This document shows, piece after piece, positions 1 to 64,000 of a stretch of 64,000 nt of DNA. Position 1 is the first letter of the stretch, and the number at the start of each line of letters is the position of its first letter. The notes beneath the pieces were generated by a model. The model did no database searches and was not told the origin of the DNA. It saw nothing but the letters and a program-made list of their open reading frames with translations. Source of the DNA: Pseudomonas fluorescens (GTDB lineage: Bacteria; Pseudomonadota; Gammaproteobacteria; Pseudomonadales; Pseudomonadaceae); assembly GCF_902497785.1 (NCBI RefSeq), contig NZ_CABVHK010000011.1:124001-188000 (forward strand), read 5' to 3'. The translations under genes and the position numbers were made by a program.

Positions 1-556
1 CTGGATGCCCGTTTCGCGCCAGATAGTCGGGTGTGGCGCACAGCAATGAATCGTTGCGGCAGATGGGGTAGGCGACCAGGTTCGTCAGATGATTTTCGCC
101 CTCGTGAATATCGAGATCAAAGCCGCCTACGATCATGTCATTGTGGTTGTCGGTCAACCGCAGATCCATTTGGATACCCGGATACATCTGCAGGAATGGC
201 GCGATCAGCGGGGCGAGGAACCGTCTGCCGAATGCCACCGGCGAAACGAGTTTCAAGGGACCGCTGGGTGCAAGATTGAGATCGCTGACGACACGCAAGG
301 TGTCGTCCAGGTCCGCGATCATCGACAACGCCCGCGCGTGATAGATCTGGCCTGCTTCCGTCAGGGCGACGATGTGCGTGGTGCGATGCAGCAGGGTCGT
401 GCCCAGGGATTTTTCCAGCGTCGTGATCATGCGGGTCAGGGTTGAAGGGGAGACGTGCATTTCCCTGGCCGCTGCGGAAAAGGTGCCCGATTCCACTACT
501 TTGACCAGTGCTCTCATGACTCCCAGATGATCTATTCGTGTCGTTTCAGACGTCAT
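1..556 (-). CDS. LysR-family transcriptional regulator (3' end cut by window edge)
   Basis: The minus strand is open from an ATG at 556 to the window edge, about 185 codons. The N-terminal winged helix-turn-helix of a LysR regulator is readable: 'GTFSAAAREMHVS' around residues 25-37, followed by 'LTRMITTLEKSLGTTLL'. The effector domain begins normally ('GPLKLVSPVAFGR') and is lost at position 1. An alternative in-frame ATG lies at 517, but the 13 extra residues from 556 (MTSETTRIDHLGV) fit the usual start of this subfamily. It is divergent from the asparaginase-ABC transporter genes, which makes it their likely regulator; that role is inferred from position only. Confidence 0.8.
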   Translation of the reverse strand, partial: MTSETTRIDHLGVMRALVKVVESGTFSAAAREMHVSPSTLTRMITTLEKSLGTTLLHRTTHIVALTEAGQIYHARALSMIADLDDTLRVVSDLNLAPSGPLKLVSPVAFGRRFLAPLIAPFLQMYPGIQMDLRLTDNHNDMIVGGFDLDIHEGENHLTNLVAYPICRNDSLLCATPDYLARNGHP

Positions 557-606
557 GTTGGTGTGGTTGCCTTTGCGCCGGGTGCAAAACCGAATTCTAT
601 TTCGCG

Positions 607-633
607 ATATTCCATCAGTATTTGACTGAATAT
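607..633. promoter_or_regulatory. Inverted-repeat candidate operator between LysR and asparaginase
   Basis: ATATTC at 607-612 is matched by GAATAT at 628-633, with nested CAGT/ACTG arms at 616-619 and 625-628. It sits in the divergent intergenic region where a LysR regulator would bind. It is only a sequence dyad; binding is inferred. Confidence 0.35.
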
Positions 634-731
634 AGACTCATTTTCCATCGGAGTGCGCACGTCGTTCATCCAGCCGACCCGCCGATAGGGACGTTGATCC
701 CTCTGGCGAATTTTGGAGTATCGAGATCACC

Positions 732-1754
732 ATGGATTTTCCAGCACACGTTCCATTGGCCATTGCTACCCGAAACGAACACGTGGAGCGCATCCACTGG
801 GGATCGGTGGCTGTCGTTGATAACGAAGGCAGTTTGCTGGCCTATGCCGGCGACCCCGGTTCGATGATGTTTTCCCGCTCCACGCTTAAGCCGTTCCAGG
901 CCATTCCGTTCGTCCGGGACGGCGGAGTCGAGCACTTCGGCTTCTCCGATGAGCAAGTGGCGATAATGTGCGCCAGTCACTCGGGCGAAACCGCACACGT
1001 GAATGCCGTAAGTGGCATGCTCTCGAAAATCCAGCGAGCCTCCACTGACTTGGGATGTGGTTGCCATCTGCCCGATTTCTACACCGCGGACAATCTGCCG
1101 CCCCAGGGTTTTCGCTACGACCAACGCCACCACAACTGTTCCGGCAAGCACAGCGGTTTCCTCGCCTATTGCCGCCTGCATGGTTTGGCCAACGAAACCT
1201 ATCTGTCCCCCGAACATGCCTTGCAGCGCGACATCCAGCGGGTAGTCGCGGCGTTGACAGGGGTTGCGGAGAATCAGCTCTGGACCGGAATCGACGGCTG
1301 CAACGCGCCAAACCTCGGCATGCCGTTGTCGCGCCTGGCTCTGTTGTGGGCGCGGTTGGCCAGCGCTGAGGGTTGTGGCGACGCCAGCCTCGATCCCGTA
1401 TTGCGTCGGCTGTTCGATGCCATGAGCAGTCATCCGGAAATGGTCTCGGGGACCGGTCGCGCCGACTTGGGCATTACCCTGTCTTCGAATGGCGACTGGG
1501 TCGCAAAAACCGGTGCCGATGGCGTGCAGACGGTCGGCATCCGCAGCCGTGGCCTGGGTGTGGCAGTCAAGATCAGTGACGGCGATTTCGCCAGCGTGTT
1601 CGCGGTGACCATTGCCGTTCTCAAACAACTGGGGCTGCTGGATCAGGACAGCGACAATCCGCTGCTGGCGCCGTGGGCCGATCCGGTGTTGAGAAGTTAC
1701 AACGGTTCGCGCGCCGGCCAATTGAAAGCCACGGTGCAATTGAAGTTCGTTTAG
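732..1754 (+). CDS. Asparaginase (Asparaginase_II family)
   Basis: The 340-residue protein matches the Rhizobium-type thermolabile L-asparaginase family, unrelated to the classical AnsA/AnsB enzymes. Recognisable blocks are 'SRSTLKPFQAIPFV' near residues 49-62, 'CASHSGE', 'NCSGKHSGFL' near 137-146 and 'GIDGCNAPN' near 188. It should hydrolyse L-asparagine to aspartate and ammonia in the cytoplasm, as no signal peptide is seen. The gene is followed after 51 bases by the ATP-binding subunit of an amino-acid ABC transporter on the same strand, so uptake and hydrolysis of an amide amino acid are probably co-expressed. The exact substrate (Asn or a derivative) is not settled by sequence. Confidence 0.85.
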   Translation: MDFPAHVPLAIATRNEHVERIHWGSVAVVDNEGSLLAYAGDPGSMMFSRSTLKPFQAIPFVRDGGVEHFGFSDEQVAIMCASHSGETAHVNAVSGMLSKIQRASTDLGCGCHLPDFYTADNLPPQGFRYDQRHHNCSGKHSGFLAYCRLHGLANETYLSPEHALQRDIQRVVAALTGVAENQLWTGIDGCNAPNLGMPLSRLALLWARLASAEGCGDASLDPVLRRLFDAMSSHPEMVSGTGRADLGITLSSNGDWVAKTGADGVQTVGIRSRGLGVAVKISDGDFASVFAVTIAVLKQLGLLDQDSDNPLLAPWADPVLRSYNGSRAGQLKATVQLKFV

Positions 1755-1805
1755 TTCGGGGTGCCTGCCGGGCACGTGTCAGATCTTTGAGGCAGACCAG
1801 AAACC

Positions 1806-2570
1806 ATGCAATCGGCTCAATTGCTCACTCAACAAACGCCTGCCATTTCACTGCGCGCCGTCAACAAGTTTTTCGGCAGTCAGCAAGTGCTGTTTGATGT
1901 TGACCTGGAGGTACAGCCTGGCGAGGTGGTGGTGATCATCGGCCCGTCCGGCTCTGGCAAATCGACCCTGTGCCGTTGCATCAACCGCCTCGAAACCGTC
2001 ACCACTGGCGATATCTTTCTGCACGGCGAGCGCCTGCCGGAAGAGGGCGGGGCACTGGCCAAGATGCGCGCGAAGGTCGGAATGGTCTTCCAGAGTTTCA
2101 ACCTGTTTTCCCATCGCACTGCGTTGCAGAACGTAGCGATGGGCCCACGCAAAGTCCTCGGCATGCGTGGCGCGGATGCAGACGCCTGGGCCTTGCAACT
2201 GCTTGACCAGGTCGGTCTGGCGCACAAGGGCAAGTCCTATCCCGCTGAATTGTCGGGGGGCCAGCAACAGCGTGTGGCACTGGCCCGGTCACTGGCGATG
2301 AAGCCCAGCGTGATGCTGTTTGACGAACCGACCTCGGCGCTTGATCCGGAAATGGTCAACGAGGTGCTCAAGGTCATGGTCGATCTGGCCCGCACCGGGA
2401 TGACCATGGTGGTCGTCACCCATGAAATGGGGTTTGCACGCTCCGCCGCCGATCGCATCATTTTTATGGACGCCGGCCGGATCGTCGAAAGCGCTCCGCC
2501 CGAGACATTTTTCAGTGCCCCTCGCTCGGAGCGCGCCCGCGAGTTTCTGTCCAAAGTCCTTGCACACTGA
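1806..2570 (+). CDS. Polar amino-acid ABC transporter, ATP-binding protein
   Basis: This 254-residue GlnQ/HisP-type ATPase has Walker A 'GPSGSGKST' near residue 47, a Q-loop in '[17 protein letters not shown]', the signature '[16 protein letters not shown]', Walker B '[14 protein letters not shown]' and the switch histidine in 'VVTHEMGFA'. It powers the importer formed with the next three genes. The order ATPase, binding protein, permease, permease directly behind an asparaginase points to an amide or acidic amino acid as substrate, which is inference from context. Confidence 0.93.
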
Positions 2571-2608
2571 TTCACTCAACGACATCACAAGAACAAGAGA
2601 AAACAACC

Positions 2609-3451
2609 ATGCGCTTAAATCGAATCGCTTCCCTCGGCATCTCCCTCCTGGCTACCTGCGTTTTCGCCTCGGTCGCGTCGGCCTCTACCGTTGAGCAGTT
2701 CCCGGCTGATTCGACCATGGCCAAGGTCCAGAAGCGCGGCAAACTGGTCGTTGGCAGCTCGCTCAATACCCTGATGTTTTCGTCGCGCAATCCCATGACC
2801 GGGGAGGTGGAAGGTTTCGAGGCTGACCTGGCCCGAATGCTGGCGAAGAAGCTCACCGGTTCCGAAGACAACATCGAATGGGTCAGCACCACGCCGGAAA
2901 ACCGCATTCCGCTGGTCGAAAACAAACGCGTCGACATGGTCATCGCGACCATGACCGTGACCGATGAGCGCAAAAAGGTGATTGGCTTTGCGGGCCCGTA
3001 CTACCTCGCCGGCCAGGATTCTCTGGTCCGCGCGGATGACGATTCGATCAAAAAGACCGCCGACCTGGATGGCAAGACGGTCTGCGTTCTAAGCGGCACC
3101 ACCGTAGAACGCAACCTCAAGCCATTGGCGCCTGCAGCCAAGATCGTGACGTTCAGCGATGCCTCCGCCTGCGTCGAGGGGCTGATCGACAAGCGCTTCG
3201 ACGCTTACGTCGACGACGGCGCAACGTTGGTCGGTGAGTCCATGCGTCAGCCCGGAAAAATGCGCGTGGTCGGGACACCGTTCACCGAAGAGCCTTACGG
3301 CATTGCAGTCATCAAGGAGGATACGGTGTGGCGTGACTGGCTCAACCGCCAACTGAGCGCCTCCATTGAGAATGGCCAGTGGAAGGAAATGTACGGTAAG
3401 GACCTGCAAGAGGGACTCGGTGCGCCACAGGTACCCGTGATCGAACCGTAA
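2609..3451 (+). CDS. Amino-acid ABC transporter, periplasmic substrate-binding protein
   Basis: A 280-residue SBP_bac_3 family protein. A signal peptide is clear: 'MRLNRIASLGISLLATCVFASVASA', with cleavage likely after SVASA. The mature part begins with a short helix, then 'KVQKRGKLVVGSSLNTLMF', the usual first strand of the family. The 'RIPLVENKRVDMVIATMTVTDERKK' block is typical of glutamate/aspartate or glutamine binders. The start is followed by an immediately readable signal, and an A-rich stretch precedes it. It lies 38 bases after the ATPase and 21 before the first permease. Confidence 0.92.
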   Translation: MRLNRIASLGISLLATCVFASVASASTVEQFPADSTMAKVQKRGKLVVGSSLNTLMFSSRNPMTGEVEGFEADLARMLAKKLTGSEDNIEWVSTTPENRIPLVENKRVDMVIATMTVTDERKKVIGFAGPYYLAGQDSLVRADDDSIKKTADLDGKTVCVLSGTTVERNLKPLAPAAKIVTFSDASACVEGLIDKRFDAYVDDGATLVGESMRQPGKMRVVGTPFTEEPYGIAVIKEDTVWRDWLNRQLSASIENGQWKEMYGKDLQEGLGAPQVPVIEP

Positions 3452-3472
3452 AGATAGGCAGAGGTTAGCCTG

Positions 3473-4105
3473 ATGTCTTATATCGAACGCTTTCTGGGGG
3501 GCATTGCGGTCAGCGTGCAGCTGACCCTGCTGTCCTTTGCCATTGCGATCATTCTCGGACTGCTTCTGGCAATCATGAGGGTGAGCCCATGGCCACCCTT
3601 TCGCTGGTTTGCCAGCAGTTATGTTGAACTCATGAGAATGATGCCGCTGCTGGCATTGTTGCTGCTGTTCACTTTCGGCTTGCCGAAGCTGGGCTTCATG
3701 TACTCGCTGTTCACCTCGACGGTCCTGGTTCTGGGGCTGTATAGCGCGGCGTGGATCTGCGAGGTGGTGCGGTCCGGCATCAACACCGTGCCCATTGGGC
3801 AGATCGAAGCGGCCCGCAGTATCGGCATGCGGTTCGATCAGATACTGGGCGAAGTGGTATTGCCGCAAGCCGTGCAGTCGGTGATCGCCCCGCTGGGCAA
3901 TCTGTTCATCATACAGATCAAGGCGTCCGCCATCGGCGCCGCGATCGGTGTCGCCGACATCACCTACACCGCGCAAAAAATCAACTTCGACACCGCCCTG
4001 GCAGTGCCGACGTTCCTTGGTGCAATGGCGGCCTATTTCCTGTTGACCCTTCCTGCGGGTCTGTTTTTCCGATTTCTCGAGCAAAAAATGGCGGTGCTGC
4101 GATGA
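3473..4105 (+). CDS. Amino-acid ABC transporter permease (first)
   Basis: A 210-residue HisM/GltJ-type inner-membrane permease with about five hydrophobic segments. The EAA loop that docks the ATPase is 'IEAARSIGMRFDQILGEVVLPQAVQS' near residues 112-137. Its stop overlaps the start of the second permease by four bases (ATGA), so the two are translationally coupled and probably form a heterodimer. Confidence 0.9.
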   Translation: MSYIERFLGGIAVSVQLTLLSFAIAIILGLLLAIMRVSPWPPFRWFASSYVELMRMMPLLALLLLFTFGLPKLGFMYSLFTSTVLVLGLYSAAWICEVVRSGINTVPIGQIEAARSIGMRFDQILGEVVLPQAVQSVIAPLGNLFIIQIKASAIGAAIGVADITYTAQKINFDTALAVPTFLGAMAAYFLLTLPAGLFFRFLEQKMAVLR

Positions 4106-5028
4106 GCGCGGACAATCTGCTCTACGAACCGCCGGGTCCTGTTGCCAGACGGCGTAACCGGATCATCTCGGTGATTGGCGTGGTCCTGTTGTTCTGCTTT
4201 ATGTATGCGGTCGGACATCGTCTGGAGGCGAGTGGTCAGTTCGATGCTCATCGCTGGAAAATCTTCCTGCATCCGGGCACCTTGAAGTTCCTGTTTGACG
4301 GGCTGATGGCCACCTTGCTGGCTGCGGTCATCAGCACGGTACTGGCCTTCAGCCTTGCCGTACCTTTGGCGATGGCGCGGTTGTCGAACAGATTTTGGGT
4401 GCGCACGCTGGCTGCGGGCTACATTGGCTGTTTCCGTGCGGTACCGCTGCTGTTGCTGATTCTGTTTACCGTCATCCTGCTGCCTTCGATCGGGTTGCAC
4501 TGGTCAGCCCTGGGCTACCTGATTTTCGGCATGGTGCTGCATCACAGCGCGATGACAGCGGAGGTTGTTCGTGCGGGTATTCTTTCGTTGGGGCGCGGGC
4601 AGAAGGAGGCCGCGCTTTCCATTGGCATGCGCGATCATCAAGCGATGATGTGGGTGGTATTGCCACAAGCGCTAAAGCTGATGTTGCCAACGTTGGTCAG
4701 TGCCGTTTTGGCGATCGTCCAGGACACGTCTCTGGGGTACATCATTCCGTACGAAGAGTTGTTGCGACGTTCACAGCAGATATCGAGCTTCGCACCGCAG
4801 TCGCTGTTGCAATCGGCGTTCATTGTCACGGTGATGTACGGGTTTGTCAGTGCGTTGCTGTTGGCACTGCGTCGCTGGATTGAACGTCGGCAGGCTTATG
4901 ATTCTCGCGGTCATCGAACGAAGACCGCTATCACGGAGGGCAACTTTGGCGCAGCGGTAGAGGTTGCTCCAGTGATGCAATCGGGATTGCGGTCTGCGCC
5001 TGATCGAATGTCGGGACGGGATCAGTAG
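4102..5028 (+). CDS. Amino-acid ABC transporter permease (second)
   Basis: The start is the ATG at 4102 that overlaps the previous stop, giving 308 residues. The frame is open further upstream, but that part lies inside the first permease. A hydrophilic N-terminus is followed by membrane segments and the EAA loop 'KEAALSIGMRDHQAMMWVVLPQALK'. The C-terminal tail of about 45 residues after the last membrane segment ('RRWIERRQAYDSRGHRT...') is longer than usual for the family and has no recognised motif. This is the last gene of the asparaginase operon. Confidence 0.9.
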   Translation: MSADNLLYEPPGPVARRRNRIISVIGVVLLFCFMYAVGHRLEASGQFDAHRWKIFLHPGTLKFLFDGLMATLLAAVISTVLAFSLAVPLAMARLSNRFWVRTLAAGYIGCFRAVPLLLLILFTVILLPSIGLHWSALGYLIFGMVLHHSAMTAEVVRAGILSLGRGQKEAALSIGMRDHQAMMWVVLPQALKLMLPTLVSAVLAIVQDTSLGYIIPYEELLRRSQQISSFAPQSLLQSAFIVTVMYGFVSALLLALRRWIERRQAYDSRGHRTKTAITEGNFGAAVEVAPVMQSGLRSAPDRMSGRDQ

Positions 5029-5048
5029 GGGGGCTATCTTACGCAGGA

Positions 5049-5080
5049 ACGGTGCAACCGCGGCGTCGTGCTTGCACCGT
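5049..5080. terminator. Stem-loop between convergent genes
   Basis: ACGGTGCAA at 5049-5057 pairs perfectly with TTGCACCGT at 5072-5080 across a 14-base loop. It lies between the end of the ABC operon and the end of the patatin gene. No T-run follows on either strand, so it is a candidate bidirectional transcript end rather than a classical intrinsic terminator. Confidence 0.4.
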
Positions 5081-5142
5081 CCAACAATCCTGTGACAGCC
5101 GACCGAAATCTGCTGTTTCGACATGCCCAGGTTGCGGTTGTT

Positions 5143-6339
5143 TTAGTGTTCAGTGCTTTCCGAATACGGCAATTTATGCCACGGATAGCCCTTGGCACTG
5201 AGTTGAAAGGCGTAATCGAATAAACGCTTCATGTACTTGCCATCGAATTTGCGATCATGGGTTACGTCAAAGTCGGCGCCAATGTACGCAAGATTGAAAT
5301 CCGCTCCATCCTGCTGCGCCATTCGGTAAATACGCTCCAGGTCGCTGACGCCCTGGGTTTGAATCAATGCGCTGATGGCTCTGCCGCCGATGCTCAATGT
5401 ACGGCGCTTCGTCCCCGACCACTGCGGTTCAAGCGTCCCATTACGAATGACATAGAAATGTCGGTCGTGTCGCAAAGGTGCGCCGGTGGATTTGCTCAGC
5501 GCCATGATGGTGGTAGGTGGGTAAAGAAACACTTGAGTGATGACCCCTCCGTCCACGTGCATTTCCTGAAACTGTTTACCGTCGACCTCCACATCGATCA
5601 TGACGGGTGAGACTGCGCCGGAAATACTCATTGAGGCGAGCATGATGCTTCGAAAGAGGTTGAGCGCACCCTGTGCCTGGCTGCTGGCAATGGCGCCCAT
5701 GTTCCAGGTGACAGGTCGCCCCGAGTCAAGGTCCGTAGTGCCAATCAGCAGAATGCGTCCTTTGGCGTATTCCGATGCAATGGCCGCGAGCGTTTCTTCG
5801 GTGACGTAGGTAGCGATGAGTCGCGACAGTGGCTTGCTGTCCGCTATTCCGTCACTGGCAAAACGGGTTAAGACGTTTCTAGAATGAAAAATGTCTTTTG
5901 GACCGATGGCATGAGAGACGTAACGAATCACGCCGTCGTACTCGGGCCCCAGGAAAGCGAACGGGGCGACCAGGGCGCCCGCGCTGATACCCGTGACCAC
6001 TTTGAACGTGGGGCGGGTCCCATGCGTGGTCCATCCAGCGATCAGTCCCGCTGCGAACGCACCTGCATCGCCACCGCCGGAAACGGCCAGCATGTTCGCC
6101 AGAGGAAGGATATCGTGCGGCATCCCGGCCTCGGCAAGCACCAGGCTTTCACGCTGGTTGGACTGAACTGCATCCTCGATGAAAGGCGCCACGTCGTGGT
6201 CCAGCCGGTAGCGAGCGTCGGGAATGCCTGGAATGAGCGCCTTATCCGTCAAGGCTGGCGGAACAGCGTCCCGGCGTGGCAGACATGCTTGAAGAAACAG
6301 GTCCAGAGAGGCGCCGGGTCTGAGAGGGAATGGTTTCAA
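5143..6339 (-). CDS. Patatin-like phospholipase
   Basis: The 398-residue protein has the three patatin signatures: the glycine-rich oxyanion loop 'SGGGDAGAFAAGL' near residues 87-99, the nucleophile elbow 'GISAG' near 117-121, and the catalytic Asp in 'HVDGGV' near 239. It should be a Ser-Asp dyad acyl hydrolase acting on lipid esters. The start is a TTG at 6339, preceded by a strong GGAGGAG Shine-Dalgarno sequence. No obvious signal peptide is present. It is a single gene with no clear operon partner, and its substrate and location are unknown. Confidence 0.85.
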   Translation of the reverse strand: MKPFPLRPGASLDLFLQACLPRRDAVPPALTDKALIPGIPDARYRLDHDVAPFIEDAVQSNQRESLVLAEAGMPHDILPLANMLAVSGGGDAGAFAAGLIAGWTTHGTRPTFKVVTGISAGALVAPFAFLGPEYDGVIRYVSHAIGPKDIFHSRNVLTRFASDGIADSKPLSRLIATYVTEETLAAIASEYAKGRILLIGTTDLDSGRPVTWNMGAIASSQAQGALNLFRSIMLASMSISGAVSPVMIDVEVDGKQFQEMHVDGGVITQVFLYPPTTIMALSKSTGAPLRHDRHFYVIRNGTLEPQWSGTKRRTLSIGGRAISALIQTQGVSDLERIYRMAQQDGADFNLAYIGADFDVTHDRKFDGKYMKRLFDYAFQLSAKGYPWHKLPYSESTEH

Positions 6340-6463
6340 AACGGCTCCTCCGGCCTGCCGGTCGACGGCAAGCGCATTGATCGCTGAGCGTGTTGAGCCT
6401 GGCAGATGAACCTTGTAGATGGTGTTCTAGAGCGTAGAGACCTACCGCCTTATTCGCACGGAC

Positions 6464-6498
6464 CGGGCGTCTGTTTTCGGCCCATAGCTGCCGGTCAG
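6464..6498 (+). repeat. Degenerate intergenic repeat, copy 1
   Basis: This segment (GTCTGTTTTCGGCCCATAG followed by CTGCCGGTCA) matches the layout of copies at 11677-11702, 11707-11744, 18770-18800, 44007-44042, 44360-44377 and 48461-48492. It lies in the 236-base gap between the patatin and epoxide hydrolase genes. Confidence 0.5.
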
Positions 6499-6530
6499 CA
6501 CCAGCAGCATCTAGACGGGCATTGGTGTAC

Positions 6531-6559
6531 GGCCTGCCCGGCAATTCAATGGGCAGGCC
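6531..6559. terminator. Stem-loop downstream of the epoxide hydrolase
   Basis: GGCCTGCCC at 6531-6539 pairs perfectly with GGGCAGGCC at 6551-6559. It begins 17 bases past the stop of the minus-strand epoxide hydrolase gene, so it probably ends that transcript. No T-run is visible. Confidence 0.45.
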
Positions 6560-6575
6560 ATATGCAACGTTTTAC

Positions 6576-7901
6576 TTAACGCAAGGTGCGGAATGCTGCC
6601 CGGAGTTCTTTTGCGAACAGCTCAGGTTCTTCCCACGCCGCGAAATGTCCCCCTTTGTCTACTTCGTTGAAATAAACCAGGTTGGGATAAGCGCGCTCAG
6701 TCCAGGTCTTCGGCGCCTTGTAAATTTCGCCCGGAAATACGGTGACCGCGACAGGGATCTTGATGTCGCGGGTCTTCTGTTCCACTGCGTTGAAGTTGTT
6801 GTTGTTATTTTCCCAGTAGAGGCGCGCGGACGAGACGGCGCTATTGGTCAACCAATAGAGCGAAATGCCGTCGAGCATCTCGTCCTTGCTCAGGGATTTT
6901 TCGGCATCACCGCCGCTGTAGGTCCATTGGTTGAATTTGTCGAACATCCACGCGGCTAATCCGGCAGGTGAGTCAGACAAGCCGTACCCTACTGTCTGCG
7001 GGCGGGTACCCATCATGGCGCCGTAAGCGGCATTTTTGGCGAAGAAGGTTTTCAACGATTCATAGGCCGCGGTCTCCGAGGCCGACAGACCGGCGGGCGG
7101 AGGAGTACCGTCGCTTATTGCCTTGGCGACATCGGCGGGCACGGTAGCTGGCATGTTGACGTGTATGCCCAATAAGCCTGCCGGCGCCTGGCGCCCCATG
7201 GCGTCCGCGATCACAGAACCCCAATCGCCCCCTTGAGACACGTAGCGTTTGTAGCCCAGACGCTTCATCAATACATCCCAGGCGAGGCCAATGCGGTCGG
7301 GGTTCCAGCCGCCGCTGGTGGGCCGTTGCGAGAAACCGTAGCCGGGCATCGAGGGTATGATCACGTCAAAGGCATCTTCGGCGCGACCGCCATGGGCAGT
7401 CGGGTCGGTCAACGGGCCGATGGCCTTGGTCAGCTCCAGGATCGAACCAGGCCAGCCATGAGTGAGCAGCAGCGGCAGGGCGTTCGTGTGTTTCGATTTG
7501 ACGTGGATGAACTGGATGTCGAGGCCGTCGATTTTGGTCACGAACATCGGCAAAGCATTGAGTTGTGTTTCAACCTTGCGCCAGTCGTATTGCGTGCCCC
7601 AGTAAGCCACCAGATCCTGGAGTTTCGCCAGCTGCACCCCTTGGGATTGATCGCCTACCGTTTCACGGTCTGGCCAGCGTGTGGCTAGCACTCGTTTGCG
7701 CAGGTCGGCAACCGCGTCTTCAGGGATGTTGACTTTAAAAGGACGAATCGCGCTGTCCTTCTCGACGGTGGCAGCGACCTCCGGTGTGGTGCTGGCACGG
7801 GCGTAAGTGGGCGAGACAAGCGCGAGCAGCGCGCAGGCACCTGCAATTGCTGAAACCGCTAAGAGGCTGCGCCGCAAGTGCGCAATTGATACTGAAGGCA
7901 T
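6576..7901 (-). CDS. Epoxide hydrolase (EHN family), exported
   Basis: The 441-residue protein starts with an export signal ('RRSLLAVSAIAGACALLALVSPTYARA'), followed by an epoxide-hydrolase N-terminal domain ('IRPFKVNIPEDAVADLRKRV') and an alpha/beta hydrolase core. The oxyanion motif is 'HGWPGS', the nucleophile Asp lies in 'GGDWGS', and the catalytic His is in 'GGHFAAWEEP' near the C-terminus. The start has an AGGAGA Shine-Dalgarno sequence about seven bases upstream. It resembles microsomal-type hydrolases that open epoxides to diols. A periplasmic location is inferred from the signal. Confidence 0.88.
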   Translation of the reverse strand: MPSVSIAHLRRSLLAVSAIAGACALLALVSPTYARASTTPEVAATVEKDSAIRPFKVNIPEDAVADLRKRVLATRWPDRETVGDQSQGVQLAKLQDLVAYWGTQYDWRKVETQLNALPMFVTKIDGLDIQFIHVKSKHTNALPLLLTHGWPGSILELTKAIGPLTDPTAHGGRAEDAFDVIIPSMPGYGFSQRPTSGGWNPDRIGLAWDVLMKRLGYKRYVSQGGDWGSVIADAMGRQAPAGLLGIHVNMPATVPADVAKAISDGTPPPAGLSASETAAYESLKTFFAKNAAYGAMMGTRPQTVGYGLSDSPAGLAAWMFDKFNQWTYSGGDAEKSLSKDEMLDGISLYWLTNSAVSSARLYWENNNNNFNAVEQKTRDIKIPVAVTVFPGEIYKAPKTWTERAYPNLVYFNEVDKGGHFAAWEEPELFAKELRAAFRTLR

Positions 7902-8048
7902 GGTCTTTCTCCTGAAGAATATAGGCAGCGTGTGCGGGTCAGCCGCACGTGGGCCACAGGTAGATTTTCGGGGAGTCGCCTCTGATCAGAGAGACGGAGT
8001 CGGAATGGCCCGGGGCCGAGCCGTTAAGGGCTGTCCTTGCGGAACTGT

Positions 8049-8969
8049 TCAGGTATGTATTCGGGCTTGATAAACCAGCAAATGCGCATAGACCAAAGTC
8101 AACAGCGGCGCTTCCACACCCTTTGCGGACGCTCGCACGAGGAGATCTCCGACGATCTGATCGGCTTCGATGGCTCGGCCGGCCACCAGGTCCCGATACA
8201 TCGACGATGTTTGCGGGGAGCCTTGCAGTGTGAGAAGACGATAGGCTTGCGTCAGGAATGGCTCACTGGGTTCTTGACCCGTGGCACGGACAATCGTCAC
8301 CACCTCGTCAATCACTCGTGTCGCGAATTCGTGACCTCCTGCGGCCGCTACGACTTCGCCAATACTGCCTCTCATCAGGCAATTGATGCTCCCCATTGCT
8401 GCGAGCAACGTCCACTTCTCCCACATGTCCCTCAAGATCGTATGTGAGGTGTTCGCATCAAATCCGGCGTCGCGCATGAACGCGTGCACGGCTGCGAGTC
8501 GATCCGAATCACTCCCGTCCAGTTCGCCATAGGAGATATCGTTGAACGTGCCCTGCTGGATGATACGGCCACTCCCATCAAGGCTTGTCGCCACTTTGCA
8601 AGCGCACCCCAGCAAGCGTTCTGCACCGAATTTTTCCGCGATGAGATCCATGTGCCGCATGCCGTTGAGTAAGGGCAGGATGACTGTTTGGGGGCCGACA
8701 GCGGCGGCCATGTCCTGGAGCGCAGAGTCAAGCGTGTAAGCCTTGACCGCAAGCAACACGATGTCGAAGGTGCCATTGATTTGCGCTGACGTAATGAGCT
8801 GCGGCTGTATGTCGATGTCACCGGCTGGGCTTCTGACGGACAGGCCATGTTGCTCGATCAGGCGAAGTCGTTGCGGCCTTACCAGGAAGGTGACATCGCG
8901 GCCTGCGTTGGCCAGCTTCGCACCGAAAAACCCACCGGTCGAGCCGGCGCCCACGATCAAAATTCTCAT
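8049..8969 (-). CDS. 2-dehydropantoate 2-reductase family protein
   Basis: The 306-residue protein has the Rossmann motif 'MRILIVGAGSTGGFFGAKLANAG', the 'LLAVKAYTLDSAL' strand and the C-terminal 'ELDGSDSDRL...MWEKWTLLAAMGSINCL' block of the ApbA/PanE family. Family members reduce ketopantoate or related 2-keto compounds with NADPH. It sits behind an alpha/beta hydrolase and an SDR dehydrogenase in a TetR-controlled operon, so a role in degrading or detoxifying a carbonyl compound is more likely than pantothenate synthesis. That is inference. Confidence 0.82.
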   Translation of the reverse strand: MRILIVGAGSTGGFFGAKLANAGRDVTFLVRPQRLRLIEQHGLSVRSPAGDIDIQPQLITSAQINGTFDIVLLAVKAYTLDSALQDMAAAVGPQTVILPLLNGMRHMDLIAEKFGAERLLGCACKVATSLDGSGRIIQQGTFNDISYGELDGSDSDRLAAVHAFMRDAGFDANTSHTILRDMWEKWTLLAAMGSINCLMRGSIGEVVAAAGGHEFATRVIDEVVTIVRATGQEPSEPFLTQAYRLLTLQGSPQTSSMYRDLVAGRAIEADQIVGDLLVRASAKGVEAPLLTLVYAHLLVYQARIHT

Positions 8970-9009
8970 TGTTAAAATCCTCGTTACAGCAGGTTGAGGC
9001 TGATCTGTG

Positions 9010-9918
9010 TCAGTCCAGGAACGCGTTGGCTTGAATCACAAAGTCGTCGGCATATTGGAACAGCGCGCCATGTCCCGAACTTGGGTAAATCAGCAACCTG
9101 GCGTCCGGAATGTGCTGTTGCAACGTGAATGAGTTTTGGGTCGGCACCATCACATCATTGCTGCCGTTGACCACTAAAGTGGGTTGGGAAATCTGGTTCA
9201 GTTGTGAAAATGTGCCGTCACCGGGCGAGTTCCACTTGCCGAGCGCCGCACCTTGGGCCGCGATAGCTTTCATCGAAGCGAGCTTGTCGAGGCCCTCGCT
9301 GCGCTGATGGCGCCTTTCCCAGAAGTCCCGAGCCGCCTGCTGGCTGGACGGTGCCGGATCAAAGAACAGGTAGGCGGTTTCTTCCTGTGAGGCTATCGTC
9401 TCGCGCAGGGCGATCCCCGGTACCTTTGGATCATTTCCCGGTACTCCACCGCGCGGCGACGTTCCTGCGAGGATCAGTTTGCGGACCAGCTCTGGATGCC
9501 GCAGTGCAACTTCCTGAGCCACCATGCCTCCGATTGAAAAGCCCAACACATCCACTTGCGTCAACCCGCGTGCGCGTGCAAATGCGGCGACGTTGTCGGC
9601 CATGGCTTCGAACGAATCGGGGGTTTCGCCACCGCTGAGGCCTACGCCGGCATTGTCGAACAGGTAAACCGGCCGCTGTTTTGCCAGACCATCGGTGAGT
9701 GCCGGATCCCAGTAATCCATGTTGCCGCGAAAGTGCTGAAGCAGGATGACCGGAACCCCGCTCTGCGAGCCAAGTTGACGGTAGGCATAGCGCACACCGT
9801 CCGCTTCGATGAATTGATTGGGGGCTGTATTGTGCGTAGCAGTGGGCGCCGCGAAGGCGGCGCCAGCCGTCATGACAGCAAACGCTGCGCCAAGGCCGAG
9901 CCGTTGCAAGACATTCAT
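9010..9918 (-). CDS. Alpha/beta hydrolase, exported
   Basis: The 302-residue protein has a signal peptide ('LGLGAAFAVMTAGAAFAAP'), an 'LLQHFRGNMDYWDP' oxyanion region, the nucleophile elbow 'GFSIGG' near residue 151, the acid in 'NGSNDVMVP' and the His in 'SSGHGALFQ'. It resembles haloperoxidase/esterase-type hydrolases. It lies 9 bases after the SDR gene and 40 before the ketopantoate-reductase-like gene, so the three look co-transcribed. Confidence 0.85.
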   Translation of the reverse strand: MNVLQRLGLGAAFAVMTAGAAFAAPTATHNTAPNQFIEADGVRYAYRQLGSQSGVPVILLQHFRGNMDYWDPALTDGLAKQRPVYLFDNAGVGLSGGETPDSFEAMADNVAAFARARGLTQVDVLGFSIGGMVAQEVALRHPELVRKLILAGTSPRGGVPGNDPKVPGIALRETIASQEETAYLFFDPAPSSQQAARDFWERRHQRSEGLDKLASMKAIAAQGAALGKWNSPGDGTFSQLNQISQPTLVVNGSNDVMVPTQNSFTLQQHIPDARLLIYPSSGHGALFQYADDFVIQANAFLD

Positions 9919-9927
9919 CTCGTACTC

Positions 9928-10641
9928 CTACGCAGTCGCTGCGGGGTTCAGGTAAGCCGCTTGCGCAGTTGACAGGCTGGCCTTGATGGCGCGAGTACCT
10001 TTGTCTGCGAGCACTTCTTGCAGTCCCGCTTCCACCCCGTCCAGTGACTGGATCACGACTTCGGATGGCTGGACTTTCGGCACGTCGAAACCATGGGTCA
10101 GGTCGGTGTCGATGAAGCCTACATGCAGGCCTTGCACGCGCGTGCCCTGGCCATCGAGTTCGATGCGCAGCGAATTGGTGAAGCTCCACGCCGCTGATTT
10201 CGATGCCGCATAGGCGGACAGGAAAGGCGCAGCAACCCAGGTCGCATCCGACAGCACGTTGACGATCACTCCGCCGCCGTTGGCTTTGAGCACCGGTGCG
10301 AAAGCCAGGCTGACGTGCATGACGCCGTAGTAATTGGTTTCGAAGATTTCGCGGGCGGCTTCCACCAGGCCAGGGTCAAGCATGGAGGGCAGCAAACGCG
10401 CGATGCCCGCATTGTTGACCAGCAGCGTCACGTCGCCAGCCTGGGCCACTGCGGCGGCAACCGATGCCGGGTCGCTGACGTCCAGGCGAATGGCGATCAC
10501 GCCTGGAATGTTGACGCCCTCCGGATTACGCACTCCGGCGTAAACCTTGCGCGCGCCCCGGGCCACGAGTTCTTTTGCGAAGGCGAGACCGAGACCACGG
10601 TTGGCGCCGGTAACAAATGCAACGGAGTTCTCGATTTTCAT
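9928..10641 (-). CDS. SDR-family oxidoreductase
   Basis: The 237-residue classical short-chain dehydrogenase has the cofactor motif 'VTGANRGLGLAFAKEL' at residues 10-25, 'NNAG' near 92, and the catalytic Ser with the 'YAASKSA' Tyr-x-x-x-Lys near 151-157. It uses NAD(P)H to oxidise or reduce a carbonyl or alcohol; the substrate is unknown. It is the first gene of a three-gene minus-strand operon and is divergent from a TetR regulator, with palindromic operators between them. Confidence 0.88.
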   Translation of the reverse strand: MKIENSVAFVTGANRGLGLAFAKELVARGARKVYAGVRNPEGVNIPGVIAIRLDVSDPASVAAAVAQAGDVTLLVNNAGIARLLPSMLDPGLVEAAREIFETNYYGVMHVSLAFAPVLKANGGGVIVNVLSDATWVAAPFLSAYAASKSAAWSFTNSLRIELDGQGTRVQGLHVGFIDTDLTHGFDVPKVQPSEVVIQSLDGVEAGLQEVLADKGTRAIKASLSTAQAAYLNPAATA

Positions 10642-10681
10642 TGTTATGTGCTCTGAGGAATGAGTGACTGTGTTACCTTAA

Positions 10682-10697
10682 GATTGCGCTCGCAATC
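10682..10697. promoter_or_regulatory. TetR operator candidate 1
   Basis: GATTGCGCTCGCAATC is an inverted repeat with perfect 7-base arms around CT. Related sites occur at 10709-10724 and, in the opposite orientation, 10784-10799. All lie in the 193-base gap between SDR and TetR. Confidence 0.7.
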
Positions 10698-10708
10698 ATT
10701 GAAATAAT

Positions 10709-10724
10709 AGTGGTGCTCGCAATT
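10709..10724. promoter_or_regulatory. TetR operator candidate 2 (half conserved)
   Basis: AGTGGTGCTCGCAATT keeps the right half GCTCGCAAT of the site at 10682-10697 but has a degenerate left arm. It may be a weaker site. Confidence 0.5.
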
Positions 10725-10783
10725 ATAAAAGTCAAAGCACAGTTAGAAATAAGTAAATCGCGAATGAATATAGGATTTCAAAC

Positions 10784-10799
10784 AATTGCGAGTGCAATC
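10784..10799. promoter_or_regulatory. TetR operator candidate 3
   Basis: AATTGCGAGTGCAATC is the reverse-complement version of the site at 10682-10697, with one arm mismatch. It lies 36 bases before the TetR start, where binding would block the regulator's own promoter or translation. Confidence 0.65.
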
Positions 10800-10834
10800 A
10801 TAGTGTGCAGAAATTCTCGAAAAGGAGGCTGGTC

Positions 10835-11446
10835 ATGAAAATCTCGAAAGAAAAGGCGGAGGCCAATCGCGCCACATTGGTGGAGACGGCGAGCCGCTTG
10901 TTTCGGCAGAAAGGGATTGATGGCGTGGGCGTTGCTGAAATCAGCAAGTCGGCTGGCTTGACGCATGGCGCGCTGTACGCACACTTCGCGTCCAAGGAAG
11001 CGCTGGCGGCCGAGGCGCTGGCGTGGAGCCTGGAGCAGAGCAATGCCAAGCTCTATTCGGGTACGGTGGATGGCGAGCCGGACCTGGAGCGCTTTCTCTC
11101 CGATTATCTGTCTGTCGACCGGCGCGACGAATACGCCGACCACTGTGCAATGGCGGCGTCAGCCAGCGAAATTGGCCGGCAGGATGCGGTGATTAGCTCA
11201 AAGTTTACCGAGGGTTACCTGGTGCTGGTTCGAGCGTTCGAGCGCAGGGTGGCGGCCAACAACCAAGCCGTCGACGCGCTTGCCACCGCCATGGGCATTG
11301 TTGCAGCTATGATTGGTGCCCTCTCGGTTGCGCGCGCTACGGCGAAGGCCAGGCCAGAGGTATCGGCACAAGTGCTGCAAGGTGTGCGTCCAATGATTGA
11401 CGCCGCACTGGGCAAGCCATATGGCGAACGCGAGAAGTCCAGATGA
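10835..11446 (+). CDS. TetR/AcrR-family transcriptional regulator
   Basis: The ATG at 10835 is chosen because AAGGAGG stands just upstream; the frame also opens at 10805 without such a site. The 203-residue protein has the TetR helix-turn-helix 'RATLVETASRLFRQKGIDGVGVAEISKSAGLTHGALYAHFASKEALAAEAL' in its first 60 residues and a variable ligand domain of the AcrR_C type. Divergent from the SDR operon and separated from it by repeated ATTGC-CTCGCAAT palindromes, it is probably an autoregulated repressor of that operon. Confidence 0.9.
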   Translation: MKISKEKAEANRATLVETASRLFRQKGIDGVGVAEISKSAGLTHGALYAHFASKEALAAEALAWSLEQSNAKLYSGTVDGEPDLERFLSDYLSVDRRDEYADHCAMAASASEIGRQDAVISSKFTEGYLVLVRAFERRVAANNQAVDALATAMGIVAAMIGALSVARATAKARPEVSAQVLQGVRPMIDAALGKPYGEREKSR

Positions 11447-11676
11447 CGACGAAGGCTAGCCTCTTGGCTTGCCTGTTCAAGTCGCTCCTCTGGCACTAAG
11501 CACCACACAGTTAATCTTTGCCGATTTGGGGCACTTACCCGCCATCAAAGTAAAACAATCTCCCGTGACTCTGAGTGAACGAACGTTAATAGCTGCGTGG
11601 CATTTATTTGCTTGGAGTTTGGCAAGCATCCATCTAGAAAAAAATCCAGGACGTTAACGGTGGAGGCCTTCGCGAA

Positions 11677-11702
11677 GGGCAGCTATGGGTGGAAAACCGT
11701 CT
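11677..11702 (-). repeat. Degenerate intergenic repeat, copy 2
   Basis: The stretch with GGCAGCTATGGGTGGAAAAC is the inverted form of the copy at 6464-6498 and stands head to head with the next copy at 11707-11744. Confidence 0.45.
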
Positions 11703-11706
11703 GAGT

Positions 11707-11744
11707 TGACCGTCTGCTTTTGGCCGATTGTTGCCTGTCGTGAA
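11707..11744 (+). repeat. Degenerate intergenic repeat, copy 3
   Basis: The stretch reads TGACCGTCTGCTTTTGGCCG followed by ATTGTTGCCTGTCGTGAA. It is the best-preserved copy in the window and shares about 30 bases with 18770-18800. Confidence 0.55.
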
Positions 11745-11770
11745 GGGCTGTTTTCGATTCTTGCCTTTCA

Positions 11771-11880
11771 GGAGGGGCAGGAAACGGGACGATTGCTACG
11801 CGCTCTAAGTTGGCGCCCCGCCATACCCTCAATCTCAGGACCAAGGTCCATCGAGGCAAGTAAATCCACCGTAACGCGCT
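11771..11880 (-). pseudogene. Cupin-like gene fragment
   Basis: A short minus-strand reading frame contains 'LASMDLGPEIEGMAGRQLRA', which resembles the N-terminal part of small cupin-domain proteins. It breaks off soon after and hits a stop at 11768-11770 before any metal-binding barrel. The match is short, so the assignment is tentative. Confidence 0.3.
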
Positions 11881-11946
11881 ACCTGCTTTGACATGCGCCT
11901 GCACGTCATGCAGGGCAGAGCGCCGCTGCGAACAGCAGGGCAATAA

Positions 11947-12094
11947 GTGACACCCTTAGCGATGACGATCCTGCTGATGGCCGGTGCGACGCCCCTGATC
12001 GGCCTGCTGCCCGCCATGCTGCGATCGGGGTCACGGCACCGATTCTTCTGTCGCTGATCCGCTGCTCCCAAGGGTTTCCGCCGGCGGCGAATAG
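11947..12094 (+). pseudogene. Frameshifted MFS (MHS family) transporter fragment
   Basis: Three successive frames together spell one MHS-transporter block. 'MTILLMAGATPLIGLLPAML' starts at 11962, 'AIGVTAPILLSLIRCSQGF' follows in the next frame from about 12018, and 'SAGGE' then a stop lies at 12077-12094. The same block is intact in the transporters at 21045-22415 ('MGLLPTYGQIGVWAPILLVL') and 42554-43855. It is a decayed internal piece of a proton-linked metabolite transporter with at least two frameshifts. Confidence 0.6.
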
Positions 12095-12204
12095 CGCTTG
12101 CGGCCGATCCTGTCACCCCGCATGCCGAAGAAAATCCCACAAGGGGCCGGAACGCCAACGCCACGGCAAATACCGTTCGAAATATTGGAGGTCACTGTTT
12201 AGGC

Positions 12205-12222
12205 ATTAATGGATCCATTAAT
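12205..12222. promoter_or_regulatory. VanR operator candidate, vanA distal
   Basis: ATTAATGGATCCATTAAT is a perfect 18-base palindrome about 90 bases upstream of vanA. Its ATGGATCCAT core recurs upstream of vanK (18038-18047) and in part at 12268-12284. The GGATCC-centred core resembles the VanR operator known from Caulobacter. Confidence 0.75.
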
Positions 12223-12243
12223 TTTATAGTATCGGCTAAAAGC

Positions 12244-12273
12244 TTGACGAACATAGGGTTAATCCGATTTACT
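12244..12273 (+). promoter_or_regulatory. vanAp: Probable vanA promoter
   Basis: TTGACG at 12244-12249 and TTTACT at 12268-12273 are separated by 18 bases and lie 35 bases before vanA. The -10 element overlaps the second GGATCC palindrome, the expected arrangement for repression. Transcription start is inferred. Confidence 0.5.
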
Positions 12274-12284
12274 GGATCCATAAA
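12268..12284. promoter_or_regulatory. VanR operator candidate, vanA proximal
   Basis: TTTACTGGATCCATAAA is an imperfect palindrome with the same GGATCC centre as 12205-12222. It overlaps the predicted -10 element of vanA. Confidence 0.65.
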
Positions 12285-12307
12285 AACAAGCCTGTCCGGA
12301 GAATCCT

Positions 12308-13366
12308 ATGTATCCGAAAAACACCTGGTATGTCGCCTGCACCCCTGACGAGATTGCTTCCAAGCCACTGGGGCGGCAGATATGCGGTGAGAAAATCGTT
12401 TTCTATCGTGGGCAGGAAGGGCGCGTTGCCGCCGTCGAAGATTTTTGCCCACACCGCGGCGCCCCCCTTTCACTGGGTTATGTTGAAAACGGCAACCTGG
12501 TCTGCGGCTACCACGGCCTGGTCATGGGTTGTGACGGCAAGACCGTCGAAATGCCGGGTCAGCGCGTACGGGGCTTTCCGTGCAACAAGACTTACGCCGT
12601 TGAAGAGCGCTACGGTTTCATCTGGGTCTGGCCCGGGGAGCAGGACAAGGCTGACCCTGCACTGATCCATCATCTGGAGTGGGCTGTCAGCGATGAGTGG
12701 GCGTATGGCGGGGGGCTGTTCCACATCAATTGCGACTACCGATTGATGATCGATAACCTGATGGACCTCACCCACGAAACCTACGTGCACGCCTCGAGCA
12801 TCGGCCAGAAAGAGATCGATGAAGCGGCACCGGTCACCACTGTCGAAGGTGACGAGGTGGTCACGGCGCGGCACATGGAAAACATCATGGCGCCACCGTT
12901 CTGGCGCATGGCCCTGCGTGGCAACAACCTGGCCGACGATGTGCCGGTAGACCGCTGGCAGATCTGCCGCTTCAGCCCACCCAGCCACGTGTTGATCGAG
13001 GTGGGCGTGGCCCACGCCGGCAAGGGCGGTTACGACGCCGAGCCGCAACACAAGGCCGCGAGCATCGTGGTCGACTTCATCACCCCGGAAACCGAGACGT
13101 CGATCTGGTACTTCTGGGGTATGGCGCGCAATTTCAATCCCCAAGACGAAGAACTGACCTCCACCATCCGCGAGGGCCAGGGCAAGATCTTCAGCGAAGA
13201 CCTCGACATGCTCGAACAGCAGCAGAAGAACCTGCTGGCCAATCCCGAGCGCAACCTGCTCAAGCTCAATATCGATGCAGGTGGTGTGCAGTCGAGGCGC
13301 GTACTGGAGCGAATCATCGCCCGTGAGCGCGCGCCGGCTGTCGAGCTGATCGCCACGGCAAACTAG
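12308..13366 (+). CDS. vanA: Vanillate O-demethylase, oxygenase subunit
   Basis: The 352-residue protein closely fits VanA of Pseudomonas. The Rieske [2Fe-2S] ligands are in 'CPHRGAPLSLGY' and 'CGYHGLVMG' (residues about 47-77). The mononuclear iron site is in 'DNLMDLTHETYVHASS' near residues 150-165. With VanB it demethylates vanillate to protocatechuate and formaldehyde. The start has GGAGA eight bases upstream, and an AAAAACAA motif of Hfq/Crc type lies at 12282-12289. vanB follows after 74 bases. Confidence 0.96.
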   Translation: MYPKNTWYVACTPDEIASKPLGRQICGEKIVFYRGQEGRVAAVEDFCPHRGAPLSLGYVENGNLVCGYHGLVMGCDGKTVEMPGQRVRGFPCNKTYAVEERYGFIWVWPGEQDKADPALIHHLEWAVSDEWAYGGGLFHINCDYRLMIDNLMDLTHETYVHASSIGQKEIDEAAPVTTVEGDEVVTARHMENIMAPPFWRMALRGNNLADDVPVDRWQICRFSPPSHVLIEVGVAHAGKGGYDAEPQHKAASIVVDFITPETETSIWYFWGMARNFNPQDEELTSTIREGQGKIFSEDLDMLEQQQKNLLANPERNLLKLNIDAGGVQSRRVLERIIARERAPAVELIATAN

Positions 13367-13440
13367 CTCGAGCGCTACGCCATTCCACTCTCATTGATAC
13401 TGTTCCCGGCCACTGCGGTGGCCGGTCTTGAAGGTGCGCC

Positions 13441-14391
13441 ATGATTGAAGTCGTCGTGACATCCCGCAACAACGAAGCGTTGGATATTTACAGCTACGAG
13501 CTGGCCTGTGCACAAGGAGGGGAGTTGCCCGGCTTCAGTGCCGGTGCCCATATCGACGTGCACCTGCCCAGCGGGCTGATCCGCCAGTACTCGCTGTGCA
13601 ATCACCCGAAAGAACGCCATCGCTACCTGATCGGCGTACTCAAGGATGTCGCCTCGCGCGGTGGTTCCCGGAGCATGCATGAGCAGGTCAACAGTGGCGA
13701 TCGGCTGTTCATCAGTGAACCGCGCAACCTGTTTCCGCTGGTGGCAGAGGGGCGGCGCAGCCTGTTATTCGCCGGTGGCATCGGCATCACCCCGATCCTG
13801 TGCATGGCCGAGCACCTGGCCCACAATGGTGCCGATTTCGAGCTGCACTACTGCGCTCGTTCCAGTGAGCGCGCAGCGTTTGTCGAGCGACTCAAAGGGG
13901 CATCCTTTGCCGGTCGCGTGCACCTGCATTTTGATGAAGAGGTCGATTCGCGCCTGGATGCCGTCAAGGTCCTGGTCAATCCACAGCCTGGCGTGCACCT
14001 GTACGTCTGCGGTCCTTCAGGTTTCATGCAGCATGTGCTCGACAGTGCCAAGGCTCAGGGCTGGAGCGATGAGCAATTGCACCGTGAATACTTCGCCGCG
14101 GCGCCGGTGGCTACCAGTGCCGACGGGGCGTTCCAGGTCAAGCTGGCCAGCAGCGGGCAGGTGTTCGACATTCCGGCCGACAAGACGGTGGCCCAGGTGC
14201 TGGAAAACCACGGCGTCGAGATTGCGCTTTCCTGTGAGCAGGGCATCTGCGGCACCTGCCTGACCCGTGTCCTGGAAGGGGTGCCGGAGCACCGTGACCT
14301 GTTCCTCACCGAAGAAGAGCAAGCGGCCAATGATCAGTTCACGCCCTGCTGCTCAAGGGCCAAGTCCAAGCTGTTGGTGCTGGACCTCTGA
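13441..14391 (+). CDS. vanB: Vanillate O-demethylase, reductase subunit
   Basis: The 316-residue class IA oxygenase reductase has an N-terminal flavin domain with 'RQYSLCN' near residues 43-49, an NAD-binding part with 'FAGGIGITPILCMAEHL' near 110-126, and a C-terminal plant-type ferredoxin with 'CEQGICGTC' and a final 'CCSRA'. It passes electrons from NADH to VanA. It is co-directional with vanA, and the same module is found next to vanR and vanK in many pseudomonads. Confidence 0.95.
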   Translation: MIEVVVTSRNNEALDIYSYELACAQGGELPGFSAGAHIDVHLPSGLIRQYSLCNHPKERHRYLIGVLKDVASRGGSRSMHEQVNSGDRLFISEPRNLFPLVAEGRRSLLFAGGIGITPILCMAEHLAHNGADFELHYCARSSERAAFVERLKGASFAGRVHLHFDEEVDSRLDAVKVLVNPQPGVHLYVCGPSGFMQHVLDSAKAQGWSDEQLHREYFAAAPVATSADGAFQVKLASSGQVFDIPADKTVAQVLENHGVEIALSCEQGICGTCLTRVLEGVPEHRDLFLTEEEQAANDQFTPCCSRAKSKLLVLDL

Positions 14392-14400
14392 ATCGGCTGA

Positions 14401-15144
14401 TCACTCGCCGCGGGCGATCACTTTCATCCGGTCGCCGTTGCTGATTGCACCGAATACCTCGGCGTAGCGCAGTGTTGCATTGGCGTGTTCACGCATGATG
14501 GCTTCAGCGCGTGCGCCCTGGCGGCTGACCAGCGCGTCGAAGACCGAGTGGTGTTGCATGTGTGCGAAGTTGAAGCGCCGGTATTCGCGGGCCATGTCCT
14601 GGCGATCGATCGCCAGCGCCGAGACTGAAGCGAAGGGGCGATGGTCGTTGCGCGCCAGGGCTTCGGCAATCGCCGGGTTGGCGCTGCTGTCGACGATCAC
14701 CTGGTGAAAGCGCATGTTGAGGTCATGGAACGCCTCGAGGTCTTCTTCCGTCACGTAACCCTTGTCGAACAGTGCATCGCCTTGCACCAGGCATTCGCGC
14801 AGCGCCGCCTGTGCTTGCTCACTCAAGCCGCGTTCGGCGCTCTGCCGCGCAGCCAGACCCTCCAGCACTCCGCGCACCTCCACGGCGCCAGCGATATCCT
14901 CGGCACTCACCGAGCGCACCTGATAGCCCCGGCCACCATGGCGTACCAGCAAGCCTTCCTGTTCCAGGGTGAGGAAGGCCATGCGCACGGGCATGCGCGA
15001 GACGCCGAAGCGTTCCGCCGTCGGGATTTCCATCAGCCGTTCGCCGGCCGCCAGTTCGCCCGAGGCAATCATTTTGCGCAGTGCGACCAGCACCATTTGA
15101 CCCGGTTTGCTCATGCAGGCGACTTCCAGAGGGGAGGGCGCCAT
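14401..15144 (-). CDS. vanR: Vanillate-responsive GntR-family repressor
   Basis: The 247-residue FadR-subfamily GntR regulator has an N-terminal winged helix ('GERLMEIPTAERFGVSRMPVRMAFLTLEQEGLLVRHGGRGYQV') and a C-terminal all-helical FCD ligand domain ('FHDLNMRFHQVIVDSS'). A second ATG at 15114 has a better spaced Shine-Dalgarno (TGGAAG) and may be the true start. It is the last gene of the minus-strand run vanK-porin-vanR and should bind the GGATCC-centred palindromes, releasing them with vanillate. Confidence 0.9.
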   Translation of the reverse strand: MAPSPLEVACMSKPGQMVLVALRKMIASGELAAGERLMEIPTAERFGVSRMPVRMAFLTLEQEGLLVRHGGRGYQVRSVSAEDIAGAVEVRGVLEGLAARQSAERGLSEQAQAALRECLVQGDALFDKGYVTEEDLEAFHDLNMRFHQVIVDSSANPAIAEALARNDHRPFASVSALAIDRQDMAREYRRFNFAHMQHHSVFDALVSRQGARAEAIMREHANATLRYAEVFGAISNGDRMKVIARGE

Positions 15145-15199
15145 AGTACCGCAAGGAGTGAGGAGATGCAGGGGGCGACAAGCGCCCCGTGCGGGAGGA

Positions 15200-16450
15200 C
15201 TAGAGTGACAGTGGGTAGCTGACGATCACCCGGGTCTGATCGAAGTCGCTGTTGAAACTGCGACGGTTGGTGGCGTTGTTAACCCGCACGCTGAGGGTTT
15301 TCAGTGGGCCGCTTTGCAGGGTGTAGCTGACTTCGGTGTCACGTTCCCATTCCTTGCCATTGCTGCCGGCCTTGGTGGTGGCGTTGTCGCCGTGACCATA
15401 GCGGGTCATCAACAGCAGGCCGGGGATGCCGACGGCGACGAAGTTGTAGTCATAACGCGCCTGCCAGGAGCGCTCGTCGGCGTTACTGAAGTTGCCGTTG
15501 AACATGTCGTTGCCCAGGGTCCGCCCGCTGCTGCCATACACCGACATCCAGCCGGTATCGCCGCTGACCTTTTGCAGCCCCAGGTACAGGGTATGTCCAC
15601 CCAGGTTGGCGGAGAACAGTCCGTAGGCGGTATGGCTTTGCACGTGGCCGATCAGGGCGCTGCCGTCATCCTTGTCGATGAAATAACCCAGGTTCGCGCC
15701 GAGGGTCCAGTCACCGAACTTCTGTTTGTGCAGCAGGTTCAGATAGCTTTGCTGATAGATGTCTTCGAGCTGCGAGTGCCAGGCGCCGATCAGGGTCTGT
15801 TGTTCGTTGAAGCGGTATTCGGCACCCGCATAGTTGAAGCCGTCCGACTGGACGGTGGGCGCAGCCCAGGCCGAGAGGTCTTGCATGTCCGAGGAATTGC
15901 GCAGGCTCACCGAGGTGTATTGACCGCCCTGCAGGCTCAGGCCGGGAAGCTCCCGGGATACCAGCATGGCGCCCTGGAAGGTCTGTGGCAGCAGGCGTCC
16001 GTCGTCGTAGCGCAGCAGCGGAATATCCGGCATAAGCTCGCCGAGCATCAGCTCGGTGTCGGAAATACGCATTTTTGCCGCCAGCCCCGCGCGTCCGTAG
16101 TCGTCGGCGGAGCGACCATCCTCGTGCACCGGCAGCAGCTCCGAACCGCTGCGTTGCGGGCCGCTGTCGAGCTTTACGCCCAGCATCGCGATACCGTCAA
16201 GGCCAAAGCCGACAACGCCCGGGGTATAACCGGAGCTGAACTTGAGAATCGCGCCCTGGGCCCATTCTTCTATCTTGCTCTTGCTGGCGCCGGGATCGTT
16301 GAAATCACGATTGAAATAGTAGTTTCGCAGGGTAAGGCTGGTCTTGGAATCTTCGAAAAAACCGTTGCTTTCAGCGTACGCCGAAGGCATCAGGACAAGC
16401 GCTATTGCACCGCCGAGCAGGGCCCGGGGAGGGAGAGGAAAGTAAGTCAT
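15200..16450 (-). CDS. OprD-family outer-membrane porin of the vanillate cluster
   Basis: The 416-residue protein has a signal peptide ending near 'MPSAYA', followed by 'ESNGFFEDSKTSLTLRNYYFNRDF', the standard OprD start, and ends in a beta-strand 'TRVIVSYPLSL'. OprD-family channels take up carboxylated aromatics or amino acids; between vanK and vanR this one probably admits vanillate. The start is directly preceded by AAAACAACAATA (16451-16462, minus strand), a strong Hfq/Crc-type motif that covers the ribosome-binding region. Confidence 0.92.
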   Translation of the reverse strand: MTYFPLPPRALLGGAIALVLMPSAYAESNGFFEDSKTSLTLRNYYFNRDFNDPGASKSKIEEWAQGAILKFSSGYTPGVVGFGLDGIAMLGVKLDSGPQRSGSELLPVHEDGRSADDYGRAGLAAKMRISDTELMLGELMPDIPLLRYDDGRLLPQTFQGAMLVSRELPGLSLQGGQYTSVSLRNSSDMQDLSAWAAPTVQSDGFNYAGAEYRFNEQQTLIGAWHSQLEDIYQQSYLNLLHKQKFGDWTLGANLGYFIDKDDGSALIGHVQSHTAYGLFSANLGGHTLYLGLQKVSGDTGWMSVYGSSGRTLGNDMFNGNFSNADERSWQARYDYNFVAVGIPGLLLMTRYGHGDNATTKAGSNGKEWERDTEVSYTLQSGPLKTLSVRVNNATNRRSFNSDFDQTRVIVSYPLSL

Positions 16451-16462
16451 TATTGTTGTTTT
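16451..16462 (-). promoter_or_regulatory. Hfq/Crc-type A-rich motif at the porin start
   Basis: Read on the minus strand, AAAACAACAATA abuts the ATG at 16450 and contains AACAACAA, a match to AANAAYAA. This is the known target of Hfq with Crc in Pseudomonas mRNAs, so translation is probably held down on preferred carbon sources. Confidence 0.6.
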
Positions 16463-16531
16463 CCTGGAGGATGTTGTCAGTAGCGAGGGCGGGCCCTCGC
16501 TACTGTTTTGCGCGGCTCAGGTCTGCATGGC

Positions 16532-17866
16532 TCAGGCCTGGATAGGCTCGGCACCTGGTTGTGTTTGGGCCTTGGGCCGCAGTTGCAGCAACACGGCGGC
16601 GGCAATCACGAAGACCACGGCAAACACCCCATACAGGTGCAGTGGCTGCCAACCGCTGTCGAGCAACAGACCGGCAACGGTGGGCGACAGGATCGCGCCG
16701 ATGCGCCCGATACCGATGCCCCAACCGACCCCCGTGGTACGCACTGAAGCGTCGTAGACAATCGGCGACAGTGCGTACAGGCCGGCCACGCATCCGTTGG
16801 CGAACAGGCCGATCAGCAGACCCAGGCCGAGTGCCATGGATACCGATGAAGCGGAGCCGACGAACAGCACCAGCAAGCCCGCGGTAATCAGCATGAACAG
16901 CGACAGCACCCGGGTCAGCCGCCAGCGCGAGGCCAAGCCGCCAATCAGCGCGGCGCCGAAGATGCCGCCTACGCTCAGTAGCACGCCGCCGCTGATGCCT
17001 TGCTGTGCCGATAGCCCAGCCGAGACCAGCAGCTTCGGCGTCCAGCTCATCACGAAGTAGAAGCCGAACATCACCAGGAAGAACAGCAGCCAGATCAGCA
17101 GGGTGGTGCGTCGCGAATCCGGCGAGAGCAACTGCGCCAGGCGGCCACGGCCTGAAGTCGGCGCGGAGATGGTCACGGGCAGTTCGCGCAATGCGGGCTG
17201 GCCAAGACGTGCGGCCAGGCGATTGATGCGTGCCAAGGCATTTGCGGGGCGACGGGCGATCAGGAAGTCCAGCGATTCCGGCAGGTACAGCAGCACCAGG
17301 GGAATCACCGCCAGGGTCACGGCGCCACCGAACAGGAACACCGAACGCCAGCCAAAGTGCGTCAGCAGCCACACCGACAATAGCCCGCCCAGGGTGGCAC
17401 CCAAGGCATAACCGGTGGACTGCAGGCTCACCGCCAGCCCGCGCCAGCGCTTGTTGGCATATTCACTGGCAATCACGTTGCTGCTGGCCAGGATTCCGCC
17501 GATCCCCAGGCCGGTGAAGCCACGCAGCAGCGCCAGTTGCAGTGGCGTCTGGCTCAGGGCCGACAACAGCATGCCAGCCCCCGAGAGCAGCAGGCAAAAC
17601 AGGATCAATGGCCGACGTCCATAACGATCCGCCCACGGCGCAATGAACAGAGAGCCTGCCGCCATGCCAAACAATCCGGCACTCAACAGCAACCCGATCT
17701 GCGCGCCGTTCAAGCCCCATTCGGCAGACACCGAGGAGGCCGTGAAGGCCATCACCAGCACGTCGAAGCCATCGATCATGTTCAGGACAATGCAGATACC
17801 CACGGCCAGCCATTGGAAGCGCGCCATGGCAAGTTCATCTACCACGCTCTTCAGATCGACACTCAT
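16532..17866 (-). CDS. vanK: Vanillate/aromatic acid MFS transporter
   Basis: The 444-residue transporter has 12 predicted membrane segments and belongs to the aromatic acid:proton symporter group (PcaK, BenK, VanK). Marker motifs are 'DGFDVLVMAFTA' in the first segment and 'APWADRYGRRPLILF' in the loop between segments 2 and 3. It precedes the porin gene on the same strand, giving outer- and inner-membrane uptake in one transcript. The substrate is assigned from the cluster. Confidence 0.9.
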   Translation of the reverse strand: MSVDLKSVVDELAMARFQWLAVGICIVLNMIDGFDVLVMAFTASSVSAEWGLNGAQIGLLLSAGLFGMAAGSLFIAPWADRYGRRPLILFCLLLSGAGMLLSALSQTPLQLALLRGFTGLGIGGILASSNVIASEYANKRWRGLAVSLQSTGYALGATLGGLLSVWLLTHFGWRSVFLFGGAVTLAVIPLVLLYLPESLDFLIARRPANALARINRLAARLGQPALRELPVTISAPTSGRGRLAQLLSPDSRRTTLLIWLLFFLVMFGFYFVMSWTPKLLVSAGLSAQQGISGGVLLSVGGIFGAALIGGLASRWRLTRVLSLFMLITAGLLVLFVGSASSVSMALGLGLLIGLFANGCVAGLYALSPIVYDASVRTTGVGWGIGIGRIGAILSPTVAGLLLDSGWQPLHLYGVFAVVFVIAAAVLLQLRPKAQTQPGAEPIQA

Positions 17867-18031
17867 GGCTGCCCCTCGAAATGAGGCTGCGTAACGGCAA
17901 AGCTAGAAAGGCATACGAAGCTGGGTGCAAGCCGAAGCTCGAACCCGATTGAGAACTCATTCATCCCGACACCCTTGTTATTTTTATGAGCGGGCAGGCG
18001 CTGTACCTGACACCGTGCAGTGCCAGTCAAT

Positions 18032-18050
18032 CAATTTATGGATCCATTGA
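18032..18050. promoter_or_regulatory. VanR operator candidate upstream of vanK
   Basis: The core ATGGATCCAT (18038-18047) is a perfect palindrome and matches the core of the vanA sites. It lies about 165-185 bases upstream of vanK, in an otherwise empty AT-rich intergenic region. Confidence 0.65.
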
Positions 18051-18145
18051 AAAGTGGGTTAATTGTTATTTTATTGTTGAGTTTTCTATTTTTTCTAATA
18101 ACTCGTTATATTTCAAATATTTAACGCTGTTAATAAAGCGTTCGA

Positions 18146-18697
18146 TTATCGGCCGGTATATATCATTCCTAGTAAAGGATCCACTGATAGGGGCAAATTT
18201 GCAAAGGAGCCCGGCAGCGATGAAGCGTAGCTGTCCTGCTCAATCGCCATCAGGGCTTCCCGCTCCCCTTGAGCTACAAACCAGACTCGCGCATCACGCT
18301 GACGACGGGGCGCAATCGGTCGCCTTCCTCGGCCAGCTTGTACTCCATTGACGGGAACGGTCGGGTAGACACGGCTTTTTTCTATTGCCGCTTGAATGAG
18401 TGCTTTGCCAACCCCTTGACCTCGGGCACTGGCATCTACTACGACGTCTTCGATCCAGGCACGAATACCTGTCGGAATACGAAAATGAATTAGGGTTAGT
18501 GCCCCCAAGATGCTTGCGCCACCTGCTGCTTTCACCACCAACAGGTCGGAGCACTCTGAATCTACGATTTGCTTCAAATCTTCCATAGTCATTGCTTGAG
18601 CGTTTTTAGAAAGCTGTGGGAGAAGGTCATTCAAAGATCTGAGCAGTACGGAATCGGTTTCTTGAACCACCTCGACAATAGCGGATTGGGTTGTCAT
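18146..18697 (-). pseudogene. Truncated GNAT acetyltransferase with an out-of-frame HxlR-like tail
   Basis: The first 109 residues are a good GNAT N-acetyltransferase: 'AWIEDVVVDASARGQGVGKALIQAAIEKSR' is the acetyl-CoA binding motif A. The rest of the family, the expected 'DLTSRPSREAANRLY' strand and helix, is missing. The frame runs on into unrelated sequence. In another frame just past the junction (18274-18366), the DNA spells 'MEYKLAEEGDRLRPVVSVM' and a stop, which looks like the C-terminus of an HxlR regulator. The gene is probably inactive as an acetyltransferase, a product of deletion or recombination at about 18366-18371. Confidence 0.6.
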
Positions 18698-18769
18698 TAG
18701 AGATCCTCAAGTGAAGGGGGGCGAAGCTTGAATGGTTCAATTCGACACATTACCCCAGGGGACTGCGAG

Positions 18770-18800
18770 TGACCGCTCCTGGCCGATTGCTGCCTGTCGA
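18770..18800 (+). repeat. Degenerate intergenic repeat, copy 4
   Basis: TGACCG, a short gap, then TGGCCGATTGCTGCCTGTCG: the same layout as 11707-11744 with a few bases missing between the two parts. Confidence 0.5.
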
Positions 18801-18842
18801 AAATCAATCCGATCGATCCAGATTCTGTGAGCGATTGAAAAC

Positions 18843-18863
18843 AGGACTTTCGGGTCCTTTTTT
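18843..18863 (+). terminator. Rho-independent terminator, orphan
   Basis: AGGAC at 18843-18847 pairs with GTCCT at 18854-18858 and runs into six T residues. No intact plus-strand gene ends just upstream, so it may be left over from a lost gene. Confidence 0.55.
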
Positions 18864-18944
18864 CGTTCCGGCAAATTTTTCCGAAAACCGGCACCTGTAC
18901 ATCTCTCCTCGATTGATCGTGACGAGGATATGTACCCATGCCCT

Positions 18945-19022
18945 CGCCTGATACGCGCTATCAAGCGGCAAGATCCCGACGCTGCCCGGGCTGCGATGGT
19001 GCGGCACTGTGCAGGAAGCATT
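18945..19022 (+). pseudogene. Remnant of a GntR/FCD regulator C-terminus
   Basis: A short frame reads 'RLIRAIKRQDPDAARAAMVR' then 'HCAGSI', which matches the last helix of FCD domains ('AIxxxDpxaAraaMxxH'). No DNA-binding domain or upstream FCD part remains. It may be what is left of the regulator of the neighbouring porin cluster. Confidence 0.4.
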
Positions 19023-19154
19023 GGGGCTCCGATCGACCCCGCACGGAAGGGACGATCGGCCGGCAGAACTATGGCCATATGCGTAATCTGGATTCGGTGC
19101 TGCTTTGCAACTGCATGAGTTCAGCTGAGACGCAGCACATTCAATCGGATGGCA

Positions 19155-20450
19155 TCACAACAGCGATAGTGGGTAGCTGATGAAAAGCCGGTTTTCGTCG
19201 AACTCGTTGGTGTTGAAGTTTCTGCGGATGCTCGAATTACGCCATTTGACGCTCAGGTTTTTCAAGGCTCCAGACTGCACTACATAGGCCAGTTCCGACT
19301 CGCGTCCCCATTCCTTGCCATCGGTGTAGGCCCCTGAGTGCACGTTGTCACCGCTGATATAGCGGTTCATCAGCGTCAGACCGGGAACACCGACGGCGAC
19401 GAAATTGAAGTCATGGCGAACTTGCCACGAGCGCTCTTGGGCGTTATCGAAACTGGAGTTGTAACTGTCGTTCGCCAGGGTGCCGCCACTGGCACCGTTG
19501 ACCCGCATCCAGGCGGTATCGCCGGTCAGTTTCTGCAACCCGACATAGAAGGTGTTGCCGCCCAGTCTGGCGGAGAACAGGCCGAACGCGGTTTTGTTGT
19601 CCATGTCGCCGGCGAGGCTGGCGCCGTCTTCCTTGCCGGTAAAAAAGCCCATATTGGCGCCCAGTGTCCAGTCGCCCACCGGTTGGCTGTGACTCAGGCT
19701 GAAGTACTTTTGCTGGTAGATGTCTTTGAGTTCGTCGTACCAAAGCCCCACGGTTGTGCGTTTGTCGTTGAAGGCATATTCACCGCCGCCGAAGTTGAAC
19801 CGGTCGGAGGTGAAAGCGGTTTTGCCGTTCATGGTCATGTCTTCCATGCTGGCGTCGTTACGCGGGCTGTTCTGTCTGATCTGTCCGCCGTATAACGTCA
19901 GCCCGTTTATTTCCTGGGAAGTGACCTGCGCGCCTCGGAAAGTCTGCGGCAATGAACGACCATCATCCGAACGCAGGATCGGCAAGGTGCTGACCCACTC
20001 GCCCACTTTCACTACCGTTTTCGAGACCTTGGCTTTGGCCGCGACGCCAAGCCGTCCGAAGTTGTCGGCGGGGCGCCCATCATCATGGACAGGCAACAGC
20101 TGAGTGCCGCCGGTGCCTTTGCCGCCGTCGAGCTTCTGCGAATAAAGCCCCAGCACGTCCACACCGAACCCTACCGGCCCAGGGGTAAAGCCGGAACGCG
20201 CATCGAGGATAAAGCTTTGCGTCCACTCTTCAGCCTTGTTCTGCGGAGCAGCGCTGGTGGGGTAGGCGGGATTGACGAAGTTGCGGTTGAAGTAGGCGTT
20301 GCGCAGAGTCAACGTGGCGGTCGAACCCTCGAAAAAGCCGCTGTTTTCATCGGCCTGAACAACCGCTATCTGTCCGGCACAGAGCGCCAGCGCCAGGCTG
20401 ATCAGTGAGCGGCGTGCGGGTATGTTGCAGTGGAAGGTCGTGAGGTGCAT
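19155..20450 (-). CDS. OprD-family outer-membrane porin
   Basis: The 431-residue protein has a signal peptide ending near 'VVQADE', then 'NSGFFEGSTATLTLRNAYFNRNF', and ends with 'ENRLFISYPLSLL', so it has the OprD barrel architecture. It is about half identical by eye in its conserved blocks to the vanillate-cluster porin but is a separate paralog. It follows aroQ and an MFS transporter on the same strand, so quinate, shikimate or a related hydroxy acid is a likely cargo. An AAAAACAA motif lies 23 bases upstream of the start (20473-20480). Confidence 0.9.
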   Translation of the reverse strand: MHLTTFHCNIPARRSLISLALALCAGQIAVVQADENSGFFEGSTATLTLRNAYFNRNFVNPAYPTSAAPQNKAEEWTQSFILDARSGFTPGPVGFGVDVLGLYSQKLDGGKGTGGTQLLPVHDDGRPADNFGRLGVAAKAKVSKTVVKVGEWVSTLPILRSDDGRSLPQTFRGAQVTSQEINGLTLYGGQIRQNSPRNDASMEDMTMNGKTAFTSDRFNFGGGEYAFNDKRTTVGLWYDELKDIYQQKYFSLSHSQPVGDWTLGANMGFFTGKEDGASLAGDMDNKTAFGLFSARLGGNTFYVGLQKLTGDTAWMRVNGASGGTLANDSYNSSFDNAQERSWQVRHDFNFVAVGVPGLTLMNRYISGDNVHSGAYTDGKEWGRESELAYVVQSGALKNLSVKWRNSSIRRNFNTNEFDENRLFISYPLSLL

Positions 20451-20573
20451 AGGGTTTTCTCGCAGTGATTTATTGTTTTTTTCAGTGCACTTATGAGGTC
20501 TGCACCTGAATTTCAGGCGCAGGCAGCCCTGGCAATAAACTGCCGTGGGGCTGCCGTATCAGTGGAAAGCGGT

Positions 20574-21029
20574 TTAGATGTCGGAACGTTTGCGACGCAA
20601 CAGGTCGTCAATTGCCCTGACGGCGAGGGGATAACCGTCGGCACCCATGCCGCAGAGCACCGCATCAACGACACCGGACATGATCGAATGCCGATGAAGT
20701 TCGTCTCGCGCATGGATGTTCGACAAATGCAGTTCAATCAACGGCGCGTCGATCAGCTTCAACGCGTCCAGCACCGGGATCGAATGAAACGAGAAGCCTG
20801 CCGGGTTGATGATCACGGCGGCGCCTTGCTCATAGGCTTCCTGAATCCAGTCGACCATCACACCTTCGTGATTGGTCTGGCGAAAATCGCAAGTCAGGCC
20901 CAGTTCCTCGGCCAGCGCCACGCTGCTTTGGCGAATCTGTTCGAGGGTGGTGTGGCCGTAGATGTGCGGTTCACGACGGCCGAGCAGGTTGAGGTTCGGG
21001 CCATTGAGGATGAAGACAGTGCGGTTCAT
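20574..21029 (-). CDS. aroQ: Type II 3-dehydroquinate dehydratase
   Basis: The 151-residue protein is a full-length type II dehydroquinase: 'ILNGPNLNLLGRREPHIYG' with the catalytic Arg and Tyr, 'QTNHEG', 'NPAGFSFHSIPVLDAL' and the His loop 'LSNIHARDELHRHS'. It converts 3-dehydroquinate to 3-dehydroshikimate. It sits between a shikimate/quinate-type transporter and a porin rather than next to accB, so a catabolic paralog is likely. No quinate dehydrogenase or dehydroshikimate dehydratase is in the window. Confidence 0.93.
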   Translation of the reverse strand: MNRTVFILNGPNLNLLGRREPHIYGHTTLEQIRQSSVALAEELGLTCDFRQTNHEGVMVDWIQEAYEQGAAVIINPAGFSFHSIPVLDALKLIDAPLIELHLSNIHARDELHRHSIMSGVVDAVLCGMGADGYPLAVRAIDDLLRRKRSDI

Positions 21030-21044
21030 GATCGTCCTGTTGCT

Positions 21045-22415
21045 TTATTTGGAGAGAATGGCTGTAGAGCGCAGGTCGACCGCGTCGTCTTTGGCGACGG
21101 CGTTGAGGTCGACTCCGCGAGTTTCCGGGCCGATGACTATCATGGCCAGCGAGATCAGGTTGATCACGGCGCATAGAGTCACCAGAGGCCATGGCGAGTT
21201 GTTCGACTGGCTCATCAAATAGACCGCGATCATTGGCATAGGGCCGCCGATCACCAAGTTGGCGCCGGTGTAGGCCAGTGCCGAACCCGAGTAACGCACC
21301 TGGGTCGGGAAGGCTTCGGCGAAGGCCACCGGCTGGATGCCGCTCTGGAACTGGGTGAAGCCCAGGAACAAGCCCATGATTGCCATGATGGCGGGAACGT
21401 TCAGCGTGTTGAGGATCGGGAAGTAGACGAACAGGATCAGCAAGGTCATGCACGAACCAAATGCCAGCGCCTTTTTACGACCCCAGCGATCGGATAGATA
21501 ACCACCGGCCAGCGCACCGAAAATCGCGCATATGTTAGCCACCATCAGCGACATGAAGCCTGTCGACTGGCTAAAGCCCAGGTGTTTGGTCAGGTAGCTG
21601 AGGGAGAAAATCACAATCAAGTAGAACAGCGCAGCGGGCGAGCAGAAAAAAAACATCAGGCGCAGGATGGTTTTGTAGTGGCTGCCCACAGCGGATTTAA
21701 GCGGGCTCTTTTCCTTTTTGACCGGGGACTTTTTCAAGGCGACGAAGGCTGGTGTTTCATCGACTTTCAAGCGGATGAAAATCGCAACGACCACCAGTAC
21801 GAAACTCATGAGGAAGGGAATTCGCCAGCCGAAGCTTTCGAATTGCTCGCTTGAGAGCGTCGCTGCCAGACCCATCAACACCGCGTTGGCCAATATCTGA
21901 CTGAGCGGCGAGCATATGCCCAAGAGCCCCGAGTAGCGCCCCCGACGGTCGGGCGTCGCGTGCTCCAATGCCATCAGTTGCGCCCCGGTGGACTCACCGC
22001 CCAGCGCGAATCCTTGAATGATCCGTAGCAATACCAACAGGATCGGGGCCCAGACGCCGATCTGGCCGTAAGTAGGTAGCAAGCCCATAAGTACCGAAGC
22101 CAGCCCCATCATGGTCACTGTGGCCAGCATCAGGTTACGCCGGCCGAGTTTGTCACCGAGGTAGCCGCAGGTAATGGCGCCCAACGGGCGCGCGGCCAGG
22201 CCGACACCGAACGTCGCCAGCGAGGCGAGCAGGCCGGCCGTCGGCTCCATGGCTGGAAAAAAAAGCTTGGGCAGAATGGTCGCCGATACAGCGCCATACA
22301 GCGTGAAGTCGAACCATTCGAGGGCAGTGCCAATGGTGGCGGCCGTTACTGCTTTGCGAGGCATGCGCAAATCATGAGTCTCGTTACTTGTCGTGCTCAT
22401 AGAGGTGCTCGTCAT
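21045..22415 (-). CDS. MFS transporter, metabolite:H+ symporter (shikimate type)
   Basis: The 456-residue MHS-family transporter resembles ShiA. It has 'TIGTALEWFDFTLYG' in the first segment, 'GYLGDKLGRRNLMLATV' in the loop between segments 2 and 3, and 'RIIQGFALGGESTGAQLMALEH' in segment 4. It is 15 bases from aroQ, so shikimate or quinate is the probable substrate. The start at 22415 forms an AAAAACAA motif with its own first base (22415-22422), a Hfq/Crc-type site. A second ATG at 22400 is also possible. Confidence 0.85.
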   Translation of the reverse strand: MTSTSMSTTSNETHDLRMPRKAVTAATIGTALEWFDFTLYGAVSATILPKLFFPAMEPTAGLLASLATFGVGLAARPLGAITCGYLGDKLGRRNLMLATVTMMGLASVLMGLLPTYGQIGVWAPILLVLLRIIQGFALGGESTGAQLMALEHATPDRRGRYSGLLGICSPLSQILANAVLMGLAATLSSEQFESFGWRIPFLMSFVLVVVAIFIRLKVDETPAFVALKKSPVKKEKSPLKSAVGSHYKTILRLMFFFCSPAALFYLIVIFSLSYLTKHLGFSQSTGFMSLMVANICAIFGALAGGYLSDRWGRKKALAFGSCMTLLILFVYFPILNTLNVPAIMAIMGLFLGFTQFQSGIQPVAFAEAFPTQVRYSGSALAYTGANLVIGGPMPMIAVYLMSQSNNSPWPLVTLCAVINLISLAMIVIGPETRGVDLNAVAKDDAVDLRSTAILSK

Positions 22416-22540
22416 TGTTTTTATGGTTATGAGGTACTCACGCGTTTCCGTTCGGGCAAAGTGCTTGCCTGGAAGCGTGGAAGTGAGTAGACGTTAACCC
22501 ATCCTGCTTGCAGAATAATTATCGAAATCTGCACAAATAC

Positions 22541-22557
22541 ATAAGACAACCTTATGA
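22541..22557. promoter_or_regulatory. Inverted repeat before the LysR gene
   Basis: CATAAG at 22541-22546 pairs with CTTATG at 22552-22557. It lies in the divergent promoter region of the MFS-aroQ-porin operon and the LysR gene, close to the LysR start. A second, looser dyad GCAGA/TCTGC lies just upstream. Confidence 0.4.
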
Positions 22558-22566
22558 GTAACTGAC

Positions 22567-23451
22567 ATGGAATTGCGTCACCTCAAGGCTTTCGTCATCG
22601 CTGCTGACCTGCAACATTTCAGCAAGGCCGCCGAACAATTGGGTATCGCGCAACCGGCATTGAGCCAACTGATGCGCACCCTCGAGTCAGAATTGGGTTT
22701 GGCGCTGTTCAGGCGTGAGCACCGCGGCGTTGCTTTGACCGCGGCCGGCATGGCGTTTCTGCCGCATGCCCGGCAATCCATCGAGTCCAGCGAATTGGCG
22801 AGTGCAGCGGCACGACGTGCGAGGCGGGGAGAAGTCGGCGAAATCAACATTGGCTATCACTCGGCGCTGTTCGAGGCCAATCTGCCGCAATTGCTTCGGC
22901 ACTACTTCAGTACGTTTCCTGAAGTCAAAGTGTCGCTGGTGGACGCGGGTATTCGCGCGCAGTTCGACATGCTGCTCGATCACACGCTGGATCTGGCATT
23001 TGCCCGGGTTTTCAAGGATCACCTGCCGGACCGCTTGCGCACACATCATTTCAGTCAGTCCAACCTCGTCCTGCTGATGCCAGACAATCATGAACTGGTG
23101 GAGAGTTTTACCGGAGAGCTTGCGATGCTGCGGCATGAGAAGTTCGTTTTCCTGCACGACACGGCGGGCATCGGTTTAACCTCGCACACGCTTCAGGCGT
23201 GCAGGAAAAATCAGCTGCACCCCGAGAACATCATGTACGTGCCTTCGCTGATGAGCATTCCGGGATTGGTCGCGGCGGGCATCGGTTTAAGCATCGTGCC
23301 GGAAACGATGACCCGACTGACCATGCCCGGCGTACGAATTATCCCGCTGGCTCAAGAGGAAGTGGTTAGCGAACTCTCACTGATTTCGCGCATTGATGAG
23401 CGTTCCAGCGCCGTGCTGCATTTCATTGAAGAGGCTAATGGTTGGGGATGA
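22567..23451 (+). CDS. LysR-family transcriptional regulator
   Basis: The 294-residue regulator has the helix-turn-helix 'MELRHLKAFVIAADLQHFSKAAEQLGIAQPALSQLMRTLESELG' and a CatR/BenM-like effector domain that begins 'GEINIGYHSALFEANLP'. It is divergent from the MFS-aroQ-porin operon and probably activates it in response to a hydroxylated carbocyclic acid such as quinate or shikimate; the ligand is inferred. Confidence 0.88.
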   Translation: MELRHLKAFVIAADLQHFSKAAEQLGIAQPALSQLMRTLESELGLALFRREHRGVALTAAGMAFLPHARQSIESSELASAAARRARRGEVGEINIGYHSALFEANLPQLLRHYFSTFPEVKVSLVDAGIRAQFDMLLDHTLDLAFARVFKDHLPDRLRTHHFSQSNLVLLMPDNHELVESFTGELAMLRHEKFVFLHDTAGIGLTSHTLQACRKNQLHPENIMYVPSLMSIPGLVAAGIGLSIVPETMTRLTMPGVRIIPLAQEEVVSELSLISRIDERSSAVLHFIEEANGWG

Positions 23452-23519
23452 TGACTGGAAGTAGCAGCGACCCTTAATTCGAATTTGATGACTCCGGACA
23501 GGGGCCGTCGCGTTAGACC

Positions 23520-25112
23520 TCACTCACCCAAACTCTCTTTTGTGCCGACGCCGTCTACCAAACGCAGAATGCCGAGCGGATTGGCGTTTTTTAATGCGTC
23601 CGGGAGCAAGCTGTCCGGGTAGTTCTGGAAGCAGATCGGCCGCAGGAAACGGTTGATCGACAGCGTTCCCACGGAAGAGCCTCGGGCATCTGAGGTGGCG
23701 GGGTAGGGGCCGCCATGAACCATCGCATCGCAGACTTCGACACCGGTCGGGTAGCCATTGAGCAAAAGGCGACCCGCCTTCAGTTCCAACAAAGGAATCA
23801 ACTCGGCAAAGGCCTCCAGATCCACAGGTTCGGCAATCAAGGTCGCGGTCAGTTGTCCCTGCAAACCTTGCAGCGCTTGCTGCAGCTGTTGCCGGTCATT
23901 GACCGCAACAACGACGACAGTCGGGCCAAACACCTCGTGCTGCAGCAGTTCGTCACGGTTGATCAGCAATTCGGCATCCGCTTCGAACAGTTGTGGGTGA
24001 GCCTGGCTACCGGCTTGAGGATTCCCCGCTCGATGGTGGATCTGCGGATGATGATGCAGACGCGTCAGGCCATCGGAGTAATTGCACAGCCCGCCGGCGT
24101 TGAGCAGGGTATAGGCAGGCTGAGCGTTGATCTGCCGGGTCAGGTCACCGAGAAACGCATCGAACTCGGGAGAGCGTATTCCGATCACCATTCCAGGTTT
24201 TGTGCAGAACTGTCCTGCCCCTTGCACCACAGAGGCGCTGACCTCGGCCGCAATTTTTGCACCGCGGGTTTTGAGGGCCTCTGGCAGCACCAGCACCGGA
24301 TTGACACTCGACATCTCGGCAAACACCGGGATAGGTTCTGGCCTCGCCGCTGCCATGTCACACAGCGCCCGGCCACCCTTGAGCGATCCGGTGAAGCCTA
24401 CGGCCTTGATCGCCGGGTGTTGCACCAGCCAGGCACCGACCGTCCCGCCGTAAATCATGTTGAAGACACCGGCAGGCATTGCGGTCTGTTCGGCGGCGCG
24501 AATGATTGCCAGAGCGACCCATTGCGCCGTAGCCATGTGCCCCGGGTGTGCCTTGAATACCACCGGGCAACCCGCCGCGAGCGCAGCGGCGGTATCACCG
24601 CCCGCCGTCGAGAAGGCCAGGGGGAAATTGCTGGCGCCGAATACGGCGACCGGGCCGATACCGATGTGGTATTGGCGCAGATCGGGACGGGGCAGGGGTT
24701 GACGGTCAGGCAAGGCACGATCGATACGTGCACCGAAGAAATCCCCACGTCGCAGCACCTTGGCAAACAGTCTCATCTGACCACTGGTACGGGCGCGTTC
24801 ACCTTGAATGCGTGCGACTGGCAGCGCCGTTTCGCGGCAGACCGTCGCAATGAATTCGTCACCCAGGGCGTCGAGCTCATCGGCGATGGCGTCGAGAAAC
24901 GCTGCGCGTCGAATGGCCGGCAGGGTGCGGTATAGCGGGTAGGCCGCTGCCGCCGCATGGGCGGCAGCATCCACTTCCTCTGGCGTGGCTTCAGTAAAGA
25001 ACCCCGGCAGTTCCTGCCCGGTGGTGGCGTCGAAACTTTGCAGGCGCGAATGACCTTTGGCGCTGCGGGCGCCATTTATAAAGTTGTGTCCGTTGCTGGC
25101 GTTCATAGGCAT
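23520..25112 (-). CDS. 2-oxoglutarate semialdehyde dehydrogenase (aldehyde dehydrogenase family)
   Basis: The 530-residue NADP-type aldehyde dehydrogenase has 'FGASNFPLAFSTAGGDTAAALAAGCPVVFKAHPGH', 'GFTGSLKGGRALCDMAA', the catalytic Glu in 'VFAEMSSVNPVLV' and the catalytic Cys in 'GAGQFCTKPG'. This pattern marks the ketoglutarate semialdehyde dehydrogenases of sugar-acid pathways. It is the last step of a Weimberg-type route to 2-oxoglutarate. It lies 11 bases after the FAH-family dehydratase, in one operon. Confidence 0.88.
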   Translation of the reverse strand: MPMNASNGHNFINGARSAKGHSRLQSFDATTGQELPGFFTEATPEEVDAAAHAAAAAYPLYRTLPAIRRAAFLDAIADELDALGDEFIATVCRETALPVARIQGERARTSGQMRLFAKVLRRGDFFGARIDRALPDRQPLPRPDLRQYHIGIGPVAVFGASNFPLAFSTAGGDTAAALAAGCPVVFKAHPGHMATAQWVALAIIRAAEQTAMPAGVFNMIYGGTVGAWLVQHPAIKAVGFTGSLKGGRALCDMAAARPEPIPVFAEMSSVNPVLVLPEALKTRGAKIAAEVSASVVQGAGQFCTKPGMVIGIRSPEFDAFLGDLTRQINAQPAYTLLNAGGLCNYSDGLTRLHHHPQIHHRAGNPQAGSQAHPQLFEADAELLINRDELLQHEVFGPTVVVVAVNDRQQLQQALQGLQGQLTATLIAEPVDLEAFAELIPLLELKAGRLLLNGYPTGVEVCDAMVHGGPYPATSDARGSSVGTLSINRFLRPICFQNYPDSLLPDALKNANPLGILRLVDGVGTKESLGE

Positions 25113-25123
25113 TCTCGTTTTGG

Positions 25124-26341
25124 CTAGCGTGGCTTGATCGCGGCAGAAACCAACCCGCGACCGTGCAAGTTATCGAGCAGGGCGCGATAACCCATCTGCC
25201 AGGCCGGAGCGCGATCGCTTGTCGTCACGCGGTTGACCAACGTGCCGAACCTGGCGCTGCTGATGGCGACCCGATCACCCTCTTTATGGGTAAAGCCCCC
25301 ACCGGGTAGATCGCGGTCTTGCTTGGGGGCAAACAGCGTGCCGAGGAACAGCACAAAGCCGTCCGGGTATTGATGGTTCTCGTTGAGTGTTTGAGCGACC
25401 AGATCCAGCGGGTCGCGGCTGATCTGGTTCATGGAGCTGCTGCCATCCATGATGAAACCATCCTCGCCGACGACACGCAGTGCGACTTCTGCCGAGCGCA
25501 CGTCCTCGATGCTGAAGGTTTCATCGAACAGCCGGATAAACGGCCCAAGCGCGGTCGACGCATTGTTGTCTTTGGCTTTGGAAAGCAACAACGCACTGCG
25601 CCCTTCGAAATCGCGCAGGTTGACGTCATTGCCCAGCGTTGCGCCCTGTACCTTGCCACGACTGGAAACGGCCAATACCACTTCCGGCTCTGGATTGTTC
25701 CAGCTGGACTTCGGATGGATACCAATGTCCGATCCGTAACCCACCGCTGACAACGGCTGAGCTTTGGTGAATATCTCGGCGTCCGGGCCGATGCCGACTT
25801 CCAGATACTGCGACCACATGCCCTGGCTGATCAGCACTTCCTTGAGCGCGGCAGCCTGGGAAGAGCCCGGCACGATGTCTGCGAGGTCAGTCCCGATGCT
25901 TTCCACCAGGATTGCGCGAATGCTATCGGCCTTCGCCGGGTCGCCCTTGGCCTGCTCTTCGACCACCCGCTCCAGCATACTGGTGGCGAAGGTCACCCCG
26001 GCAGCTTTTACCGCTTGCAGGTCGATCGGAGCCAGCAGCCACGGCTGTGTTTCGTCGCGCAAAGAGGCATCGCTATTGCGCAGCAAGTCGTCAACGCTGA
26101 TTAACGCCTGATCCAATGACAGGCTGCGCAGGTAAGCAACGGGGTCATCAAGTTCAAGCAGGGCCGAAACGGTCGCCACCCGATCGCTGATGTCATAGAC
26201 CTGGCGGTTTTTAAGCAGGACGACGGCAGGCCCTGCCGTGACGCCAGGAATCCACACACGACTGATCCAGGTGCCTTGTGCGAGGTCCTGGGCTGGAATG
26301 TTCAAATCCGACAATGTCGTTGCAACGTTTGTTTGCGGCAT
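25124..26341 (-). CDS. FAH-family 2-keto-3-deoxy-aldonate dehydratase
   Basis: The 405-residue protein belongs to the fumarylacetoacetate hydrolase fold, with metal-site residues in 'EVGIGPDAEIF', 'NPEPEVVL' and 'GNDVNLRDFEG'. It is close to the XylX/AraD1 group that dehydrates 2-keto-3-deoxy-pentonate to 2-oxoglutarate semialdehyde. The neighbours are an IlvD-type dehydratase, which would make its substrate, and the semialdehyde dehydrogenase, which would use its product. The sugar (xylonate, arabonate or a hexarate-derived acid) is not fixed by sequence. Confidence 0.8.
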   Translation of the reverse strand: MPQTNVATTLSDLNIPAQDLAQGTWISRVWIPGVTAGPAVVLLKNRQVYDISDRVATVSALLELDDPVAYLRSLSLDQALISVDDLLRNSDASLRDETQPWLLAPIDLQAVKAAGVTFATSMLERVVEEQAKGDPAKADSIRAILVESIGTDLADIVPGSSQAAALKEVLISQGMWSQYLEVGIGPDAEIFTKAQPLSAVGYGSDIGIHPKSSWNNPEPEVVLAVSSRGKVQGATLGNDVNLRDFEGRSALLLSKAKDNNASTALGPFIRLFDETFSIEDVRSAEVALRVVGEDGFIMDGSSSMNQISRDPLDLVAQTLNENHQYPDGFVLFLGTLFAPKQDRDLPGGGFTHKEGDRVAISSARFGTLVNRVTTSDRAPAWQMGYRALLDNLHGRGLVSAAIKPR

Positions 26342-26368
26342 GAAAAAAACCTCGGCAGAAGTGGCGAA

Positions 26369-28153
26369 TCAGTGGGAATGACGTGGATCGCCGCTGCGTG
26401 CGATGACCCGCAGGTGCAAGGTTGCGGGCTCCAGGCAACCACCGGTCGAGAGTTGGCCGACCTGCTGCCGATAGAGTTCCTGCCATGGCGTTTGCGAGGC
26501 TGGAAAGGACGGTTTGAACGCCGCCTGGCGACGTGCCATTTCGCTCTCATCCACCAGGAGATCGACTCGGCGAGCGTTGAGGTCGACGCGAAGGCGATCA
26601 TTGGTTTCCAGCAAACCGATGCCGCCGCCCACCGCGGCTTCAGGGGACATGTTGAGAATTGACGGACTGGCCGAAGTCCCGCTCTGGCGTCCATCACCCA
26701 GGCAGGGCAGGGAGTCGATGCCTCGTTTGATCAGTGCTGCGGGTGGGGCCATGTTGACCACTTCGGCGCTGCCCGGATAACCCACGGTGCCGCAGCCCCG
26801 AATGACCAGAATGCAACGCTCGTCGATGTCCAGAGCAGGGTCGTTGATGCGCGCCTGATAGTCCTCGGGGCCATCGAAAACAATGGCTCTGGCTTCGAAA
26901 CTGTTTTCCGCGCCCGGCTCGGACAGGTAGGTTTTGCGGAATGCGTCGCCCACCACCGACATCTTCATGATGGCGCTGTCGAAGAAATTACCGCTCAGCA
27001 CGATGAACCCGGCCCGTTGAATCAAGGGATCTTCGTACGCGTGGATCACATCGGTATCGCTGGCGGCCGTATTGCTGACGATCTCGCCAACGGTCTTGCC
27101 TGAGACCGTGTCGCAGCCTTCATGCAGTCGCCCGGCTTTCTGCAGTTCGTGCATGACCGCCGGGACGCCGCCCGCGCGGTGGAAACCCTCGCCAAGGTAT
27201 TTCCCGGCGGGCATGCAATTGACTAGCAGGGGCACGTCTTCGCCAATCCGTTGCCAGTCTTCCAGGCTGAGATCGATGCCGGTGTGCCGCGCGATAGCGA
27301 TGAGGTGCGGCGGGCAATTGGTCGACGCGCCCAAGGCCGACGCCACGGCAATGGCGTTCTCAAAGGCTTCGCGGGTCATGATTTGGGAAGGACGAATATC
27401 CTGACGGACCATGTCGACGATGCGCTTGCCCGTGGCATAAGCCATCTGGCCGCGTTCACGATAGGCTGCCGGAATACTCGCACAGCCGGGCAGCGACATG
27501 CCCAGCGCTTCGGCCAGCGCGTTCATCGACAACGCGGTGCCCATGGTGTTGCAGTGACCAATCGAAGGAGAGGCCGCCGTGGTCATCTCCATGAAACCTT
27601 CATAATCGATCTCGCCGCTGGCGAGCAGGTTGCGCGCATGCCACAGCACCGTGCCGGAGCCGATCAATTTGCCTTTGTGGTGCCCATCAAGCATCGGACC
27701 GCCGGACAAGACGATCGCCGGGATATCAACCGTCGCGGCCGCCATGAGACAGGCAGGAGTGGTCTTGTCGCAGCCAGTGGTCAGCACCACGCCATCCAGC
27801 GGGTACCCATGAAGAATCTCGACCAGGCCCAAGTACGCCAGATTGCGATCCAGGGCGGCAGTGGGACGCCGGGTTTGTTCGGCCATCGGGTGCACCGGGA
27901 ACTCCATCGGAATGCCGCCGGCATCGCGAATACCTGCTTTGGTGCGTTGCGCGAGTTCGAGGTGATGACGGTTGCACGGCGCGAGATCGCTACCGGTTTG
28001 AGCGATGCCGATGATGGGACGGCCCGATTGCAACTCCTCGCGCGTCATACCGTAATTCATGAAGCGTTCGACGTAGAGCGCGGTCATGTCAGCATGACTG
28101 GGATCGTCAAACCATTGTTGACTGCGCAGGGGCAGAGGAGTGTTTTCAGGCAT
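26369..28153 (-). CDS. IlvD/Edd-family sugar-acid dehydratase
   Basis: The frame opens at 28213, but the ATG at 28153 is preferred because the resulting 594 residues match the family length and begin 'MPENTPLPLRSQQWFDDPSHADMTALY'. Iron-sulfur ligands are seen in 'TTGCDKTTPACLMAA' and 'GHCNTMGTALSMNAL', and 'RGCGTVGYPGSAEVVNM' is the C-terminal hallmark. It is of the [2Fe-2S] pentonate dehydratase type rather than IlvD proper. It probably converts an aldonate to its 2-keto-3-deoxy form as the first cytoplasmic step of this operon. Confidence 0.87.
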   Translation of the reverse strand: MPENTPLPLRSQQWFDDPSHADMTALYVERFMNYGMTREELQSGRPIIGIAQTGSDLAPCNRHHLELAQRTKAGIRDAGGIPMEFPVHPMAEQTRRPTAALDRNLAYLGLVEILHGYPLDGVVLTTGCDKTTPACLMAAATVDIPAIVLSGGPMLDGHHKGKLIGSGTVLWHARNLLASGEIDYEGFMEMTTAASPSIGHCNTMGTALSMNALAEALGMSLPGCASIPAAYRERGQMAYATGKRIVDMVRQDIRPSQIMTREAFENAIAVASALGASTNCPPHLIAIARHTGIDLSLEDWQRIGEDVPLLVNCMPAGKYLGEGFHRAGGVPAVMHELQKAGRLHEGCDTVSGKTVGEIVSNTAASDTDVIHAYEDPLIQRAGFIVLSGNFFDSAIMKMSVVGDAFRKTYLSEPGAENSFEARAIVFDGPEDYQARINDPALDIDERCILVIRGCGTVGYPGSAEVVNMAPPAALIKRGIDSLPCLGDGRQSGTSASPSILNMSPEAAVGGGIGLLETNDRLRVDLNARRVDLLVDESEMARRQAAFKPSFPASQTPWQELYRQQVGQLSTGGCLEPATLHLRVIARSGDPRHSH

Positions 28154-28254
28154 GGTTTTTATCTCTTGTTGGAGCCGTATCAGCGGAAAGTGAACCACCT
28201 CAGGAGGCGACAAATAGGCGATTGATCACCTGCCGTCGGCGTTCGAATGGCTTG

Positions 28255-28270
28255 ATGTTACCGGTAACAT
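28255..28270. promoter_or_regulatory. LacI-family operator, divergent site
   Basis: ATGTTACCGGTAACAT is a perfect 16-base palindrome between the dehydratase operon and lacI. It resembles operators of GntR/IdnR-type LacI regulators and recurs almost unchanged at 29525-29540. Confidence 0.8.
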
Positions 28271-28432
28271 TTTATTTGTAAAGACCCAATCTCGATGTTT
28301 GAACGGGCGCCTGCCACCTCTGCAAGGAGCAGAGGTCGGCCTGCCAACGGCCATGTATAATCAGCGGCCATCTGTGTTGGCGGCTTTGATTTCCAGGGTC
28401 CGCCCGATCATTTTCAGGAAAACAGGACGTTC

Positions 28433-29470
28433 ATGAGTCACGAGGATTCAGGCAAAACCACCACGCCGCCGCGAATGGCCGACGTCGCCAAACTGGCGGG
28501 CGTTTCGAAGATGACGGTTTCACGGGTCCTGGCCGGTCGCGACGTGTCAGAGCGCACGCAAAAGCTGGTCCACGAGGCCATCGAAACGCTCGGCTATCTG
28601 CCTGATGCCTCTGCAGGAACCCTGGCCACCGGACGTTCGGAATTTATCGTGGCGCTGGTGCCGTCATTGGCGAGTTCGAACTTTGCCGACACCGTGCGCG
28701 GCCTGAATGATGCCGTTAGCGAACATGGCTTGTGCCTGCTGTTGGGTGACACCGATTATCACCTGGAGCAGGAGGCCTTGCTGGTACGCACGCTGCTGCG
28801 CCATCGCCCGGTCGGAGTGATGCTGACGGGCAGCGCGCATCTGGATGAAACCCGCAAGTTGTTACGCCAGGCGCAAGTGCCTGTTGTCGAGACCTGGGAC
28901 ATTCCAGACGATCCTATCGAGCAATCGGTTGGATTTAGTAACGTGGCCGCCGCTGCCGCACTGTATGAACATCTGCATCAGCAAGGTTATCGGCGAATTG
29001 GCTACATCGGTGGTGCATCGGTTCTCGACCACCGAGGGCAGCAACGTCAGCAAGGCTACCTTCAGGCTGTCGCGGCATTGGGGGCAGGTGAGCCCAGGGT
29101 GATGGAGTATGGCGAGTCGCCGATCACCATGAGCCATGGTGGCGAGTCCGTGAAACGTCTGCTGGAAAAGTGGCCGGACACAGAGGCCGTGATGTGCGTC
29201 AGTGACTTGTCGGCGTTCGGCGCCATCATGGAATGCCATCGGCAAGGGCGACGAGTGCCCGGGGACATTGCGATTGCCGGTTTTGGCGATTTCGAAGTCT
29301 CACGGTACTGCACGCCGACGATCACCACGGTATCGGTCGATCCCTATGGCATTGGTCGGCGCGCAGGTGAGTTGCTCGTTGCCAGTGCCGCTGCCCAGCG
29401 TCTTGGACTGCCTCGTCCGAAGGCGTCCGATGTCGTCGAATTCAAAATCCTGGCGCGCGAAAGCACCTGA
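28433..29470 (+). CDS. LacI-family repressor of the sugar-acid genes
   Basis: The 345-residue protein has the LacI helix-turn-helix and hinge helix 'MADVAKLAGVSKMTVSRVLAGRDVSERTQKLVHEAIETLGYLPDASAGTLATGRS' at residues 15-70, then a periplasmic-binding-protein-like ligand domain ('FIVALVPSLASSNFADTVRGL'). The hinge and ligand domain resemble the gluconate regulator GntR. Palindromes at 28255-28270 and 29525-29540 put both the dehydratase operon and the downstream MFS gene under it. Confidence 0.92.
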   Translation: MSHEDSGKTTTPPRMADVAKLAGVSKMTVSRVLAGRDVSERTQKLVHEAIETLGYLPDASAGTLATGRSEFIVALVPSLASSNFADTVRGLNDAVSEHGLCLLLGDTDYHLEQEALLVRTLLRHRPVGVMLTGSAHLDETRKLLRQAQVPVVETWDIPDDPIEQSVGFSNVAAAAALYEHLHQQGYRRIGYIGGASVLDHRGQQRQQGYLQAVAALGAGEPRVMEYGESPITMSHGGESVKRLLEKWPDTEAVMCVSDLSAFGAIMECHRQGRRVPGDIAIAGFGDFEVSRYCTPTITTVSVDPYGIGRRAGELLVASAAAQRLGLPRPKASDVVEFKILAREST

Positions 29471-29524
29471 ATTTTTTTAACCGGGCACGCTTGCTTTGCC
29501 TCGAATTTAATTGCTAAATTAAAA

Positions 29525-29540
29525 ATGTTACCGGTAACAG
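29525..29540. promoter_or_regulatory. LacI-family operator before the MFS gene
   Basis: ATGTTACCGGTAACAG differs from the palindrome at 28255-28270 only in its last base. It lies about 115-130 bases before the transporter start. Confidence 0.75.
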
Positions 29541-29615
29541 GCTAACTTGCAGAGCCCCTTTTCCCTGTGGATTGGCTTAGGTCAGCCCAAGGAACTCAAG
29601 GTCGCAAGCCAAAAC

Positions 29616-29623
29616 AAAAACAA
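29616..29623 (+). promoter_or_regulatory. Hfq/Crc-type A-rich motif before the MFS gene
   Basis: AAAAACAA fits AANAAYAA and lies 32 bases before the start, within the longer stretch AAAACAAAAACAA. Confidence 0.45.
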
Positions 29624-29654
29624 TCGGCATGACAACATGCCTTGAGGTCAACAC

Positions 29655-31007
29655 ATGGAATCAGTCACTCAGCGTCCTCTCGAAGGAGAGGGCTCGGCGG
29701 AGCTTACCTCCGAGGATCGTACCTACCGCAAAGTCATCCTGCGTATCCTGCCGATCCTGCTGTTCTGCTACATGGCGGCGTACCTGGATCGGGTCAATAT
29801 CGGTTTTGCCAAGCTGGACATGCTCAACGATCTGCAATTCAGCAACACCGTCTACGCCCTGGGCGCGAGCATTTTCTTCTGGGGTTATTTCCTCTTCGAA
29901 GTCCCCAGCAATCTGTTCCTCCATCGCTTCGGCGCACGCCTCTGGATCGCCCGCATCATGATCAGCTGGAGCATTGTCTCCATGGCGGTAGCCTTTACCG
30001 TGCCGCTGGCCAAGTTCTTTCACATCGAATCGGAAACCATGTTCTACGTGCTGCGCTTCCTGCTGGGGATCTGCGAAGCCGGCTTCTTTCCTGGGGTGAT
30101 TCTCTACCTCAACTACTGGTTTCCGACGCATCGCCAAAGCCGGGTCATGGCGGGTTTCCTGATGGCCATGCCGATCAGCCTGACGTTGGGCGGGATTCTT
30201 TCCGGGTGGTTGATGAGGGCGATGCAGGGTGTCCACGGTATGGCCGGCTGGCAGTGGATGCTGATCATCGAAGGCATCCCGTCATTGATCATGGCCGTTG
30301 TCGTGGTGACGTTGCTGGTCGATAAAATCGACAACGCCAAGTGGCTGACCACGGCAGAAAAAAACATGCTGAAAAACAACCTGGAGCGGGATAACACGGC
30401 GAAGGCCTCCAGCCTTCGGGATGTGATTTTCAACGGCCGCGTGTGGTTGTTGGTGCTGATCCTGCTGACATTCAACACGGGTTTTTACGGCCTGGCGTTC
30501 TGGATGCCGACGATCATCAAGGCCACAGGTGTTTCCAATACCCTGCACATTGGTTTGCTCACGGCGATTCCCTACGCTACCGCCATCGTCGCCATGACAC
30601 TCAATGCCTGGCACTCCAACAAAACCGGCGAGCGCCGACTGCATGCGGCTATTCCAGCGTTCATCGGTGGGGTCGGGCTGATTTGCAGCGCCATCTTTGC
30701 CCATAACCTGCCGGTGTCTATTTTCTTCCTCAGCATATCCGCCTCAGGCTTGCTGAGCCTGATGCCGATTTTCTGGACATTGCCGGGCACGGTCTTATCC
30801 GGCGTGGCAGCAGCGGCAGGCATCGGCATGATCAACGCGATCGGCAACCTCTCCGGGTTCACCGGTTCGATGATTACGGCCACTGCAGAGACACTGACGG
30901 GCGACATGAACAACGGCACCTATGTGCTGGGTGGTTGCCTGCTCGTGAGCTGTGTGCTGATCCTGCTCATTCCAAAATCGATGCTCGCCAAAGACATCAA
31001 AGCGTGA
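29655..31007 (+). CDS. MFS transporter (ACS family) for sugar acids
   Basis: The 450-residue transporter has 12 membrane segments and the anion:cation symporter signature 'YLDRVNIGFAKLDMLNDL' in the first segment, then 'FEVPSNLFLHRFGARLWIARIMISW'. Relatives carry glucarate, galactonate, tartrate or phthalate. Control by the same LacI palindrome as the dehydratase operon suggests it imports the acid that the operon degrades. The lack of a sugar dehydrogenase or lactonase nearby fits import of a ready-made acid. Confidence 0.87.
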   Translation: MESVTQRPLEGEGSAELTSEDRTYRKVILRILPILLFCYMAAYLDRVNIGFAKLDMLNDLQFSNTVYALGASIFFWGYFLFEVPSNLFLHRFGARLWIARIMISWSIVSMAVAFTVPLAKFFHIESETMFYVLRFLLGICEAGFFPGVILYLNYWFPTHRQSRVMAGFLMAMPISLTLGGILSGWLMRAMQGVHGMAGWQWMLIIEGIPSLIMAVVVVTLLVDKIDNAKWLTTAEKNMLKNNLERDNTAKASSLRDVIFNGRVWLLVLILLTFNTGFYGLAFWMPTIIKATGVSNTLHIGLLTAIPYATAIVAMTLNAWHSNKTGERRLHAAIPAFIGGVGLICSAIFAHNLPVSIFFLSISASGLLSLMPIFWTLPGTVLSGVAAAAGIGMINAIGNLSGFTGSMITATAETLTGDMNNGTYVLGGCLLVSCVLILLIPKSMLAKDIKA

Positions 31008-31111
31008 CTGACCGGCGTCGATCCTGGGCCAAAGCCCAGGGGCGACGGCGGGCGAGTGCAGCGAGGGAGTTTTGATTCACTCCGCTCGTGAGGAGTCCTG
31101 CAACGCCATTT

Positions 31112-31840
31112 TCAACGCTCCGGAAGTTTCCATCGCTCCTTGTAGAGCTCATATTGCGCCACTGGCATTTGTACCAGCAGCGGGTTTTTCTGAGGGTCCA
31201 GCCACCCGAGCAACTGCTTGATATTTTGCGGTTCCATGGCGGTGCAGCCATCGGTCGGGGTGGTGTTCGAGCGCCAAATATGCATGAAAATACACGAGCC
31301 ACCCTTGGCTGCAGCTGGCGTGTTGTGTTCGACGACAATGCCCTGGCGATACACTTCGTCTTTGCGGTGCATTTGCTCAGAGCTGTTCCAGTCTTTGCTC
31401 ACGGCCGCGCTATCGACCAGGGTGTTGTAGTGGCTGGATTGGCTATCATCCACGCACTCGCGGGTATCGGTGCTGACGGTGTAGGGCATCAGGGTATTGG
31501 CGGTAGGTTCATACCCAAACGCGGTGCCGAACGTGAACAGGCCGGCGGGCGCCTTGCCGTCGCCTTCATGTTTGACGGGCTGCTCATTGGAGTCGATCGG
31601 GAGAATGCCGCGGCCCCAGGCCAGACCGGTCTTGCCCACCACAATGGGAAAGGCATCACCGACTTTCTGGAAATCTTGTCCATGGCGTTCATAGCGTTGT
31701 GCCGTGCCTTGAATGGCGTTCCAGTCGGGGGTGGTCACCACGATCAGTTGTCCACTCGTCTCGGGAATTTGTGCCAGCGCCAAGTTTGAACAAAGCAGTA
31801 GCAAAAATGTGCAGCGCTTGAAGAGAGGGTTCAATGTCAA
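31112..31840 (-). CDS. L,D-transpeptidase family protein (YkuD), exported
   Basis: The TTG at 31840 is chosen: AAAGGA stands six bases upstream and the product begins 'TLNPLFKRCTFLLLLCSNLALAQ', an ideal signal peptide. The frame also opens at 31894 without a ribosome site. The catalytic block is 'CIFMHIWRSNTTPTDGCTAM', with the His and the nucleophilic Cys of the YkuD fold. Such enzymes make 3-3 cross-links at diaminopimelate or attach lipoproteins to it. An 80-base repeat shared with the dapF upstream region lies at 31961-32040, just before this gene. Confidence 0.83.
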   Translation of the reverse strand: MTLNPLFKRCTFLLLLCSNLALAQIPETSGQLIVVTTPDWNAIQGTAQRYERHGQDFQKVGDAFPIVVGKTGLAWGRGILPIDSNEQPVKHEGDGKAPAGLFTFGTAFGYEPTANTLMPYTVSTDTRECVDDSQSSHYNTLVDSAAVSKDWNSSEQMHRKDEVYRQGIVVEHNTPAAAKGGSCIFMHIWRSNTTPTDGCTAMEPQNIKQLLGWLDPQKNPLLVQMPVAQYELYKERWKLPER

Positions 31841-31960
31841 TGATCCTTTACTGAGGAGAGATTGAGTAAAGTTAGTTTTTTTGGGGATTATCAAATAATT
31901 GCCTGAATAAATTCAGGGCCCTAAAACCACCCAATACCAAAGTGGCTGGATTCACCAATT

Positions 31961-32040
31961 AGTTGATACAGATAAAACTATCAGTCGCGCGGAGGGACGG
32001 TAAATACTTATTTAGATGGGGGGTATTCAATATCGATATG
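31961..32040. repeat. 80-base direct repeat, copy upstream of the L,D-transpeptidase
   Basis: An ungapped alignment with 38668-38747 gives about 60 identical bases of 80 by hand count. It includes an identical 16-base block CGGTAAATACTTATTT (31998-32013) and an AACTATCAG stretch at the same spacing. Both copies lie upstream of minus-strand genes, so it is probably a shared promoter or operator region rather than chance. Confidence 0.75.
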
Positions 32041-32086
32041 TTCCAATGGGTAGCCTGCAGTGCACCATGACTGACCGTTTACAAAT

Positions 32087-33049
32087 CTACAAAGAGAGCA
32101 TTGTTGGTATGTCGTCCAGACTTTCCACGGTGACGCCCACTCCCAAAGCAGATAATTGTTCGGCCAGCAGGGATATTTCCTGGTGCAACGAATCGGCGAA
32201 ATTCTGTTGGAAGGGAGTTGAGGACCGGTAAAGCGGTCTGACCAGGCTAATTTGAAAAGGCAGGGAAAAGGCAAGAGGACGAATATTGACGCCTTGGCCC
32301 TGGAACATGATCGCGGTCAGTGGGTTGAGGATCGCAATACCCAACCCCGCTTTTACCATCGAACACACTGAAACGGCGCTGTGAGTTTCGACCTGGATGA
32401 ATCGATCGATTCCAGCTTCCTTGAACAGAACATCGAGCACTCTTCGATAGCGGTCCCCCTTGCTGAAACTGACGAACGTTTGATCCCTGACATCCTCCAG
32501 CGACAGGATGCTCTGCACAAGCAAAGGATGGCCATCGGGCAGAATGCAAACTTCGTCCACACTCATCAGCAGTTGTAACTCAGTCCCGGGTGGGGCTTCA
32601 TCATGTTCTGTGAGGCCAACATCGTGGCGCTGAAGCGTCAGTTGTTCCTCCAGCCACGGCGACTCCAGCGTCGCTATTTCGACACTCACTCCGGGATGAT
32701 TGGCGATCAGGTTTTTGCATACTTGAGGGAGCAGCGCATGAGAAAAGGCGGGAATGCAGGCCACTGAAAATGCGCCCTGAGAGAAGCGACTCAGGCTCTC
32801 CGCGAACGATACGATACGATCTAAGCCAATGAACGCACGCTCTACCTCCTGGAACAAAATCACTGCCCGCGCTGTTGCCTGAAGGCGTCCACGCGCGCGC
32901 TCGAACAGCTCGAAATCTACGAGGTATTCCAAGCGCGCCAGCTCTCGGCTGATGGTGGGTTGGCTGGTATGCAGTAGTTGGGCGGCGCTGGTGACGCTCC
33001 CGGTCGTCATAATGGCTCGGAAAACTTCGATATGTCGCAAGTTGATCAT
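32087..33049 (-). CDS. LysR-family regulator of the DAP/lysine cluster
   Basis: The 320-residue protein has the helix-turn-helix 'MINLRHIEVFRAIMTTGSVTSAAQLLHTSQPTISRELARLEYLVDFELFER', close in pattern to the LysR regulator of lysA, and an effector domain starting 'GAFSVACIPAFSHALLPQV'. It lies 138 bases after lysA on the same strand. E. coli lysR is divergent from lysA, so the arrangement differs. Diaminopimelate or lysine is a plausible ligand by analogy with known LysR. Confidence 0.85.
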   Translation of the reverse strand: MINLRHIEVFRAIMTTGSVTSAAQLLHTSQPTISRELARLEYLVDFELFERARGRLQATARAVILFQEVERAFIGLDRIVSFAESLSRFSQGAFSVACIPAFSHALLPQVCKNLIANHPGVSVEIATLESPWLEEQLTLQRHDVGLTEHDEAPPGTELQLLMSVDEVCILPDGHPLLVQSILSLEDVRDQTFVSFSKGDRYRRVLDVLFKEAGIDRFIQVETHSAVSVCSMVKAGLGIAILNPLTAIMFQGQGVNIRPLAFSLPFQISLVRPLYRSSTPFQQNFADSLHQEISLLAEQLSALGVGVTVESLDDIPTMLSL

Positions 33050-33187
33050 AAAAGCGCTCTAAAAACTCCATGCACGTTCGTTACCTGCAAAGGCACGATA
33101 CATTCCATCGAATACTGACATTGCGGCAAAACCTTAACTTTTCCCGACTCGCCCAGGAGGCATCGCTACTACTAGACACCAACGTCA

Positions 33188-34483
33188 CTATCGGTGGTGT
33201 GGTCTTAACGAAGGGGTGCTTTGTTGTTCACTGACGTCTACTTCTGAAACGTCTTCCAGTGCCAGGAGCTCTTCCACTCTCTGGCGGCGGCGTATCAATA
33301 CATCATTGGATCCTTCAATCAGCACCTCTGCGATCAGCGGGCGAGTGTTGTAGTTTGAAGACATCGACGCACCATACGCGCCTGTGTCGCGAATGGCGAT
33401 CAGATCGCCTACTTTGCATTCCGGGATCAGCCGGGAAAGTACCGTTCCACCCTCCGCTTGCGTGAATACGTCACCTGCTTCACACAGGGGCCCGGCCACT
33501 ACGCTGGCTTGCAGAGGGCGCTCGGATGCGTCTGCCTCCAACAACTCGATACCGTGGTAACTGCCGTACATGGAGGGGCGCATGAGCTCGTTGAAGCCTG
33601 CATCGACGAGGACAAAGTATTTGCTGCCGACGGGCTTGGTTGCGCGTACCTCACTCAACAGGCAACCCGATTGAGCCACCAAATACCGTCCAGGCTCGAT
33701 CTCCAGGCGCAGTTTCTTTCCAAGAATTTGCTCGGCTGTCTGGCGCGCAGCGTCCCACAGGCTGAAGTAATGGTGGGTATCAAGCTCTGGTTCATCCGCG
33801 GCGTATGGAACCGACAATCCGCCGCCCGCTGACAACGCGGAGAGGGTCATGTTCGCGTCTTTGACTTGCTGCACGAGATCAAGCATGGCCTCGCTGACGG
33901 TCGCCAAGTGTTTGTAGTCCACTCCAGACCCTATGTGCATGTGCAACCCGATTAGTTGCAGGTTGTGCTTGCTGACAACCGATAGTGCCGCACGAAGGTC
34001 TGTGTGCCAGATGCCATGCTTGCTGTGCTCGCCGCCCGTGTTGGTCTTCTTGCTGTGGCCATGTCCGAAGCCCGGGTTGATCCTCAGCCAGACTTTGTGT
34101 CCGTGTGCGATTGCGCCCAGTTGCTCCAGCATATCGATCGAACCGGCGTTAACTGGAATGGAATGCTCCACCACGGTGGCCAAGGTCGCTTCATCGATAA
34201 GGTCAGCGGTGAAAACGATCGCTTCTTCGTTACCCTGACACGAATAGCCCGCGGCAAGTGCTCTAAGGATCTCTCCACGGGAAACCGCATCTACCTGGAC
34301 GCCTTGCTCACGCATGAGCTTCAGGATGTTAATGTTGGAACAGGCCTTTTGTGCAAACCGAATAGTGTCGAACTGGCGCAAATCATTGATTCGATCACGA
34401 ATGGTCTGAGCATCATAAACCCATAAGGGAGTGCCGAATTTTTCGGCCAGTTGTTGAAGGCGTTTTACGGGTACGTTTTTCAT
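33188..34483 (-). CDS. lysA: Diaminopimelate decarboxylase
   Basis: The 431-residue fold-type III PLP enzyme has the PLP lysine in 'RFAQKACSNINIL' near residue 46, 'LHMHIGSGVDY', the phosphate-binding 'SAGGGLSVPY', 'EIEPGRYLVAQSG', the specificity and active-site 'PLCEAGDVF' and 'GAYGASMSSNYNTRP'. These match meso-diaminopimelate decarboxylases rather than ornithine or arginine enzymes. It makes L-lysine and CO2. Its link with an ABC transporter differs from the usual lysA-dapF-xerC locus of pseudomonads, so it is probably a second copy. Confidence 0.9.
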   Translation of the reverse strand: MKNVPVKRLQQLAEKFGTPLWVYDAQTIRDRINDLRQFDTIRFAQKACSNINILKLMREQGVQVDAVSRGEILRALAAGYSCQGNEEAIVFTADLIDEATLATVVEHSIPVNAGSIDMLEQLGAIAHGHKVWLRINPGFGHGHSKKTNTGGEHSKHGIWHTDLRAALSVVSKHNLQLIGLHMHIGSGVDYKHLATVSEAMLDLVQQVKDANMTLSALSAGGGLSVPYAADEPELDTHHYFSLWDAARQTAEQILGKKLRLEIEPGRYLVAQSGCLLSEVRATKPVGSKYFVLVDAGFNELMRPSMYGSYHGIELLEADASERPLQASVVAGPLCEAGDVFTQAEGGTVLSRLIPECKVGDLIAIRDTGAYGASMSSNYNTRPLIAEVLIEGSNDVLIRRRQRVEELLALEDVSEVDVSEQQSTPSLRPHHR

Positions 34484-34571
34484 AAGCCCAACTCAAGAAA
34501 AATTGTTTGTCTCGGATCATGATTTTTGATCCGGACGAAAAATGATGCTGCCGCCTACCGGACGACTCGCC

Positions 34572-35255
34572 TTATCTATGTTCGAGAGCGCCAAAGCGCT
34601 TTTCCGCCAACTTCGAAAGGTAGAGAAGTGGGTAGCAGTAAACGAAATAGAGCAGGGCGATCACCGTGTAAATAAACATCAGGTTTTCCGGCATGCGGAC
34701 AATTAAAACTTCGCCTTGGCGCGTAAGTTCGGTGATGCCGATGATGGACAAGATAGCGGTGCTTTTGATGATGTTTACATACACGCTTCCCAGCGGCGGT
34801 AGGGTCAGCGGGATGGCTTGCGGCAGTACGACGTGAAACAGAGCCTGAAATTTGCTCATACCGACTGAGCGCGCCGCTTCCACTTGGCCATTGGGCACAG
34901 TCAGAATCGCTGAGGACACGATTTCAGTCACGTAACTCGACGTGTAGAGCGTCAACGACACGATGGCGGCGGTGAAGGCATTGAACTTGAATAACTCGAG
35001 CCCGGTTGCAGGCAGTACAAAATAGATGATGTAGATTTGCACCAGGTATGGGGTGCCCCTGAACAGGTGCAGGTACAGACCGATGATATTTTTGAGAAAA
35101 AACCTGCTCTGTGAGCGGATGATCCCTAACACAAGCCCCAACATTACGCCCAGTGCAATGGCGATGAGGGATACTTGAACGGTCATCCACAGGCCTTTGA
35201 GCATGAATGGCAACAGCGCCTGAAGCACTGTCGCTTTCGTCATGATCCATTCCAT
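34572..35255 (-). CDS. Polar amino-acid ABC transporter permease (DAP cluster, second)
   Basis: The frame opens at 35297, inside the preceding gene; the ATG at 35255, preceded by GGGGAT, gives 227 residues and a 14-base gap. It is a HisM/GltJ-like permease with 'LFRGTPYLVQIYIIYFVLP' and the EAA loop 'VEAARSVGMSKFQALFHVVLPQAIPL'. It works with the permease, binding protein and ATPase encoded upstream on the same strand. Confidence 0.88.
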   Translation of the reverse strand: MEWIMTKATVLQALLPFMLKGLWMTVQVSLIAIALGVMLGLVLGIIRSQSRFFLKNIIGLYLHLFRGTPYLVQIYIIYFVLPATGLELFKFNAFTAAIVSLTLYTSSYVTEIVSSAILTVPNGQVEAARSVGMSKFQALFHVVLPQAIPLTLPPLGSVYVNIIKSTAILSIIGITELTRQGEVLIVRMPENLMFIYTVIALLYFVYCYPLLYLSKLAEKRFGALEHR

Positions 35256-35269
35256 GATTATTTGATCCC

Positions 35270-35959
35270 CTACCGAGTTTGCCAATCGGCGCCGCATTTG
35301 CGCCGGACCAAGTTAGACAGCAGCAGCACCAGAACATAGATGAATAGGTAGCATGCGGCGGTGGTCAGGTAACTTTCGGTCGCCACTACTGAGTCTGAAA
35401 ACATGTACAAGCCAGCGCTCATCAACTCGGTGACCGCGATGATGCTCAGCAGGGACGTATCCTTGATGAGGATGGCAGCCTGTCCTATCAGCGGGGGGGC
35501 GACATTCGCCAGTGCCTGCGGCAGCACAACGTGGCGCATCCGTTGAAATGGACTCATGCCGACGGACATCGCGCCCTCGAATTGGCCGCGCGGGATCGAT
35601 TCGATGCCGGCTCGGATAATTTCTGCCATGTAGGGTGTCGTGTGTATGGTCAGTGCGATAAGCCCGGTCTGGAGTTCGTTAATGTTTTTGCCGAACGAAA
35701 ACAGGGCTGGAAGTCCGTAATAAACCAGGTAGATCTGCATCAACAGCGGCGTGGCGCGGATAAATTGGATGTACGCCGCCGCCGGACGCCAAAGAAAACC
35801 GCGTTTTGACATGCGCATGAGTGCCACAAATATGCCAAAAAACACCGACAGCAATAAGCAGACTGATGCTATTTCAATCGTTGTCAGCACTCCGTTTAAA
35901 AATACATCTCGGTACTTGTACACGATGCCAAAATTGAAACTATCCAGTGCAAAACTCAT
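35270..35959 (-). CDS. Polar amino-acid ABC transporter permease (DAP cluster, first)
   Basis: The 229-residue permease has 'FIRATPLLMQIYLVYYGLPALF' and the EAA loop 'FEGAMSVGMSPFQRMRHVVLPQALAN'. It pairs with the next permease as a heterodimer. The pair resembles cystine, histidine or opine permeases, which carry amino acids with extra polar or carboxyl groups, in line with a diaminopimelate-like substrate; this remains inference. Confidence 0.9.
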   Translation of the reverse strand: MSFALDSFNFGIVYKYRDVFLNGVLTTIEIASVCLLLSVFFGIFVALMRMSKRGFLWRPAAAYIQFIRATPLLMQIYLVYYGLPALFSFGKNINELQTGLIALTIHTTPYMAEIIRAGIESIPRGQFEGAMSVGMSPFQRMRHVVLPQALANVAPPLIGQAAILIKDTSLLSIIAVTELMSAGLYMFSDSVVATESYLTTAACYLFIYVLVLLLSNLVRRKCGADWQTR

Positions 35960-36065
35960 TGCGACATAACCTCATCCACAAAGGCAAACTCTTATTGTGC
36001 GCGGCAACAGGGTGCGTTCGTCCGTCCGGTAAACTGACGGCCCCCAGATTGCCGCGCTTTATCAC

Positions 36066-36863
36066 TTACTTGTGGTCAGCTTCCCACGCGGTGGAGTTCC
36101 ACCAGTAATCGGTACGCTCTTTCAACCGACCGTCAATTTCGATCAGGCGAATATAGTTATTGAGCGCCAACAGCAAGTGGACAGAATCTGGACGGGTAGC
36201 GAAGCTCAATGGCTCTTTAGTCATCGATCCGTCGAGTACTTCCAGGCCAGGCGAGGAATTGATAAAGGTCGCAATTTGCGCGCGGTCAGAAATTCCAGCA
36301 TCCGCACGGCCGGAAACAACCGCCTGAACAGTCTGTGCGTTGCCACCACCGAATTCTTTCAGTTGAGCTTGGGGAAGGAGTTTTTTGGTCGCATCTGCGT
36401 AGCTGGAGGCTTGGGTAGCACCCACGGTAATGGCAGGATCGTTAAGAACTGACCATGATTTGAAATGCTTGTCTTTGCTGGCGAATGCCACTGTCTCCAA
36501 GTAGAAGACAGGATTGGTGAAAAGCACCTGCATATTGCGTTTGGCGGTCGGTGTCATGTCGGCGGCGATAATATCAGCCTTGCCGGAAGTCAGTGCGGGA
36601 ATGAGGCCTTTCCAGTCATAGTCCTGAATGACGAGTTTGACGCCCATGTCTTCGGCAAACATGCGGGCAATATCAATCGCTAAACCGGCGCGCTCGCCAT
36701 TTTTATCAATAAAGCTTACAGGAGGGCCTTGGGTTTGCACGGCAATCGTGAGTGTTCCATTTTTGTTGATGTCGTCCATGGCGTCGGCATGTGCCAACAT
36801 CGGCACGGTCGCTAATGTAGAAGCGACAAGAACATTTGCCACGAGGCTTTTCAATAATTTCAT
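36066..36863 (-). CDS. Amino-acid ABC transporter, substrate-binding protein (DAP cluster)
   Basis: The 265-residue SBP_bac_3 protein has the signal peptide 'MKLLKSLVANVLVASTLATVPMLAHA', then 'INKNGTLTIAVQTQGPPVSFID' and 'GLIPALTSGKADIIAADMTPTAKR', the typical Asp- and Arg-containing amino-acid site. It is encoded 106 bases before the first permease. Its ligand decides what the cluster imports and cannot be read from sequence alone. Confidence 0.9.
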   Translation of the reverse strand: MKLLKSLVANVLVASTLATVPMLAHADAMDDINKNGTLTIAVQTQGPPVSFIDKNGERAGLAIDIARMFAEDMGVKLVIQDYDWKGLIPALTSGKADIIAADMTPTAKRNMQVLFTNPVFYLETVAFASKDKHFKSWSVLNDPAITVGATQASSYADATKKLLPQAQLKEFGGGNAQTVQAVVSGRADAGISDRAQIATFINSSPGLEVLDGSMTKEPLSFATRPDSVHLLLALNNYIRLIEIDGRLKERTDYWWNSTAWEADHK

Positions 36864-36967
36864 CGCAATATGCCTTTCATTAATTGTGATTTATCGGCAG
36901 TTTTACTGGGTTACATATCGTTCTTATCTGTGCGCCATTACCGGCGTCTTGTTTTTGTCGCGGCGGT

Positions 36968-37747
36968 CTAAACGCAAGGTACTGCGGACACTCGCCCCAG
37001 GAAACTTGCAACCCTCTCGCTGGGAGCAGCGAAAAATTTATCAGCGGGAGCCTCGTCTACAATCTGTCCGGCCTCCATGAAAATCACCCGATCAGCGACA
37101 TCGCGAGCAAAGCCCATCTCGTGAGTGACCACGACCATAGTCATCCCTTCTGCGGCGAGTTCCTTCATCAGTTGCAGTACTTCTCCCACCGTTTCAGGAT
37201 CCAGGGCCGATGTAGCTTCGTCGAATAACATGACTTTCGGGTTCATCGCCAGCGCCCGGGCGATTGCAATTCGCTGCTGCTGACCTCCGGATAACTGGTG
37301 TGGATAGTTATTGGCACGGTCGGGCAGGCCAACTTTATCCAGCAGCGTGCGAGCAATATGCTCTGCTTCTTCTTTAGATCGCTTGAGGACTATTGTTTGT
37401 GGGATAACTATGTTTTGTAGCGCTGTTTTGTGCGAAAACAGGTTGAAGTTCTGGAACACCATGCCGACTTCTGCGCGCAATTTGTTGATGTCCGTTTTAC
37501 GGTCAGTCAAGCTCACGCCATCAATCCAGATCTGCCCGGAGCTAATGGTATTTAATCCATTGAGAGAGCGCAGCAACGTGCTTTTGCCCGAGCCACTTGG
37601 CCCGATGATGACGACCACTTCACCCCGATTGATATGGTTATCTACATTTTTTAGCGCAAACACTTCCTGGCGACCATTGATGCCGCTGAAGACTTTTGAT
37701 ACTGACTCTATTTTTATAATACATGACGACAGCATTTCATCAGCCAT
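36968..37747 (-). CDS. Amino-acid ABC transporter, ATP-binding protein (DAP cluster)
   Basis: The ATG at 37747 is chosen because GAGG lies about eight bases upstream and the start overlaps the dapF stop by eight bases, so the two are translationally coupled. The frame itself opens at 37792 inside dapF. The 259-residue ATPase has Walker A 'GPSGSGKST', '[18 protein letters not shown]', the signature '[16 protein letters not shown]' and Walker B '[14 protein letters not shown]'. Coupling to dapF ties transport directly to the epimerase. Confidence 0.92.
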
Positions 37748-38645
37748 TGTAAGCCTCGTGTGTTTCCAGCAAATTTCCAGCAAACGCAACAACAGTAGGG
37801 CCGGTCAAAGTGAGCTGGCCTTTATCGTCTTGCTCGATTGTCAGGGCTCCCCCCGGCATGTGCACAGTTACAATATTGGACTGAATAAGCCCCTTCGCTC
37901 TGGCCGCTGCCACAGCGCAGCATGCTCCGCTACCGCACGCCTTGGTGAGAATGCCCGGGCGCTCCCAGACGGTCAGGCGAATGGCTGTTTCGCCAAGGAT
38001 CTGAGCGACCCCGATATTGGCGGACTCTGGCAGGAGCGGATCCTGTTGAGCTTGGGCGGCATGCACCGGTATATCAATACTGCGTAAGTCATCAACAAAG
38101 AAAACCAGATGCGGGTTGCCGATGTTCAATGCAACGGCTAGTTGGAGCGGTCCGTGATTCATTCTGACATTCAGCGTGTCAGTGGCTTGCGCCAATGGAA
38201 TGGCATGCCAATCCGAATTGACTGTTCCCATGGCAACACTGATCTGGCCAGACGCTTCGTTCCGCCAACATCGCAGATTGCCACCGCCTGTTTCGATCAC
38301 GACCTGGCTTGTTCCACTTTCCTTTAAAAGAAGGTCAGCAACACAACGGGTGGCATTTCCGCAAGTTGGAGCTTCGCCTCCGTCTACGTTATAGATTCGC
38401 ATGCGAGCATACGCACCGAGGGCTGCGCCGTTTGAGGTGGCAGGCTCGATTACAAGCAATTGATCCGCGCCAACACCTGCTTCTACGCTGCAGATTTCGG
38501 CAATAACGTCAGGTGATGGAGCAAAGGAGCATTCACGTCCATCGACAATAATAAAATGGTTCTTCAATCCGTGCATTTTTAGAAATGGACGTCCGAGCTT
38601 TACTATGTCAGACCAGACCGGTTCGGGCAGATTTGAAGTCAACAT
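37740..38645 (-). CDS. dapF: Diaminopimelate epimerase-like protein
   Basis: The 301-residue protein has both catalytic cysteines of the PLP-independent epimerases: '[23 protein letters not shown]' and '[15 protein letters not shown]'. The usual substrate loop 'GLGNDF' reads 'GLKNHF', and 'ERGxGxT' before the second Cys reads 'ERPGILTK', so it is a diverged member. It would interconvert LL- and meso-diaminopimelate, or possibly another amino acid, as DapF-fold racemases are known for proline and histidine. It is the first gene of the cluster with the transporter and lysA. Confidence 0.85.
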
Positions 38646-38667
38646 GAATGGCTCTAGTTCGTAGGAC

Positions 38668-38747
38668 AGTTGATGTAGATCAAACTATCAGCCACTCGGA
38701 TATCCGGTAAATACTTATTTTGTTGAAGGCCATTCATTCCTGATATG
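38668..38747. repeat. 80-base direct repeat, copy upstream of dapF
   Basis: This is the partner of 31961-32040. The identical 16-base block lies at 38705-38720, exactly 37 bases after the shared AGTTGAT, as in the other copy. A dyad AGTTGAT-GTAG-ATCAAACT starts at 38668, a possible LysR-type site. It begins 23 bases before dapF and is also upstream of the divergent LysR gene at 38804. Confidence 0.75.
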
Positions 38748-38803
38748 GTTGGCTGCGTTCCAACATTCGTATTTGGATAACAAACTTGCGGGGAGCAGGT
38801 AAA

Positions 38804-39739
38804 TTGGAATTGAGACAACTGCGCTATTTCGTGAAAATCATCGAGCTTGGCAGCCTGGGGCGTGCGGCACTTGAACTGGACGTTGGCGTGTCAGCCCTCA
38901 GTCAGCAAATCTCCAAGCTGGAAAGCGAATTGTGCACCCGCCTCCTGAATCGAACCTCCACCGGCGTGACGCCCACGAGCGCCGGATTTGCGTTTTTACA
39001 CCATGCCCAACTGACGCTGCGCCAGGCGGAAAACGCGATCATGGCCGCCCATCGCGGCAGAATGAGCGGTTATGTCAGCGTCGGCTTACCGCCGACTACC
39101 GCGACGGTGCTCGCGTTGCCTTTGATCAACGCCATGCGTGCGCGTTATCCGGACATACAACTGCATTTGGTTGAAATGCTTTCCGGCCACTTGGCAGCGC
39201 AGCTCAACGCGCGGCAAATTGACCTGGCCATCCTGTTCCAGCTCGAAGGGGGTAAACGCTGGAGCGTGACTCCGCTGCTGGATGAAAAGCTGTTTGTCAT
39301 TGCCTCGCCCAGCTTGCCTCAGGCGCCTTCTGGCAACAGCGTGCAGTTAGCCGACCTCGGCGGCCTGCCGCTGGTGATGCCCAGCGCGCAACATGGACTG
39401 CGCTCGGCATTGATGAGCGCGTTCGAGCGGGTCGGGCTAACACCCAATGTCATTATGGAAGTCGACGGTCTCGCTGTTTTGATGAACGCCGTCAGGGCCG
39501 GTCATGCGGCAACGATACAACCGGGAGCGGCCGCTGCATTGAAAGACGGGGCCGGACTTTCACTGGTCCGGATTGCCGATCCCCATGTGGGCCGGCGTAA
39601 TCTTCTGGCGACGCTGGCTGACGACGAACTCTCTCCCGCGGCGCTGGCAACGCGGTTGGTCATCGTCGATGTCGCGCGAAAGCTGGTGTTTGACAAACAG
39701 TGGCCTGGAGCGACGTGGATAGAAGGGGCAGACGCGTAA
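38804..39739 (+). CDS. LysR-family regulator of tricarballylate genes (TcuR-like)
   Basis: The TTG at 38804 is preferred: GGGGAGCAGG stands just upstream and the protein then begins 'MELRQLRYFVKIIELGSLGRAALELDVGVSALSQQISKLE'. The frame is open from 38786. The 311-residue regulator of the Nac/TcuR group carries the effector domain 'GYVSVGLPPTTATVLALPLINAM'. It precedes tcuA by 168 bases on the same strand and most likely activates the tcu genes. Confidence 0.85.
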   Translation: MELRQLRYFVKIIELGSLGRAALELDVGVSALSQQISKLESELCTRLLNRTSTGVTPTSAGFAFLHHAQLTLRQAENAIMAAHRGRMSGYVSVGLPPTTATVLALPLINAMRARYPDIQLHLVEMLSGHLAAQLNARQIDLAILFQLEGGKRWSVTPLLDEKLFVIASPSLPQAPSGNSVQLADLGGLPLVMPSAQHGLRSALMSAFERVGLTPNVIMEVDGLAVLMNAVRAGHAATIQPGAAAALKDGAGLSLVRIADPHVGRRNLLATLADDELSPAALATRLVIVDVARKLVFDKQWPGATWIEGADA

Positions 39740-39804
39740 TCCTGCTTCAACCCCGGACACATAAGTCTCGCCAGACGATAAAGCCTTTAGAAAAACTAAA
39801 CACC

Positions 39805-39819
39805 CCGCGTTAAACGCGG
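39805..39819. terminator. Stem-loop between tcuR-like gene and tcuA
   Basis: CCGCGTT-A-AACGCGG is a perfect 7-base stem, followed at once by a second small hairpin GGCC-TTTC-GGCC. It lies in the gap after the regulator and may reduce read-through into tcuA. No T-run is seen. Confidence 0.4.
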
Positions 39820-39907
39820 CCTTTCGGCCACTCCCTCCCAACCCTATCGTTCTCCCCACTCGCAAGGAGCACTTCGTTCCCGCTTCCTTGCAAATCGAGG
39901 AGCGATA

Positions 39908-41362
39908 ATGATCGATGTCTTAATCATAGGGGGTGGCAACGCAGCCTTGTGCGCCGCTCTGATGGCGCGAGAAGCGGGCGCCAGCGTGATGTTGCTGGAA
40001 GCCTCTCCGAAAATCTGGCGCGGTGGCAACTCCCAACACACCCGTAACCTGCGGTGCATGCACGACGAACCGCAGGACGTCCTGATTGATGCCTATCCGG
40101 AAGAGGAATACTGGCAAGACCTGTTGAAGGTTACCGGTGGCCTCACGGATGAAAAGCTTGCACGCATTGCCATTCGGGCATCGTCTTCTTGCCGCGACTG
40201 GATGCGTTCACACGGCGTGCATTTTCAGCCACCGCTGTCCGGCGCGCTGCACGTGGCGCGGACCAATGCATTTTTTATGGGTGGCGGAAAAGCGCTGGTC
40301 AATGCGTATTTTCGCAGCGCCGAGCGCCTGGGTGTAAAAGTTCGCTACAACACGCAAGTGACCGACATCGAGTTGGACGAGGGTAAATTCGTCGCCGCCC
40401 ATGTGGGCGAACATGAGGTCGATGGACAGCGTTTCGCCGCAGAACGCATTGAAGCCCGGGCCTGCGTGTTGGCTGCCGGCGGCTTTGAATCCAACCGTGA
40501 ATGGCTGCGCGAAGCCTGGGGTCAGAACGAACGTGGTGAATGGCCATCGGACAATTTCCTGATCCGGGGCACCCGATTCAACACCGGCATTTTGCTGCGG
40601 CGCATGCTCGACCTTGGCGCCGATGTGATCGGCGATCCGACGCAAGCACACATGGTCGCGATTGATGCCCGCGCGCCACTCTACGACGGCGGCATCTGCA
40701 CCCGAATCGACTGCGTATCTCTGGGGGTGGTGGTCAATCGTGATGGCGAGCGCTTCTACGACGAAGGTGAGGATTTCTGGCCAAAACGTTATGCGATCTG
40801 GGGGCGTCTGGTGGCCGGACAACCGGGTCAGCAGGCCTATTCGATCATTGATCAACAAGCCATCGGCCGCTTCATGCCGCCGGTCTTTCCCGGAACCACC
40901 GCCAATACTCTGCAAGACCTTGCCCGTCAGTTGAAGCTGCCTCAAGAACAATTCGTCAAGACTGTCGAGGACTACAACAGCGCCTGCCGCGTTGGCACCT
41001 TCGATCACACCGCGCTGGACGACTGCCACACCCAAGGGCTGGTGCCCGCGAAAACCCATTGGGCGCGGCCATTGGTAAAACCACCTTTCTACGCCTACCC
41101 GCTTAAACCGGGTGTCACCTTCACCTACCTTGGCCTCGCCACCGACGAAACCGCAGCTGTGCATTTCAACGGCAAAGCGAGCCCCAACCTGTTCGTCGCG
41201 GGAGAAATGATGGCCGGCAATGTTCTGGGCAAGGGCTACACCGCCGGAATTGGCATGGCCATCGGTACCGCGTTTGGCCGCATCGCCGGTGTGCAGGCGG
41301 CCGCTTCGGTGGGCTTTGGCGTTTCATCTGCGAACACGGAGTCTCGACATGCAACTGTTTGA
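39908..41362 (+). CDS. tcuA: FAD-dependent tricarballylate dehydrogenase
   Basis: The 484-residue flavoprotein belongs to the fumarate reductase/succinate dehydrogenase flavoprotein family. It has '[24 protein letters not shown]' at the N-terminus, '[11 protein letters not shown]' near residue 37 and the C-terminal FAD part '[32 protein letters not shown]'. With TcuB downstream it fits TcuA, which oxidises tricarballylate to cis-aconitate. The end overlaps the tcuB start by 14 bases. Confidence 0.9.
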
Positions 41363-42506
41363 TCCCCAAGCGTCGGGCGGGTTGATCCCGGTGTTGAATC
41401 TTGACGAAAGTGAAGTCCAGCGGCAGATGACCATCTGCAATGCCTGCCGTTACTGCGAAGGCTTTTGTGCGGTTTTTCCGGCGATGACCCGGCGTCTGGA
41501 ATTCACCCAGGCCGACATCCATTACCTGGCGAACTTGTGCCATAACTGCGGCGCGTGCCTGCACGCCTGTCAGTACGCCGCCCCACACGAATTCGACGTC
41601 AATATCCCCAAAGCCATGGCGAAAGTGCGCCTGGATACTTACGCCGAATACGCCTGGCCGCAAGTGATGGGCAAGTTGTATCAGCGCAACGGCCTGACCC
41701 TGGCGCTGGCTTCCGGTGGCGCACTGGCCCTGTTTTTATGCCTGACCCTGATGTTCATGGGCAATCTGTTCACGGCCATTCCCGGGGGCAATTTCTACAA
41801 GATTTTCCCGCATAACACCCTGGCGCTGATGTTCGGCGCAGTGTTTGGCTTTGCGGTACTTGCCCTGACCATGGGTGTACGGCGCTTTTGGCGCAACGTT
41901 TCACCCGTCGCAGCGCCACTGCCGTTGAAAACGTCCGCTGCCTTGGAGGCTACGGCCAGCGTCGCGAAGCTCAAATACCTGGACGGCGGCCATGGCGAAG
42001 GCTGCAACAACGCCGACGATCAATTCACCTTGTGGCGACGCCGATTCCACCACCTCACCTTCTACGGATTCATGCTGTGCTTCGCCGCCACCGGTTTCGC
42101 CACGCTTTTTCACTATCTGCTGAAGTGGTCTGCGCCTTATCCGATCTTCAGCTTGCCGGTGATGTTGGGAATTGCGGGTGGCATCGGCCTGCTGATCGGC
42201 CCGGCGGGTCTTCTTTGGCTGAACCTGCGTCGCAATCCCGAGCACGGTGACGCGAACCAGAAACCCATGGATCGCGGCTTCATCGCGCTGCTGTTTCTGG
42301 TCAGCGCAAGCGGCCTGGCGCTGCTGGCGTTTCGTGAAACCAGCGCTTTGGGCTTGATGTTGGCTATCCACCTCGGCCTGGTCATGGCGTTCTTCCTGAC
42401 CATGCCCTACAGCAAGTTCGCCCATGGAATCTTCCGCAGCGCAGCGCTGCTCAAACACGCCATCGAGAAGCGTCAACCCAACCCGATCAACGCCGGCAGC
42501 GACTGA
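41349..42506 (+). CDS. tcuB: Tricarballylate utilisation protein TcuB (iron-sulfur, membrane)
   Basis: The ATG at 41349 inside the end of tcuA gives 385 residues, starting '[11 protein letters not shown]'; the frame is open further upstream only as an overlap. Two iron-sulfur motifs are clear, '[15 protein letters not shown]' and '[16 protein letters not shown]', then about six hydrophobic segments with several histidines that may bind heme. TcuB reoxidises the flavin of TcuA and passes electrons to the membrane chain. Confidence 0.9.
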
Positions 42507-42525
42507 CGGTTAAAGCACTCATTCC

Positions 42526-42533
42526 AAAAACAA
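42526..42533 (+). promoter_or_regulatory. Hfq/Crc-type A-rich motif before tcuC
   Basis: AAAAACAA fits AANAAYAA and lies immediately before the GTG at 42536 and 20 bases before the ATG at 42554. Confidence 0.45.
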
Positions 42534-42553
42534 TAGTGAGCATAACGGTAGCC

Positions 42554-43855
42554 ATGATGAAAATGACAACGGCAACAACCCGATCCAAAGGGTCTAAATT
42601 AGGCGCCATTTTTCGGGTCACCAGCGGTAACTTTCTCGAACAGTTCGACTTCTTTCTGTTCGGATTCTACGCGACCTACATCTCTCAAACTTTCTTTCCA
42701 GCCACCAGCGAGTTTGCCTCGCTGATGATGACCTTCGCGGTATTCGGCTCCGGATTCCTGATGCGTCCGTTAGGCGCCATTGTTCTGGGGGCGTACATCG
42801 ACAAGGTGGGCCGTCGCAAGGGGCTGATCGTGACGCTGTCGATCATGGCCGCGGGAACTGTATTGATTGCCCTGGTGCCGGGCTATGCCGCCATTGGCGT
42901 GGCGGCACCGATTCTGGTGTTGTTGGGCAGGCTGCTTCAAGGCTTCTCCGCGGGTGCGGAAATGGGCGGTGTTTCCGTGTATCTGGCGGAAATTTCCACC
43001 CCCGGTCACACCGGTTTCTACACCAGTTGGCAGTCAGCCAGCCAACAGGTGGCGATCGTCGTCGCAGCCGCGTTGGGCTACACGATCAATGCCACGATGC
43101 AAGCGGCTGAAATCGCCGAGTGGGGCTGGCGTATCCCGTTCTTCATTGGCTGCGTGATCATCCCGTTCATTTTCATTATTCGCCGCTCACTGGAAGAAAC
43201 CGCTGCCTTCACTGCTCGCAGCCATCGTCCAACGACTCGCGAAGTTTTTCGCTCGATGCGTGACAACTGGCGCACCGTACTGGCGGGCGGCTTGCTGGCG
43301 TCCATGACCACAACCACGTTCTACCTGATTACGGTCTACACACCGACGTTTGGCAGGACAGTACTGAACCTGAGCACTACCGACAGCCTGGTGGTCACAT
43401 TGCTGGTCGGCATCAGCAACTTTATCTGGCTGCCTATCGGCGGCGCCGTGTCCGACCGCATTGGCCGTCGGCCACTGTTGCTGGCGATATCGTTGCTGTG
43501 CATCTTCACCGCCTATCCCGCCATGCACTGGCTGGCAGAGGCGGCGAGTTTCGAACGACTGCTCGCTGTTCTGCTGTACTTCTCATTCTTCTTTGGCATT
43601 TACAACGGCGCCATGGTCGCGGCACTGACGGAAGTCATGCCACAGAACGTGCGGGTAGTCGGGTTTTCACTGGCCTTCAGTTTGGCCACCGCGGTGTTTG
43701 GCGGTTTTACCCCGGCAATCTCGACGCTGCTTGTCCAAGCCACGGGCGACAAGGCATCACCTGCCTACTGGCTGATGTTCGCGGCGGTGTGCGGATTCAC
43801 AGCGACGACGATTCTGTATCGTCGGCAAAAAGCTTTGGCAGTCAGAACCGTTTAG
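42554..43855 (+). CDS. tcuC: Tricarballylate/citrate-proton MFS symporter
   Basis: The 433-residue MHS-family transporter resembles TcuC/CitA: '[23 protein letters not shown]', '[31 protein letters not shown]' and '[21 protein letters not shown]'. It is 47 bases after tcuB and completes the tcuABC order known from Salmonella. A GTG at 42536 in the same frame is an alternative start that would add six residues. Confidence 0.88.
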
Positions 43856-43884
43856 TTCCTCGATCGCCGATGCTTACCACGCGT

Positions 43885-43912
43885 GGCCCTTGATTCCACT
43901 CGATCAAGGGCC
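43885..43912 (+). terminator. Stem-loop downstream of tcuC
   Basis: GGCCCTTGAT at 43885-43894 pairs perfectly with ATCAAGGGCC at 43903-43912, starting 30 bases after the tcuC stop. It is a strong 10-base stem without a clear T-run. Confidence 0.55.
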
Positions 43913-44006
43913 CGAAGAAGGGATGCGGCTTTTCTCAAAGCGCATGAGACGGTCGATTTAACATCATCGTAGTACGAGAGCTGGCTAGCGCTTATGCGTA
44001 TGTCCC

Positions 44007-44042
44007 ACGACCGGCTGCTATGGGTCGGAGAGTGACGGTCAA
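44007..44042 (-). repeat. Degenerate intergenic repeat, copy 5
   Basis: Read on the minus strand it gives TTGACCGTCACTCTCCGACC then CATAGCAGCCGGTCGTGG, matching 6464-6498 and 11707-11744 in order and spacing. Confidence 0.5.
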
Positions 44043-44065
44043 GCATCGACAGTCAGTAGGAATGG

Positions 44066-44244
44066 TCAGACTTCCGTTTGTTCCGCCATTTCCAGGGCAT
44101 CATTGACCTCGATTCACGTGTGTTCTCGGCGAGCGGGCGTTTGACCCGACCGGCCCAGAAATCTCTGACTCGGAGCGGGGCTTTCTGCCCGACAGGCTTT
44201 TCCTTGTTCCAAGGCTGATGGCTGTATCCAGCAGTAGTATTCAT
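44066..44244 (-). pseudogene. Internally deleted tyrosine recombinase (integrase) remnant
   Basis: The N-terminal part reads 'HQPWNKEKPVGQKAPLRVRD' then 'FWAGRVK', the start of a common proteobacterial phage-type integrase ('PWNKGKxVGQKxPLKxKxIWAxRxR'). After about 45 codons the frame changes. In the other frame, the last codons 'IEVNDALEMAEQTEV' and a stop at 44066-44068 match the end of the same family ('VDDALEIAEQTEV'). The whole catalytic domain is missing, so this is a dead gene left by an internal deletion. Confidence 0.65.
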
Positions 44245-44359
44245 GGCTCGTCCTCCACGTTGAGGGAGGACAAGGGTGAATCAGCCACCACGCCGGGTGG
44301 TCGTTATTCGACCCGTTGCAGCCGTTCGCCAACAACTGCAATTGGCCACTTTTTGCCAC

Positions 44360-44377
44360 TCACGACAGGCAGCAATC
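44360..44377 (-). repeat. Degenerate intergenic repeat, copy 6 (partial)
   Basis: On the minus strand GATTGCTGCCTGTCGTGA is identical to the core of 11707-11744 apart from one base. The left half of the repeat is not recognisable. Confidence 0.45.
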
Positions 44378-44411
44378 AGTAGACTGCTGCCTACGCACCA
44401 TTACAAGTTGA

Positions 44412-44969
44412 CTAGGGCTTGGTCGGATCTGCCGGACGCCAGATTAGTTTGCTGGTGTCATATCCCTGTTGCTGAGCAATCTCTAGCAGCTGTTCGCGCT
44501 TGACACCGTTAATTTCAGATGCGCGTGAAAGCACCCATAGATATTCTCGGTTTGGGTGGCCGACCAGTGCGAACTGGTAGTCAGGGTCGTGGTAAAGCAC
44601 CCAATACTCTCCTTTGGTTATTCCTGGCGCAATGCGGCTGAACCAGTTATCGAATTGCACCCAGAGTTTGTCTGTCTTACCTGGCTGCTGCGCTTCGGCA
44701 ACTCCTAGTACCTCGTTCCACTCGCCATCCTGTTCCCTACAACGATTGGTGACGTCAATGCGGCCATCGTCACGTAGACCGTAATGCGCTTCTGACTGCT
44801 GGCAATTGCGCTGGAAGAACATAGGTAATCTGGCCTGCTCGTACCAAGTGCCTTGGTATTTTTGCAGGTCGACTTGCATGGTGGCGGGAGGATGCTCCTG
44901 GCTTGAGCCAGCGCACCCGGCAAGTGCCAAACCCAGGCAGGAAAGTAGAACGATCTTGCGCATCGACAT
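44412..44969 (-). CDS. Lipocalin-family lipoprotein (Blc-like)
   Basis: The ATG at 44969 has GGAGG upstream; the frame is open ten codons further. The 185-residue product starts 'MSMRKIVLLSCLGLALAGCAGSS', with a lipobox 'LAGC'. The lipocalin motif is 'YQGTWYEQARLPMFFQRNC', followed by 'HYGLRDDGRIDVTNRC' and the C-terminal 'YLWVLSRASEI'. Family members such as Blc are outer-membrane lipoproteins that bind lipids. It stands alone next to an integrase remnant. Confidence 0.88.
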   Translation of the reverse strand: MSMRKIVLLSCLGLALAGCAGSSQEHPPATMQVDLQKYQGTWYEQARLPMFFQRNCQQSEAHYGLRDDGRIDVTNRCREQDGEWNEVLGVAEAQQPGKTDKLWVQFDNWFSRIAPGITKGEYWVLYHDPDYQFALVGHPNREYLWVLSRASEINGVKREQLLEIAQQQGYDTSKLIWRPADPTKP

Positions 44970-45233
44970 ATAGACCTCCAGGTTGTCACGCGAAAACACA
45001 TGTCATTGGAGGTAGGCGAGAGTGAAAAGTGCTATCGATTTCTTGATGGTGGCGTTCACTGCCGGCATGGGCCGTTTTCTGCCCCTGGTGAGAGGCAGAA
45101 AACGACCCCAAGCGGGCGAGGGCGGGCCTTCTTGAGACTCATTCAATCAGACATAAATGACGGTCGTTGACTGTTGCTTTGTAGATATACTATTTGCGAT
45201 TTTTTCCATCATCGGACATCGGACCCATCACGG

Positions 45234-46439
45234 ATGAACGCGCTTTTCCGCTCCCTGCTCAGTACTGGCCTGTTGGCCTTTTCCGCTGTCGTGCACGCTG
45301 CCCCGCCGCCCATCGAACAGGCCCCCAACGATGTAGAGGGTTATATCCAATGCATCCAGGACGCCTACGCCGCCAACCGCTGGCAAGCAGGAACCATTGC
45401 CGGATGTCGCGTGAGCAATCCGGCGGTGCGTTCCCTACGCGAAGGCGACTATGTGTCGGTTACCTTCACTCGCACTCAGAACGACCTCTACGAGCAGTCA
45501 CGAACACAGTGGATCAACTTCGACAAGGCCCTGCGGGTGCAGCTTCTCTCCAAGAAGCTTGGCGAACTATTCCAGACCGCCAACCCCGCGACCGCCTATT
45601 CGTTCCAGCGCGTGGCCAGCGACCTCGATACGCGATTTGCCGAGCTCAACGAAGCCCCCTTTAGTTGGTATCCAGCAACAAAAACGCCATACACCACAGT
45701 CAGCGGCTTATCCCTAGCGCTACTTCACAACGCCGAACTGGCGCAGTTCACCCGCTGCTTGGAAAACGCCACGGCACGCCTGAGCATATCGAGCATCAGC
45801 CGAATGGCGTTCGATACCAACGTAACGGCGTGCTCCGGGGAAATCGCTGCTCGCAACATAGATGGCAGTAAGGCTTTGTACCAGCCCCAGGCCTTCAGTT
45901 CAGTGACCGAGCAAGTCTGGGCGCAGATCGCATCACAGCAAGCCCGCGTCCAGGAAGCAGAGCGCCAGCGCTTGGCTAAGGAAGAGGCCGAGTCATGGCC
46001 AAACCGGCTCAAGGTTCTGTTGAAACAGGCATTCATCTGGGTGCTGGTGATCGGTGGGTTGTTCATTGCATGGACAGTTGTGCGCAACGTTGCGAATACC
46101 ACTTCGGAACAAGGTACTGGCCGCAGTCGCCGCGAGCATGATGAGGACGACGCGTACGAAGATCGCCAGCCACGTGAGCGCAAACCGGTGGACAGGAAAC
46201 CGGACCTCAACACCTTTGCCCTCAAACACCGCAAGATCAGTGCATTGACGACCAAGCACCTGTGCGCCAGTTGCACCTATTGGACGGGGCTGCGTACGCT
46301 GCACCCGGTAAACGGTGACCCCTACGTCAACCATGATGCAGTGGGTAAATGCGTGAAGAAGCGTGCCGGCTCCCCGTACGGCATGAAACGTCACAGCGAC
46401 GGTTTTCACTGCACGGATTATTCGGATATAGGCTATTGA
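45234..46439 (+). CDS. Hypothetical protein: signal peptide, one membrane span, Cys-rich C-terminus
   Basis: I do not recognise this family. The ATG at 45234 gives 401 residues. A signal peptide ('MNALFRSLLSTGLLAFSAVVHAAPP') is followed by a soluble domain of about 245 residues with scattered Cys, then a charged helix 'QEAERQRLAKEEAESW', a membrane span 'AFIWVLVIGGLFIAWTVV', a highly charged linker rich in Arg, Asp and Glu, and a C-terminal part with 'HLCASCTYWTG', 'GKCVKKR' and 'FHCTDY'. The four C-terminal cysteines could bind a metal on the cytoplasmic side. No partner gene is evident. Confidence 0.7.
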   Translation: MNALFRSLLSTGLLAFSAVVHAAPPPIEQAPNDVEGYIQCIQDAYAANRWQAGTIAGCRVSNPAVRSLREGDYVSVTFTRTQNDLYEQSRTQWINFDKALRVQLLSKKLGELFQTANPATAYSFQRVASDLDTRFAELNEAPFSWYPATKTPYTTVSGLSLALLHNAELAQFTRCLENATARLSISSISRMAFDTNVTACSGEIAARNIDGSKALYQPQAFSSVTEQVWAQIASQQARVQEAERQRLAKEEAESWPNRLKVLLKQAFIWVLVIGGLFIAWTVVRNVANTTSEQGTGRSRREHDEDDAYEDRQPRERKPVDRKPDLNTFALKHRKISALTTKHLCASCTYWTGLRTLHPVNGDPYVNHDAVGKCVKKRAGSPYGMKRHSDGFHCTDYSDIGY

Positions 46440-46943
46440 ACGAACCCGGAGTTGGATGCACTTTTGGCCTGGCCCCTTCGCCCTTGTCAGCGTGGTTCGC
46501 GACACCGTCCGGGCACTCCCCTGGTCTGTTGCTCGGGGTTGCTACAGCGCCTGAACCTTACCTCGCGACTGCGTGCAATCGATTATTCGAAATCATCGAG
46601 CGATATTGCTAGCCTGGGGTTAGAGGTTTCACATGAGTACGAGGCTTTCTCGCTTTCGGTCAGTCGCGACAGGCAGAAATCCGTCTTAGCCATCAGTCCG
46701 ATCTGAGACAGGCGATAGATGACGACCACCGCCAATCTCTCAAATAGCCAAGCGCGTTTAACGCTGCCGCCCTGGAACCACCGATCGCTTTAGACCTGGA
46801 TGAGTCAAGACGATCTGCACCGAACGCAATACGTTCAGATGCCACGAGCGTGCAAGCAAAGGCAACACTGTCTCCACTCCCAACGCACACCGCGCGGGGG
46901 TTGCTGATTAGCGTTCCTCACCACACTCCTGGAAGCATTGATC
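46440..46943. other. Intergenic region without recognised gene
   Basis: About 500 bases with no supported gene. A weak piece resembling the dispersed repeat (TCGCGACAGGCAG, 46665-46677) is present; otherwise nothing is recognised. Confidence 0.5.
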
Positions 46944-47453
46944 ATGAAAACCTTAAACATCGAGAACTACAAAACCAAGGGCGCACAAGGCTCTTCTACG
47001 CTCGGCATCAAAACCATGGCGCTTGGCATCTACGGCGCCTACTTTGCGCTCGCCGTCATTTACTTTTGGTTCGGCGGGATGAAGTTCACGCACTACGAAG
47101 CGGAGGGGCTGGTTCCGCTGGTGAGTAACAGCCCTTTCCTGGGTTGGGTTTATGACATTTTCAGTGTCGACACCTTCTCCAGTCTGCTTGGCGTTCTGGA
47201 GGTTTTGATCGGTACCCTGATTGCAGGTCGCTTGCTGTCACCCAAGCTTTCTTTGATAGGTGGCGCGTTGTCTGCTGGACTGTTTTTCACCACCTTGAGC
47301 TTCATGTTCTCGACCCCTGGCGTGATCGAACCCGGCCTCGGTTTTCCCGCGATTACGGTTGCTCCGGGCCAGTTTCTGCTTAAAGACATCGGGTTACTTG
47401 CCGCCTCGATATTGGTGGCCGGCCATTCTCTGACGGATCTGGAACGCCGTTGA
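46944..47453 (+). CDS. DUF417 family membrane protein (RclC/YkgB-like)
   Basis: The 169-residue protein has four hydrophobic segments and the DUF417 pattern 'YFALAVIYFWFGGMKFTHYEAEGLVPLVSNSPFLGW', also 'GVLEVLIGTLIAGRL' and 'TLSFMFSTPGVIEP'. RclC in E. coli belongs to the reactive-chlorine resistance operon. It is convergent with an AraC regulator that resembles RclR, which supports the family call. An upstream in-frame TTG at 46938 is less likely than this ATG. Confidence 0.85.
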   Translation: MKTLNIENYKTKGAQGSSTLGIKTMALGIYGAYFALAVIYFWFGGMKFTHYEAEGLVPLVSNSPFLGWVYDIFSVDTFSSLLGVLEVLIGTLIAGRLLSPKLSLIGGALSAGLFFTTLSFMFSTPGVIEPGLGFPAITVAPGQFLLKDIGLLAASILVAGHSLTDLERR

Positions 47454-47499
47454 ACCGATGATCGACCACCTGGGGACGGCCCGAAGCAGTTCGATGTTT

Positions 47500-48351
47500 T
47501 CAGGCCATCGCCCCATCATCTCCGCCTGCCAGGTTTTTAATCCAGTCCCGAGGGCTGTTGCCAGTCTTGCGTCGAAAAGCGCGTGCAAGTGCCGAAGAAC
47601 TTTCATAACCAACCTCGGCGGCGATCAGTGTAATTGACCGTCCTTCACGAAGACGCTTCTGCGCCAGGCTGATACGCCAACTCAACAGATAATCGGCGGG
47701 CGTCTGCCCGATAACAGCCCGGAAATGCACCGCGTAGGCCGCGCGAGACATATTCGATTCGCTCGCCAAATCCGCAATCGACCAGGCACGATGAGGTGCG
47801 TTGTGAATCTGCACCAGAGAGCGCGACAACCGCGGGTCAGCCAGTCCAGCCATCATCCCTGTACGCAACTGGTGGTGATCAAGCAAGTGTCGAAACAACA
47901 GGATGACCAGCAGTTCAAACAACCGCTCCAGTGCTGCCTCCCTGCCACAATGCGCACCCGCCGCTTCGCCGAACATCCATTTCAGCGTATCGGCCAGCAT
48001 TGGTAGTTCATCCAGAGACAACGCCAGACAATCGGGCAACGAAGCCGACAACGGGTTATCAACTCCGCCCTCAAACTCCATGGACGCACACAACAACTGA
48101 GCGCCCTCGGACTCACCGGCAAACAGTTGATGCCGGCTTGGACGCGGCATGAAAATCAGGCTGGGCCGGGTCAGCAGCACGCCCTTACGATCGGCTCCCA
48201 GCAAGGTAACGCTGCCAGCCTGCAGCAGGTGGATATAACCTCGTCCTTCAGCGCCGTCGTAAGCCGCCGAGCCGCACAGTTTGCCATTGTAAAACAGGTG
48301 TGCGCGCACCCCGAACTGCGACAACAAGGTAGACAAGCGATCCATGGGCAA
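47500..48351 (-). CDS. AraC-family regulator, RclR-like
   Basis: The 283-residue protein has an N-terminal cupin-type domain and a C-terminal AraC double helix-turn-helix ('WSIADLASESNMSRAAYAVHFRAVIGQTPADYLLSWRISLAQKRL', 'LIAAEVGYESSSALARAFRRKTGNSPRDW'). Two cysteines at about residues 26 and 88 fall close to the Cys21 and Cys89 redox pair of E. coli RclR. Convergent with the RclC-like gene, it may sense hypochlorous acid or related electrophiles; this rests on analogy. Confidence 0.82.
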   Translation of the reverse strand: MPMDRLSTLLSQFGVRAHLFYNGKLCGSAAYDGAEGRGYIHLLQAGSVTLLGADRKGVLLTRPSLIFMPRPSRHQLFAGESEGAQLLCASMEFEGGVDNPLSASLPDCLALSLDELPMLADTLKWMFGEAAGAHCGREAALERLFELLVILLFRHLLDHHQLRTGMMAGLADPRLSRSLVQIHNAPHRAWSIADLASESNMSRAAYAVHFRAVIGQTPADYLLSWRISLAQKRLREGRSITLIAAEVGYESSSALARAFRRKTGNSPRDWIKNLAGGDDGAMA

Positions 48352-48460
48352 TCTCTTGGCGAGAAATAGGCGCTCAGATCATAGCACTCGTGGATTGCGC
48401 CCCATCGTGGCTCAAATGCTGTACCCACTGCTTGGTCATGATCAATTCATCTTTGCGTGA

Positions 48461-48492
48461 AGTGACGGTCGCTTAGGACGCTGCCTGTCACT
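48461..48492 (+). repeat. Degenerate intergenic repeat, copy 7
   Basis: TGACGGTCGCTTAGGACGCT then GCCTGTCACTT, a shortened version of 11707-11744. Confidence 0.4.
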
Positions 48493-48596
48493 TAGAGGAA
48501 TTCAATATTCCTTGAAGGAATGCATCTTATAAAATTAATGAATTTTTATTATTTCAGTGGGTGGCATAGCTTGATTCCAAGACATGGAGAATCGCC

Positions 48597-49313
48597 TTGA
48601 AAACACCCCCTCAAAACGCAGCTGGAAAATTTGATACTTCGCGGGCTAATGAGTACGGACGGCAGAGCCGTATTGCATTAGCTGGGTATGACGCCTGCCA
48701 GGATCTTGCTGCGTGCATGCTGGCGGCAAGCGTCGGGAATGCACCCTCTGCAAAAATACTGGTGGTTGGCGCTGGCGGCACAGCTCAGGAGATTATTGCG
48801 ATGGCAACGCTGGAGCCGACATGGCGCTTCACTGCTGTTGATCCATCCGAGCCGATGCTGGAGGCTGCGGCGCAGCAGCTGGAAGCCAACAATTTGCTCA
48901 AAAGAACCACCCTGCATCTTGGGCATGTCGAGGACCTGACAGCGGACGAGTCATACGACGCCGCCACCTTGATCGGCGTCCTGCATCATCTCGAGGGGGA
49001 TGATGCGAAGCGCCAAGTTCTGCAATCCATTCGGGCTCATCTGAAACCGGGTGCGCCGCTGATTGTCGCGGGTAATCAGTATGCTTATGCCAGCCAACCG
49101 CTATTGCTGGCCGCCTGGGGGCAGCGGTGGCGACAACATGGCGCGAGCCCGGATGAAGTAAAAGCCAGGTTGGGGAAAATTCTTCAGGGAGCTGACCCGC
49201 CACATTCCGAGGCTGCGGTTCAACAGTTGATGCATGACTCTGGATTCGGAGACGCTACTCGTTTCTTCAGTAGTCTGTTCTGGGGTGCCTGGCTAACGCG
49301 TAAGACCCTTTAA
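48597..49313 (+). CDS. Class I SAM-dependent methyltransferase
   Basis: The start is a TTG with GGAGA six bases upstream; no better ATG exists. The 238-residue protein has the SAM motif I 'KILVVGAGGTAQEIIAMA' near residue 51, the acidic 'TAVDPSEPMLEAA' and 'YDAATLIGVLHHLEGDD' as motif IV. It looks like a small-molecule methyltransferase; the substrate is unknown. It is a single gene with an AT-rich upstream region. Confidence 0.82.
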   Translation: MKTPPQNAAGKFDTSRANEYGRQSRIALAGYDACQDLAACMLAASVGNAPSAKILVVGAGGTAQEIIAMATLEPTWRFTAVDPSEPMLEAAAQQLEANNLLKRTTLHLGHVEDLTADESYDAATLIGVLHHLEGDDAKRQVLQSIRAHLKPGAPLIVAGNQYAYASQPLLLAAWGQRWRQHGASPDEVKARLGKILQGADPPHSEAAVQQLMHDSGFGDATRFFSSLFWGAWLTRKTL

Positions 49314-49493
49314 AATGGAACCGATAGATTGCTTTTGGACCCGGCTAAGCGGCGGTCATGCTGCTGTGATACGTCCGGTTACGATTGGCCAGGCGGGGCG
49401 CCCGTGCTCGGCTGGCATCTGCTATCCCCATCTATTAGGCTGACGCCGGGCAGCGGCCACAAAGGGCCGTTGCAGTGTTCAGGAGTAAAAGCG

Positions 49494-50828
49494 ATGCCAC
49501 CATTCAAACCCTCAACATTAATGGCAGGATTGCTGCTGGCCCTCGCCGGTACCGCCCAGGCGCAAACACCCAGCGCACTTGAGGAGCAGGCCTACAGCCG
49601 TGCTGCAACCGTTGAGCAGAAGTTGATTGAATGGCGTCGCGACATTCACCAGCACCCGGAACTCGGCGATCAGGAAACGCGCACGGCGGCGCTGGTGGCT
49701 GATCACCTGCGCAAACTCGGACTTGAGGTTCGCACCGGCATCGCCCATACCGGTGTGGTCGGCATTCTTGAGGGAGGCAAGCCTGGCCCGACCGTTGCCC
49801 TGAGGGCGGACATGGACGCACTGCCCGTCAAGGAATCGGAGGGCCTCGCGTTTGCTTCCAGGGCTCGCGGCACCTACAAGGGTAAAGAGGTCGATGTCAT
49901 GCACGCCTGCGGTCACGATGCCCACACTGCCATGCTGATGGCCACGGCCGAAGTGCTGGCCGGTATGCGCGAAAACCTGCCGGGTAAAGTGATGTTCATC
50001 TTCCAGCCATCGGAAGAGGGATCCAGCCTGGTCATGCCCGGCCAGAATCAGCGCTGGGGCGCAGAGTTGATGTTGGAGGAAGGGCTGTTCAAGACACTCA
50101 AGCCCGACGCTATTTTTGCCGTGCACGTCATGCCCGGGCGTTCCGGTGAGCTGAGCTGGCGCGCCGGGGCGACCACCGCCAGTAGCGATGATTTGAACAT
50201 CACGGTCACCGGCAAACAGGGCCATGGCGGTATGCCCTGGAACACCGTCGACCCGGTGGTAAATGCGGCTCAGATCATTACCGGCCTGCAGACCGTGGTC
50301 AGCCGACGAACTAACCTGATCCAATCGCCAGCGGTTGTCACCGTGGGCATGATTCAGGGCGGCAGTGCCCCTAACATTGTGCCGCAACAGGTACAAATGG
50401 CCGGCACTATTCGTACCTACGACGAGAATGTCCGTGCGCAGGTTGCCCGCGATATAAAACTCAGTGCACAGAAGATTGCCGAAAGCGCCGGAGCCAAGGC
50501 GGATGTTTCTGTGATCCCGGCATACGGCACTACGATCAACGACGAAAATCTCGTGGCGCAAATGGCTCCAGTACTTGGCCGGGCCGCCTCAGGCAAAGTG
50601 GCGCCTGCCGCCCTGGTCGGAGCTTCGGAGGACTTTTCGTTTTTCGCCCGCCAGGTTCCGGGTCTGTATTTCTTCCTCGGCGTAACGCCCAATGGCCAGG
50701 ATCCGGCAACGGCTGCACCTAACCACAATCCAGGGTTTTTTGTCGATGAGAGCGCGCTAGTGACCGGGACCCGTGCCCTCTCAGGGATGACCGTCCAGTT
50801 TTTGGAGAACAGACAAAAGGGGTCGTAA
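49494..50828 (+). CDS. M20 family amidohydrolase (hippurate/IAA-amino acid hydrolase type), exported
   Basis: The ATG at 49494 has AGGAG eight bases upstream and gives 444 residues with the signal peptide 'TLMAGLLLALAGTAQAQ'; the frame is open upstream to 49329 without such features. The metal site is seen in 'ALRADMDALPVKE', 'MHACGHDAHTAMLM' and 'FQPSEEGSS', and the dimerisation domain begins 'ITVTGKQGHGGMPW'. It should cleave N-acyl amino acids in the periplasm. Confidence 0.9.
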   Translation: MPPFKPSTLMAGLLLALAGTAQAQTPSALEEQAYSRAATVEQKLIEWRRDIHQHPELGDQETRTAALVADHLRKLGLEVRTGIAHTGVVGILEGGKPGPTVALRADMDALPVKESEGLAFASRARGTYKGKEVDVMHACGHDAHTAMLMATAEVLAGMRENLPGKVMFIFQPSEEGSSLVMPGQNQRWGAELMLEEGLFKTLKPDAIFAVHVMPGRSGELSWRAGATTASSDDLNITVTGKQGHGGMPWNTVDPVVNAAQIITGLQTVVSRRTNLIQSPAVVTVGMIQGGSAPNIVPQQVQMAGTIRTYDENVRAQVARDIKLSAQKIAESAGAKADVSVIPAYGTTINDENLVAQMAPVLGRAASGKVAPAALVGASEDFSFFARQVPGLYFFLGVTPNGQDPATAAPNHNPGFFVDESALVTGTRALSGMTVQFLENRQKGS

Positions 50829-50892
50829 CTGCAGTGCACGTATTCAAGGCATGCAAACTGTGGCCAGTGCCCACCGCGCAGGTTTTTATGGC

Positions 50893-51369
50893 TCAGTCTT
50901 CCGGCAGGTTATTGAATATTTTTTCCAGTGTCCCGTTCAGTTTGGTGATCTGGGCCTCGGTCAGGCCTTTGAAGCTGGTGCGGAAGATATCGCTGGTGCC
51001 GTGCTGGATTTCTTCGATGGTATGGCGGCCGACATCGGTGAGTGAGACTTGAGTCACGCGTCCGTCGCTGGCGCTGGTGTTGGTTTCCACCAGGCCGTCG
51101 GCTTTCATGCGGTAGACAATTTTGGTGATGGTCGAGAGCTTCGCGATGGCATGGATGGAGATTTCTGAAATGCTCGACTCGCCATTTTCCTTGAGGATGA
51201 ACAGAATCCGCCAGCGCGGTATGTCCATATCGATTTTTTTCAGCGCTTTCTCCATGGCCATGGAGTAGCGGCCGTGCAGGCGAGCCAGCCAGTAGAAGGG
51301 GAACTCTTCCTTCTTGAAGTCCTCGCTGGCGGGGTTGTATCGGCTCAGGCGCTTTTTCGGGGTGGTCAT
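50893..51369 (-). CDS. MarR-family transcriptional regulator
   Basis: The 158-residue protein has the MarR winged helix 'DIPRWRILFILKENGESSISEISIHAIAKLSTITKIVYRMKADGLVETNTSASDGR' near residues 49-105. MarR proteins usually respond to phenolic or other small acids. It lies 110 bases after an MFS gene on the same strand and may control it. Confidence 0.88.
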   Translation of the reverse strand: MTTPKKRLSRYNPASEDFKKEEFPFYWLARLHGRYSMAMEKALKKIDMDIPRWRILFILKENGESSISEISIHAIAKLSTITKIVYRMKADGLVETNTSASDGRVTQVSLTDVGRHTIEEIQHGTSDIFRTSFKGLTEAQITKLNGTLEKIFNNLPED

Positions 51370-51479
51370 AGAGGTTGGCGTAGTCTTTCAGGTGAGCGGG
51401 TTTGACAGCGGGCGTCATTGTCGCGCCGCCCGCGGTAAAAAACCAGCAGACACGCCGTAGCGTGCCTCAGGTAAGGACG

Positions 51480-52823
51480 TCAGGCCAGGCCTTCGTGTTT
51501 GAGGCTCTCACGGAAGTGTCGGCAACCCTTGATCAGCAAGAGCAGGGTGAATGCGCCTGCGAAGGCATTGAGCAGGGAAATCGACGAGCCGACCATGGCC
51601 GGGTTCTGGAATAGCCGGTCGGTGAGCAACGCGACCAGTGTGGTACCAAGACCCAGGCCGATCAGATTGGAAATCAGCAGAAACAGCGCGCTGATCTGCG
51701 CTCGCATCTGATTGGGTGGCAGGATCTGCATGGCTGCGGTTGATGCCGGCATTGGGAACGAAGCAAAGAACATCGCCGGTGCCAGCAACGCCACCGACAT
51801 CCACAGTTCGCTGACCTGGGTGAACGCGATGGCGGGTACGGCCATGCCGATCGCCCCGATGACTCCGGCGCGGATCGGCGCATCGCTATAGCCTTTTTTC
51901 GCCAGCCAGTCGATCAACCAACCGCCACAAAATACGCCGCTGGTATTGGCCAGCAGCACCACGATGCCGAGCATGTAGCCGGTATCGCTGGGCGCGAGGC
52001 CGAATTTGCGCATGTAGAAGGCCGGGGTCCAGCTAAGCATGCAGAACAGCGTCATCGCGTAAAACGAAAACCCCAGGTAATGGCAGAAAAAGGTCTTGCG
52101 ATGCACGGCCAGGAACTTGAACGCCTGTTTCATGCTGGGCGCATGGACCTTGCCCTCGGCGTCCAGCTTCAAGCCTTTGCGAGCCGGGTCGCGAATGGTC
52201 AGGGCAATCAGCAGGGCAACGAGAATGCCCGGCAGTCCCACCAGAAAAAACGTCACCTGCCATGGCCGCATTTCGCCTAGCAGTGGTACGGCGACGCTGT
52301 CGAGGTTCTTCAGCAAATCGATGACGTAGCCGCCAATCAGAAAGGCCACGCCGCCGCCGATGAACGAGCCGATCGAGTAGATCGCCACGGCGCGCCCGAG
52401 TTTTTCCCGGGGGAACATATCGCTGAGCATCGAGTAGGTGGCCGGCGACAGCGCCGCTTCACCAATCCCGACACCGATGCGCGCCATAAACATCTGCAGG
52501 AAGTTTTTGCTCACACCACACAGGGCCGTCGCCAGGCTCCAGAACGCGATGCCCATGGCGATGATTTTCGGTCGGGAAAATTTGTCCGCCAGCAGGGCGA
52601 TGGGCATGCCCATGAAGGCATAGAACAGGGAAAAAGCCAGGCCATGCAGCAGGCTGAACTGTGTATCGGATAACTGCATGTCGTGTTTGATCGGTTCGAT
52701 CATCAGCGCGAGGATCTGACGATCGATGAACGAAAAAATATAGGCCAGCATGCAAACGGCAACGACATACCATTCGTAGGCATAGCTTTTACGGGTGACC
52801 TCGGTCGGTGTTTTGCTGGTCAT
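51480..52823 (-). CDS. MFS transporter
   Basis: The ATG at 52823 with AAGGGG nine bases upstream gives 447 residues; the frame is open from a TTG at 52850. Twelve membrane segments are predicted. 'LAYIFSFIDRQILALMIEPIKHDMQLSDTQFSLLHGLAFSLFYAFMGMPIALLADK' marks the Spinster-like/anion:cation symporter group, often found with aromatic or organic-acid genes. It is followed by the MarR gene and is divergent from an AraC regulator. The substrate is unknown. Confidence 0.85.
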   Translation of the reverse strand: MTSKTPTEVTRKSYAYEWYVVAVCMLAYIFSFIDRQILALMIEPIKHDMQLSDTQFSLLHGLAFSLFYAFMGMPIALLADKFSRPKIIAMGIAFWSLATALCGVSKNFLQMFMARIGVGIGEAALSPATYSMLSDMFPREKLGRAVAIYSIGSFIGGGVAFLIGGYVIDLLKNLDSVAVPLLGEMRPWQVTFFLVGLPGILVALLIALTIRDPARKGLKLDAEGKVHAPSMKQAFKFLAVHRKTFFCHYLGFSFYAMTLFCMLSWTPAFYMRKFGLAPSDTGYMLGIVVLLANTSGVFCGGWLIDWLAKKGYSDAPIRAGVIGAIGMAVPAIAFTQVSELWMSVALLAPAMFFASFPMPASTAAMQILPPNQMRAQISALFLLISNLIGLGLGTTLVALLTDRLFQNPAMVGSSISLLNAFAGAFTLLLLIKGCRHFRESLKHEGLA

Positions 52824-53148
52824 GCTGTTTGGCCCCTTCAGGGTTGGCAATCAGTCAGTCGGCGGCAGCGGTTCGCAGGTGGGTGCATTGGTGACGCCGT
52901 CGTTACCCGAGCGCCTTGCCCTGGTGCGTTTATTGGTTTTGTTGTGCGGTTCCAGGTTGCCAATGGCTTGGCAGGTGTGTGCTGCAGGACCTTTTTAAGC
53001 CCTTGTTTGCCTTGACTCTATGCACCAGACGCAGAGGCTGTTCCGGGCGCGCAGAAAGCGTTTGCGTGGCGTGAAAATTGCTTTCCATTTCCACTAAATT
53101 AGCGACGTGCCTACGGGCAACGGTGTCATTTTCTGGAGGTGCTTCAGC

Positions 53149-54129
53149 ATGTTCGATCAACACTCTTCGCTCCGTCATCATTGCCTTCTGAGTTCCGGCG
53201 GGTTTGGCGAGGTCAAGGATCGGGTCAGTCATTACCTGTGGCCTCACCAGATGAAAATGCACCAGGGCGGCGCCCTGCAATCGCAGCTGTACGGCGTGTT
53301 TTTCGGCAGCTCGGCGTTGTTCGATTTGCACTACGGTGCACCGGTGGAAATCGACGCCGGCGATATCAGTGACTACTACCTGATTCGGGTCACCCTGGAA
53401 GGCAGCGGCATGGTCAGCCTGGGCAAACAGAACGCGATTATGCGCAAGGGCGGGCTGACCATTTCTTCGCCTTCGCAGCGCAGTTTTATCCGTATCGACA
53501 AGGACTGCCGCAACCTGATTTTGCGCGTCGATCGCCAAGCCCTCGAGCGTCAGCTGCAAGTCTTGCTCAACCGGCGTTTGCGTCAGCCGCTGGTGTTCGA
53601 CATTCAGGTCGACGCCGAGCATCAGGGCATGGCGATGGTACGCACCACCCTGGATTACATCTGCCAGCTCTATGGCGATGCCAGCCAGTCGTTGCTGACC
53701 TCGACCATGGGCGGGAGCCTGTCGGACTATTTGCTGTCGGTGCTGCTGACCCAGTTGCCGCACAATTATTCGGTTGATCTGCTGCAAGACCAGCGCCAAC
53801 CCATGCCTCACCACGTCAAGAAGGCCCGTGACTACATCGAGCAGCACCTGGGCGAACCGATTGCGCTGGCGAGCCTGGCGCAGTTCTGCGACGTGTCGAT
53901 CCGCACCTTGCAAAATGGCTTCACGCGGTTTCTCCAGCAAACCCCCAGCGACTACGTCCGCACTCGTCGGCTGGCCCTGGTTCACGTAGCCCTGCAGCAG
54001 GCCGGACCGGCCGACAGCGTGACGGATATCTTGTTGCGTCACGGGGTCGCCAGCTTCGGCCATTTCGCCATGCAGTACCGCAAGCAGTACGGCTGCCTGC
54101 CTTCCGAGACCCTGCGCCGTCAGGCCTGA
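53149..54129 (+). CDS. AraC-family transcriptional regulator
   Basis: The ATG at 53149 has GGAGG upstream and gives 326 residues. The N-terminal part is of the AraC_binding_2 type ('LQSQLYGVFFGSSALFDLHYGAPVEIDAGDISDYYLIRVTLEGSG'), and the C-terminus has the double helix-turn-helix 'PIALASLAQFCDVSIRTLQNGFTRFLQQTPSDYVRTRRLALVHVAL'. It lies between a divergent MFS gene and a convergent chemoreceptor operon and could regulate either. Confidence 0.88.
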   Translation: MFDQHSSLRHHCLLSSGGFGEVKDRVSHYLWPHQMKMHQGGALQSQLYGVFFGSSALFDLHYGAPVEIDAGDISDYYLIRVTLEGSGMVSLGKQNAIMRKGGLTISSPSQRSFIRIDKDCRNLILRVDRQALERQLQVLLNRRLRQPLVFDIQVDAEHQGMAMVRTTLDYICQLYGDASQSLLTSTMGGSLSDYLLSVLLTQLPHNYSVDLLQDQRQPMPHHVKKARDYIEQHLGEPIALASLAQFCDVSIRTLQNGFTRFLQQTPSDYVRTRRLALVHVALQQAGPADSVTDILLRHGVASFGHFAMQYRKQYGCLPSETLRRQA

Positions 54130-54147
54130 TGCATGAGAATGAATGGC

Positions 54148-55719
54148 TCAGCCCTGTAGAAAACGCTGGGCCAGATCGAGTTGGGAGTTGGCCAGTTGAT
54201 GCAGCTCCTCGCCGATCTGGGTACTGCGTCGGGACTGGTCGCTGCTGGTTTGCGCCAGGTTTACGATCTGGGAAATCTGCCCATTGATCTCTTGGGCGAC
54301 TTGACCTTGCTGTTCAATGGCCGAAGCCATTTGCAAACTCATGCCGGAGATCTGTCCGACTTCCTCGCAGATGCGCCGCAAGGCGGTTTGGACCTGCGAT
54401 ACGTCTTCGCGTGATTCCCGAGCGGCCGATTCGCCGCGTTGCGCGGTGGCGAGCGCCTGGGCACTGCCGTCACGCAACTGCTCGATGGAGCGCTGGATTT
54501 GCTCAGTGGATTCCCGGGTGCGGGTCGCGAGGCTGCGTACCTCATCGGCGACCACCGCGAAACCACGTCCGGTCTCGCCGGCGCGGGCGGCTTCGATGGC
54601 CGCGTTGAGTGCCAGCAAATTGGTCTGTTCGGCGATGCTGCGAATCACATGCGCGACACCGCTGATTGATTCGATCGATTCCGCGAGGCGGCTGACGGCC
54701 TGGCCAATTTCCTCGACCGAGGTGCACAGCCCGGTCATCGACAGTTGGCTTTGCCCGGACATCCGGTCACCCTCGCGAGCCAGGCGGTCGACGGCTTGGG
54801 TGGCCTCAGCCGCGTGTTGCAGGTTTCGCGACAGCTCCTGGATCGTGGCACTCATTTGATGGACGGCCGCGGCGGACTGCTCGGCTTCTTCAAGTTGCCG
54901 TTGCAGGTGTCCGGATTGGGTCTGCACCAGTGTCGACGATTCTTGCGCGCGTTGACGCACGGTCTCGCCGTTGATCCGGATACGCGCCATGACGGTGCGC
55001 ATCCGCGTGTTCTGGCTGTTGAGGGCCATGTCAAACCGGCTGGCGACGCTGGCGCTGCCTGCCTGGAGCGGGGCCAGCAACGCGTCGCTGTAGACCTGTT
55101 CGTGCCGGGCCATGATCCGGCGCACGTCCGCCTGTTGTCTGGCTCGCCATTGCCAGCTCGCGGCGAGTACTCCGGCGAGCACCAGCAGGCCCGGTGCCAA
55201 GCCGATCTGTCCGACGACCATCGCGCCCGTGACACCCAGCCCCAGCAGCCAGGCGATGCCCTGAGTGCTGGCATGCTCCTGCACGCGCCGGGCGAAAGTC
55301 AGCGGGCCGTGGCCGTTATTCAAGCGTCGATAGAGTTTTTCCGCTCTCAGGCTTTGGGCGGCGTCCATCGGGTGATACGCCGTACCCAGCGCATTCAGCT
55401 GGCCGTCCTCAAACAGTGGCACCACATAGAGATTGCACCAGAAACTCGTGCCCTGTTTATTGCGTCCCATCATGGGCGCTGTCCACGGCACACCGCTGCG
55501 CAAGGTCTCCCACATACGATCAATGACTCGCTTGGGCATCAGCGGATGATTGATCAGTTCGTGCGGCTGGTTGAGCAGCTCCTCTCGGGCGAAACCGCAG
55601 AGCGCCACATAGGCATCGTTGCAAGCCATCAGATGGCCGCGAGTATCCAGGCGCGAGATCGGTATTTCTGGCTGCGCCGCAACAATGACCGGCGGCGTGT
55701 ATTCCTTTGACTTAGCCAC
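54148..55719 (-). CDS. PAS-domain methyl-accepting chemotaxis protein (Aer-like)
   Basis: The 523-residue protein has an N-terminal PAS domain ('[37 protein letters not shown]'), a short membrane hairpin ('[36 protein letters not shown]', about residues 153-190) and a C-terminal signalling domain with the hairpin tip '[38 protein letters not shown]'. The layout is that of Aer, which senses energy state or a bound cofactor. It is the last gene of the operon that begins with the liv-type transporter. Confidence 0.9.
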
Positions 55720-55734
55720 TGAATGCTCCCGCGA

Positions 55735-56499
55735 TTACCAGCACTGGCCGCGTTCGGCGCGCATTTTGCGAACCATCGCGTCGAAAAATTTCACAGCGAA
55801 GCCGCTGTCCCGAATAAGCATGGCCGTAAGTTCGGCACACTTCTGGCTGATCGCTTCAGGCAGCGGATTGTCCTCACCGCCCAGAGCGCCGGCCTGGCAC
55901 TGGATTTCGGCGGCGCGCTGCACCGTCCACAGCAGGAAGAACGCCTTGGCAATGCTGCTTTCGCCAACGGCAATGCCGTGGTTGCGCAGCACCAGGATGT
56001 GCTTGTCGCCAAGGCTGTCGATCATCCGCGCTTTTTCGTCATCGAACAGCGTGATGCCTTCGAAGGTGTGGTAGCCGATCCGTCCGTAGAGTTGTGCGCC
56101 GTAGAAGTCGTTGTGGGCAAAACCGGCCTTCTTCATGACGATGGCCGAAATCGGTGTGGTGTGCGTATGGATCAGGCACTGAATGTCCGAACGCGCACCG
56201 TGCACCGCGCTGTGCAGGGCGAAACCGGCGGGGTTGCCGTCGTAGGGTGAGTCCTCGAGCTTCTTGCCGTGCAGGTCGACCTTGAGCAGGTTCTGCGGCG
56301 ACACTTCGGTGTAATTGAGGCCGAACGGGTTGACCAGATAATGGTGTGCCGGGCCGGGAAGGCGTGCGGAAATATGGTTGAAGATCGTCTCGGTCCAGCC
56401 GAAGAAATCCACCAGGTGGTAGCAGTGCGCAAGTTGCACGCGCAGTGCCCATTCTTCGTCGCTGTACGCGTGCGGTTTTGCCATTGGGGTGTGGTCCAT
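55735..56499 (-). CDS. Class II aldolase/adducin family protein
   Basis: The 254-residue protein has the zinc-binding and catalytic blocks of the family: 'NHISARLPGPAHHYLVNPFG', 'LIHTHTTPISAIV' and 'VLRNHGIAVGES'. Family members include fuculose-phosphate aldolase and non-aldolase decarboxylases or dehydratases; the short C-terminus leaves the reaction open. It is 23 bases after the reductase-like gene and 15 before the chemoreceptor gene, in one operon. Confidence 0.85.
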   Translation of the reverse strand: MDHTPMAKPHAYSDEEWALRVQLAHCYHLVDFFGWTETIFNHISARLPGPAHHYLVNPFGLNYTEVSPQNLLKVDLHGKKLEDSPYDGNPAGFALHSAVHGARSDIQCLIHTHTTPISAIVMKKAGFAHNDFYGAQLYGRIGYHTFEGITLFDDEKARMIDSLGDKHILVLRNHGIAVGESSIAKAFFLLWTVQRAAEIQCQAGALGGEDNPLPEAISQKCAELTAMLIRDSGFAVKFFDAMVRKMRAERGQCW

Positions 56500-56522
56500 G
56501 TCTGAGTCCTTGTCGTAGTGAT

Positions 56523-57509
56523 TCAGTGACGGGCCTGTTCGCCGCGAAAGCGTGCCAGGGCAATCAGGTGTCGAGTAACGGGCATCGGGATCGCCATGCC
56601 GTCGGCCAACTCCAGCACCGCGTCGCCGATGGCGGCCAACTCCAGAGGGCGGCCTTTTTCATAGTCCTGCAGCATCGAGGTGCGCACGGCGCCCATGCCG
56701 GCGCCGAGTTCAAGAAAGGTCCGCGGATCGATGCTCACGCGCGCGCCGTACGCGGCGGCGGTCAGCAAGGCTTCGTGCAGGCAACTGCTGACCAGGTCGC
56801 GTAACTCCGGCAGGCTGTAAAGCTGATCAAGCGTCGCGCCGGTAATCACCGAGAGCGGGTTGGACGTGAGGTTGGCGATGATCTTGGTCCACAGATTGTC
56901 GCGGATGCGGTCAGTGGCGCGTGCTTCGATGCCGACACTTTCGATCAGTGCGCGCACGCGCTCCAGGCGAGGGCTGAGGCAGTTGTCGGGCTCACCGAAA
57001 ATCATCAGGTGCGGGGTGTTCGATTCAGCCACTGCGTTGGCCGGGCAGTGTGCGGTGATGAACACCACGCAGCCGATCACATGGCGCAGGTCCAGGGCTT
57101 GGCTGAGCGTCGACTGCGGATCAACCGCGTTCACCCGTTGCCCGTCGTAGCGTCCGCCTTCACCGTGGAAATACCACCACGGCACGCCGTTGATTACCGG
57201 GATCACCACCGTCTCGGCGCCGATCATCGGTTGCAGTTGCGGTAGCAGGCTGGCCAAGGCTTGCGCCTTGGTGCAGAGAAAAATCAGGTCTTGCTCGCCA
57301 AGGCTGGCCGCGTCGTCGCTGGCCTCGACTCGCACGTGATGATCACCGTCCAGATCGGACAAGTGGATGCCGTCACGGCGGATGGCGGTCAGGGTTTCAC
57401 CTCGGGCCAGTACGTTGACCGTATGGCCGTTGCCTGCAAGACGGGCTGCCAGGGTGCAGCCGATGGCACCGGCGCCGGCGATGCCGATGCGCAAGGGGAA
57501 AGCGTTCAT
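56523..57509 (-). CDS. 2-dehydropantoate 2-reductase family protein
   Basis: The 328-residue protein has the Rossmann start 'LRIGIAGAGAIGCTLAARLAGNG', 'DLIFLCTKAQALASLLPQL' and the ApbA C-terminal block 'NLWTKIIANLTSNPLSVITGATLDQL'. It reduces a 2-keto acid with NADPH. Its position between transporter and aldolase-like genes suggests a catabolic substrate rather than ketopantoate. It is only distantly similar to the paralog at 8049-8969. Confidence 0.85.
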   Translation of the reverse strand: MNAFPLRIGIAGAGAIGCTLAARLAGNGHTVNVLARGETLTAIRRDGIHLSDLDGDHHVRVEASDDAASLGEQDLIFLCTKAQALASLLPQLQPMIGAETVVIPVINGVPWWYFHGEGGRYDGQRVNAVDPQSTLSQALDLRHVIGCVVFITAHCPANAVAESNTPHLMIFGEPDNCLSPRLERVRALIESVGIEARATDRIRDNLWTKIIANLTSNPLSVITGATLDQLYSLPELRDLVSSCLHEALLTAAAYGARVSIDPRTFLELGAGMGAVRTSMLQDYEKGRPLELAAIGDAVLELADGMAIPMPVTRHLIALARFRGEQARH

Positions 57510-57582
57510 CGTGTCTCCGGATGATCAGAAAGGTCTGGGAAAACCGGCCCCGACGCTTTCGAGCGCCGGGGCAGGGCGGCGG

Positions 57583-58377
57583 TCAGTTGGCGAGCATTTC
57601 CTGATGCTTGCTGGCCAGGCCGAGATAGGCTTCGATCACGCGTGGGTCGTCAGCCAGTTGTTGCGCCGGGCCCTGCATGGCGATCTGGCCGGTTTCCAGC
57701 ACATAGGCGTAATCGGCCACCCGCAGGGCGGCACGCGCGTTCTGTTCGACCAGCAGAATCGATACCCCTTGCTCACGCAGCGCGGTGATGATGCGGAAGA
57801 TCTCCCGGGTAATCAGCGGCGCCAGGCCCAGGCTTGGCTCGTCGAGCATCAGCAGCTTGGGCTTGGCCATCAGCGCCCGGCCCACGGCGAGCATCTGTCG
57901 TTCACCGCCGGACAACGTGGCCGCCAGTTGCTCGCGGCGTTCCCACAGGCGCGGGAACAGTTCGTAGATTTCGCCCAGCGTCTCGCTATAACGACGGTCG
58001 CCCCGGCGATGGCGTTGAAAAGCGCCGAGCAGCAAGTTGTCAGCGACGCTCATGCTGGTAAACAATTCGCGTTTTTCCGGCACCAGGCCAAGACCCCGCG
58101 AGACCATTACTTCGACCTCAGGCAAGGTTTCCAGGCTGCCGTCGAAATGCACCTGACCCCGGGAGCCAAGCACGCCCATGATGGCCGAAAGCAGGGTGGT
58201 CTTGCCGGCGCCGTTGGGGCCGATCACTGTCACGATCTGGCCCTTGCCGACGGTCAGGCTGGCGTCGCTCAACGCTTCGACCTTGCCGTAGGCCACGCTC
58301 AGGCCCTTGATCTCCAGCACGGCGTCGTCAACCTGGTTGCGCGGTGCGAGGTGCGGTTCCACTTGCATGTTCATCAT
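57583..58377 (-). CDS. livF: Branched-chain-type ABC transporter, ATP-binding protein LivF
   Basis: The 264-residue ATPase has Walker A 'GPNGAGKTT', the signature 'LSGGERQMLAVGRALM', Walker B 'LLMLDEPSLGLAP' and the LivF-type end 'IEAYLGLASKHQE'. Its ATG overlaps the stop of the LivM-LivG gene. It is one of two ATPase domains of a HAAT-family importer. Confidence 0.92.
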   Translation of the reverse strand: MMNMQVEPHLAPRNQVDDAVLEIKGLSVAYGKVEALSDASLTVGKGQIVTVIGPNGAGKTTLLSAIMGVLGSRGQVHFDGSLETLPEVEVMVSRGLGLVPEKRELFTSMSVADNLLLGAFQRHRRGDRRYSETLGEIYELFPRLWERREQLAATLSGGERQMLAVGRALMAKPKLLMLDEPSLGLAPLITREIFRIITALREQGVSILLVEQNARAALRVADYAYVLETGQIAMQGPAQQLADDPRVIEAYLGLASKHQEMLAN

Positions 58378-60176
58378 TCAACTCCTCCCAGATAGGCTTC
58401 CAGCACGGCCGGATCCTTCTGTACGTCTTCGGGCAGGCCCTGGGCAATCCGCTGACCGAACTCCATGACCACCACGCGATCGACCAGGCCCATGACAAAG
58501 TCCATGTCGTGCTCGACCAGCAGAATCGCCATGCCTTCGCTGCGCAGGCGGCTGAGCAGGATGCCAAGGGCTTCCTTTTCTTTCAGGCGCAGACCGGCGG
58601 CGGGTTCGTCGAGCAACAGCAGGCACGGATCGGCGCACAAGGCGCGGGCGATTTCCAGAATCCGCTGTTGGCCGAGTGCCAGGCTCCCGGCCTCTTCATA
58701 CAAATAGTCGCCCAGGCCTACACGCTCCAGCTGACGCCTCGCCTCGCCGAGCAGCTCGGCTTCCTCGCGACGATCCAGGTGCAAGGCCGCCGACAGCACG
58801 CCTTGCTGGCCACGCAAATGCGCGCCAATGGCGACGTTCTCCAGCACACTCATGTTGCCCAGCAGTTTCACGTGCTGAAAGGTGCGGCTCATGCCCATGC
58901 GCGCCACTTGCCGCGAGTTCAAGCCGTTGATCTTCTGACCCATAAACAGCACATCGCCGCTGCTCGGTGTATCGACGCCGGAGAGTTGGTTGAACATAGT
59001 GCTTTTGCCGGCACCGTTGGGGCCGATCAGCGCGAGGATTTCACCTGAGCGGATTTCCAGGCTCATGTCGTTGTTGGCCACCAGTCCGCCGAAGCGCTTG
59101 GTCACATTGCGCGCTTCCAGGATCAGTTCGCCATGTCTGGGCAGTTGCCGGCGGGGCAGGGGCGCAGCCTTGGCGTCGACATTGCGAACCTTGGCGCGAA
59201 CCCTGAAGCGAGCCGGTATCAGGCGCGTCAGTAGAGGCCACAGACCACCCGGTGCACGCTGCATAAGCACCACGATCAGGATGCCGAATACGATGATTTC
59301 GTAGTTGCCAGTGTTGCCCAACAGGTGCGGCAACCAGTCCTGCAACCATTGCTTGAGCATGGTCAGGATGCCTGCGCCGAGGAGGGCGCCCCACACGCTG
59401 CCGACACCACCGATCAGTGCCATGAACAGGTAATCAATACCCATGTTCAAGCCGAACGGCGTCGGGTTGACGAAGCGTTGGGTGTGCGCATAGAGCCAGC
59501 CGGAAATGGCCGCGAACACCGCAGAGATGACGAAGATCACCATCTTCGAGCGGAAGGTGTTGACCCCCATCGACTCGGCCATTGCCTGGCCTCCCTTGAG
59601 TGCGCGAATGGCGCGGCCTTCGCGAGAATTCAGGAGGTTCTGCGTGATGACGATTGCCAGCAACAGCAGGGCCCAGATCAGGTAGAAAATATTCTCACCC
59701 TTGTCCAGCTTCAGGCCGAACAAGGAAATCGATGGCAAGCCGCCGACACCGGTATGGCCACCCAGGGATTCCAGGGTGCCGAACAGGTAATACAGCGAAA
59801 GGCCCCAGGCAATCGTTCCAAGCGGCAGGTAATGCCCCGACAACTTGAGTGTCAGGGCGCCGAGAATCAGTGCCACTGAGGCGGTGAGCACCACGCCCAC
59901 CAGCAGCGTCAGCCACGGTGACGCCCCGGCCCAGGCCAGCCATGCCGGCAGTTGTTCAGTGGTGGTCAGGTAGGCTGAGGTGTAGGCGCCCAGCCCGACG
60001 AACGCGGCCTGACCGAAACTGGTCATGCCGCCGACACCCGTGAGCAGCACCAACCCCAATACGACCATGGCGTACATGCCGATGTAATTGAGCAGGGTGA
60101 CGTAGTACGGCGGCAACAGCAGCGGCGCGACGCCCACCACCAGCAACAGGGCAAGCAACAGATAGCGCGAATTCAT
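58374..60176 (-). CDS. LivM-LivG fusion: permease plus ATP-binding domain
   Basis: The ATG at 60176 overlaps the livH stop and gives 600 residues. Residues 1-325 form a LivM permease ('GMYAMVVLGLVLLTGVGGMTSFGQAAFVGLGAYTSAYL'). After a basic linker ('RRQLPRHGEL') comes a LivG ATPase with Walker A 'GPNGAGKSTMFNQLSGV', the signature 'LALGQQRILEIARAL', Walker B 'LLLDEPAAGL' and the end 'VLEAYLGG'. Fusion of these subunits in one chain is a known but less common arrangement. No frameshift is needed. Confidence 0.93.
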   Translation of the reverse strand: MNSRYLLLALLLVVGVAPLLLPPYYVTLLNYIGMYAMVVLGLVLLTGVGGMTSFGQAAFVGLGAYTSAYLTTTEQLPAWLAWAGASPWLTLLVGVVLTASVALILGALTLKLSGHYLPLGTIAWGLSLYYLFGTLESLGGHTGVGGLPSISLFGLKLDKGENIFYLIWALLLLAIVITQNLLNSREGRAIRALKGGQAMAESMGVNTFRSKMVIFVISAVFAAISGWLYAHTQRFVNPTPFGLNMGIDYLFMALIGGVGSVWGALLGAGILTMLKQWLQDWLPHLLGNTGNYEIIVFGILIVVLMQRAPGGLWPLLTRLIPARFRVRAKVRNVDAKAAPLPRRQLPRHGELILEARNVTKRFGGLVANNDMSLEIRSGEILALIGPNGAGKSTMFNQLSGVDTPSSGDVLFMGQKINGLNSRQVARMGMSRTFQHVKLLGNMSVLENVAIGAHLRGQQGVLSAALHLDRREEAELLGEARRQLERVGLGDYLYEEAGSLALGQQRILEIARALCADPCLLLLDEPAAGLRLKEKEALGILLSRLRSEGMAILLVEHDMDFVMGLVDRVVVMEFGQRIAQGLPEDVQKDPAVLEAYLGGVE

Positions 60177-61210
60177 TCTTCTTCCTCCACATGACGACTG
60201 GTGAACGAACGCCAAAGCAGGAACGGAATAATCAGCGTGAACACGATGATCTCTTTGTAGGTACTGGCCCAGAACATCGAGAATGCTTCGATCAGGCCGA
60301 CCGCCAGGGCGCCGAGCGCGGCGACTGGATAGCTCACCAGCCCGCCGATGATCGCGCCGACAAAGCCTTTGAGGCTGATGACAAAACCAGAGTCGAAATA
60401 CAGCGTGGTGATCGGGGCGATCAGTATCCCCGACAGCGTGCCGATCAGCGCCGCGAGCAGGAAGGTCGACTTGCCCGCGAGAGTCGGCGAGATCCCCATC
60501 AGCCTGGCACCCATGCGGTTAACCGCGGTGGCACGCAGGGCTTTGCCATAGAGCGTGCGCTCGAAGAACAGGTACAGCCCGACGATCAACCCCAGGGACA
60601 CGGCCAGCACCCAGAGCGTCTGGCTGTTGAAGGTGACCGGGCCCAGTTCCAGGCCGGCTTCGGAGAACGGTTGCGTGCGTGCGCCTTCTGGGCCGAACAG
60701 CAACAGGGCGATACCGACCATGCTGACGTGCACGGCGATCGACACAATCAGCAAAACCAGTGAACTGGCCGAGGCGATCGGCTGGAACACCAGGCGGTAG
60801 ATTTGCGGCCCCAGCGGAACTACCAACGCCAGCGTCAACAACGCCTGGACCGCCATCGGCAATTCGGCCAACGGCAAGGTGTTGATCAACACCGCCAGCA
60901 GGCCTGCATAGCCCAGCTTGAAGAGAATGCGCACGGGGAACCGAAAGGCCTGGCTTGAACGTGCCGCGCCCCATACGTCGAGTGCACAGTCGATAAGCGT
61001 CAGGCCGAGCAGCAGCCAGACCAGAGCGGTCGGATGTCCACTCTGTAACGTGGCCATGGTCAAGGCGCCGTAGGTCACGAATTCACCCTGGGGAATCAGC
61101 AGGATCCGGGTCACGGTGAACACCAGGAGGATCGACAGGGCCAACAGCGCATAGATCGCGCCGTTGGTCATACCGTCCTGCCCCAGCAGCATGGCTATCT
61201 GGAAATTCAT
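60173..61210 (-). CDS. livH: Branched-chain-type ABC transporter permease LivH
   Basis: The 345-residue permease has 'DGMTNGAIYALLALSILLVFTVTRILLIPQGEFVTYGAL' at the N-terminus and 'GKALRATAVNRMGARLMGI' as the ATPase-docking loop. An internal stretch of about 50 residues ('DVWGAARSSQAFRFPVRILFKLGYAGLLAVL') makes it longer than the usual 300. It follows the binding-protein gene by 107 bases. Confidence 0.9.
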   Translation of the reverse strand: MNFQIAMLLGQDGMTNGAIYALLALSILLVFTVTRILLIPQGEFVTYGALTMATLQSGHPTALVWLLLGLTLIDCALDVWGAARSSQAFRFPVRILFKLGYAGLLAVLINTLPLAELPMAVQALLTLALVVPLGPQIYRLVFQPIASASSLVLLIVSIAVHVSMVGIALLLFGPEGARTQPFSEAGLELGPVTFNSQTLWVLAVSLGLIVGLYLFFERTLYGKALRATAVNRMGARLMGISPTLAGKSTFLLAALIGTLSGILIAPITTLYFDSGFVISLKGFVGAIIGGLVSYPVAALGALAVGLIEAFSMFWASTYKEIIVFTLIIPFLLWRSFTSRHVEEEE

Positions 61211-61317
61211 AATGAGAGCTCTTTTCTACAGATTGAATATCAGGCGCGCTTACCGGCGCGAGTCGACTCGCCGGCAAGCGGGCAGGGCGCGCAACAGGCT
61301 GTGCGCCCTGGTCTCGA

Positions 61318-62469
61318 TCAGTTGTCGTGCAACAACATCCAGTTGCCGTTTTTCACCACGATCAATTCGCGACCGCGTTCGTCGAAGCCGCTGTGGTCCT
61401 GCGGCGTCATGTTGTAAACGCCTTGGGTGCCGGCCAGTTCATGGCTTTGCTCGAGCGCATCACGCAGGGCTGCACGAAATTCGGGAGTGCCCGGTGCTGC
61501 TTTTTTGGCTGCAATCGGGATTGCCTGCTGCAACAGCAGGCCGGCATCGAAGGTGTTCCCACCGAAAGTCGCCGGCTTGCTGCCGTTGAGCTTTTCGTAA
61601 GCCGCGGTGTAGTCGCTGGCGATTTTCTTCGAAGGATGGTTGTCCGGGATTTCATCGAGTACCAGCATCAGGCTGGCCGCCAGAATGGTGCCTTCGACCT
61701 TCTTGCCGCCCAGCTTGAGGAAGTCTTGCAGCGCTGCGCCGTGGGTCTGGTAGACCTGGCCGCGATAGCCCTGATCGAACAGCGTGGTCTGCGGCATCAC
61801 CGCCGAGCTGCCAGGCGCTGCGACCAGCACCGCATCGGGGCGGGTGGCGAGAATTTTCAGGCTCTGCCCGGTGACTGAAGTGTCCTGGCGCTGGAAGCGC
61901 TCGTTGGCCACGACCTTGATGTTCTGCTGCGCGGCCAGGCCCGCCATGACCTTGGCCCAGTTCTCGCCGTAAGGGTCGCCGGTGCCGATGAAACCGAGGG
62001 TCTTCACGCCTTTTTTGGCCATGTGTTCGAACAGCGCCTTGGCGATCAAGTCATCGTTCTGCGTGGTCTTGAATACCCATTTCTTCTGCTCGGTCATCGG
62101 CAGCACCACCGCAGCGGTACCGACCGGTGCCAGCAATGGCACACCTGCCTCGGCGACGAACTGGATCACACCCATGGCGTTGGGCGAGCCGCTCGGACCG
62201 ATGATCGCATCGACATTTTCTTCGTCGATCAGCTTCTTCAGCGCCTTTACCGTAGCGGTCGGGTCGCTCGCATCATCCAGAGAAATGTATTTCACCACCT
62301 GGTCGCCGGCCTGGGTCGGCAGCAACGGTACGGTGTTTTTCTGTGGTAGCCCGACCAGTGCGATCGGTCCGGTGGAGGAGGTGATGACACCGATTTTCAC
62401 ATCCGCCTGCGCAGCGGCGGCGCAGGCGGCACTCAACAACAACGTGGACACGGCTTTTCTGAAAAGCAT
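61318..62469 (-). CDS. Branched-chain-type ABC transporter, substrate-binding protein
   Basis: The ATG at 62469 has GGAGA upstream and gives 383 residues with the signal peptide 'MLFRKAVSTLLLSAACAAAAQADV'; the frame is open upstream without a signal. 'KIGVITSSTGPIALVGLPQKNTV' and 'VDAIIGPSGSPNAMGVIQFVAEAGVPLLAP' are typical of the Peripla_BP_6 family, which binds amino acids, amides, urea or aromatic acids. The adjacent divergent amidase suggests an amide as substrate. Confidence 0.9.
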   Translation of the reverse strand: MLFRKAVSTLLLSAACAAAAQADVKIGVITSSTGPIALVGLPQKNTVPLLPTQAGDQVVKYISLDDASDPTATVKALKKLIDEENVDAIIGPSGSPNAMGVIQFVAEAGVPLLAPVGTAAVVLPMTEQKKWVFKTTQNDDLIAKALFEHMAKKGVKTLGFIGTGDPYGENWAKVMAGLAAQQNIKVVANERFQRQDTSVTGQSLKILATRPDAVLVAAPGSSAVMPQTTLFDQGYRGQVYQTHGAALQDFLKLGGKKVEGTILAASLMLVLDEIPDNHPSKKIASDYTAAYEKLNGSKPATFGGNTFDAGLLLQQAIPIAAKKAAPGTPEFRAALRDALEQSHELAGTQGVYNMTPQDHSGFDERGRELIVVKNGNWMLLHDN

Positions 62470-63258
62470 GACTTTCTCCGAAGAGTTGCAACGCTGCAAA
62501 AGGCTAATGGCCAGCCGCCCCGAACACGACGTGGTGCGAGTACGGCCCAAGGTACGGCCCTGTTTTTAGTTATCGAACTGCGGCGACACCCATGGTCGGT
62601 TACCGAGCCATCAGGTGTCGGTCGACCATGAGTGATCGGTCGAGGGCGAAGAGAGCAAAAGCAGATTGCATGCCAGATTTTTTTCGGTGCATGGCAGAAA
62701 GCCGTTACTGCGATGCCTGATCCCAACGCTTCGAGGCGGGTCAGCCGAGGTCGTCCGACGGACTCGTGGAAGGGGATGTGAAGGGCGTGAAAAACCCGCA
62801 GCACGCCATGCCCGACAAGGCTTTGATCTGGATCAAGGAATTTCTCAAATGAGCAAAAACGAGCTTATGAAAAACTAAAAAAACAGCGTTTTTTTAAGCG
62901 GTTTTAGGCTGCCATTTTTGAGCCCGTTTATTTTTTCATGGTGGTTTTTTCGGAGAGGTTCATGCTCAACATTTTTCTAATTGTTTCGGCGGATTCTGTT
63001 GTTTATAACGAGTTAACTAAATGATTTATAACGTAAAAATACAACTTATCGAGGATTTCATCGTTTTGCAGCAGTGTTACCAAACTGCACGACGCTGGTG
63101 CGGCCAGGTAAAATCTGCACCTAAAATACACACTGTTTTATTTGGTAAAATTCAATTGACATTTCACGTAATTATTACGATTTTAGATTTAAGCGTTTTC
63201 CCCGGCCCTCGTGCCGAGGTCATCCGTTCTGGTGACACATAACGAGCAGGTAAAGAGC
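62470..63258. other. Long AT-rich divergent intergenic region
   Basis: No supported gene lies in these 789 bases between the divergent transporter operon and the amidase. The right half is AT-rich. A 20-codon frame at 62962-63024 follows GGAGAGG, but nothing else supports it. A promoter-like element with a palindrome lies at 63156-63184. Confidence 0.55.
63156..63184 (+). promoter_or_regulatory. Candidate amidase promoter with palindromic operator
   Basis: TTGACA at 63156-63161 is a consensus -35; a weak -10 GATTTT follows after 17 bases at 63179-63184. In the spacer CGTAAT-T-ATTACG (63167-63179) is a perfect inverted repeat, well placed for a repressor. It lies about 75 bases before the amidase. 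Confidence 0.45.
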
Positions 63259-64000
63259 ATGTCGATCGTTGTTGAGGATTTAGCCTTGGGAGGGAATGGC
63301 CTTTCGGTCATGGTGAAAGACACCATTGATATCGCCGGCTACCCAACCCGCGCTTCAAGCAGCGCACTGGCCGATGCGCCGGCGGCCGGCGAACATGCAC
63401 ACGTGGTTCAGTCTGTGCTGGATGCGGGCTGCCGGATCACCGGTAAAACCAGCCTGCATGAATTGGCATTCGGCACCACCGGCCTCAACGCATGGACCGG
63501 CACGGCGTCCAATCCGCGCTATCCGGGCTATATACCGGGGGGCTCTTCCAGTGGTTCGGCCGCTGCAGTGGCGGCAGGCCTTTGCGACTTCGCGCTGGGC
63601 ACCGATACCGGCGGTTCGGTACGGATTCCAGCGGCGTGCTGTGGTGTATTCGGGCTCAAGCCAACCTTCGGTCGTGTTAGCCGTCAGGGTGTGATGCCTG
63701 CGCGCAGTACCCTCGATTGCGTAGGCCCTCTGGCACTGGATATGGATCGCTTGATTGAAGCGATGCACATCATTGATCCCACGTTCACTTCCGTTGCGGT
63801 GCCTGAGCATCTTGCTATCGGCGTTGTCGCGGTAGAGGCCAACGAACAGGTTCACTCGGTGGTGAACCAGGCGCTGGGCCGTTCGGGTTTCAAGTTGCTC
63901 GAGCAAACGCTGCCGGGCATGGCCGCAGCGTACGGCGCCGGCATGGCGATCATCAACGCCGAAACCTGGGCCGCGTGCGGTCATCTTCTGCAAACCGGTC
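63259..64000 (+). CDS. Amidase signature family protein (3' end cut by window edge)
   Basis: The frame is open from the ATG at 63259 to the window end, about 247 codons of the usual 400-480. The amidase Ser-cisSer-Lys triad is visible: the Lys in 'VMVKDTIDIAGYPT', and the glycine-serine stretch 'PGGSSSGSAAAVAAGLCDFALGTDTGGSVRIPA' with both serines. It should hydrolyse a carboxamide to acid and ammonia. It is divergent from an ABC importer operon of the type that carries amides or amino acids, so the importer may supply it. Confidence 0.9.
   Translation, partial: MSIVVEDLALGGNGLSVMVKDTIDIAGYPTRASSSALADAPAAGEHAHVVQSVLDAGCRITGKTSLHELAFGTTGLNAWTGTASNPRYPGYIPGGSSSGSAAAVAAGLCDFALGTDTGGSVRIPAACCGVFGLKPTFGRVSRQGVMPARSTLDCVGPLALDMDRLIEAMHIIDPTFTSVAVPEHLAIGVVAVEANEQVHSVVNQALGRSGFKLLEQTLPGMAAAYGAGMAIINAETWAACGHLLQTG

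Follow-up and report, generated by a model that had tools for sequence, protein, structure and literature searches.

What does a gene encode whose product has all the parts of a membrane protein and resembles no family? The question is raised by a gene at positions 45234..46439 of the window, the 64,000-nucleotide stretch of Pseudomonas fluorescens DNA that was analysed. The layout of the protein, the distribution of its parts, the behaviour of the gene in the genome and the functions that could account for these are considered in turn.

Layout, relatives and family searches

The open frame (45234..46439, + strand, stop codon included) encodes a membrane protein of 401 aa, which would be 20 aa longer if translation began at an upstream TTG (45174). 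Residues 1–22 (45234..45299, +) were read as a signal peptide, with a hydrophobic N-terminus, a putative site that looks cleavable (..AFSAVVHA/APPP) and, as the alignment shows, a small residue ahead of it. The exported, mostly helical domain comprises residues 23–255 (45300..45998, +), about 233 residues ahead of the span, with helices taken from a low-confidence AlphaFold2 model (pLDDT 70–87 in parts). Hydropathy indicates one membrane span at about residues 261–284 (46014..46085, +): 19-residue hydropathy windows above 1.6 start only at residues 259–269 of this protein, with a best mean of 2.18, and the strongest one beyond residue 200 starts at 257–271 in 9/9 full-length relatives. A poorly conserved charged linker follows (residues 285–323, 46086..46202, +), with 26% identity between the own genome (G000) and G344 versus 70% for the C-terminal module. 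This module, residues 324–401 (46203..46436, +), carries C344, C347, C373 and C393 in the pattern C-x2-C-x25/26-C-x19-C. The order of parts given by the first-pass annotation, namely signal peptide, exported domain, one span, charged linker and four-Cys tail, was borne out by the open frame, the hydropathy and an alignment of nine full-length sequences.

Provided that the N-terminal part is exported, the C-terminus of a protein with a single span is cytoplasmic, so that the predicted topology has a periplasmic exported domain and a cytoplasmic four-Cys tail. The predicted orientation rests on the signal peptide, since lysine and arginine residues around the span (five in the 20 residues before it, three in the 20 after it) do not show the expected bias. 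Conservation of the four C-terminal cysteines, chosen beforehand as the refutation test, was found in 9/9 full-length sequences, and cysteines 40, 58, 175 and 200 of the exported domain were equally kept, making all eight invariant. Paired periplasmic cysteines often form disulfides, and two predicted disulfides probably brace this domain. Four cysteines with the spacing of the tail often bind Zn or Fe-S, and a metal-bound cytoplasmic end is a plausible prediction.

Strong matches were obtained in 6 out of 398 genus genomes, own genome included, and the gene is thus rare. Identity of these full-length relatives to the window protein was 95% (G367), 64% (G344 and G261), 48% (G015) and 47% (G421). 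A scan of genome contigs gave three loci, of which one is a relative in P. arcuscaelestis (locus L021, 48%) and the other two are evidently the contigs of G367 and G261 again; from 398 family genomes came G1039 (47%) and the distant G1083 (26%). The full-length set thereby counts nine sequences, window included, eight of one genus by their labels and the ninth named Pseudomonas. A module profile gave 109–135 bits for family members, whereas the collected loci, with 19,123 open frames, had nothing else above 20 bits. There was no strong match in 369 class genomes apart from the own genome, nor in the first IMG/VR scan, and no relative in the plasmid and named phage collections. Weak matches were discarded as chance in 7 of the 13 genomes listed by the genus search and 5 of the 6 by the class search, as were 26/28 and 21/22 in two further searches; the G015 tail against plasmids at E≤10 gave 18 records (best E 2), discarded likewise.

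The first-pass annotation had placed the protein in no known family, and neither did the searches. The whole protein was compared with Pfam, NCBIfam, PHROGs and PADLOC, six relatives with Pfam, and seven module sequences with PHROGs and Pfam; all matches were sub-threshold, and PADLOC had no model for the long form or the short forms described below. PAP_PilO (E 0.019, 1/6 relatives), TerC (E 0.2, 2/6), DUF6667 (E 0.0045, 1/6) and salicylate_mono (E 0.013) were below threshold and read as chance; phrog_3871, of unknown function, appeared in 4/7 module sequences with a best E of 0.044. Like LprI (PF07007), the exported domain is exported, Cys-containing and helical, and there is a short patch of resemblance near residues 82–97, but no Pfam match was found at E≤1 (6/6) and hhalign gave 1–5%. 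The two PF07007 matches of the own genome lie on other contigs. An internal repeat in the exported domain was rejected at a probability of 0.3%.

A sequence search of solved structures yielded no credible match (best E 1.7 and 0.64). Four sequences were modelled with AlphaFold2; mean pLDDT was 59.5 where the N-domain is helical and 52.4 when the tail was modelled by itself, and C-terminal tail models stayed near or below 50. The best Foldseek hits had E 1.2 (PDB) and E 0.14 (BFVD). VIA-align reached Z 6.9 with an rmsd of 3.0 over 80 residues (Atlastin-1) and 5–6 for others (14-3-3, other helical proteins), which we read as a common helical arrangement; the fold is not claimed as new. Literature searches, which do not work by sequence, gave no title describing this protein.

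The four-Cys module in phage contexts

The full-length profile matched proteins of G945 and G951, from two other Pseudomonadaceae genera, with its end only (E 2e-37 and 7e-17). These short proteins of 168 and 138 aa have a hydrophobic N-terminus, followed by a linker rich in K/R and by the four-Cys module. The viral pattern scan and its follow-up located the short form in two IMG/VR contigs, L165 and L173. With a tail-only profile built from the full-length proteins, the four short proteins scored 64–125 bits and unrelated frames about 20, and the four module cysteines were kept in all 13 intact sequences (nine long, four short); a second, interrupted copy in G951 was left out of this set. Judged by sequence, the module is separable and reused in short anchored proteins, which is new beyond the earlier observation.

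All four short forms were situated in phage contexts, namely two prophage-like regions of Pseudomonadaceae and two IMG/VR contigs, with surroundings of temperate-phage type that were partly assigned by reading. The G945 short form adjoins an excisionase gene (phrog_4764, 2e-31) and an integrase gene (phrog_1, 3e-38). The G951 region contains a CsrA-like gene (7e-7), a tape-measure gene (1e-78) and UmuC- and UmuD-like genes (phage DNA polymerase family 1e-154; 4e-41). Near the short form of L165, csrA, a gene resembling a repressor and a large one resembling a primase were identified by reading, and that of L173 was read as lying within a phage early region. The CsrA proteins of L157 and L165 are 66% identical. 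No phage surroundings were recognised beside the long form of the window.

Viral scans with single-protein queries found no relative; these negatives are weak because one scan missed L165 although L165 and the query share 55% identity. Nothing matched a second DNA pattern used on the viral collection. Of the 13 contigs from the pattern scan, L165 was the one true relative; nine carried members of a single phage protein family that has only a CASCSHWSG patch in common with the module, and the remaining three were others. In L159, L161–L164, L166, L167, L170 and L171, this is an HTH-like protein ending in the patch and further cysteines, perhaps another small phage metal module. Exported-looking proteins, 50% identical to each other, were also observed near the short form in L165 (8742–9884) and L173 (9883–10548).

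Selection, mobility and chromosomal surroundings

The substitution pattern shows purifying selection on the long form, with dN/dS values of 0.16–0.25 in pairs with finite dS; G000-G367 is the only unsaturated pair (dS 0.10, dN/dS 0.25). A comparison of rpoB and gene distances across six genomes showed the two to disagree. G344 and G421 are close in rpoB (95.4%, dS 0.19) and distant in the gene (51% DNA identity), and for G000 and G261 the rpoB dS is 0.197 versus 1.03 for the gene. Between G000 and G367 the values roughly agree (rpoB dS 0.143, gene 0.101), yet the genes occupy unrelated sites. When 19.9 kb surrounding the G367 gene were compared by blastn with the whole 64-kb window, a block at 45103..46459, of 96% DNA identity, was the sole alignment. 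Because only this block aligns and because the rpoB and gene distances disagree, the gene changes place: it is horizontally mobile, between G000 and G367 as a single-gene block. An inverted repeat at 45069..45108, with 18-nt arms of 89% identity, spans the left edge of the block. Contig L141 of the own genome (G000:C10, 7634–8083) holds a fragment copy of the neighbourhood at 97–98% identity, made up of window positions 44383–44586 and 45020–45264, with 44587–45019 absent; it includes the 5' end of the lipocalin gene and intergenic DNA and ends 31 bases into the gene.

In the window the gene is flanked by a lipocalin gene (44412–44999, - strand) and a DUF417 protein gene (46938–47453, + strand), both named by Pfam, neither of which was found at the other loci compared. 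The first-pass annotation had further seen an integrase remnant beside the gene; this was abandoned, as ten flanking fragments (46402–46960, 43858–44379) had no Pfam match at E≤5. No partner common to all loci was found. A WYL regulator (78–93% identical) and a small membrane protein (51–68%) lie within about 10 kb at 3/9 full-length loci, those of G344, G1039 and P. arcuscaelestis, with Pfam identifying the WYL domain in L021; the regulator is absent from the stretches covered at the other six, window included. The pair, with its membrane protein of about 90 aa, is located at L176 10243–11737, L174 about 3658–4910 and L021 6568–7807, and may be an independent cassette of island edges.

The gene occupies the same chromosomal slot, one of variable content, in G015, P. 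arcuscaelestis and G1039 (L014, L021, L174/L175), bordered by rtcB (92–98%) and by an S24-type regulator with ppa (77–99%), all named by reading. In G1039 the slot is about 31 kb long, with an integrase-like gene (L175:12018–12836, by reading) beside the S24-type regulator, and the gene sits between a type III restriction system (PADLOC 4e-186, 6e-161) and LeoA/LeoBC-like (dynamin-like) genes (PADLOC 1e-8, 3e-13). At the G1083 locus, transposase-like genes were recognised by reading and a SoFic-like gene by PADLOC (3e-43); the G344 locus has a HerA-like ATPase (mad8, PADLOC 1e-17). PADLOC covered 20 proteins. Family members made up three of these and G015 and G367 supplied a single neighbour each, while the neighbours in the window, G261 and G421 lie outside the set; the defence-gene neighbours are observations at single loci rather than an enrichment, and the surroundings are island-like in some loci only. 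The HerA-like operon of G344 was rejected as an obligate partner: 149 genus genomes, a draw evidently without G344, gave five matches at E≤1e-60, none of them in G000 or G015.

Possible functions

Phage genes beside a repressor or an integrase are often conversion or exclusion genes. We tentatively prefer, at a little short of an even chance, a mobile accessory gene with a membrane-tethered product that acts in phage exclusion and is built on a phage-borne, probably metal-binding module. The cytoplasmic four-Cys module, probably binding Zn or Fe-S, would be tethered under the inner membrane, with the helical domain, probably braced by two disulfides, in the periplasm. Phages or prophages carry the module behind a short anchor. 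Once tethered, it could bind a component of an arriving phage, so that other phages, or DNA entering the cell, would be stopped at the membrane, and the long form might use its periplasmic domain to sense or hold the entry apparatus. In favour of this reading are the eight invariant cysteines, the purifying selection, the mobility of the gene, the phage surroundings of the short forms, the WYL regulator and small membrane protein at three loci and the restriction, LeoA/LeoBC-, SoFic- and HerA-like neighbours at single loci. Against it are the six loci lacking the WYL regulator in the stretches covered, the absence of a PADLOC model for either form, the lack of relatives among named phages and plasmids and the HerA-like operon not being an obligate partner. 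The anti-phage role and every step of this mechanism are inferred. A more specific version, in which the four-Cys tail defines an undescribed membrane-tethered phage-exclusion family with a bare form in temperate phages and a host long form with a disulfide-braced periplasmic sensor, spreading alone or in WYL-regulated defence islands, is possible but doubtful.

The first-pass annotation suggested a trans-envelope sensor or anchor, in which the periplasmic domain would sense an envelope condition unrelated to phages and the metal-bound cytoplasmic end would pass the signal on or scaffold a complex. The order of parts and the conservation of both domains agree with this proposal, which still counts as a candidate, if an unlikely one; it misses the phage-borne short membrane proteins, in which the tail works without a periplasmic part, and the mobility of the gene, which together with its rarity is unusual in a housekeeping sensor, and no neighbour recurs at all loci. 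A gene that is lone, mobile and patchy and encodes a membrane protein could also be a lone immunity gene, spread as protection against a bacteriocin or contact-delivered toxin of competitors. Several loci, however, have no recognised toxin partner beside it, their neighbours being largely untyped, and the module fits less well in phages under this explanation, which we consider decidedly improbable.

The position of short forms near csrA, repressor-like (by reading) or integrase genes would equally suit a lysogenic-conversion gene serving the phage itself in regulation, DNA handling or lysogeny, of which the bacterial long form is a derivative with no anti-phage role. We rate this as quite improbable, given the purifying selection on the long form and the lack of a recognised prophage at its chromosomal sites in a non-systematic look. 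Finally, the tail recalls the HiPIP family (PF01355), with four cysteines, of which two form a CxxC, one a GxC and the last precedes an aromatic residue, and the look of CxxC..Y.G..GxC..PG..GWC.SW occurs in two HiPIPs, which would make it part of an Fe-S redox protein. The C-x25/26-C spacing is different, 7/7 module sequences lacked a Pfam match at E≤10, hhalign gave a probability of 2–4% and no HIPIP family was found in the own genome, so that this relationship is highly improbable.

Two described proteins come near to the preferred phage-exclusion reading. The Shield protein ShdA is described (PMC10270631) as a membrane-bound Pseudomonas defence protein with an RmuC domain, sometimes an orphan gene and often with WYL regulators in islands. 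The protein studied here has one span predicted by hydropathy and a WYL and island-like context at some loci only, and differs in sequence and parts; Shield membership is excluded because the RmuC domain is missing (Pfam at E≤1, 6/6 full-length members). PdpSau, an accessory protein of S. aureus prophages with an N-terminal membrane helix and a positively charged cytoplasmic C-terminus (PMC10127798), has, as described, a plan like that of the short forms; it belongs to different phages, and a four-Cys module is unmentioned in its abstract.

If phage exclusion is the role, the means of exclusion in Pseudomonas would include a further compact single-gene family, whose module can be tested in two architectures, a short phage-borne form and a long host form. 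The invariant cysteines predict metal content, topology and loss of function. Even if this is wrong, the gene is a sharply bounded single-gene unit at unrelated chromosomal sites with no recognisable machinery of its own.

Two further observations were made beside relatives. Next to the G344 copy, L016 923–9346 contains a five-gene run that encodes the HerA/mad8-like ATPase (1050 aa), three unplaced proteins and a 943-aa protein, Hsp70-like by reading, and is a candidate defence system. Next to the G261 copy, L015 1190–8185 encodes a 2331-aa protein with leucine-rich-repeat-like stretches, by reading.
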